Source: Candidatus Tepidiaquacellales bacterium OLB5
Lineage (GTDB): Bacteria > Bacteroidota > Ignavibacteria > Tepidaquicellales > OLB5
Direction of reading: 5' to 3'
Assembly: GCA_001567545.1 (NCBI GenBank)
Contig: LLZO01000024.1
Span: 1-32,124 of the forward strand
Length of the DNA stretch: 32,124 nucleotides
Notes under the pieces: generated by a model
The model's database searches: none
Seen by the model: the letters and a program-made list of their open reading frames with translations, nothing else
What the model was told of the DNA's origin: nothing
Translations under genes and position numbers: made by a program
In this document: positions 1 through 32,124 of the stretch, one piece after another
Position numbering within the stretch: the first letter of the stretch is position 1
Layout: every line of letters begins with the position of its first letter

Positions 1-113
1 TATTATTATAATACAGTTATAGTTTAGTAATCAAATTGGTAATCATCAAGCATAAACCCTGCTTAAAAACGCACGGGAAGTGCCTTAAAACGAATTTTAA
101 AAGGAGGTCTCAA

Positions 114-1067
114 ATGTTCCTGTTCAAACGCGCAAATGGCAAATATTATGTTGGTTTCTATAGTGGTAAAAAACGGGTCAACAGATCACTCAAAACCAGC
201 AACAAAGCAATAGCAAATGAGCGGTTTCGTGAGTTCAAAACCGATAACAAGACGGTCCGTATTTCTGATATGAAAAGGAAAGCTTTGGAATATGCAGGTA
301 TTAATACCAGTACCAAAACTCAATCAGCTTACCGGAACTGCCTTACAAGATTTGAGGAGTATCTGGCTAATGATAAGCTGGCTAATATTTCAGAAACTGA
401 TATCCAAAATTATATAGGATTCAGAAATGGTAACAAATATAGTATGAATATTGAAATAGCCATACTGAAAAAAGCATTTAAGATAGCCTGGGATAAAAAA
501 TGGATCCTTGATAACCCGGCAAAGAATATTAAAAAATTCAGTGTCAAATCACCGGTGAAAGATTTTACACCTGAACAAAAAGAATCCATCCTGGCTGAGC
601 TTAAACAATGCGGCAATATTAATTATTATTATGCCTTTGCACTGGCACTTGAAACGGGAATGAGAAAAGCTGAAATTTGCAATCTTAAATGGAGCCAGGT
701 TAAACATGATAAAATCCTTATACCCAATAAAATGGATGATGAGCCTGAAAATACATATCTGAATGATGCAGCAATGAATATACTTGATATATTGAAGCAG
801 CGTAAAATAAAATCATTTAATAATTATGTGTTCGGGAACAAGCTAAATGAAAGGAATTTAACCCGGACTTTCAACAGGATCCGTGCTAAACTGGGGTTTG
901 ATAATTCAATCCGTTTTCACTCCACCCGGCATACAGCAGTTACGAAATGGGCTAATGAATTACCTTTACATATTGCCCAAGCGCTAGCAAGGCATAGGGA
1001 TATCAAAACTACAATGAATTATGTGCATACAAATGAACAGCAGCTTAGAGAAGCTGTAAACAAATAA
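114..1067 (+). CDS. int: Tyrosine recombinase / phage integrase
   Basis: Site-specific integrase that would insert and excise the phage genome. The catalytic set is visible (numbering from the ATG at 114, 317 aa): R184 in ETGMRKAE, K206 in IPNKMDDE, H269 and R272 in HSTRHT, H294 in ARHRDI, and nucleophile Y303 in TMNYVH. An N-terminal arm/core-binding region (about 1-150) precedes the catalytic domain, as in the XerC/phage integrase family. The frame is open from 36, but AAGGAGGT at 101-108 lies 5 nt before the ATG at 114, which decides the start; this is the strongest ribosome binding site I saw. It is the first gene in the window and is transcribed away from the window edge. The attachment site is probably just to its left, but no repeat proves it. 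Confidence 0.95.
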   Translation: MFLFKRANGKYYVGFYSGKKRVNRSLKTSNKAIANERFREFKTDNKTVRISDMKRKALEYAGINTSTKTQSAYRNCLTRFEEYLANDKLANISETDIQNYIGFRNGNKYSMNIEIAILKKAFKIAWDKKWILDNPAKNIKKFSVKSPVKDFTPEQKESILAELKQCGNINYYYAFALALETGMRKAEICNLKWSQVKHDKILIPNKMDDEPENTYLNDAAMNILDILKQRKIKSFNNYVFGNKLNERNLTRTFNRIRAKLGFDNSIRFHSTRHTAVTKWANELPLHIAQALARHRDIKTTMNYVHTNEQQLREAVNK

Positions 1068-1130
1068 TATCATACAATGATACACTTAAGATATATTTGA
1101 ATATTATATTGCGAAAAAAGGAAAATCTAT

Positions 1131-1403
1131 ATGAAATTTTATAAAGGATTTACAATTGAGGGGATGAATCATATTCTATGTGGATTTGATTACGAGGCAA
1201 GAAAATCATTCCGGGATTCAAACAGAAGTATTACTATCAGAGCAGGCTTCAGAAACATTGAAAATGATGATGAAACCTACAGAGAAATGATTAAAATTGT
1301 GGATACAATAGAACCTAAGCTGCCAAATGATATTAATATTTCCCGTTTGCTGAAAAATAAAGTAATATCTAAATTCAGAATAGAAACAGATATTTTGGAT
1401 TAA
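1131..1403 (+). CDS. Hypothetical protein, 90 aa
   Basis: Unrecognised small soluble protein, charged, with no membrane segment. It starts with MKFYKGFTIEGMN and ends in a basic/hydrophobic helix (ISRLLKNKVISKFRIE). AAAAGGA about 8 nt before the ATG supports the start. It lies 63 bp after int on the same strand and may be co-transcribed with it. A TATATTTG box at 1092-1099 resembles a -7 element but has no TTG partner at the right distance. No function can be proposed. Confidence 0.65.
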   Translation: MKFYKGFTIEGMNHILCGFDYEARKSFRDSNRSITIRAGFRNIENDDETYREMIKIVDTIEPKLPNDINISRLLKNKVISKFRIETDILD

Positions 1404-1464
1404 TAAGAAAATTCTAATTCCCTATTTTATTTTTAAACTATTATTTATATTAAAAATAAAAATT

Positions 1465-1653
1465 ATGAGAGAAATAACAGAAGATAAATTTCCATGTCCC
1501 AAATGTGGTACATTAGCAACAAACGTAAATTATGTGGAGGGACATGAAGATCATCGAACCTTCAGATGCCCGAAATGTGAATTTGTATTTAATACCGTTG
1601 AAAGGATTATCCCGGGAACAGTTAAAGACAAAGATGGAAATATCATTGGATGA
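1465..1653 (+). CDS. Small zinc-ribbon protein, 62 aa
   Basis: Two CxxC pairs, FPCPKCGTLA near residue 10 and FRCPKCEFVF near residue 35, form a classic zinc ribbon that probably binds one zinc ion. Such ribbons bind nucleic acid or act as protein-protein modules; nothing more specific is visible. The stop overlaps the start of the next gene (ATGA at 1650-1653), so the two are probably translationally coupled. Confidence 0.7.
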   Translation: MREITEDKFPCPKCGTLATNVNYVEGHEDHRTFRCPKCEFVFNTVERIIPGTVKDKDGNIIG

Positions 1654-1919
1654 ATAAACTAGCAACAATGACCCTTGAAGAAAAAAGGGCATACTGGCGT
1701 ATGCTTGCCAAAAGATATTATATAAGGAATAAAAAGAAAAAACTAGCCGCGGTTAAAGAATATCAGCGTGAAAACTATGAAAAGGTACTGGCATATATTA
1801 AAAAATGGCAAGGAACTCATCCGGATAAAGTAAGAGCATATTTGAGAAAATATTCAAAGAAACAATATGCAAAATTGGTTCAATACAAAAAACTAATGAA
1901 AAAATTCAATCTGGAGTAA
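1650..1919 (+). CDS. Small basic Lys/Tyr-rich protein, 89 aa
   Basis: Strongly basic, helical protein made of a loose repeat (KRYYIRNKKK, KEYQRENYEK, RAYLRKYSKK) rich in Lys, Arg and Tyr. The composition resembles the basic linker helices that precede HNH nuclease domains in phage proteins, but no HNH residues follow, so it may be a stand-alone nucleic-acid-binding peptide or a remnant. It overlaps the upstream zinc-ribbon gene by 4 nt. Confidence 0.6.
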   Translation: MNKLATMTLEEKRAYWRMLAKRYYIRNKKKKLAAVKEYQRENYEKVLAYIKKWQGTHPDKVRAYLRKYSKKQYAKLVQYKKLMKKFNLE

Positions 1920-1948
1920 TATCACTCTAAATATCTTAATACTACACC

Positions 1949-2467
1949 ATGACAGATTATAAAACAATTCTGGTTACTGCGGTCTTCTCATTTTTGGTTG
2001 GATTTCTTTTGAAGCTCATCAAGGGCAAATCCAGAGTTTATTGGTGGAATTCTCATAATTTTTTATTTACACTTCCCAATGATTTATTGGTATATACGAA
2101 TGCTATTACTGTAAAGAATTTTGGGACGAAAACTGCAGATAAGATACAAATTGCTCATCACACAAAACCTGAATATTTCAAAATTTATCCGGCTCTTCCT
2201 TATATAGAAACGATTACACCTCAAAATGAACATATAGTAGAAATTGATAATCTCGCAGCAAATCAAGATTTTACTATAGAATTTTTGTCTTTAATAAATG
2301 CTCCTCAAATATTATATATTAAATCTATAGATGGATATTCAAAACTTATCACAAAACCAGCATACCCCACAAAAACTATAATTTTCGGATTCTTTTTAAT
2401 AACTACTTCGTTTGGTACTGCTATATACTGGCTGATTTACTTGATTCGAATTTTGTTGAGTTTATGA
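1949..2467 (+). CDS. Membrane protein with two terminal TM segments, 172 aa
   Basis: A TM helix at residues 7-23 (TILVTAVFSFLVGFLL) and another at about 145-168 (IIFGFFLITTSFGTAIYW) flank a beta-rich domain (about 30-140) containing VYTNAITVKNFGTKTADKI. That pattern resembles CARDB-like beta sandwiches (VxNxG), which is a weak analogy only. It is the last gene of the plus-strand group after int and lies outside the structural operons, so it is a candidate cargo gene, for example for superinfection exclusion or defence. That role is inferred from position. Confidence 0.65.
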   Translation: MTDYKTILVTAVFSFLVGFLLKLIKGKSRVYWWNSHNFLFTLPNDLLVYTNAITVKNFGTKTADKIQIAHHTKPEYFKIYPALPYIETITPQNEHIVEIDNLAANQDFTIEFLSLINAPQILYIKSIDGYSKLITKPAYPTKTIIFGFFLITTSFGTAIYWLIYLIRILLSL

Positions 2468-2728
2468 AATATTTAGAATACTGGTCAAAAAATGATACAA
2501 ATACAAAAACAGTTACAAGATTCACTATACTTCATCGTATGTTAAACACGGTATATTAGCTTAATAATTCTTCAGGAAAAACAATTAGGTATATTTTATA
2601 GAAATTAAGCAATTTTAGTATAGTTCATCTGGTAACTAAAAACGTTATTTTTCATAGGGAAAATTCTAATTCGAACAGATATTTGCTATTTACATGTCAA
2701 ATTCGGTAAATTTAGCGTAAATTGGGTA

Positions 2729-2760
2729 TTGCGGAATAGTATCATTATATGATATCTTTG
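2729..2760 (+). promoter_or_regulatory. Bacteroidota-type promoter before the NYN gene
   Basis: TTG at 2729-2731, 21 nt, then TATCTTTG at 2753-2760, matching the primary sigma consensus of Bacteroidota (TTG ... TAnnTTTG). Transcription should start about 2765. The rest of the 396-bp gap (2468-2728) is AT-rich and I see no gene in it; only the related stretches ACTATACTTCATC (2524-2536) and AGTATAGTTCATC (2617-2629) caught the eye as possible operator half-sites. Confidence 0.75.
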
Positions 2761-2764
2761 TAGC

Positions 2765-2848
2765 ACAATAATTATTACAAACATCCGAAACGCCAGTAGG
2801 CTGGCACATTTCAATAAACCCTCCTGACTAGTTCGGGAGGGTTTTTTA
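2765..2848 (+). ncRNA. Leader RNA / small RNA with hairpin plus terminator upstream of NYN gene
   Basis: From the predicted start site the transcript has a short A/U leader, a small hairpin GCCAG-UAGG-CUGGC (2782-2795), then an 11-bp terminator hairpin and U-tract. The NYN start codon is 16 nt beyond the U-tract. The RNA is therefore either a short independent sRNA of about 80 nt or an attenuator for the NYN gene. It shares no sequence with the paired RNA elements at 22.5 and 26.1 kb. Confidence 0.55.
2817..2847 (+). terminator. Intrinsic terminator in NYN leader
   Basis: AACCCTCCTGA (2817-2827) pairs with 2833-2843 over 11 bp, including one G-U pair, around a 5-nt loop, followed by T6 at 2842-2847. 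It stands before the gene rather than after it. Confidence 0.8.
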
Positions 2849-2863
2849 TTATAAGGAATAAAT

Positions 2864-3481
2864 ATGAAAAAAGTCGCAATCTTAATTGACGGAGGATTTT
2901 TCTCTTATAAATACAAAGATAAAAAAGGAACGCATGCAAGGGCTACAGATGTAGAAGCATTTACAAAAACCTGTCTGAAACCTGATGAGGAATTGTTTAG
3001 AATTTTCTATTATGATTGTCCTTACTATGAAAAAACATTAAAACTTCCTGTTTCCAAAACCAACGAGGATTATAGCAATAAGCCTAAAACTAATGCTGTT
3101 AAAATATTTTTATCCGAAATAGCTAAATTAGACCATTTTGCTTTAAGGAAAGGTGTTTTATCTTTTGATGGTTGGACGATTAAAAAAAGTGTTCAAGAAT
3201 CCATTGCTGTAACTCCACGGACATTATTAGATAGTGATTTTGAACCTATATTTAAGCAAAAAGAAGTCGATATTAAAATTGGTTTAGATGTTGCTTGGTT
3301 AGCATTAAATAAAATAGTTGACCGGATCATATTAATAGCTTGCGATTCTGACTTCATACCGGTGCTTAAATTTGCTCGAAGAGAAGGTCTTCAAACAATA
3401 CTAGTAACCTTAAATCACACTCATATTAAAAATAACATGCAAGATCATTGTGATGAATTTCGATTAGTAGAAATTACTTAA
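2864..3481 (+). CDS. NYN-domain (LabA/PIN-like) putative ribonuclease, 205 aa
   Basis: Single-domain NYN protein of the PIN-like nuclease superfamily, which cleaves RNA with a cluster of acidic residues and a divalent metal. The expected acidic positions are present: Asp9 in AILIDGGFF, the Asp residues in KEVDIKIGLDVAWLA (about 136-150), and ACDSDFIPV (about 160-168). The family occurs in RNA processing and in defence or abortive-infection settings; the target here is unknown. It has its own promoter and terminator-bearing leader and converges on the lysis cassette, so it is an independently regulated cargo gene, possibly expressed from the prophage. Confidence 0.85.
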   Translation: MKKVAILIDGGFFSYKYKDKKGTHARATDVEAFTKTCLKPDEELFRIFYYDCPYYEKTLKLPVSKTNEDYSNKPKTNAVKIFLSEIAKLDHFALRKGVLSFDGWTIKKSVQESIAVTPRTLLDSDFEPIFKQKEVDIKIGLDVAWLALNKIVDRIILIACDSDFIPVLKFARREGLQTILVTLNHTHIKNNMQDHCDEFRLVEIT

Positions 3482-3484
3482 CAT

Positions 3485-3516
3485 AAAAAAGCCGGATGTT
3501 CTAATTCCGGCTTTTT
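3485..3516. terminator. Bidirectional terminator between NYN gene and lysis operon
   Basis: GCCGGA (3491-3496) pairs with TCCGGC (3506-3511), flanked by A6 on the left and T5 on the right, so it can end both the plus-strand NYN transcript and the minus-strand late operon, although the endolysin stop is still 35 bp away. Confidence 0.85.
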
Positions 3517-3550
3517 CATTGATACGAGGAGGCGACATGTCAGGAAGGCT

Positions 3551-4432
3551 CTATTTGTATAGCTGATGCCATTTTGCAACAGCCCAAACCTGAGAAACAG
3601 GCCTGATACGCTTGAATACACCAAAACCCTCAGCACTTCCATCATTATTAGTATTTCCCTCAATTGTGGTTACAATACCTTTTTTCAGATCAATTCCAAT
3701 TATTATAAACACGTGCCTAGCATTGCCTCTTGAGGGGCTGTAAATATATCCGAAATCACCAATCTCAATCTGACCCTTTTTAACCGATTTAAACCCTGCA
3801 TTTTTCTTTACTGCAAAGTTTACATTATCCGGTGTATAACCACTGCATGTCCATTTATAATCGTGTTTGAGCTGCTTTAAAAGCCAATTCATAAAGAACT
3901 GACACCATGGGGCGCCTGTTGAAATTGTTCCACAGCTACCTATCCTTTGATATTCATTTACTCTCTTACCGCCATTATTATGAGGCTTTTCTTCAACCGT
4001 GCCAATTTCAGCTTTAGCCAATGCAATCACCCGAGTAATGAAATCAATATCACCTGAAGCAACAGGTTCCGGTTCCTGTACCGGAAATGTATCCGGCTTA
4101 ATATTAACTTTATACCATTCTGCAAGCTCTTCATAATGATTAAGAACATACCAATCAGAATAGTTGAATACACCATCAATGGCAAATGGGTAGTTATTTT
4201 TGATATCATCAGGTATCGGCAGCTGATACAAAGTCACTGCATCCTGTATTTTGGTTTGAAATGCCTCTAAGCATTCCTGTGTAACTTCACCGAAATAATC
4301 TGAATCATCCAGTTCACGGACCTTTCCATCGAAGAAACAGGTACCATAACCAAGCTGAATTAACCTGGCTTTCATTGAACCAACTTCGGGCATTGTATCG
4401 CCCAATTTTAAATCATACTTAAAAGGTAACAT
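3551..4432 (-). CDS. Endolysin: peptidoglycan-binding-like domain + CHAP amidase/peptidase
   Basis: Lysis enzyme of 293 aa. Residues about 5-95 resemble a PG_binding_1 three-helix domain (LGDTMPEVGSMKARLIQLGYG ... YFGEVTQECLEAFQ ... AIDGVF). A linker near 115-125 precedes a CHAP-type catalytic domain with Cys177 in GAPWCQFFMNW, His240 in GNARHVFIIIG and a polar partner E258/N260 in TIEGNTN. CHAP enzymes cut peptide or amide bonds of peptidoglycan. There is no signal peptide, so release through a holin is expected, which fits the membrane genes upstream. It is the last gene of the minus-strand late operon, 2 nt after a zinc-ribbon gene. Confidence 0.9.
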   Translation of the reverse strand: MLPFKYDLKLGDTMPEVGSMKARLIQLGYGTCFFDGKVRELDDSDYFGEVTQECLEAFQTKIQDAVTLYQLPIPDDIKNNYPFAIDGVFNYSDWYVLNHYEELAEWYKVNIKPDTFPVQEPEPVASGDIDFITRVIALAKAEIGTVEEKPHNNGGKRVNEYQRIGSCGTISTGAPWCQFFMNWLLKQLKHDYKWTCSGYTPDNVNFAVKKNAGFKSVKKGQIEIGDFGYIYSPSRGNARHVFIIIGIDLKKGIVTTIEGNTNNDGSAEGFGVFKRIRPVSQVWAVAKWHQLYK

Positions 4433-4434
4433 AG

Positions 4435-4653
4435 TTATTCTCCATCCTTTTTAACTGAACAATATTGACAGATTTCATATGACTTGCCAGTATTTTGGTC
4501 ATATTTTGTAATCCATTTATGAGGCTGAGGTTCTTTATGATGGTCTGGATGCTGAGCATAAGTTGTATTGCATTTAGGGCAGCTTTCACATGGCGCAGGT
4601 GGATAAGAACCTGTAATAATGCTTTCACCGCATTTACATCTGTATGTTTGCAT
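4435..4653 (-). CDS. Zinc-binding protein in lysis cassette, 72 aa
   Basis: Small Cys/His-rich protein: YRCKCGES, CESCPKCNTTY, HPDHH and ICQYCSVKK can hold one or two zinc ions. It sits between a spanin-like gene and the endolysin with gaps of only 5 and 2 nt. A second frame (4419-4628) is open in the same stretch, but only this frame has the cysteine pattern and operon spacing. Function unknown. Confidence 0.7.
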   Translation of the reverse strand: MQTYRCKCGESIITGSYPPAPCESCPKCNTTYAQHPDHHKEPQPHKWITKYDQNTGKSYEICQYCSVKKDGE

Positions 4654-4658
4654 AATTA

Positions 4659-5045
4659 TTATTTTTTAATGAATAGTTTATAAATGAAGTATGAAATAAC
4701 TGTAATTGCTGAACCGCCTGCAGCAAACCAATACCAATCCGGATTAGCTTTAATTATCACCTTTGGCATTGCCTGTTCAATTTTAAAAGCCTCCTGAATT
4801 TCAAGGATCGATTTTTCCAGCCGTGAAATTGTGAAGCTATAATTTGAACTATCCTGCAGGCGTATATTGTGTTCCTGTTCATAAGCAGCCTTGTATGCTT
4901 TTAGTAACTCTCTGCCTATTTCAAAACCCTGTATTTGGCTGGATGTCACGGTCCAGTTTGAATCGGTTTGAGTTTGTGAGTGAATCAGCCCAGTCAAGGA
5001 TACTGCGAACACGATTGCTATCAGGCTTAGTTTTAGTAATTTCAT
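4659..5045 (-). CDS. Spanin-like protein: signal peptide + periplasmic helix + C-terminal TM, 128 aa
   Basis: An N-terminal signal peptide (about 1-24, ending IHSQ), a helical region (about 30-98) and a C-terminal TM helix (about 105-124, WFAAGGSAITVISYFIY) followed by a lysine tail. The first 125 nt overlap the end of the upstream gene in another frame, an arrangement typical of Rz/Rz1 spanin pairs, which disrupt the outer membrane at lysis. There is no lipobox Cys, so it is not a classical Rz1; exported N-terminus plus inner-membrane C-terminus is closer to a unimolecular spanin. Role inferred from topology and position. Confidence 0.65.
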   Translation of the reverse strand: MKLLKLSLIAIVFAVSLTGLIHSQTQTDSNWTVTSSQIQGFEIGRELLKAYKAAYEQEHNIRLQDSSNYSFTISRLEKSILEIQEAFKIEQAMPKVIIKANPDWYWFAAGGSAITVISYFIYKLFIKK

Positions 5046-5304
5046 AAATGTTTTTATTTGATGTGTTAAAAATATTGTGAATTATAACATTGTGCGCTGA
5101 GTCCCTTTGACTTATTGCAAGAATTGAATCCAGTGCAATTTTCTGAAGTGAATCACTTTTATTCAAATGCTGAATTACTAGCTCTTTCAGCTTTGATGTT
5201 TCCTGTTCCTGAGGATCCTTATTACAGGAATTTACAGTGAAAGCCGTTGCAATGATGGCTATTACAACGACTCCCAATAAAATATAAAATTGTGTGTTTG
5301 TCAT
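4921..5304 (-). CDS. i-spanin-like protein, N-terminal TM + helical periplasmic domain, 127 aa
   Basis: One N-terminal TM helix (5-24) is followed by Cys27 (TVNSC) and a long polar helix with a heptad character (LKELVIQHLNKSDSLQKIA). This is the layout of inner-membrane Rz-type spanins. Cys27 could instead be lipidated, but Asn at -2 is a poor lipobox. The start overlaps the holin-like gene stop (ATGA, 5301-5304), and the 3' third overlaps the next gene by 125 nt, as in known spanin gene pairs. Confidence 0.65.
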   Translation of the reverse strand: MTNTQFYILLGVVVIAIIATAFTVNSCNKDPQEQETSKLKELVIQHLNKSDSLQKIALDSILAISQRDSAHNVIIHNIFNTSNKNIYEITKTKPDSNRVRSILDWADSLTNSNRFKLDRDIQPNTGF

Positions 5305-5696
5305 GGCTTTGGCTCCGGTTCTTTTACGGTGGTTGTTTTTGTTACTTCGCTGGTAACTTCAACTCCATCTTCTTTTTTTGTTGTTTTGAAATATGTTCCT
5401 ATTTCACTAATAACCTTTCCGGTACCTGCAGACATCAGTTTCTGGAAGATCTTGTATGCTCCATATCCCAAAACCATAAATACAATAAATTGGATTGAAT
5501 CACCAATCCATGATTTAGCCGGTTCAATGTGAATGAATAATTCCGTAGCGAACCAGAATATTGATACAAGAATTAAATTGAAAGCAGCGAACTTCTTATC
5601 AATAGCTACTTTTTTAACCAGCCAAGCTTCAAGAATTCCCAGTAACCACCCGGCAAAAATGAATTCATTTAAACTCCAAACAAATTGTTCAATCAT
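5301..5696 (-). CDS. Holin-like membrane protein, three TM, 131 aa
   Basis: Three hydrophobic segments (about 12-32, 40-56 and 66-86) and a charged C-terminal tail (TTKKEDGVEV ... KEPEPKP), the size and plan of many phage holins, which permeabilise the inner membrane to time lysis. It lies directly before the spanin-like pair. An A7 run in its tail (plus 5373-5379) is read intact, and the ATGA overlap with the next gene supports the frame. Confidence 0.65.
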   Translation of the reverse strand: MIEQFVWSLNEFIFAGWLLGILEAWLVKKVAIDKKFAAFNLILVSIFWFATELFIHIEPAKSWIGDSIQFIVFMVLGYGAYKIFQKLMSAGTGKVISEIGTYFKTTKKEDGVEVTSEVTKTTTVKEPEPKP

Positions 5697-5707
5697 TTTA
5701 AACCCCC

Positions 5708-5944
5708 CTATTTTTTATGTAAAAACTTATCTTCATTGAGAAGCTCCTTAAGCTTTGTATCCCTGTAGCTGGCATAGCCATTCTTAAAGCTTCTTTCAAG
5801 AGCATAGTCAGTGGCTTCCCATTTATACTCAAGAAGCTTTAAACGTCTTAGAATTTTATTAATCTGTGCAAGAATTAAAGTTGCCAACACAATGAACAGC
5901 CATTTACCGATTTCCATTACATATGGATTCTGAAATATTTCCAT
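5708..5944 (-). CDS. Small single-TM protein of lysis region, 78 aa
   Basis: One TM helix (about 11-30, EIGKWLFIVLATLILAQI) followed by a basic amphipathic tail (INKILRRLKLLEYKW ... LHKK). It lies 2 nt after the preceding membrane gene and 11 nt before the holin-like gene. It could be a second holin, an antiholin or a holin partner; nothing decides between these. Confidence 0.6.
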   Translation of the reverse strand: MEIFQNPYVMEIGKWLFIVLATLILAQINKILRRLKLLEYKWEATDYALERSFKNGYASYRDTKLKELLNEDKFLHKK

Positions 5945-5946
5945 TT

Positions 5947-6405
5947 TTAAGATATTATTATTATGATTAACGAAATAACTATTCCAATTAAAGCGCTTGT
6001 ATTGAACTTAGCTACGGTAAAACCATTTTTAAAAAAGAAAAATCCGCTGAACCAAAACGGAGTTAACCAGAACGGGTCGCCATTTTGCTCTTCATATTTT
6101 TTAATATTTTCTTCCTGACCGTTAAAAATGTAATACAGCCTGTCCAACAGCATGAAGTAATGACAGATCAGGCAAGCAGCAACACACCAGAATCCACCGA
6201 AAATGAATACTGCTGTTAAACCACCCAGCTCTACAGTTTTCTGAAGTATCCTGTATCGCATTGGAACGTCCCTACCGAACCAGTTAAAATGTTTAAACAG
6301 CCATTTGAAATACCCCTTTTCACCACGGCCATAGAAATAGCTGTCAAATCCTGACGTGAAGAGAACATATACGGCGATTGAAATTAATTGTTTTAGGTTT
6401 TCCAT
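5947..6405 (-). CDS. Membrane protein of lysis region, 152 aa
   Basis: About three hydrophobic stretches (5-20, 58-86 and 132-152), including GGLTAVFIFGGFWCVAACL and a C-terminal run ending IVISLIIIIIS. Rich in Phe, Tyr and Trp. Not recognised as a known holin family. First gene of the membrane-protein block after the tail fibre genes, 18 nt downstream of the fibre gene and 2 nt before the next gene, so it is part of the late operon. Confidence 0.6.
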   Translation of the reverse strand: MENLKQLISIAVYVLFTSGFDSYFYGRGEKGYFKWLFKHFNWFGRDVPMRYRILQKTVELGGLTAVFIFGGFWCVAACLICHYFMLLDRLYYIFNGQEENIKKYEEQNGDPFWLTPFWFSGFFFFKNGFTVAKFNTSALIGIVISLIIIIIS

Positions 6406-6423
6406 ATTGCTTTCAGTTAAATT

Positions 6424-7350
6424 TTATGGGGTATATCCCGGAACTAAATATTCCGTTCCATTCTCATCTTTTATTGTAAACCAGGTATTAGGTACTGATA
6501 AAAATATTTGATTATCAGTGCCTAAATATTTAGTGGGTGCACCACCTGATTGTTCTGGAACTACTGATGCAGAACGTGTTATCCAAATATTATCCGTTTT
6601 AATACCTCCGTCACCGTTCAAACCTGTTAAATAGCTACCTTCCAAGATTTTGATTTCTACACCACTTTCACTGGTTATTTTAAATCTCGATAAACCATTA
6701 GATGAAAATGCCATTTCTCCATCATTAACAGCTGCTATATAAGTATCATAATCATCTATGAAACTATAAGCATTTCCCGTTGTCGGATTGTTGTTAAATC
6801 CAAGATATAATCCGGTCCCGTCACCAAGTATCAGTGCATTCTGTTGTATCTTGACTGCATCTGCGCTGTCAGCTTGTATTAATAAGGTACCTGAAATGCT
6901 GTTTATTGTATCTACAGCAGCCTGACGGGTAATTGATACACCTGAAAATACATTCGCTTCACTAAAAGTGTTTGCACTATCCTTGTATGCATAACCGTTC
7001 AAGTTTGGAGTATAATACACTGTGTCCGATGAAATATCATAGATTAGTATGCCTCTTACGGTTCCGCTATCCTTTCCCAAAAACGAAGCTTTGTTTTCTA
7101 CAACTCTGAATGTTGTATCACTGCTGGAGCGGATAAATCTCCAAACAGAAGTATCAACTGCAGGAACATTAAAATACAGCGGCATTATAATTGAACCTGC
7201 TGATTTACCATAATAAGTGATTTTATTCTCAATCAACGAATATTTGCCGTCAGTACTGTTTCTTTTAAATCTGAAAACTGTAGTATCAATTGTTTGTGAA
7301 AATGTTGTGAAACAGAAGGCTAATAAAAATACAATGATTAGATTTTTCAT
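6424..7350 (-). CDS. Signal-peptide-bearing tail fibre-like protein, 308 aa
   Basis: Begins with a clean signal peptide (1-19, MKNLIIVFLLAFCFTTFSQ). The mature part is Ser/Thr/Asn/Gly-rich and beta-predicted, with two related units (FRFKRNSTDGKYSLIENK and WRFIRSSSDTTFRVVENK, the second ending in GKDSG where the first has GKSAG) near the N-terminus and a C-terminal region (GFNNNPTTGNAYSF ... YLGTDNQIF) like the base of fibre tips. Position after the tail genes and before lysis suggests a fibre or tip protein. A signal peptide is unusual for a virion protein assembled in the cytoplasm; see findings. Confidence 0.6.
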   Translation of the reverse strand: MKNLIIVFLLAFCFTTFSQTIDTTVFRFKRNSTDGKYSLIENKITYYGKSAGSIIMPLYFNVPAVDTSVWRFIRSSSDTTFRVVENKASFLGKDSGTVRGILIYDISSDTVYYTPNLNGYAYKDSANTFSEANVFSGVSITRQAAVDTINSISGTLLIQADSADAVKIQQNALILGDGTGLYLGFNNNPTTGNAYSFIDDYDTYIAAVNDGEMAFSSNGLSRFKITSESGVEIKILEGSYLTGLNGDGGIKTDNIWITRSASVVPEQSGGAPTKYLGTDNQIFLSVPNTWFTIKDENGTEYLVPGYTP

Positions 7351-7356
7351 ATGATT

Positions 7357-8637
7357 TTAATAAATATTTATAGCTGTGGTTTGGGTTTTCCAAACCTCGT
7401 GGATTAACGAACTTCCTGATTGGTTATTGTGAGCCATCAAATAAACTACATTATTGTTTCCTTGTCTGTAAAACAGCGCAGTAACAGTAACTGTCATTGT
7501 CAAACCTGTAGTTACCGAAAATCCGTATGTATAGGTTACAGTTTGTTTTGCAATTCTTGATGAACCAGGAAGCGAAGCATCATCGAGTGAAACCGTAATA
7601 CTATCAGTTGATGGTGAACTATGGTCTACAAAATGCACTGTGAATACTGAGGTAATCTGATACAACCCCGGGCGCGGCAATGTTAAAGTATCTATAATCT
7701 GGTCTGAAGTGGTTAAGCCGGTTAACAGTTCAAGTTCTTTGAAATACGCATTGTTTGCTTTATAATACTCAATTTCAGAAACTACTGTTCCATTGGTTAT
7801 TCTTTGATACTTTGTTTTTGCTCCAAGACTATCCCAAATAGGATTTTTATAATTTGGTAAATAATCTGTTTGTGTCTTACGGTAGTTATTTTCACTTCCA
7901 TCCGTTGAATCATAATAAATTGTAACAGCTTCATTAAATGCAGTACTATCCTGAGTTGACCCTACCCCTAATCCGATAGTTTCATCATATGTCAAATCAG
8001 AAGCATCCACAGGAATCGGTGGTGTCGAACTGTTATATCCAACCCATTTATAACCGGGTAATAATCTCATTTTGAATCCATTAATCCACCATTTTTTCTC
8101 ACCGTAAATACTATCCGCATAGTTTTTCCAGATCAAATTATTTCCGGCTGGTGAAGTAACCCATAGATATAAATTTGACATTGTTTCCATCTGGAAATCC
8201 TGACCTGTTACGACATCTTCAAAGTAAACGTCATCATGGAATAAACCATTCATAAATTGGTTAGTAGCTCCGGTCCAATCATTCGATGAACCAAGCCGCC
8301 CATAATTCGCATTTAAATACGTAATCAAATCACCGACATAAAGGCCATTAGTACCTCCCCACCAGGTCTGTTCAACTCCCGAAATGAATAACTTAGCGCG
8401 CTCAAATGTAGTAAAGCCATTAACTATATAATTACCTGCAGTTCCTATTTCAGTCACTGTTAAACCACTTATGACATTACCAGCTCCAAATGGTGAGCGC
8501 CTGAATGTGATGTTTGATGACTGACCTGTGTGAGGCAATCCTTCAGCTGTTACTAATCTTAACGGAACACTTTCAAACTGAGAGTAAACCGTGGAACAAA
8601 TAATAAATAAAACAAATGCAAATAATAATTTTTTCAT
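7357..8637 (-). CDS. Signal-peptide-bearing tail fibre/adhesin-like protein, 426 aa
   Basis: Signal peptide 1-20 (LLFAFVLFIICSTVYSQ). The N-terminal 120 residues look like a fibre base (LRLVTAEGLPHTGQSSNITF, then GLYVGDLITYLNANYG). The C-terminal 150 residues (RPGLYQITSVFTVHF ... VYLMAHNNQSGSS) resemble a C1q/TNF-like jelly roll, a fold used in phage receptor-binding tips. It precedes the 308-aa fibre-like gene by 6 nt. A receptor-binding role is inferred from fold impression and context. Confidence 0.6.
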   Translation of the reverse strand: MKKLLFAFVLFIICSTVYSQFESVPLRLVTAEGLPHTGQSSNITFRRSPFGAGNVISGLTVTEIGTAGNYIVNGFTTFERAKLFISGVEQTWWGGTNGLYVGDLITYLNANYGRLGSSNDWTGATNQFMNGLFHDDVYFEDVVTGQDFQMETMSNLYLWVTSPAGNNLIWKNYADSIYGEKKWWINGFKMRLLPGYKWVGYNSSTPPIPVDASDLTYDETIGLGVGSTQDSTAFNEAVTIYYDSTDGSENNYRKTQTDYLPNYKNPIWDSLGAKTKYQRITNGTVVSEIEYYKANNAYFKELELLTGLTTSDQIIDTLTLPRPGLYQITSVFTVHFVDHSSPSTDSITVSLDDASLPGSSRIAKQTVTYTYGFSVTTGLTMTVTVTALFYRQGNNNVVYLMAHNNQSGSSLIHEVWKTQTTAINIY

Positions 8638-8649
8638 TTTTTATATATT

Positions 8650-9180
8650 TTAAGTTTGAACTTGACCTTCAAATGGTGTTCCGGTACCACCGCCCGGCAA
8701 TGTTACTCCAGGCGCAAGCGGCTTAATGAAATTTAAAAGTTTGTATGTCCTATTGGATTTATAGAAGAGTTTAAGCCCTTCGTATGCATCATCACCAAAC
8801 AATAATTTCAGAGTAATTTCATCAGTCACCGGCAATACATCGAGTACGAATGAACTATCATCATCTCTTGCCTGCAATCTTAACTTCATATCTACTGTTG
8901 TCATTTTATCTTCAATATCACCTGCTTTAAAAATAGTATCTACATCACCATATGATGAGTAATCCAGAGCAAAGAATATCTGCCATCCAATATGTTCCCT
9001 ATCCCAGAGGATCATTTTATTATTAAGGTCATATGTTTGATATTGCTGTTCGATAAATGCCCTCTTCCATGTTATCAAAAAAGTGTCAGGAAATCTTGTA
9101 TGGTCTAATAATACATCTTCCTGACCGCTTTCTTCGCTGTATAACGTGAATTTATGTTTACCTTTAGATAATAAAATCAT
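8650..9180 (-). CDS. Putative tail protein, 176 aa
   Basis: Soluble beta-rich protein without signal peptide, starting MILLSKGKHKFTLYSEES and ending in a Gly/Pro tail (PGGGTGTPFEGQVQT). Located between the tail-tip gene and the fibre genes, so probably a baseplate or fibre-attachment component. Its start lies 6 nt after the stop of an orphan tail-protein fragment (9187-9370), the spacing expected if that fragment was once the end of the upstream gene. Confidence 0.55.
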   Translation of the reverse strand: MILLSKGKHKFTLYSEESGQEDVLLDHTRFPDTFLITWKRAFIEQQYQTYDLNNKMILWDREHIGWQIFFALDYSSYGDVDTIFKAGDIEDKMTTVDMKLRLQARDDDSSFVLDVLPVTDEITLKLLFGDDAYEGLKLFYKSNRTYKLLNFIKPLAPGVTLPGGGTGTPFEGQVQT

Positions 9181-9186
9181 TTGATT

Positions 9187-9370
9187 TTATGCAATTTTTA
9201 GACAAACTGAAAAATTATGTTTGACAAATGAGAATAAATCAGTTATTTTGGTATTGTTATGATTCCATATTTCCGTAAATGTAATTTTGAACCTCAAGAT
9301 TCTGGCAGGTATTCCTACCATTGGAATCATAACAGCCTGCTGGTAATTGCGAGGTTCAACTAATTTTATA
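9187..9370 (-). pseudogene. Orphan C-terminal fragment of a minus-strand tail gene
   Basis: The last ~60 codons before 9187 read like real protein on the minus strand (EPRNYQQAVMIPMVGIPAR, then FKITFTEIWNHNNTKITD and a final CLKIA) and stop 6 nt before the next tail gene. Upstream of about 9370 the same frame turns into low-quality sequence antisense to the plus-strand gene at 9374. I read this as the end of a tail protein cut off when the plus-strand pair arrived. A 46-codon ORF from the internal ATG (MIPMVG) is the alternative. Confidence 0.4.
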
Positions 9371-9373
9371 AAT

Positions 9374-9661
9374 ATGTCAAAGAAAAAAGTAATAACAGAA
9401 AATTTAACTCCTTTAGAAATTCGTGTGAACGAATTGCACAATGAAACAACCAGCTGGTTTAGAAAGTACTGGAATGTATTTATTGAATTATTTCCTTTAA
9501 CACGTAAGGATGAGAAAACACCTTTATCAGTTAAAGAATACAAACTTTGTGAAAACAAAGTTGATACATCAAATCCGGCCATAAACCCATCAATGAGCCG
9601 CGTAATAGTACCAAAAAGCTTAAGAAAAATAACTTCCCATTTAAATATTTTATCTTTATAG
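9374..9661 (+). CDS. Plus-strand cargo gene in tail module, 95 aa, unknown
   Basis: Unrecognised soluble protein, MSKKKVITENLTPLE..., with a Trp-rich helix (TTSWFRKYWNVFIELF). Transcribed against all its neighbours and 3 nt before the lipoprotein gene, so the two form a small inserted operon (a moron). A TTG at 9347 is a weaker upstream start. A possible promoter (TTG near 9321 and TAATTGCG near 9344) is only a partial match. Confidence 0.6.
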   Translation: MSKKKVITENLTPLEIRVNELHNETTSWFRKYWNVFIELFPLTRKDEKTPLSVKEYKLCENKVDTSNPAINPSMSRVIVPKSLRKITSHLNILSL

Positions 9662-9664
9662 ATC

Positions 9665-10162
9665 ATGAGAAAACCACTTGGTTTAAATCCTACAGGAATT
9701 AGTAAAAGATTTGCAGCAGCCGTTATAATATTATTCGCAATATTTATTATTATTGGAATGCTTGCAGGATGCGGTAATGATACTATTACGAACAACAATA
9801 ACAACAATGGTAATACTGAAAATTTAATTTTCAGCAAAGATTCAGTATCAATAAACGGAAGTGGACACCAGTTTATATTATTTATTGATACACTTGCAAT
9901 CGATACCGGGGTATTAAAAACTACATTTGATGTGGAAACAAACTGTGATAGTCTCCTTGATAATCCATGGATATACGTGACCGCATTCGTACCTAACGAT
10001 ACAATCACTTTTTTACAGAAGAGTTTACCCATAAGGAACGGTTCATATATATATACATCAAATGTATCATTCAATACATCTGTGCAATATGATTTCCGAT
10101 TGGAATACACTTCTACAACTCCGAAATTTATGAGATTTAAAAACATTAAAATTTATAATTAA
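9665..10162 (+). CDS. Plus-strand lipoprotein in tail module, 165 aa
   Basis: A type II signal peptide (16-35, AAAVIILFAIFIIIGMLAG) ends in a good lipobox LAGC (Cys36), followed by an Asn-rich linker and a beta-rich domain of about 110 aa (FSKDSVSINGSGHQF ... KFMRFKNIKIYN), predicted as an Ig/jelly-roll-type sandwich. It should be anchored in the inner or outer membrane. Encoded head-to-head with the tail-tip gene, stops overlapping in TTAA at 10159-10162. In T5 and relatives a lipoprotein encoded beside the receptor-binding gene blocks the receptor against superinfection; that is an attractive but unproven role here. Confidence 0.75.
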   Translation: MRKPLGLNPTGISKRFAAAVIILFAIFIIIGMLAGCGNDTITNNNNNNGNTENLIFSKDSVSINGSGHQFILFIDTLAIDTGVLKTTFDVETNCDSLLDNPWIYVTAFVPNDTITFLQKSLPIRNGSYIYTSNVSFNTSVQYDFRLEYTSTTPKFMRFKNIKIYN

Positions 10163-11689
10163 GCTATTCTGACCGTTTGATATTCTGCCTTTTTACCACT
10201 TGAGCTATTTCCGGCATCACCGCCATCTGAAAAATTATAATCCAGATCAAGTGATATTATTGAATGCACTTCATTCACTCCCTTATATGGGACAGTAAAA
10301 GTATCGAACAAATCCGGTTCACTTGTTAATATCCCTGTAGTTCCCTGAACTGAACCTCTATTCTTTAACAGCACCTTTAACTCCTTAGCCGGTAATACAG
10401 AATTCAGATTAATACAGTTATCATAAATGCCATAATCATTTGGTTCTGGAATGTATTGATTACAAAATATTCTGTGAGGTGCAATCCTGCTGTTACTTCT
10501 GTTAGTCACACTCCAATCCTTGTAAATCCTGCTGTTCATAAACTTCAAAGAATATTCCTGACCAGCTGAACTTGTTAAATTGAGTTTAAACATATCCTTT
10601 TCAACAATTAGTACATCTTCAAGCTCAATTTGTTTTACAATACCACCATCCTGAAACACCGTTAATATTTTCTGATAAGCTGCTTCACTGGAATCAAGTA
10701 TAAAACAAGGATTAGGAGGACCTCCTTGTGCAGGTGGCATAAAATTGTAATTATCAAAATTATAGGTTATACTTTCATTCATGAGTACCCCGTGAACGAT
10801 ATCATATGTTCTCTCATTAGTGAAATAAGTATCCGATAAATTATAACGATGATTAACCAGCAATACCCAATTCTTATCAATCTTGGGTAATTGAGTTCGG
10901 TAATAATCCTGGGGTTTCATAACAGCAGGCTTTCCGTTCACACGTCTCATTAACCTGAATGTCAACGGAACCCTGTCACCACCCCATGCGAGAGATTCAT
11001 AATTTGATGGAACATCAAATTTATAAACCAATCCCCAAACAGCTAAGGCACGGATTATGTTATATATCGTAAAATTATCATTTCCACCTGCACGTGACCA
11101 AACAAATAATGATTTATTTAGTATTATAGGCTGAACACCGATATTAGTAGGTATATCATTTTGAAAATACATAAAGAATCTATTCATTAATTGATTCTTC
11201 AGATAATCCCAAAACGAAGTATTATCCTGAAAGTAATATGCAGGTATTAATCTTTCTGCATATTTCTTCCATTCAACCATAGCATCATAAGCTATAACTG
11301 TTAATTTGAATCCGTCAATTTTGTTAGCATAACTCAAATCTGATTTTATTGGCAAATTCACAAAGCCAGCCCATTTAACTTTTCCTGAATCGATTATGCA
11401 TAAACATTTTTTTATCCGGATAGTTTGGATCATATTCTATTAAAGCATCAAAGAAATCTGAGATTGATTTGTTGTTTTTACTTAATTCCTTACTCAATAA
11501 ACCCAGTTCAATTTCAACATCCCCATATTGAATCTGTGAAAAATCTTCCGGTGATGTTAATTGCTTTTTTACTCTCGGAAGTCTTACATGTTTTGTAATC
11601 AAAAGAACATCATCCGGCACAGGGTCAACAATATCGAAATAGTTCGAATGATTATTAGCCATCTTATATTTTGCAAATAATACTTTCAT
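10159..11689 (-). CDS. Tail tip / distal tail protein, one gene split by an A7 frameshift (509 aa when joined)
   Basis: Two ORFs, 11375-11689 (104 aa) and 10159-11433 (424 aa), overlap out of frame and join across an A7 run (plus T7 at 11407-11413). Removing one A gives ...YDPNYPDKK then CLCIIDSGKVKWAGFV, a continuous protein of 509 aa. Position right after the tape measure gene (ATGA overlap, 11686-11689) and the WAGFV-type beta start point to a distal tail or tail-tip protein. Neither half has a credible independent start: the second would begin inside the first. Function by position. Confidence 0.65.
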
Positions 11690-14220
11690 CCTGCAGTAGC
11701 ATTATTTCTTAAAGCAGCCTCAATTGAAGATGCCTCAAAAGCTTTCCTAAAGTCAATTGGATTCTTAATCTCGATTTTTACCATCGGTCGGTTTGATACA
11801 GAAGCTGCAAATCCGGAACCTACAGTAGCCCTATCCCTTGCCATATAAGATGACATTTCTGAAATTGATGATGAGAACTCTCCGAACCTTTTAGCATCTA
11901 AAACGTAACCGGATGTAGTTGGAATAAACAATTCCTTTCCACTTTCATTCCATTCATACATTGCCCCTGCTATTGTTCTACCACCACCAGCAAGTCCGGG
12001 TATGGCTTTTAAAGCACCTGCACCAGGTATAAAATCTAATAACCCTGTAATTGTATCGATGGTGTTTATTAATTCAACAATAGCCTGTGTGATGCTGTAT
12101 GCAGTCTGGAAAGCGTTTATAACCTCAGCAGCGCCTCCCCCAAGTACCTGGTCTATTTGCTGAACCAAGCTTAATGATTGTGTGAAAGCGTTTAGTGATT
12201 CTTTACCTATGTTATCCTGTATTTCCTGAAGCTTTTTAAAATAATTATCTTCAGAACCCTGTTCACTGGGATTTGCCGGTGATGTTCCTCTTGGTTTTTG
12301 CCTTTCAGAACGTGCATCAGGACTCTCAGCATTTAACCCCTTGGCAATAAAGCTGGATAACTTATCCCTTAATTCAACTTCCTTTTCAAGCAGTTTTACA
12401 AGCTGTTCCTGTTTTAGATTTGTTCTATCAACAGCTTCTAATCTGAGAAGTTCTTTTTTAATTGTATCCGAAATAAGACCGGGTTTTTTACCCTCAAGTT
12501 TAAGCTGTAATTCCTGTTGTTTGATATTGAGATCAATCGATTTGATTAATTCATCGATTGCATCCTTTTCCTCTTTATGCTGTTTTGAACCGGGTGATTT
12601 TGTTTTAACAGAAAAATCCTTAGTGCCCTGATTTGCAGGGTCATTCATAGGATCCTTTGTATTAATTTTCTTAAAGTCCGGTAATGCAGTGAATGCAGTT
12701 ATTAATCCATATAAACTATTTGTTGAACCATCTATCTCACCGCTTAATCCGGTAAATTCCAAAGCCAGAAACTGAACGGCATGTCCAAATACAGGAACTT
12801 TATTTTTAAATTCTTCAAGATTAGCTTTGAGGTTTGTGTTTTCGTGCCCGGTTTCACGGACCTTATTTATTAACTGAGTCAATCCAGGTAATGCCGATAT
12901 AACACCAGATGATAACGACTGACCTATTATTTTACCTGCATCACTTGAACTTATTCCTAAAGCATTAAATGCGTCCACACCAGGTATAATAGCTGTAACA
13001 ATTGCCTCACCAAGCCCCTCTTTGAATTCACTTACATTAGTCTCAGCAATTTTCATTTTGGTACTTGCTGAATTTTCTACAGCATTACCGAGATCCTGAT
13101 ACTTGCTTAAAATCAAATCAACCGCAGCGCCATTTTCAAGCTGTTCTTTTGTAAGATGCTTGAAATCCTGTTCCATCTTGCCGTATTGCTTAACATTCCC
13201 CTCAAGAGTTTTATCAACATCCCTGAATGATTGAGCAAAATCCGTCTTATTCACAATTGCCATGATACGGGCAGCCTTAATCATTTTTTGCATCATTTCC
13301 TCACCACGGCCCTGTGCCACGGCATATGCAAGCATTGATTCTATCTCTTCATCCGGTATTCCAAACTTCTTCTGTGAATCTTCACTAAGCTTTACAAGCC
13401 TGTTATACTGTTCGGTATTTCCGTGGGTAACGGCTTGTAACTGCAGTAATGCATCTTCCTGTTCACCATACGCAGTTACACTCTGACGTGCTAATGAAAT
13501 AGCCTGTGTAATTGCCATGGTTACACCGTAGTAACCTAAAGCCTGTTTTGATAAACTGCTTATTTGATTAGTAATGGATGCTGAAGATGAATCCAGTGCA
13601 TTCTTGAATTCACCACCAATTTTTTGAGATAAGCTTCTAACATCAACACCGGAAGCTGTTAATTGAGCGCGGTATCTGTTTAAAAGAGAACCTGTCTGGA
13701 TGAACTGTTCAGAGCCGGGTAACATACCAGCTTGTTTATTGGCTACCTGTTTATAATAAGCTTCTGAACCAATATCACCGGCTAATTTAGTTCTGGGTGC
13801 ATTTCTGATTTCACGATCATACTGTTTCTGAGCCCGTTCCTTTTCCTTAAGGTTTGATTTAAACTCTGCTAGGTCCTTACTTCTGATTAAACGCATATCA
13901 GCTTCCATAACACGAAGCTGTGATTCCATCAGCTTACGGAAAGCAATCATTTCTTTTATTTTTTCACGATTGCCCTGACGTTCAGCCTCAAGTTCCATCT
14001 GTTTTGCATGGTCAAGTAAAACCTGCTGGCGTTTAATATCTGAATCCAGTAAGGATTGTTTTTGCTTTAATGATGCCTTGAGATTTTCAAGTTTTTCTTT
14101 ATTTGCCTGTTTTTCCCGTTCAGCTGATACCTTGGGGTCATCCTCATCCCTTACCTTACCAGTTGAACCGGTGGTTTTTTTCTTAACCTCTACATCTATG
14201 ACTAATTTCTTTTCAGGCAT
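11686..14220 (-). CDS. Tail tape measure protein, 844 aa
   Basis: Long helical protein that sets tail length and is ejected with the DNA. A charged coiled-coil N-terminus (about 25-170, KQKQSLLDSDIKRQQVLLDH) leads into the conserved TP901-1/PhageMin tail region (QEDALLQLQAVTHG; QKKFGIPDEEIESMLAYAVA, about 255-340), hydrophobic helices (GVTMAITQAISLARQ; FQTAYSITQAIVELINTI) and the typical end GGGRTIAGAMYEWNESGKEL. By the usual ~0.15 nm per residue the tail would be about 125 nm, siphovirus-like. Its A7 run at plus 14175-14181 is read intact. Confidence 0.95.
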   Translation of the reverse strand: MPEKKLVIDVEVKKKTTGSTGKVRDEDDPKVSAEREKQANKEKLENLKASLKQKQSLLDSDIKRQQVLLDHAKQMELEAERQGNREKIKEMIAFRKLMESQLRVMEADMRLIRSKDLAEFKSNLKEKERAQKQYDREIRNAPRTKLAGDIGSEAYYKQVANKQAGMLPGSEQFIQTGSLLNRYRAQLTASGVDVRSLSQKIGGEFKNALDSSSASITNQISSLSKQALGYYGVTMAITQAISLARQSVTAYGEQEDALLQLQAVTHGNTEQYNRLVKLSEDSQKKFGIPDEEIESMLAYAVAQGRGEEMMQKMIKAARIMAIVNKTDFAQSFRDVDKTLEGNVKQYGKMEQDFKHLTKEQLENGAAVDLILSKYQDLGNAVENSASTKMKIAETNVSEFKEGLGEAIVTAIIPGVDAFNALGISSSDAGKIIGQSLSSGVISALPGLTQLINKVRETGHENTNLKANLEEFKNKVPVFGHAVQFLALEFTGLSGEIDGSTNSLYGLITAFTALPDFKKINTKDPMNDPANQGTKDFSVKTKSPGSKQHKEEKDAIDELIKSIDLNIKQQELQLKLEGKKPGLISDTIKKELLRLEAVDRTNLKQEQLVKLLEKEVELRDKLSSFIAKGLNAESPDARSERQKPRGTSPANPSEQGSEDNYFKKLQEIQDNIGKESLNAFTQSLSLVQQIDQVLGGGAAEVINAFQTAYSITQAIVELINTIDTITGLLDFIPGAGALKAIPGLAGGGRTIAGAMYEWNESGKELFIPTTSGYVLDAKRFGEFSSSISEMSSYMARDRATVGSGFAASVSNRPMVKIEIKNPIDFRKAFEASSIEAALRNNATAG

Positions 14221-14222
14221 TT

Positions 14223-14670
14223 TTAATCTTCAAGTAAAATTTTATCGATATCTGCTAAAACCTTTTCCGAGAAATCAAAAAAACGGCCTAGCCGGTATCT
14301 TATCACTTCCATAATGAAGTATTGAAGCAATGACATCTCTATTATCCTGTGAACCTATGAATACTTGTCCGTGCATTTCATTGAGAATTTTATCTTTGAC
14401 CTGATTAAGCAAAATACCTTTATCCAGGAAAGGTTTACTGTGACCTTTTTTAGCAATCGTAACAGGTGATAATGCCTCTACAGGTGTCTTTAAGTATGTA
14501 ACCCCCGATGCAAGATTTTCATAAATATCCAGATTGATGGCTTTTAAAATCCTATCAAGCTTTGCCTGACCTATACCCGGATTGATTTCATTGATGTAAT
14601 CATTAATCGCATCATCAATGTTATCATATAATTTACCACGGCATCTGACTTGAAAATCTGTTTCCATCAT
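14223..14670 (-). CDS. Tail completion protein (HK97 gp10 / Mu gpG-like), C-terminus frameshifted at T7 (148 aa when joined)
   Basis: Core pattern of the virion morphogenesis/gp10 family: LSPVTIAKKGHSKPFLDKG, then VFIGSQ, then ILHYGSDKIPARPFF. The open frame stops at 14275 immediately after PARPFF because of a T7 run (plus A7 at 14277-14283). With one T less it continues as FDFSEKVLADIDKILLED and stops at 14223, 2 nt before the tape measure start. The extension matches the family, whose PARPF motif is normally followed by a short helix. These proteins join or complete the tail at the head-tail interface. Confidence 0.8.
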
Positions 14671-15400
14671 TTAAAATAAGTTATTTGAATGTACATACTT
14701 GAAACATATTCCTGAGCATTCCACATTTTCACCATGTAATAATCATATTGCGTTTTTGTTTCAGCTATAAAATCAGGATCCTGTGTGTATCTTTTGGCAA
14801 TTTCATCAATCATTTTTTCGATTGTCAGGTTATCGGGAATTCTATACTTGGGAGGTAGCTCTACTTTGACTCTCTTACCACGAACTATTATGTATTGAGC
14901 CTCTTTTAAAAAGTGACCGCACTGCTTAAGCAATAGGTCTACATTCTTCTCAATGTCAGAATTTCGGTAAAAAAATCTTTATAAAGTGCCATACCTGCCG
15001 TTCTAATTTCATTATAGATTTCAAGCTGCTTATCCGGGGTTTTTCCTTTCAACTTATCTTTAATGAATTTATTCCAATCGATATCTTCACTGGCGCATGC
15101 AGATAATATCTCAACAAGATTATCTACACCGCTTGGCTCATTCTTTGGTTTATGGCTCAAGCTGAAAAACAGATTTTCATACACCTGCAGCAAACCTGTA
15201 TAAGCTGTATCCTTTGCCTCTTCCGGTGTTAATCCAGCTTCCTTAATTGTGAACCTGCGAACACGCTCTGTAATGTTTGCAGTAAGAAGTTTCCATCTTA
15301 ACTTCAGTGGTTTAGGCGTAATTGATAAGCCCAAGACTTTAAATGTCTTAGGCTTATTCAAATACTTTTCAATACCTGAATTATTTCTTGTCTTTTTCAT
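14667..15400 (-). CDS. Tail assembly chaperone gpG/gpGT pair with -1 programmed frameshift
   Basis: The 153-aa product (14939-15400, starting MKKTRNNSGIEK) corresponds to gpG. Its frame carries the slippery heptamer T-TTT-TTT (minus 14975-14969, in GAT TTT TTT ACC). A -1 slip continues as YRNSDIEKNVDLLLKQCG into the ORF ending at 14667, giving a fusion of 244 aa (gpGT). The downstream ORF has no ATG, only a TTG at 14933, which supports entry by frameshifting. Such pairs chaperone the tape measure and recruit tail tube subunits in siphoviruses. The start at 15400 is chosen over 15490, which would bury most of the neighbour gene. Confidence 0.75.
14969..14975 (-). promoter_or_regulatory. T-TTT-TTT -1 ribosomal frameshift site
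   Basis: In the zero frame GAT TTT TTT ACC, both tRNA-Phe can slip back one base perfectly. Located about 11 codons before the gpG stop, the usual place for tail chaperone frameshift sites. Confidence 0.75.
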
Positions 15401-15590
15401 CGGTTCCTGGATTGATTTTGTTTTCTGATTTCTTAGTATCAGCTGTAGCTTTGACTTCAATCTTATTATCAACGACCGCATGAGCCTCATTGAGATGTTT
15501 AAGATTTGCCAAAGTCTCTTCTGATACCGTTACCTCATCACCCGGCAAAACCTGTTTATTAACAGGCTTGCCGTCAATGATTACATCCAT
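15381..15590 (-). CDS. Small tail-region protein, 69 aa
   Basis: Unrecognised; begins MDVIIDGKPVNKQVLPGD with a short beta segment and ends in a Lys/Asp/Glu-rich tail (NPGTDEKDKK). Lies between the major tail protein and the chaperone gene, overlapping the latter by 20 nt. Its ATG lies inside an 11-bp perfect inverted repeat (15581-15604), which could hide the start codon from ribosomes. Confidence 0.6.
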   Translation of the reverse strand: MDVIIDGKPVNKQVLPGDEVTVSEETLANLKHLNEAHAVVDNKIEVKATADTKKSENKINPGTDEKDKK

Positions 15591-15604
15591 AACTATGGAT
15601 GTAA
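15581..15604. repeat. 11-bp perfect inverted repeat over a start codon
   Basis: TTACATCCATA (15581-15591) and TATGGATGTAA (15594-15604) with a 2-nt spacer. The minus-strand ATG at 15590-15588 is in one arm. On the plus strand it is followed by T8 (15609-15616) after GAAG, like a terminator for plus-strand transcripts; on the minus strand the A8 run is upstream. Confidence 0.75.
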
Positions 15605-15654
15605 GAAGTTTTTTTTATTTTGATATTTGACATTTATATAAAATTAAATGGTTA

Positions 15655-16591
15655 TTAAATGCTTGGTACTACAACCTCTTCATCTTCAGCATATAGCTCG
15701 CTTGCAGCTATATTATAATTACCAACAAGATCAGAAACCGGAAGTGTGTTGTTTGTTGTACTGATTGCTGATTTGTTTTCAAGTATGGTACCTTCAACTG
15801 TTATTGTGCCGCCCTGACGCTTCTCTTCGAGAAGATTAGGAAAGCGCATAACACCGATTAACCTGTATGCCTGAAACTCAGAACCTCTTGAGGGTCCTAC
15901 ATGCTGGAAACACTCCCAGTCATACAGATGAGCCTCTTTTGCAAAGAAATTCTTTGTCCAGGTATCATTTTGATTTAATTCAGCCTTGAAACTTCCTTCA
16001 GCTGTTTCTTTTTTTGTGGTGAAAATCTTTTTTATTTTCACCGATGACATTTGTTTGTTTCTGACCTGCTGTAACATCAACTGATAATCTTGCAGGCATT
16101 AAATGCCATCCATCACTCCAAAATGCTGTAGCCGCAGCACCTGTACCCGGGTCACCTCCACCGGGTGTAAATGATACAGCTGGTGCAGATGTATATCCGG
16201 TACCATTGTTAGTCATTACTACTTTTACAACTTTACCGTTTGAAATTAGTGCAGTACCGGCCGCACCTGAACCTCCACCACCTGTGAACACCACTGTCGG
16301 AGCTACAGCATATCCTGAACCCCCGCTGGTGACTTTTACACCTGATACCTGCCCAAAGTTAAGGTAAGCCTGAGTTGTTTTATCTTTGCGTTTTAACCAC
16401 CAGATATTAGATCCCTCTTCATTGAATGCGGCTGTATCGTAAAAATTTGCAACAGGTGCAAATGCAAGTGATATCATACCAACACTAATCAATGCAGGAT
16501 CTAATAATACTGCTAATGTAAAACACAATAAGAGAAACCCCAGCATACCCAGGATAACTCTCTTTTTATTTGAAAAAATTTGTTTTAACAT
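15655..16591 (-). CDS. Major tail (tube) protein, split by an A7 frameshift (311 aa when joined)
   Basis: ORFs 15998-16591 (197 aa) and 15655-16080 (141 aa) join if one A is removed from the A7 run (plus T7 at 16009-16015): ...VIGENKKDFHHKKETAEGSFKA. Parts: a 38-residue hydrophobic leader, tube N-terminus from Met39 (MISLAFAPVANFYDTAAF), an inserted Gly-rich pair of units (SGGSGYAVAPTVVFTGGGG and NNGTGYTSAPAVSFTPGGG, about 88-147) of a type common in phage virion proteins, then the tube body (SVDVTAGQKQTNVIG, WECFQHVGPSRGSEFQAYR). Position between tail terminator and chaperones fits. GGAG before the ATG at 16591 supports the long start. Confidence 0.7.
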
Positions 16592-16605
16592 TTATTACTC
16601 CTTAG

Positions 16606-17103
16606 TTAATAACTTTTGAATTGATTGAAATAAACCCTTAAAAGAATTGCCAGCGTTTGCTTATTTTGAGCCTTTGCAAATACAGGGTCACGTGCTATAA
16701 TGGTGTATTTATATACTCCGGCAACGGACCTTAAATTACAAATGTTATCCCTGTTGATATCTTTGTTGATTCCATAAAAGAACCATTCCCAGTTCTTAAT
16801 CCATTCTTCAGCCTCATTGACAAGCAAGCCCTCTTTGTTTATATCGGTTTTGGATTCAATGAATGTTTTAATCAATATCGCAAATTGACTTTTTAGTGTA
16901 GTTTCATTTTTTGTATCATCAATGATATCCGCTCCGGGTTCAAAATCTACCTGAGCATGATTCGTTTTGAATGATGTAATATCGCTTAAAACCAAATTGT
17001 AATAAGTGACCTTTGAAACATTACGTGTATAGCCATTATCAGTATTGATTTTCAGGAAACTGTTCTTCAGATTTTCAATTATATCTTGCCTTTGTGAATT
17101 CAT
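16606..17103 (-). CDS. Putative tail terminator protein, 165 aa
   Basis: Starts MNSQRQDIIENLKNSFLKIN with the INTDNGYTRNV stretch seen in small tail terminator/minor tail U-type proteins, then a beta-alpha fold ending RVYFNQFKSY. It sits between the connector (ATGA overlap at 17100-17103) and the major tail protein, the standard place for the protein that caps the tail tube. The call is mainly positional. Confidence 0.6.
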   Translation of the reverse strand: MNSQRQDIIENLKNSFLKINTDNGYTRNVSKVTYYNLVLSDITSFKTNHAQVDFEPGADIIDDTKNETTLKSQFAILIKTFIESKTDINKEGLLVNEAEEWIKNWEWFFYGINKDINRDNICNLRSVAGVYKYTIIARDPVFAKAQNKQTLAILLRVYFNQFKSY

Positions 17104-17822
17104 CTTATATTCCTTTTCCTGTATGCCTCATAAGTTCTTGTATAATAATCAATCATTTTATCCTTACCGATGGTAAAACCATCCGAGGATTGACCGCCTG
17201 TATTTGAACTGTTTTTCATAAACCATCCGCTACCTGCCGGTGATTCATAAAATATCATAGCAGCATTATATTTTACAGCTTTTTCAAGATCTGTGGGGAT
17301 AAGCTCTACCGTTAACAATTCCCATTTGGTAACATCAAATGTCCCCGATGTATGGGCGGTTATGCATTTGTAAAGTTGGCTATTATAAACTACATTATTG
17401 CCAACCAGATAAGCATGACCAGTTACCCATTCATCTGCAAATTGATATCCAGCTTCAAACTCTAAATAAATATTTTCTACACCACACTGGAAGCTATACG
17501 ATTTAATGAATTTGATTTTATATCCATTAATGATTCTGATTGAATTTGCAATTGTATCCGGTGAGTTAATAATATCAACAAAATCAGAACCGTTAAAATA
17601 CTGAAGCTTTGTCACCCTGTAAACAGGCCATTCAGGCAATATCAATGTATCAGTGCCATTGCCATTTAAATGGACTTTAACAGTGTTAAACTTCAATACA
17701 CGGTTTGTTGTACGTTCAGCCTCTCCAATTGCATCATTAATGAATTCCTGATAAACAACATCTTTATCAGTATTGCTGGAATCAACTCCAAGAAACCGTT
17801 TGAATTTAGTGAGTGTGAGCAT
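17100..17822 (-). CDS. Head-tail connector (gp6-like) with inserted carbohydrate-binding-like module, 240 aa
   Basis: The start (LTLTKFKRFLGVDSS ... YQEFINDAIGEAERTTNR) and end (PTDLEKAVKYNAAMIFYESP) are typical of gp6-like adaptors that bind the portal. Between them, residues about 132-168 read W-x6-Y-x2-G-x2-V-x-Y-x4-Y-x6-H ... W (EWVTGHAYLVGNNVVYNSQL, then YKCITAHTSG and W167), the aromatic pattern of CBM5/12 chitin-binding-like modules. The insert interrupts the domain just before its last helices, so it would project from the neck. Function of the insert is inferred. Confidence 0.75.
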   Translation of the reverse strand: MLTLTKFKRFLGVDSSNTDKDVVYQEFINDAIGEAERTTNRVLKFNTVKVHLNGNGTDTLILPEWPVYRVTKLQYFNGSDFVDIINSPDTIANSIRIINGYKIKFIKSYSFQCGVENIYLEFEAGYQFADEWVTGHAYLVGNNVVYNSQLYKCITAHTSGTFDVTKWELLTVELIPTDLEKAVKYNAAMIFYESPAGSGWFMKNSSNTGGQSSDGFTIGKDKMIDYYTRTYEAYRKRNIR

Positions 17823-17831
17823 TTGATTTAT

Positions 17832-18290
17832 TTAGAACCTTTGCCTGTAATATGGAATTGCAATTACTTTTACATTATTAGGATCAGTCGCATCATTGCC
17901 GGATGAACCAGCATCCACCTGCACTTTCAGTTTATTGCAGCCTGTAATTCCCGTGTGATTCTTGACCTTGGTGATAGTGGCAGTTGTAGAATCATTATCA
18001 ATTGTGAGTGTGGTAGTATCACCGACTGATGTTGTATAATTCTGTACCCAATCACCAACACTGACCCCTCGTGTAACGATAAACCTGTCCAGATCTATTT
18101 CACCCTTCGCATAAACAACAAATACAACAGAATCTATAATTCTGTTTGGTTCAAATGTAATTGCACCAGTAACATTACCGCTGTTACCGATAGTATCATT
18201 TACAATAACCTGTGGCTCCTGAGCCTTTAAAACTGTTGAACTGATTAACAGTCCAGTCAGAATTACAATTAAAAATTTTAAGTTTTTCAT
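17832..18290 (-). CDS. Signal-peptide-bearing structural-region protein, 152 aa
   Basis: Signal peptide 1-23 (MKNLKFLIVILTGLLISSTV, then LKAQ), followed by a beta-rich Ser/Thr/Asp/Val domain (VVFVVYAKGEIDLDRFIVT, and later DPNNVKVIAIPYYRQRF). Sits between the coiled-coil gene and the connector in the head module, where decoration or head-fibre proteins are often found. An export signal is unexpected there. Not recognised as a family. Confidence 0.55.
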   Translation of the reverse strand: MKNLKFLIVILTGLLISSTVLKAQEPQVIVNDTIGNSGNVTGAITFEPNRIIDSVVFVVYAKGEIDLDRFIVTRGVSVGDWVQNYTTSVGDTTTLTIDNDSTTATITKVKNHTGITGCNKLKVQVDAGSSGNDATDPNNVKVIAIPYYRQRF

Positions 18291-18323
18291 TTTATATAAA
18301 TTGGATTAATGAAATATTGTTAA

Positions 18324-18749
18324 TTACTTTTTTGACTTCTTATCTTCACCCTTTTTTTCATCCGGCTTTGCTTCCTGAAGCTTTGCTATCTCTTCATTGG
18401 CAGTATTGAGTGAAGTTTTCAAGCTTTCAATCTCTTTATCCTTATCGGATACAGTATCGTTAAGCTTTCCATTTGCTTCCTGAAGCTTTGCTATCTCTTC
18501 ATTGCATGACTTAATCTCTTCCTGCAATGATGTTATTTTTGCACCTGTTTCATCCTTGGGTGAAACATAAACACTAGGAGCTATATCCTTTGGAGGTTCA
18601 GGATCGGGTTTATCCGCAGGCCATGGTCTGACGGATTCTCCATACCCCTTAGCTTCCTGTGCTGATAGGATGATTTGTGAACCTGTGGTAAAATTCTTTG
18701 TATGATGAAAGAACGGATTTACCACTTCATATTTATTTTCTACACCCAT
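18324..18749 (-). CDS. Coiled-coil head-region protein, 141 aa
   Basis: N-terminal part (HHTKNFTTGSQIILSAQEAK, Pro-rich 50-60) followed by a coiled coil (about 72-128) with the nine-residue unit EEIAKLQEA occurring twice 35 residues apart, and a Lys-rich end (DEKKGEDKKSKK). The repeat is identical at DNA level over 33 bp (18367-18399 and 18472-18504). It follows the capsid gene; possibly a decoration or head-fibre protein. Confidence 0.6.
   Translation of the reverse strand: MGVENKYEVVNPFFHHTKNFTTGSQIILSAQEAKGYGESVRPWPADKPDPEPPKDIAPSVYVSPKDETGAKITSLQEEIKSCNEEIAKLQEANGKLNDTVSDKDKEIESLKTSLNTANEEIAKLQEAKPDEKKGEDKKSKK
18367..18504. repeat. Pair of identical 33-bp direct repeats inside coiled-coil gene
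   Basis: 18367-18399 and 18472-18504 are identical, 105 bp apart (35 codons, in frame). Recombination between them would delete exactly 35 residues and keep the frame, so coil length could vary. Confidence 0.85.
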
Positions 18750-18769
18750 TTTTATTGAAAATTTAGTTT

Positions 18770-18803
18770 ACAGGGAGATTAATTAGAACCTTAATCCCCC
18801 TGT
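18770..18803 (-). terminator. Strong hairpin after the capsid gene
   Basis: ACAGGG-A-GATTAA (18770-18782) pairs with TTAATC-C-CCCTGT (18791-18803): 12 bp with one A-C mismatch and an 8-nt loop. There is no U-tract right after it on the minus strand, so it is more likely an mRNA-stabilising or partial terminator hairpin that raises capsid mRNA relative to downstream genes. Confidence 0.55.
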
Positions 18804-18821
18804 GAAATTATAGTTAGTTAA

Positions 18822-20216
18822 TTAAGCTGCTTTTGTTTTAAGCGCAGCAATAGCATTCGGGAAGAACTGCTGGAAATCATATTTTTCTGATATCATCAGT
18901 CCTTTCATCTTCTGTTGCCAGAGATGAATTGTTTCACCTGTTGCCTGGTCAACGATAGATGCCTGATTGGATTCACTCATATGAATTTCATTCCTTGAGC
19001 CGCGCTTAACTTCTTTGTAGTTACCGAAAGTTACAAAACGTCTGCTAACAGCTGATTCGCCTGTGGAATATGCCTGTTCAGATAAGATAACAGGGAATCC
19101 TTCAAGCTGCTGAGATTTCCTCTCTTCACTTGAAAGCAGGTATCTGCCTTGGTCATCTTTCATCTTCTTAATCATTGCCCATATTGTCCTGTGCATCAGC
19201 CATTTTGCATTTACGAGGTTTTGAGCCTCAATAGCAGCAGGTAAATCAATTATGTCATCGTAATCAAGATCTGCAAAGTTGGTACCGTTAACGAACTTCT
19301 CTGTTAAACCAGCCCTGTTGTATAAGCCATAGATTGTTCCATCCGCAGTAGTTGCACCCCTTAAGAATGCAGCATCCCTTGCACGGTCAAAATCTTTCAG
19401 TGTGAACATCATAACCAAAGCTTCTAAATCCATATCAACATCTGAAAGGATTTCTTCTGTGAATGGTATGATTAATGCATAATCATGCGGAGTGAATGTT
19501 ACATCCCCGAAGCTTGGTGAATCAACACGTGCCCTGCCTTTTTCACCTCTCCAGCCACCTGTTGCATTTGCCAGAAGTTTAGGAACTTTGTAAGTTCTTG
19601 ATGACAAAGGCCATCTTTCAGTTTCACGTGTTGCTATGTTGTTATCTGCAAGATTGGCTACAATAGTGTTTGCCATCGGAGCCGGAAGCAAAGTACCGCC
19701 TTTTGCAGTATCACCTTCTTCAACCGCATTAGTGTATAATTCATCAGGTACCCAGTCAGGATTATTATTTAAAATACCCCTGATTATCCTGTTCATACCT
19801 AAGCGCCTGCGTTCCCCTGAATTCTGGATAGATTTCTCTTTTTCAGTGAGAACTTTTTCATATACTTCACTACGTGCATTATCAAGTCCACCCTCACCTG
19901 GGAGTTTCAGGTTTTTCTTGAAGTTATTCACAACTTCTTTAACGCCATCTACCACACCATCTTTCATTAAATTGATTAATTCTTTGATTGCCGGTGTCAT
20001 TGGTATTTCTACCTTTTCAGATTCAGATGTTAATTCAACCTCAGTTTCTACTTTGGTTTCATTATCCTTTTTTGTTGAAGCAACTGCAGCACCTGTAGCC
20101 ATGATAATACCTGCAGCACCTCCCAAATTTGTATCAATGGAGGCGCATACTGCAGCAAGCAATATGAACATTGCAAACTGCACAAACCTGTTTTTTAAAT
20201 ATTTTAATATTAACAT
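18822..20216 (-). CDS. Major capsid protein, HK97 fold, 464 aa
   Basis: Shell protein. After a 38-residue hydrophobic leader (YLKNRFVQFAMFILLAAVCA) comes a charged helical delta/scaffold-like region (about 50-130), then the HK97 core: GGTLLPAPMANTIVANLADN (about 174-193), RGEKGRARVDSPSFGDVTFT (about 224-243), PFTEEILSDVDMDLEALVM (about 251-269), AAFLRGATTADGTIYGLYN (about 283-301) and MHRTIWAMIKKMKDDQGRYL. The delta region and leader would be removed by the protease next door. The ATG at 20216 sits in a short palindrome (ATTAAC-AAAT-GTTAAT); Met39 is the alternative start. Confidence 0.92.
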   Translation of the reverse strand: MLILKYLKNRFVQFAMFILLAAVCASIDTNLGGAAGIIMATGAAVASTKKDNETKVETEVELTSESEKVEIPMTPAIKELINLMKDGVVDGVKEVVNNFKKNLKLPGEGGLDNARSEVYEKVLTEKEKSIQNSGERRRLGMNRIIRGILNNNPDWVPDELYTNAVEEGDTAKGGTLLPAPMANTIVANLADNNIATRETERWPLSSRTYKVPKLLANATGGWRGEKGRARVDSPSFGDVTFTPHDYALIIPFTEEILSDVDMDLEALVMMFTLKDFDRARDAAFLRGATTADGTIYGLYNRAGLTEKFVNGTNFADLDYDDIIDLPAAIEAQNLVNAKWLMHRTIWAMIKKMKDDQGRYLLSSEERKSQQLEGFPVILSEQAYSTGESAVSRRFVTFGNYKEVKRGSRNEIHMSESNQASIVDQATGETIHLWQQKMKGLMISEKYDFQQFFPNAIAALKTKAA

Positions 20217-20265
20217 TTGTTAATTGATTAATTTTTGAAAATAGTTTATTATAATTGCCGATAAT

Positions 20266-21144
20266 TTATACTTTACCTTTAATTGTACTAATAGCCCCGG
20301 TAACCATTTCATTTATAGAAGTCTTCAAGTTATTTACTTTCAACTCCTGTAAATTCTTTAGCTGACCTACTATCTCCGTAAATTTGGCAGCATAAATCTT
20401 ATCGTATTTTTTACAAACAGAAATAACAATACTCTCAGCTTCAGCTTTAGAGATGTATTCACCCTCTTTACTTATAGCATTTTTGAGATTAGTGAGTTCA
20501 GTTTTTAAACTCTCTAATTCAGATTTCAGCATGTTCATAGAAAATTCATTAACAAGAAAATTCTTGAACTCAGTTGTTTTAGCTCTTCCGAGCATGTTGT
20601 TAACCGCATCAGGATCAGCCGGAATAAGTACCTTTGATATCTCAACAAGCTCTGATTGCAGAAAATCAATAGTTCCATCAGTTTCATTGCGAATCATCGT
20701 GTCATCATAGGGTTCAATCGGGTTCATACCTGCACTCCATGCTGGTAAATCACCTTCAACAACTGAATTCCAAACATCCTGTGAAAATGGTCTTTTATTA
20801 AAAATAGCTTTGCAAACAAGGTCAGTACCTTCAACATTTTGCCATGGTGAGTTTCCAATAACATAATTCAAAACAGTATCAGGACCTTTGATGCCTAAGA
20901 AATCTCTGGGACCATGATTAAATAATACAAGTGGGTTTTTCTTGTAATTTTCAAGCTTAATGCCATCAGCCCTGAACTTCCAACCATTGCGGTTAAACTT
21001 ATCTGTGATTAGTGTAAATACAACTGAACGCTCATTTTTATCAATACGGGCATTAGTAAATTCAAGTACTGAATCAGCCAGGTATTGTGCATCAGCACCT
21101 GCACCAGCATTATTTATTAGTTTTGGAATCCTGAGATTTTTCAT
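20266..21144 (-). CDS. HK97-family prohead protease with C-terminal coiled coil, 292 aa
   Basis: Matures the prohead by cutting the capsid delta domain. Numbered from the ATG at 21144: catalytic His77 in LVLFNHGPRDFLG and Ser137 in GDLPAWSAGMNP, the S78 arrangement (H ... S in a G-x-x-x-x-[WF]-S-x-G context). Residues 195-292 form a helical, coiled-coil extension (MLKSELESLKTELTNLKNAI) that may act as internal scaffold. An ATG at 21174 is possible, but the A-rich upstream region favours 21144; the gene overlaps the end of the portal gene either way. Confidence 0.88.
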   Translation of the reverse strand: MKNLRIPKLINNAGAGADAQYLADSVLEFTNARIDKNERSVVFTLITDKFNRNGWKFRADGIKLENYKKNPLVLFNHGPRDFLGIKGPDTVLNYVIGNSPWQNVEGTDLVCKAIFNKRPFSQDVWNSVVEGDLPAWSAGMNPIEPYDDTMIRNETDGTIDFLQSELVEISKVLIPADPDAVNNMLGRAKTTEFKNFLVNEFSMNMLKSELESLKTELTNLKNAISKEGEYISKAEAESIVISVCKKYDKIYAAKFTEIVGQLKNLQELKVNNLKTSINEMVTGAISTIKGKV

Positions 21145-22411
21145 TTTTATTGTTTGATTGATTATTGTTTTCATCCGGTGAACCGGCTGATTTATTCTTC
21201 AGGTAAAACATTGGAGTGTCAGAACGTGGGTCACTATCTTTTTCAAAACCATCCCTTTCCCTTAATTCATTTAAGCTAAGCATTCCTGTTTCAGCATATG
21301 TCGTATATTCATTAAGCTGGGTTTCACGGTCAGTTTTCAGTGTATAATCAAACTTCACTACCAGCTTAGAATCATAACGCTCCTTAACAAATAAATCCAG
21401 CATGCTTTCAAATACAACCTCAGCCAAAGGCGAAATCGTATTTTCAAGAAATGTTTGTAATGCTGCACGTGCATTCGCATAATTCACATCATCTGTTATC
21501 GCAATTATCGGCTTAGGAACTTCGAAGATTGAACATATCTCATCACGTGTCATCATACGGCTTTTTGCAAAATCCAACTCTTTAGGCCCTCTGGATTCCT
21601 GAACTGTGACATCGCCCTCAAGGAATAATGGATTTCCAGATTTATCTATTCCTTTATGATGTTCAAGGATCGTATCAATACTTCTCTGATAAACGTCATC
21701 CCTTAACTGTTCCTTGGCTGAATACACTGTTCCATTTAATGTATCGTTCTCAAAGAAGTTCTTCATATACTGAGCAATGTAGTAATCAATATCCGTTGTG
21801 AAGTTCAGCCTGTCAGCTGTTCCCATTCCAACCAGATTACTATCCGGGTTAGGCAGCTTGAAATGCAATATCTCTTCTTTTGAGTACTCCACTTTCCTAC
21901 GGCCACCAAAGTATGTATAACTTGTTATATCCGTCATTTCAGCGTTGAAATTTGGCTGTACATATTTTGATGGTAGTAAGTAAAATCCCTGAGGAATATC
22001 AAATAAACCATTTGGAACATACCAATAAGCATTGCCTTTCTTAAAATCCATATTTGCCATAGAGAGCCATAACAACAATTTCAATGACTGTTTATATGAA
22101 TTTGGATGTGAGATTAAATCCAGGAAAGGATGTTCATAAATTTCTTTTAAACCTTTTCCTGTTTTCTTGTAAAGGTATATATTAGCTTTGGCTATATTTT
22201 TACCCCTGGCATTACCGCAGGCATAAGCATATGACCTGTTCTTATCAATGTTACGGATACCACCAAATACATCGGAATTTGTAATAGGCTTCCACCATTC
22301 AGGATTATAGCCTGATGCAGCATCATTTGTGTGTTTAATCGCAGGGACATCAACGGGAACGCTTTCCCATCCATTTGCAGTGTGTATCGATACTTTTTTT
22401 ATTTCACCCAA
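21110..22411 (-). CDS. Portal protein, HK97/lambda-like, 433 aa
   Basis: Dodecameric DNA channel of the capsid. Recognisable Phage_portal stretches: WKPITNSDVFGGIRNIDKNR, NPNSY-type loop as HPNSYKQSLKLLLWL, DFKKGNAYWYV, EEILHFKLPNPDS, GPKELDFAKSRMMTRDEIC and FEVPKPIIAITDDVNYANAR. The Asn/Lys-rich C-terminal tail overlaps the protease. First gene after RNA element B and its terminator: the ATG is 21 nt beyond the U-tract, so it heads the head-tail-lysis operon. Its A7 run near the N-terminus (plus 22394-22400) is read intact. Confidence 0.95.
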   Translation of the reverse strand: MGEIKKVSIHTANGWESVPVDVPAIKHTNDAASGYNPEWWKPITNSDVFGGIRNIDKNRSYAYACGNARGKNIAKANIYLYKKTGKGLKEIYEHPFLDLISHPNSYKQSLKLLLWLSMANMDFKKGNAYWYVPNGLFDIPQGFYLLPSKYVQPNFNAEMTDITSYTYFGGRRKVEYSKEEILHFKLPNPDSNLVGMGTADRLNFTTDIDYYIAQYMKNFFENDTLNGTVYSAKEQLRDDVYQRSIDTILEHHKGIDKSGNPLFLEGDVTVQESRGPKELDFAKSRMMTRDEICSIFEVPKPIIAITDDVNYANARAALQTFLENTISPLAEVVFESMLDLFVKERYDSKLVVKFDYTLKTDRETQLNEYTTYAETGMLSLNELRERDGFEKDSDPRSDTPMFYLKNKSAGSPDENNNQSNNKNEKSQDSKTNK

Positions 22412-22432
22412 GTATGTGTTTTATTATAAAAC

Positions 22433-22482
22433 AAAAAGGGCATCTGCAATAACCTTTCAAATGAAAGTTACTACAAATACCC
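22433..22482 (-). terminator. Intrinsic terminator of RNA element B
   Basis: Long hairpin (GGGTAT ... ATGCCC, with inner stem AACTTTC/GAAAGGTT) at 22482-22438, then T5 at 22437-22433 on the minus strand. It ends 21 nt before the portal ATG. Confidence 0.8.
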
Positions 22483-22555
22483 TTGCTGGATGCACACTTA
22501 CTTGAGTGTCTTTACGCTACCGGCTACTTTGTCAGTGCCCGAAATGTTTAAGAAC
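22433..22555 (-). ncRNA. RNA element B: conserved 48-nt motif plus terminator, upstream of portal
   Basis: The predicted transcript starts near 22555. The motif spans 22527-22480: GTAGCCGGTAG, 8 nt, stem CACT, loop CAAGTA, stem AGTG, TG, 6 nt, GCAAGGG. The same 48-nt layout without gaps is found at 26166-26119 with a different but still paired stem. The GGG at its end is the first part of the terminator hairpin. GCAUC (22493-22489) could pair with GAUGC in the 3' arm of the terminator (22444-22440), a possible antiterminator. I do not recognise the family. Confidence 0.75.
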
Positions 22556-22559
22556 TATA

Positions 22560-22590
22560 CAAACATAGTTAATAAAATTTGATTTGTCAA
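22560..22590 (-). promoter_or_regulatory. Consensus Bacteroidota promoter overlapping the terminase stop
   Basis: Minus strand TTG (22590-22588), 20 nt, TATGTTTG (22567-22560). The TTG shares bases with the TGA stop of the large terminase gene. It starts a transcript about 5 nt downstream that first makes RNA element B, then, if termination is overcome, portal and the late genes. Confidence 0.8.
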
Positions 22591-24221
22591 GTTTCAGGTT
22601 CCTTTTTCTTAATTATCGTAATACGAATACCTGTTAATTCATCACCAAACCTGCGGTTTAAAACCCCTGTTAGAAAATCTACTTGGTCATCATTCTTTCC
22701 ATTTGGAAATTGTTTACACTCAAGCAAGAATGCTTGAATCCAGCTTGCACCTTCTAAAAGATGAACACGACCTGCAGCAAGTATTGGTGTGATTGATTTC
22801 GCACGTGTGACTTTATCATCCTTTGGCGGTTTATCTTCAACAATGTTTATATACTTTCCATTATCCAGTTTTTCAACTTTAAGCTGTTGAACACATGAAA
22901 TACCTGTAGCCTTTGGCTCAAATGCACATTCAGATTTATATGAATAACCATTCCGAGTTATGAAATCCTTGTAATTTGTGATGAACTTCGGAAACGGTAA
23001 ATTAACAACCGAAAGGTCCCAAATGTACATATTCCCTTCATGCAATGTATAACAACCTGTGGCTGATTTATCACTCTTTTGTTTTCCATAGCCGGTATCA
23101 GAATAAAAGTCTTTAGTAACTTCTTTTGGTAAATCAGTTGATTTGAATGTTTTAAACCAAGCCGCTTTTATTATATCGCCTTCCTCAGGTGCAGGTCGCT
23201 GTTGATACAAGCTAACAAATATCTGAGGTGCTTTAAGTTTAATATTATCCAACCTTTCAAGTGAATGCATCTCTTCCCATAATGCCTCACCGATTTTACG
23301 TGGGTCATCAGGATTGCTTGCATCTTCTTTTACAGCAGGGAATATCACAATATCCCATTTAAGTATATCATCCGGGAATAAATCACAAAGCATCTTATAC
23401 TCACCGATTAATTCAGTGAAAGATAAGCTATCTTTATCAATCAACACATCGATGTATTTAAGATTATATGCTTTTTGCTGGAGCCTGTCATAATCAGCTA
23501 AAATAATCTTTCCGGCTAAATCATCTTCATGCCATCTGGTCATTGTTAGCATTTTTTGGGTTTTATTATGACATCTTGTTTCAACTATGGCATTATAAAA
23601 ATTCCAGGCATGTTCACGCTCTGTGGGTGACATTGCTTCCTTGTAACCTTTAACCGGATCATCAATGCTGAAAATATCAGCCCTGAATCCTGTGATTGCA
23701 CCGTCAACACCAACAGATCTGTATGAACCCTCGTATCCGACTATTTCAAAATAATCCGCACGTTCAGCATACCTGAACTTAGATACATCCTTGTTATCAG
23801 ATAAACGAAATATCTCTGAATATTCAGAGGACTTCATTATCCTTTGGCAATCCCTGTTAAATGATTTTGATAATTCAGATGAGTATGATGCACCTACAAA
23901 TTTAAGATTTGGATTCCTACCAAGCATATATGCAGGTAAACGTCTCGATACTAATTCACTCTTTCCATGCTGGGGCGGCATAAATACCATAAGGTTCTTA
24001 ATGATACCTGTGGAAAATAACTCCAGTTTATGGCACATAAATTTATGATGCCAGTTCAACTGGTAATCAGGTTTAGTATACAAAACAAAATCTAAAAAGC
24101 TTTTTCTTTGTTTTTCGGTGAGGTTATATTTATTTACCTTTTCCTTGTATTCCCTTGACTGATTTTGTCTTTTCCTGTATTCCAGTTCCGCTGCTGCTAA
24201 TTCTTCCGGAGTTGCTCTCAA
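22587..24221 (-). CDS. Terminase large subunit, 544 aa
   Basis: Packaging motor ATPase/nuclease. Walker A MPPQHGKSEL (81-90), Walker B IFSIDD (183-188), coupling motif LTMTRWHEDD (about 226-235). RNase H-like nuclease acidic residues: Asp375 in DFYSDTGYG, Glu in CAFEPKATG, and Asp in GKNDDQVDFLTG. No ATG exists at the N-terminus; the frame opens after a TAG and the likely start is TTG at 24221 (MRATPEELAAAELEYRKR), overlapping the small terminase gene by 92 nt, so translation is probably coupled. Confidence 0.96.
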   Translation of the reverse strand: MRATPEELAAAELEYRKRQNQSREYKEKVNKYNLTEKQRKSFLDFVLYTKPDYQLNWHHKFMCHKLELFSTGIIKNLMVFMPPQHGKSELVSRRLPAYMLGRNPNLKFVGASYSSELSKSFNRDCQRIMKSSEYSEIFRLSDNKDVSKFRYAERADYFEIVGYEGSYRSVGVDGAITGFRADIFSIDDPVKGYKEAMSPTEREHAWNFYNAIVETRCHNKTQKMLTMTRWHEDDLAGKIILADYDRLQQKAYNLKYIDVLIDKDSLSFTELIGEYKMLCDLFPDDILKWDIVIFPAVKEDASNPDDPRKIGEALWEEMHSLERLDNIKLKAPQIFVSLYQQRPAPEEGDIIKAAWFKTFKSTDLPKEVTKDFYSDTGYGKQKSDKSATGCYTLHEGNMYIWDLSVVNLPFPKFITNYKDFITRNGYSYKSECAFEPKATGISCVQQLKVEKLDNGKYINIVEDKPPKDDKVTRAKSITPILAAGRVHLLEGASWIQAFLLECKQFPNGKNDDQVDFLTGVLNRRFGDELTGIRITIIKKKEPET

Positions 24222-24681
24222 AGTTTCTCTCAGCTATAATTTGTTTTGGTGATACACCATCTTTAATGATTCTCTCAAGCTCATCATCACTGAATTGTTT
24301 CATATCATAATTTTCATTAACATTAACTATCAGTACCTTATCAAGTCCCAGCAATCTTAGACGGCGCTGTTGAATCCGCATCTTTGCATTTATTTCCTGT
24401 ATTACTTTCTGACGTGTATCCTTATCAGTACCTGTTTTATTATGAGTGACTGTAATCCGGCTTTCCCATTGCTCAAGCTTTATCAATTCCTTTTTGGCAA
24501 TTTCGCTGATTTCGCTTTCATTCTGTTTTTCCCATTCAGTCTTGATTTTCTTAATATCCTTTTCAATCTGAGCGTGTGAAACACCAAGTTCTTTACCGAT
24601 TTCACGGAATGACATCCCACCAAGCCATAAAAACCAAGCCTTCTTTTTTCTCTCTTCGGTTAAAGATTTTCTGCTAGTCAT
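24130..24681 (-). CDS. Terminase small subunit, 183 aa
   Basis: DNA-recognition subunit. Helix-turn-helix near residues 22-48 (GGMSFREIGKELGVSHAQIE), then a basic helical oligomerisation region (KMRIQQRRLRLLGLDKV). Immediately upstream of and overlapping the large subunit, as usual. The last 30 codons overlap the large-subunit gene and are Ser/Gly/Lys-rich, probably a flexible tail. Confidence 0.88.
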   Translation of the reverse strand: MTSRKSLTEERKKKAWFLWLGGMSFREIGKELGVSHAQIEKDIKKIKTEWEKQNESEISEIAKKELIKLEQWESRITVTHNKTGTDKDTRQKVIQEINAKMRIQQRRLRLLGLDKVLIVNVNENYDMKQFSDDELERIIKDGVSPKQIIAERNFESNSGRISSSGTGIQEKTKSVKGIQGKGK

Positions 24682-24714
24682 ATTTTAATTTTGTCAACCC
24701 TTGTCAACTTAAGG

Positions 24715-26066
24715 TTAAGAAATAAATCGTTTTTTGTCTAAAATCTTACCATTTAACAAAATCCTGCATTCAAGATCATTATTTTTACAATACAAAACAT
24801 ATCTTTTTACGATAACATCGCAGTATTTTGGGTCTAATTCCATCAAATATGCATCTCTTTTCATCTGTTCACACCCCATCAAGGTCGACCCTGACCCTCC
24901 AAAAGCATCAATAACACCGTCACCTTGCTGTGAATTCTTTTTTTAAAGCCCTCTCCGAAAGCCTCACCGGCTTTTGTGTGGGATGAACATAATCATTTGT
25001 GTTATCACGATTGATAAACCATAAGTCCAAAACCTCAATAAAACTGTCAAATGACAAAGAATGAACATCTTTAAGATTTGCTAGTTTCTTATTTGTAAAA
25101 TGCTTTTTTCCCTGCTTCCATCCAACAATGCACGGTTCAAAACACCTGTGATATTCCTGACCATAGGAAAATACAAAGCGTTCTTTAACCCAAATGATGG
25201 TTTGACTTTTATGCCAGGTTGCAGCTTCCAGTGCCTGCAGGTTAATCACAATATTTTTATCTGCATACCACCAATACAAAACACAATCATCAGTTGTATA
25301 TTTATAAAGATTTTCCAGAGTTTTAGTGTAAAGCTCTAAAGCCTCTTCAGGCTTTTTGTTATCATTAAATATTTTACCTTCATTTCCATATTTACCTTTT
25401 GAGTAAGAATTACCAGCAGGTGATTTGTAGTCTACATTGTATGGGGGATCAGTATGAACAAGTCTGGCTTTTTTATTCTTTAACAGGAGTTTATAATATT
25501 TTTCCTCTTTTGAATCACCGCAAATTAGCCTGTGGTTATTCAGCTGATAGAGGTCTCCCAATTTGGTAAATGGTTTTTTAATTTTTTCATATTCAGCCTC
25601 AGCATCGAAGTCATCTTCCTTAACTTGAATATCATCAAAAAAGGATAGTTCATCTTTACCAAATCCCCAATTACTTAAATCATCAAAATTGAAATTTTTA
25701 CCCAAAACCTCAAAATCCCACTCACCCCCGGCTTTGTTTGCAATGATATTTGCTTTATCGCATTGTTTCTTTGTCCACTTCACCTGCCTGTAGGAAAATT
25801 TCTCACCTTTATAAATAACATATCCTAAAGCAACAGTGCCTGTTCTAGTGGGTTTATTATGCTTTTCAATTATTTTAATCTCACAATCTTCAAGATTAAA
25901 TGCTTTTGTCCTTTGGTTACCGCTGATTATCTGGTTTGAATTCACATCATGAACCACACCTGAGAGATCACCTAACTCATCAAGCCATTGCTGGAGTTCG
26001 GTAAATTGCTTTTCAGATATCTTTCTTGGATTTTTTTGAAAATTCTTTTAGTTCTGTTGTTTTCAT
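24715..26066 (-). CDS. ParB-like domain + DNA adenine/cytosine-N4 methyltransferase, frameshifted at two A7 runs (449 aa when joined)
   Basis: Joined reading: MKTTELKEFSKNPRKISEKQ ... GDLSGVVHDV ... ISGNQRTKAF is a ParB/sulfiredoxin-like N-terminal domain (about 1-90), followed by an N6/N4 methyltransferase with catalytic DPPY (LVHTDPPYNVDY), VHPTQKPVRL, and the SAM-binding motif DAFGGSGSTLMG near the end. The raw sequence breaks it twice: A7 at plus 26031-26037 stops the first 17 codons from joining the rest, and A7 at plus 24938-24944 cuts off the FGGSGS motif. Removing one base at each restores the whole protein. This family often lies beside terminase genes. It is the first gene after RNA element A. 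Confidence 0.85.
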
Positions 26067-26080
26067 AGATTTTTTAAAAT

Positions 26081-26118
26081 AAAAAAAGCAGTTCAAAACT
26101 ATTGATAGTTCTAAACTG
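26081..26118 (-). terminator. Intrinsic terminator of RNA element A
   Basis: GCAGTT ... AACTGC with an inner AACTAT/ATAGTT stem (26118-26088), then T7 on the minus strand (26087-26081). Confidence 0.8.
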
Positions 26119-26166
26119 CCCTTGCCTGCTACACCGCTACTTGGCGGCCTTGCAACTACCGGCTAC
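26081..26166 (-). ncRNA. RNA element A: second copy of the conserved 48-nt motif plus terminator, upstream of methyltransferase
   Basis: Motif at 26166-26119: GTAGCCGGTAG, 8 nt, stem CCGC, loop CAAGTA, stem GCGG, TG, 6 nt, GCAAGGG. All four stem pairs are kept relative to element B although most bases differ (CCGC/GCGG versus CACT/AGTG), and the flanking pair is G-U here and A-U there. AGCAG (26130-26126) can pair with CTGCT at the 3' arm of the terminator (26091-26087). It begins 6 nt after the stop of the 60-codon ORF and ends 15 nt before the methyltransferase ATG. Confidence 0.75.
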
Positions 26167-26172
26167 GTTTAA

Positions 26173-26355
26173 TTAACTGTAGTTAGATTTCAAATGTGTT
26201 TTACGGTCACGGATTATTAATACCCGTTCCTGTTTAACACCGTTTTCATTTTCAAGCTTTATATCAAACTTCTTTTCAGGCTCTCTTGTTTCAATCACAA
26301 TCTCATCTGCAATGACTTTGAATGTGCAGCCCTTTACGTTTATTCTTATTTTCAT
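26173..26355 (-). CDS. Small hypothetical protein, 60 aa
   Basis: Short, charged, beta-rich protein (MKIRINVKGCTFKVIADEIV). No recognisable domain. Its ATG lies only 2 nt after a perfect -7 promoter box, so the mRNA would be leaderless or nearly so. It ends 6 nt before RNA element A and may be the leader ORF of the methyltransferase-terminase operon. Confidence 0.55.
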   Translation of the reverse strand: MKIRINVKGCTFKVIADEIVIETREPEKKFDIKLENENGVKQERVLIIRDRKTHLKSNYS

Positions 26356-26357
26356 TA

Positions 26358-26388
26358 CAAAGATAGCTTATAAGTTATTTTTTAACAA
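26358..26388 (-). promoter_or_regulatory. Consensus Bacteroidota promoter before the 60-codon ORF
   Basis: Minus strand TTG (26388-26386), 20 nt, TATCTTTG (26365-26358). It lies in the 106-bp divergent region shared with the plus-strand gene at 26462 and would drive the ORF60, RNA A, methyltransferase, TerS, TerL unit. Confidence 0.8.
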
Positions 26389-26461
26389 TTAACAATGAAA
26401 TAATATCCAGATTTACGTGATACTAACTTTTTAAAAACTATATTATTTACATCCTAAAAAT

Positions 26462-26893
26462 ATGATAAACAAGAAATACCTTGGTGGAGCATCATACCTT
26501 TTAGAAGAGTTACATAAATCTGTTACACCAGATGACAAAATTAAATTAAAGAAGTTATTTAATAATATTTCATCTAAGCGGCTCAAAGCATATCGGGATG
26601 AGGTTTCACCTGATATATTCAAATTCATTAAATCTACACCGGAACAGCGAAATACGAATCCTGAGTGGAAGGATCCTGAATACCGACTGAAGCTGTTATA
26701 TTTTTCTTTTGAATCCCTGCAACGTGGGTATTTACTTATGACAAGGCTTGCCGCACTCCCCAAGAAAACATCAAATGGAGATGCATATCGTACTGTAACC
26801 GCAGTATTTAGTTCATTAGTAAACACCGTTTGCAGTTATAAACTTACGGATTCACTTTTTGATGAGAAGCTTTCATATCAGGATTACAATTAA
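26462..26893 (+). CDS. Plus-strand helical protein, 143 aa, unknown
   Basis: Mostly alpha-helical (YLLEELHKSVTPDDKIKLKK; YRLKLLYFSFESLQRGYLLM) with no DNA-binding motif I can name. It is divergent from the promoter of the methyltransferase-terminase unit and converges on the early operon, overlapping the last 50 nt of the 105-aa gene. Being an isolated gene beside a key promoter, it could be a regulator or a cargo gene. The opposite strand is also open (26443-26826), but that translation is poor. Confidence 0.6.
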   Translation: MINKKYLGGASYLLEELHKSVTPDDKIKLKKLFNNISSKRLKAYRDEVSPDIFKFIKSTPEQRNTNPEWKDPEYRLKLLYFSFESLQRGYLLMTRLAALPKKTSNGDAYRTVTAVFSSLVNTVCSYKLTDSLFDEKLSYQDYN

Positions 26894-27161
26894 CATCTTC
26901 AGCCTTTTCAATCCTGGCTGAATAATATACATTGCAATCCATTACCCTCCGAGCGTTATCAGGTACCACAGCCTGTGAAATTCCGCTACCGGGTAATTGA
27001 TATACGGTCCCTTCAGGAAATCCGCGTGAAATGTTTGAACTCATAAAAGATACACGGCTCAGATCAGTAATTATATGATTACAGTGAATGCACCGCTGAA
27101 TTTTCTCATCTTTTGACATTTCTTTAACTTCATGCTTAACCCATGTTTGATTATTATACAT
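26844..27161 (-). CDS. Small zinc-finger-like protein, 105 aa
   Basis: A CIHCNHIITD knuckle near residue 24 plus a later Cys (MDCNVY) and VNCN; otherwise unrecognised. The start overlaps the end of the nucleotidyltransferase gene by 8 nt, so it is in the early operon, whose last gene it is. The 3' end overlaps the convergent plus-strand gene. Confidence 0.55.
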   Translation of the reverse strand: MYNNQTWVKHEVKEMSKDEKIQRCIHCNHIITDLSRVSFMSSNISRGFPEGTVYQLPGSGISQAVVPDNARRVMDCNVYYSARIEKAEDVNCNPDMKASHQKVNP

Positions 27162-27648
27162 TTTTTAATTCCCTTTCTTTTGGTGAGATATATTCCTCAC
27201 CGATAATTTTAAATAAATCTATTTCCTCTTTTACCGGGATAATTTCACCCTTACGGGTTAAGAATCCATCAACACCCTTAAATCCCTTTTTAACCCAGCC
27301 AGAGGCTAAAACATTATGTGAATACTCAGCACTCCCGGTCCGGATTGCAAAGATATATCCCCAGTTATCCGGATGAGCAACAAACAGATCTACCTTTATA
27401 CCCATATAATAAAACTGTTTATATTTATCGCCATTTTTGATGTACTGAAAATCACGCTTCAGTTTAAGCAGATGTAAACCAAGTACATTGAATAATTTAT
27501 TAGCATTCTTTGGAATAAGAACTATTTCAATATCTTTTACTATTTCTTTTTCCCTGCGGATAGAACCTGCTATTTCTATACGTTCACAGTAAGGCTCAAG
27601 AAGTGCCTTTAATTTATCCGCTATTGGTTTGGCTTCAGTGATTAACAT
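27154..27648 (-). CDS. DNA polymerase X-like nucleotidyltransferase, 164 aa
   Basis: Palm domain of the pol-beta nucleotidyltransferase superfamily: GSIRREKEIVKDIEI has Gly28-Ser29 and the metal ligands Asp39 and Glu41, with a third acid at Asp87 in IKVDLFVAHP. A thumb-like end (LASGWVKKGFKGVDGFLTRKG) follows. Lacking the 8-kDa and fingers domains of full Pol X, it is a minimal phage enzyme that may add nucleotides during repair or to an unknown substrate. Overlaps its neighbours, in the early operon. Confidence 0.8.
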   Translation of the reverse strand: MLITEAKPIADKLKALLEPYCERIEIAGSIRREKEIVKDIEIVLIPKNANKLFNVLGLHLLKLKRDFQYIKNGDKYKQFYYMGIKVDLFVAHPDNWGYIFAIRTGSAEYSHNVLASGWVKKGFKGVDGFLTRKGEIIPVKEEIDLFKIIGEEYISPKERELKNV

Positions 27649-28132
27649 TGTTTTTGTATCTTATGGGTTTCAAATTACCAGGTAAATACAATGGATGCTC
27701 AGGATTACCTGACTTTGTTTTTCTGATGCAAAAAGGTTCATCAAACAACTCTATAATGTCCTTAGCTCTTAATTTAGCTTCTTTAAAACAACCCCAACAA
27801 AAAACTGTCATTTCACATTCTACGGAAACCTCAAGCAATACCCTGTTATTCTTAAATAAGTCTTCATCTGAGGTGATAAGCTTCTTAGGATCTGTTGATA
27901 CATAAGCAAATAAATTTGTCATGAACATACCACCAAAACCCCAAGATTTAGCAAAGTTTATACAACGTGTTAATGTGTTATCAGGTTCTGTTTCATTTGC
28001 ACTGGAAGGATTCAATCCAATGAACTGCACCTTGTTTTTGCTTTCATCCCAAATACGCCACAGCTTATACCGATACTTTCTATCTTCGCTGAATTCAGCA
28101 CCTGAGTATTTATTATTATCAAAGAGTTCCAT
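27635..28132 (-). CDS. DUF1643 family protein, 165 aa
   Basis: Typical DUF1643 landmarks: GAEFSEDRKYRYKLWRIWD near the start, FIGLNPSSANETEPDNTLTR, NLFAYVSTDPKKL, and GNPEHPLYLP near the end. The family is frequent in phages and mobile elements with unknown biochemical role. I chose MELFDNNK at 28132 because it starts 1 nt after the stop of the reconstructed upstream gene; the frame is open further up to 28201. Confidence 0.8.
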   Translation of the reverse strand: MELFDNNKYSGAEFSEDRKYRYKLWRIWDESKNKVQFIGLNPSSANETEPDNTLTRCINFAKSWGFGGMFMTNLFAYVSTDPKKLITSDEDLFKNNRVLLEVSVECEMTVFCWGCFKEAKLRAKDIIELFDEPFCIRKTKSGNPEHPLYLPGNLKPIRYKNNVNH

Positions 28133-28133
28133 T

Positions 28134-28567
28134 TTAATAATCTTCTTTCCAGTACCGGAAGCCTTGAAAGCCACCCATTTTAATTTCTTTAATTTTTTCA
28201 AACTGATGTAGCAATATCCAATTTTTACCTGTCATTTTACGGCCGTCACCGAACACCTTAGAAATCAATTCACCTTTTTTACTGCATTCAAAACCAATTA
28301 CTTTAGCTCTGTACCTTTTTTACTGAGTATGTTGATGTAACAATGAGTGATGTTTTCTCTCACAGCTTCTACAGGAACATTTCCCATGATATGTGACCAA
28401 TAATCCTCAGGATCGGAATTACAGAATTCAATCTGGTGAATGCATTCTTTAAAGCCATGCAGTATTTTATCTTTCCGTCTTCGAATCCACGGCTTGTAAC
28501 TCATGGATAAGTCAATCAGAAACTGAACAGGGAATGTAACTATTATAGCTTGCGGTCTATTTTCCAT
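28134..28567 (-). CDS. Hypothetical early protein, frameshifted at an A6 run (144 aa when joined)
   Basis: The open frame (28298-28567, 89 aa, MENRPQAIIVTFPVQFL...) stops just after INILSKK. Adding one A to the A6 run (plus T6 at 28316-28321) continues as RYRAKVIGFECSKKGELISK ... NWILLHQFEKIKEIKMGGF and ends 1 nt before the DUF1643 start. That extension has no start codon of its own. Unknown function; early operon. Confidence 0.6.
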
Positions 28568-28968
28568 TAATATTTTAAATTTGTCCAGTGAATTAATCTC
28601 ATTTTTAAAGTTAATACTTTGAATTTCTTTTTATTTTTACAGTACATCCCAAATAACAAGTCATACATATCATCCAGTGAATCAAATCCATCATTCTTTG
28701 CAAGTTGTAAAGCAGGCTCTTTATGTAATGGGAGTTTACCGTCAATTGAAATCATAAATAAACCTGACCTATAGAGCTTCAATTCTATATCCTGAACACT
28801 TTTACATTCACCTTTCATAAAATTATCATAGTTCTTTGTTCTCACGCCTGTAGCAAAATGAATAATATTACCGGGTTTCCACCTTTTGGATTTATCAGGC
28901 CTGATGGAATGTACCTTAGAGCCATTTAAAATACGCTTTTTGAATTGTGGTTTAAATCCGAGTATCAT
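28567..28968 (-). CDS. ASCH-like domain protein, 133 aa
   Basis: Pattern of phage ASCH-like proteins: LGFKPQFKKRILNGSKVHSI-R, RWKPGNIIHFATGVRT, a central VQDIELKLY strand and a late IHWTNLKY. ASCH domains belong to the PUA-like fold and bind RNA or modified bases. Stop and next start overlap (TAATG at 28567). Its start region is overlapped by a possible antisense RNA promoter (28945-28975). Confidence 0.75.
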   Translation of the reverse strand: MILGFKPQFKKRILNGSKVHSIRPDKSKRWKPGNIIHFATGVRTKNYDNFMKGECKSVQDIELKLYRSGLFMISIDGKLPLHKEPALQLAKNDGFDSLDDMYDLLFGMYCKNKKKFKVLTLKMRLIHWTNLKY

Positions 28969-29036
28969 AGTTTTATTGTTTTATTTATCCCTGCCTTTGC
29001 AGTTTTAACAGATAACCCCTTAACTGTTATTTTTTA
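28945..29036 (+). ncRNA. Possible small antisense RNA over the ASCH gene start
   Basis: Plus strand TTG (28945-28947), 20 nt, TAGTTTTA (28968-28975; 7 of 8 to TAnnTTTG). A transcript from about 28980 would have the hairpin CTGC-CTTT-GCAG (28991-29002) and end at TAACAG ... CTGTTA (29006-29029) with T6 (29030-29035). No plus-strand gene is nearby to need this terminator. An 8-bp inverted repeat (ATCCCTGC 28987-28994, GCAGGGAT 29055-29062) brackets the region. Short, AT-rich, so moderate at best. Confidence 0.35.
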
Positions 29037-29070
29037 TTTGCCGGTACCGCATCAGCAGGGATTTAATTAT

Positions 29071-29310
29071 TTAAATAATTTTACAATCTTTATTTCTAAT
29101 CATTGAAAGGCTACGATTATCCCTGTTTTTATAATTTGGTATATCTACCCTGAATGTTTGGGTACCGGATTCATTAAAATTCAGCATAGCTTTACTTTCA
29201 TTAAAATTACCCCGGATTGATAGGCGAGCTAATTTAGTTGCCTCTTCAACTGTTTCAGGTTCAAGTTGAATTGTTGTTTCACCTTTATAAACAAATATCT
29301 CGAATTTCAT
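29071..29310 (-). CDS. Hypothetical protein, 79 aa
   Basis: Small protein starting MKFEIFVYKGETTIQLEPET with beta-alpha character (VEEATKLARLSIRGNFN). Not recognised. 3 nt after the PD-(D/E)XK-like gene. Followed by a 102-bp gap with several inverted repeats. Confidence 0.6.
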   Translation of the reverse strand: MKFEIFVYKGETTIQLEPETVEEATKLARLSIRGNFNESKAMLNFNESGTQTFRVDIPNYKNRDNRSLSMIRNKDCKII

Positions 29311-29313
29311 TTT

Positions 29314-29928
29314 TTACTCCTTATTATTTTTTTCATGTAAAACTTGTTTAAAATATTTTTTTGCTACTGATACGGAATAGAAGCCGAGTGATTTATAAAC
29401 AAGATAGAAATCAAGCTTCCAATTATAAAAAGCCTGTAAATTATATATAGCTTTTTTGTAGAGCTGAAACATCGAAAGCCTGTTACAGTGAGCATGACCA
29501 GCATCAAAGCAGGATTCATCATTCAGATACCCCCAGTAATATATACCGGCAATATCACTTTCATTAATATTACTCCATTTACGATGACTTAAAGTATTAC
29601 AAATGCAGTCAAGCTGCATGTCATCCCCTGTAAAAGGATATAAACAAAAATGTTTGTTTTTATCTTTTGGAACAGCATTTATTATGCCAATACATTGAAA
29701 CCTTTGTCTGTTATATTCTACTTGCTGGTTCAAACCTTTGGGACCATTCAGTTTAAACTCAAGTGCAAATACTGATTTCATCTTTACATCAATTAATACT
29801 ATATCCGTATGATCGTTACCGGAATATCTTGGTACTTCAGCATAACATTTAACTCTGCGAGGGATTAAAGCCCCTAAAATGGCAGGCATCAAATCAAGTA
29901 TCATCTCGTTTTCTGTTTTATATTTCAT
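29314..29928 (-). CDS. PD-(D/E)XK-like nuclease-fold protein, 204 aa
   Basis: NDHTDIVLIDVKMKSVFALEFKLN (about 53-75) looks like the D ... ExK core of the restriction-endonuclease-like fold (Asp in HTDIVL, Glu-Phe-Lys in ALEFKLN). The rest is Cys/Tyr/Trp-rich (FDAGHAHCNRLSMFQLYKKA). Likely a phage nuclease or anti-restriction factor, but substrate unknown. With the corrected helicase-methylase end, its ATG overlaps that gene's TGA. Confidence 0.65.
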   Translation of the reverse strand: MKYKTENEMILDLMPAILGALIPRRVKCYAEVPRYSGNDHTDIVLIDVKMKSVFALEFKLNGPKGLNQQVEYNRQRFQCIGIINAVPKDKNKHFCLYPFTGDDMQLDCICNTLSHRKWSNINESDIAGIYYWGYLNDESCFDAGHAHCNRLSMFQLYKKAIYNLQAFYNWKLDFYLVYKSLGFYSVSVAKKYFKQVLHEKNNKE

Positions 29929-32124
29929 TTTACCTTTACCATATCAAATAATGTAATTACGTCTTTTTTTTTTGGTTGCATCACTGCAGTACTGGGCGCC
30001 ATCTGTGTATGATATTTCATTCAGTTCAATTCCTACACCAAACCTATCAAGCTTTATACACCTGTACGGGACCGTCATTAATCCTCCAAACGGGTCTAAA
30101 ACAACCTCTCCAGGACTGCTATACCGGATTATTAGCCTGTCAACAATATCGAACTGCAGTGGACATAAATGCTTTTCAAGCCCCTTTACAGCTTGGTTTG
30201 CATTCAGTGTGTGCATTCTGGTGACATCATCCCACACAAATGGACTGTTAGACACCACAGGAACCGCCATAAACGTCCGTGGAAGCTTTTTAAGAGCCTC
30301 CAGCGAATGACAAATCCCTACATGTTCCTCAAAATCATAGATATTTGAAGTGCTGAACTCTTTCCAGCCTTTGCTTATTTGTGAAAGCGTGTACTTCATT
30401 ATTTCATCCTGTGATAGCAGCCTGTTACCCCCCGAGCGCCAGTATGAATGCGCATCAAGCTGCCATCTTTCCACAGGATAATCCTCTTTTTTTTTAGTCA
30501 CAGGCTCATCAGCATAACCGTTTGTCATATCTGTTGGCGGCTTCCTGAATATCAGAATATATTCCGGTAAACCCACACCCATCTTGGTACCGTCCTTGCA
30601 CTGTTCCGACCAACCAAGCCTATAAGTTTGGTTATTTTCCTGAACTACATCTGTAGTTACTGTAATTTTACCCATCAGGTGAAAACCGTGTTTTTCAAAA
30701 TGTGCTACTGTCTTACCGGAGAAGTCTGAAAGTGATGTAAAGCCAACTCCATTCTGGTATGAATAACGGATCCTGTCTTTAACATGTACAGCGCAAATCC
30801 TACCCGGCTTTAAAACTCTGAGCATTTGCGGAGTTGTAAAATCCATCTGGTTAAAGAATGCCTCATCGCCATCATTATGCCCGAAATCATGATATGACTC
30901 ACAATACTCATACTGGTCACTGAATGGAATAGAAGTCACCTGCAGGTGAACACTATCATCCGGCCATGAGGAAAGCTCTATGACATTATCGTTATTTATG
31001 CAGTGGTAAAAATCCGTTTTAACTTCTTGCCGTTCAACTCCCATGGAACGCTTGAGATCAGCTTTTATATTAATTGCACTCAAACCGTATTTTTTTACAA
31101 TAGCAGTCATCTGGCGCTGCTGTTCTTCATAATCATTCCATTTCCTAAGCAATGCTCTTTTTATTTCACGTTCTGCATCTGTATGAATGATATCGATTGT
31201 TACTTTCCGGCTGTTACTGTAGGTCCTTACAACCCTGTGAATAGCCTGAATGAATTCTTCAAACTTATATGTAATACCTGTAAAAATTTCCCAGTCACAA
31301 TGATACTGCCAGTTAGAGCCATAACCTGCTATTTCAGGCTTTGTTGATATATACTGAAATTTACCTGCTGCGAAATCCATTAAATGCTGTTCGCGCTCCT
31401 CCATCTTTTGGGTACCCCAAACAGATTTAACATCCGGTATGGCTTTCTGGATGGCTTTTCTTTCCTCTTCCAGATGATGCCATATAGCGCAATGCTTATC
31501 CGGCTGCTTGCTTAACAAATCGAGTACCTTATCAACCCGGACTATTATGCTCTCACGCTTTTCTTTGGCAGCTTCCTGCAGGCTTGCTGAACCATCCCTG
31601 ATGAGTTTGGTTTGACCGTCCCTATCAGATATTACATCCCTTTCCTTTAAAACCACCTCATGCCAGTTTACCTGCATTTCAGGTACTTCATAGCCTTTAT
31701 CGGAATAACCCAGATCACTGGGTTTAGTAATAAACACAGCCCAGCTTGATACCCACAGCCAAAACTCCTGAACCTTATGCGGATACAACGTGAGGTCTCC
31801 AGCCTTAGTAGAGTTACGCTGAAAGAAACGAGTTAAAGCCTGACCACGGTCCATAATACCCAGGAAGTGAGCATAGTTAAGAAGCTCTGTAAAATCATTT
31901 GGAGACGGTGTGGCCGTGAATATATCCCTAAAGGGAATTACAGTGAATTCATTCATCATGTAATTTGTTACTACAGTATCCAGATTACGGATACAGCTGA
32001 ACTCATCACCACCGAAATAACCTATTTCCTTTGGATTGAACTTTGCAGTTTTAATCTGTTCATAATTACTGATGAACAGGCTGCTTTTATCCTTCAGATA
32101 GAGTTTCATCATTTCATCATGGCT
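29925..32124 (-). CDS. SNF2-type helicase + DNA methylase fusion, partial (N-terminus outside window), C-terminus frameshifted at A10
   Basis: Truncated by the window's right edge. The visible helicase half has a motif II-like GDEFS, motif III IFTATPSPNDFTEL, LGIMDRGQALTRFFQR, GYGSNWQYHCDWEIFTG and motif VI-like FIQAIHRVVRT. The methylase half has TSIPFSDQYEYCESYHDFGH, FTTPQMLRVLKPGR, RLGWSEQCKDGTKMGVG and SAM motif VVLDPFGGLMTVPYRC. This is a known phage DNA-modification fusion type. The open frame ends KKKRRNYII at 29944 after an A10 run (plus 29964-29973); with A9 it ends KKKDVITLFDMVKVK, a TLFD ending as in many methylases, stopping on the next gene's ATG. An A9 run at 30487-30495 is read intact. 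Confidence 0.9.

Follow-up and report, generated by a model that had tools for sequence, protein, structure and literature searches.

A duplicated RNA element joined to intrinsic terminators, a candidate transcription attenuator for the packaging and late operons of a probable Bacteroidota prophage

The portal gene of this prophage is directly preceded by a promoter, a short RNA motif and an intrinsic terminator, which raises the question of whether the terminator works as a switch for the late operon. The timing of late-gene expression in temperate phages of Bacteroidota appears to be little studied, and a literature search on this subject found no paper. The window, by which we mean the whole analysed stretch of 32,124 nt, is one contig of a 3.27-Mb draft genome and holds most of a temperate phage, whose host is probably a Bacteroidota bacterium. 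Read from right to left, the genes of the minus strand begin with a helicase/methyltransferase, small genes, a ParB/methyltransferase gene and the probable small subunit of terminase, and continue with the terminase large subunit (TerL), portal, maturation protease, major capsid protein, connector, several unassigned genes that are presumably tail genes, and endolysin. The ParB/methyltransferase gene is the first of the block that ends with TerL. The following genes and operon end are referred to below:

36-1067, plus strand: integrase
3485..3516, both strands: bidirectional terminator closing the late operon, without the RNA element
3551-4432, minus strand: endolysin, at the end of the head, tail and lysis genes
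21110..22411, minus strand: portal gene with a TTG start at 22411, first in the late operon (PF04860 2e-49, phrog_2662)
22587..24221, minus strand: terminase large subunit, TerL (phrog_38 6e-93, PF03237)
24130..24681, minus strand: probable terminase small subunit (weak matches)
24920..26066, minus strand: ParB/DNA-methyltransferase gene (phrog_498, PF01555)
26173..26355, minus strand: 60-aa ORF, its end at the 5' boundary of element A

The probable small subunit matched phrog_645, annotated as RNase E, at 1.8e-11 and phrog_1206, a terminase small subunit, at 2e-5. The ParB/methyltransferase gene apparently begins MKTTELKEFSKK at the ATG at 26066, a frame in which a stop is soon met; across an A7 run (26037-26031) it differs by one base from the long frame that starts at GTG 25957, and this break may be an assembly error, a true frameshift or a programmed frameshift. 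Elsewhere in the window, a perfect 33-nt direct repeat (18367-18399 and 18472-18504, 105 nt apart) lies within the gene at 18324-18749.

On inspection of the region before the portal gene, we found the order of parts that the earlier note had described, and a second copy of the RNA motif was detected upstream of the ParB/methyltransferase gene:

22560..22590, minus strand: promoter B, TTG-N20-TATGTTTG, of the Bacteroidota TAnnTTTG type, with a predicted transcript start at about 22555
22480..22530, minus strand: core of RNA element B, 51 nt, AAAGUAGCCGGUAG....AAG-stem-CAAGUA-stem-...GCAAGGG
22433..22483, minus strand: intrinsic terminator B with its T-tract (hairpin 22483-22437, about 20 pairs, then T5)
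26358..26388, minus strand: promoter-like site, TTG-N20-TATCTTTG, lying in an intergenic gap on the 5' side of element A
26119..26169, minus strand: core of RNA element A, 51 nt, the second copy
26081..26123, minus strand: intrinsic terminator A with its T-tract (hairpin 26123-26084)

The claimed overlap of a consensus promoter with the terminase stop was borne out, as the -35 box of promoter B contains the TerL stop TGA (22589-22587). Viewed as a sigma-70 promoter, this site reads TTGACA (22590-22585), a 17-nt spacer and TATGTT (22567-22562), which agrees with the consensus at 10/12 positions; the Bacteroidota consensus TAnnTTTG (as cited in PMC7366714) suits it better. Sites of the TAnnTTTG type are not enriched on the minus strand of the window as a whole (3 versus 1.6 expected), and only 0.012 would be expected in the 190-nt stretch between TerL and portal. 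Element B, the terminator and the portal start follow as the earlier note had stated, with 21 nt between T-tract and start codon, and the head, tail and lysis genes continue on the same strand as far as endolysin. Thus, promoter, structured leader, intrinsic terminator and coding sequence succeed one another in the same direction of transcription, which is the arrangement of an attenuator. The promoter-like site before element A is uncertain, because the ATG of the next ORF comes 2 nt later. That 60-aa ORF had no homologue and no Pfam match, and its single-sequence structure model (pLDDT 72) had no PDB match better than E 0.4; with no recognisable relatives and no family match, it was rejected as a candidate regulator.

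Comparison of the two cores showed 35 identical bases over 51 ungapped columns, which is 7.2 sd above a background of 12.8 +/- 3.1, while the next best 51-mer in the whole window, on both strands, had 27 matches. The 40 bases flanking the elements on each side are unrelated (8/40 identical), so the element is a sharply bounded unit. The copies lie 3.6 kb apart on the same strand, about 25 nt (B) and about 185 nt (A) downstream of the promoter-like sites. Each runs directly into a strong intrinsic terminator, the terminator sequences being otherwise unrelated, and each precedes the start of a gene module, the distance from T-tract to start codon being 14 nt at A.

To place these terminators among the others, we scanned all of the window for stable hairpins followed by a T-tract. 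The strong terminators found on the minus strand were A (26087, -18.3 kcal/mol), B (22437, -26.3 kcal/mol) and the closing 3490/3512, and the remaining minus-strand matches were imperfect hairpins, nearly all within genes. A and B are therefore the only strong internal terminators of the minus strand in the window, and both carry the element, whereas those that end operons, at 3490/3512 (both strands) and at 2842 (plus strand), do not. Beyond B, the scan found no strong terminator until the late operon closes. Copy B of the element together with its terminator folds with z = -5.4.

RNA folding of the two copies yielded a hairpin, P3, and a longer-range helix between leader and terminator:

22494..22509, minus strand: hairpin P3 of element B, ACACU CAAGUA AGUGU
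26133..26148, minus strand: hairpin P3 of element A, GCCGC CAAGUA GCGGU
22473..22532, minus strand: candidate antiterminator of B, pairing ACAAA (22532-22528) with UUUGU (22477-22473) and GCC (22524-22522) with GGU (22481-22479)
26112..26171, minus strand: candidate antiterminator of A, pairing UAAAC (26171-26167) with GUUUA (26116-26112) and GCC with GGC

P3 is a 5-bp stem (columns 25-29 with 36-40) that closes an invariant CAAGUA loop, and its two versions differ by three double compensatory changes and one single one. RNAalifold also predicted an outer helix of columns 2-6 with 57-61, in register and with three double changes, together with the pairing of GCC with GGC/GGU. In column shuffles, a single stem with 5 bp or more and three or more double changes arose in 0.7-1%, and two compatible stems of that quality arose in 0/20,000. 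When the pairing partners were slid by 1-3 columns, 29-42% of the pairs were kept, whereas the actual structure keeps all of them. The covariation evidence comes from two sequences. The hairpin P3 is shown by its compensatory changes between the copies.

In both copies, the 5' arm of the terminator supplies the 3' strand both to the outer helix and to GCC:GGC, so that this fold and the terminator would be mutually exclusive, as expected of an antiterminator. The duplex energy of the outer helix, which is A/U-rich, was no better than that of shuffled leaders (p 0.51 and 0.64). Stepwise folding favoured the outer helix for leader A and other pairings for leader B, and the fold of the fully transcribed terminator was far more stable than any alternative. 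The antiterminator helix is thus supported, but more weakly than the hairpin. An antiterminator of another kind had been suggested earlier, in which GCAUC of the motif pairs with the 3' arm of the terminator. The GCAUC:GAUGC complementarity exists, but it spans 5 bp, which is about chance for such stretches, and the fold in which it was forced reached -27 instead of -40 kcal/mol, a cost of 13 kcal/mol with which it cannot compete with the terminator. The matching AGCAG:CUGCU pairing in A was equally weak (-23.3 versus -35.6) and was rejected. Between the two proposals, the leader-terminator helix is the better candidate for an antiterminator.

Two further pairing or coding possibilities were considered and set aside. 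Across the TTG start of portal, UACUUG (22414-22409) could pair base for base with the CAAGUA loop; this match is exact in B and absent at A, and we took it as chance. A leader peptide in B was rejected by eye, since the leader frame that ends at its UGA has no start codon.

To determine whether the element occurs elsewhere, we searched several collections. Rfam gave nothing at the gathering threshold, just sub-threshold chance matches at E up to 10. Five exact-core patterns searched against 2.9 million viral contigs returned chance matches, none with both hairpin and terminator, and one exact-core pattern searched against about 85,000 species genomes returned three chance-like matches, compared with about six expected by our own estimate. 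Covariance models R1 (run on 294 genomes of the class) and R2 (on 395 genomes of the phylum, a sample that overlaps the former) found the element in the window only, except for a weak R1 match in one genome (E 0.007), which was rejected: it has neither hairpin nor terminator, and it scores lower with the structured model R2. In locus L067, the intergenic stretch 1501-1569 (minus strand) has GTAGCCGGTAG, AAAG and GCAAGGG in the order of the element, without hairpin or terminator, and this resemblance is probably chance. No element was found in 80 viral-contig loci chosen by TerL alignment or in 5 phage records, and BLAST against phage and plasmid records gave nothing relevant. In most of the TerL relatives, the next ORF lies within tens of nt of TerL. 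Parabacteroides phage PD482P1 has a 378-nt gap after TerL (5461-5839) with terminators and promoter-like sites; there the terminator stands before the promoters, which is the ordinary order, in contrast to the window. The folded RNA of elements A and B has apparently been undescribed until now. Its two copies in one phage are the whole basis for the element, which limits our confidence in it and raises the question of its origin.

We then compared the portal locus with the closest relatives found for it in genomes of the same class, which belong to a sister family of the same order and encode portal proteins of 36-41% identity. The string TAnnTTTGTATRGT stands directly 5' of the portal gene in five relatives, whose whole genomes hold just 2 to 10 such strings each, and its counterpart in the window is TATGTTTGTATAGT. 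Portal is thus preceded immediately by a conserved promoter. At the portal loci of the sister-family relatives, no element was found by the covariance model, so the element and its terminator appear to have been inserted between a conserved promoter and the portal gene. As a whole, the promoters are supported, but less firmly than the anatomy, the duplication and the hairpin.

Other features of these loci were also observed. An inverted repeat coincides in part with the portal promoter; it reads ACCATA-N6-TATGGT in three relatives and AACTAT-N6-ATAGTT at about 22571-22554 in the window, and is possibly an operator for a dimeric regulator. Portal-like genes of this 36-41% identity occur in many sister-family genomes, several of them carry in-frame stops, and the terminase of the window was found in only one of those genomes, on a different contig. 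The sister-family loci may belong to a phage element that is decaying or domesticated, or to a gene transfer agent.

What would the element do at these two positions? On balance, we favour the reading that the region is a regulated transcription attenuator, an RNA-gated terminator present twice in the prophage, for the packaging operon and for the late operon. Whether it initiates at promoter B or comes in from the terminase genes, polymerase would pass first through the 51-nt element and next through the terminator. The default state would be a formed terminator hairpin, with the operon from portal to lysis off and transcripts of the terminase genes ending there as well. In the activated state, the element would be held in the alternative fold, in which the leader-terminator helix occupies the 5' arm of the terminator, and polymerase would read through into the late operon. 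The stabiliser would most likely be a phage-encoded RNA-binding factor made after induction, which would recognise the CAAGUA hairpin and the conserved single-stranded blocks, namely the invariant GUAGCCGGUAG and GCAAGG. The same factor acting at element A would open the ParB/methyltransferase-terminase genes, so both modules would be switched on together. We observed the anatomy, the duplication and one element at each strong internal terminator; we infer that a factor is involved, that its binding turns the switch on, and when this happens.

Other explanations were weighed against this attenuator. The terminator might simply end the terminase transcript, while promoter B makes a small non-coding RNA of about 120 nt and portal is expressed by read-through or from an unseen start. 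Promoter, structured RNA and terminator do form a complete small-RNA unit, terminator B also ends transcripts coming from TerL, and the conserved unpaired blocks would suit a trans-acting RNA. However, element A lies about 185 nt from the nearest promoter-like site and behind an ORF, both copies stand directly before gene starts, and no TAnnTTTG box lies between the terminator and portal; the relatives have the promoter motif directly before portal without a terminator, implying that the promoter serves portal. We consider this explanation fairly unlikely. The earlier note had modelled the switch on put RNA and Q, and a put- or nut-like RNA that modifies polymerase to ignore adjacent and later terminators would agree with two related copies past promoter-like sites, a spacing like that of HK022 putL and putR (PMC9378689), and with a conserved-loop hairpin and conserved single-stranded blocks, which resemble sites bound by protein or polymerase. 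Since no strong terminator lies beyond B within the late operon, such processive antitermination would have no downstream target, and a constitutive put directly before a terminator would cancel that terminator. Neither a boxA was noticed nor an N-like protein identified, and the one short hairpin of the 51-nt core differs from the two long stem-loops of the roughly 70-nt put, which makes processive antitermination distinctly unlikely. With one element for each internal terminator and no later target, a local gate is favoured over put-, nut- or Q-like action; two put-like sites, each behind a promoter of its own, are a less likely alternative, and HK022 has exactly two such sites. Of the proposed late-operon switch, the transcriptional gate gained support from the second copy at a terminator and gene start and from the covarying stems, whereas the put and Q models were not supported and serve as analogies only.

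The pattern of invariant internal-loop nucleotides, variable but paired stems and a terminator as expression platform is also that of an aptamer, and the element might be a ligand-sensing riboswitch of an undescribed class that governs phage packaging genes. We hold this to be very improbable, as Rfam yielded nothing but chance matches up to E 10, no further copy was present in any collection searched although riboswitch classes are as a rule widespread, and packaging genes are an unlikely target for a metabolite. A DNA-level site for packaging or partition, which the position of the two copies on either side of the ParB/methyltransferase-terminase block might suggest, is still harder to credit, because the compensatory stem changes and the strict link to a terminator in the same orientation point to RNA. 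A discrete structured RNA made between the terminase and portal genes could also recall the packaging RNA (pRNA) of phi29; the second copy precedes the ParB/methyltransferase gene, no three-way junction was predicted, and to our knowledge pRNA occurs only in phi29-type phages, so this reading has hardly any probability.

With two covarying copies, each fused to one of the only two strong internal terminators of the prophage, this RNA is a concrete and testable candidate for the switch that times the late genes. We tentatively suggest, as a possibility that falls short of an expectation, that it represents a new class of phage RNA antitermination, in which a compact module of hairpin and conserved loop is fused to terminators, and through which a temperate phage of Bacteroidota would open its packaging and morphogenesis operons by means of a single phage factor or of the RNA alone. 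Action without protein would place the element among the very few protein-free antitermination RNAs; binding by a phage protein would make the two a new RNA-protein pair and a useful part for genetic control in Bacteroidota.

That the element works like an attenuator is plausible, and its placement in any named antitermination family is not established. In lambda, the action of Q depends on a DNA site and on a pause close to the promoter. The pR'-tR' region resembles the portal locus in having a promoter and then a terminator that gates the late operon, and differs in that the RNA element here is duplicated and structured. No Q homologue was found among the window proteins scanned; the contig ends at 32,124, and part of the phage may be missing. 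The ANTAR target motif is a two-hexaloop RNA, and it shares with the element a hexaloop hairpin adjoining a terminator, although only one such hairpin is present here; the ANTAR domain gave no match in the assembly, and the control genomes were likewise without a match. As with HK022 put, one phage carries two related copies of the RNA, which lie past promoters and in a context of termination. In HK022, putL follows closely on PL and putR stands about 270 nt beyond PR, and each put RNA has about 70 nt with two long stem-loops (PMC9378689). It binds the zinc-binding domain of the RNA polymerase beta-prime subunit without protein factors and suppresses distant terminators. In contrast, the element has one short hairpin in a 51-nt core, serves packaging and late operons rather than early ones, is fused to its terminator and has no distant terminators to suppress. 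In the leaders recognised by BglG-LicT proteins, the structured RNA (RAT) overlaps the 5' arm of the terminator and forms a mutually exclusive antiterminator (PMC3369936). A gene with the CAT_RBD domain (PF03123) was absent from the host assembly (93% complete), while the controls were positive in 4/14 genomes. The element resembles these leaders in that it reaches into the 5' arm of an intrinsic terminator and has a candidate antiterminator that would exclude the terminator, and differs from them in its sequence and structure and in its position before phage structural genes.
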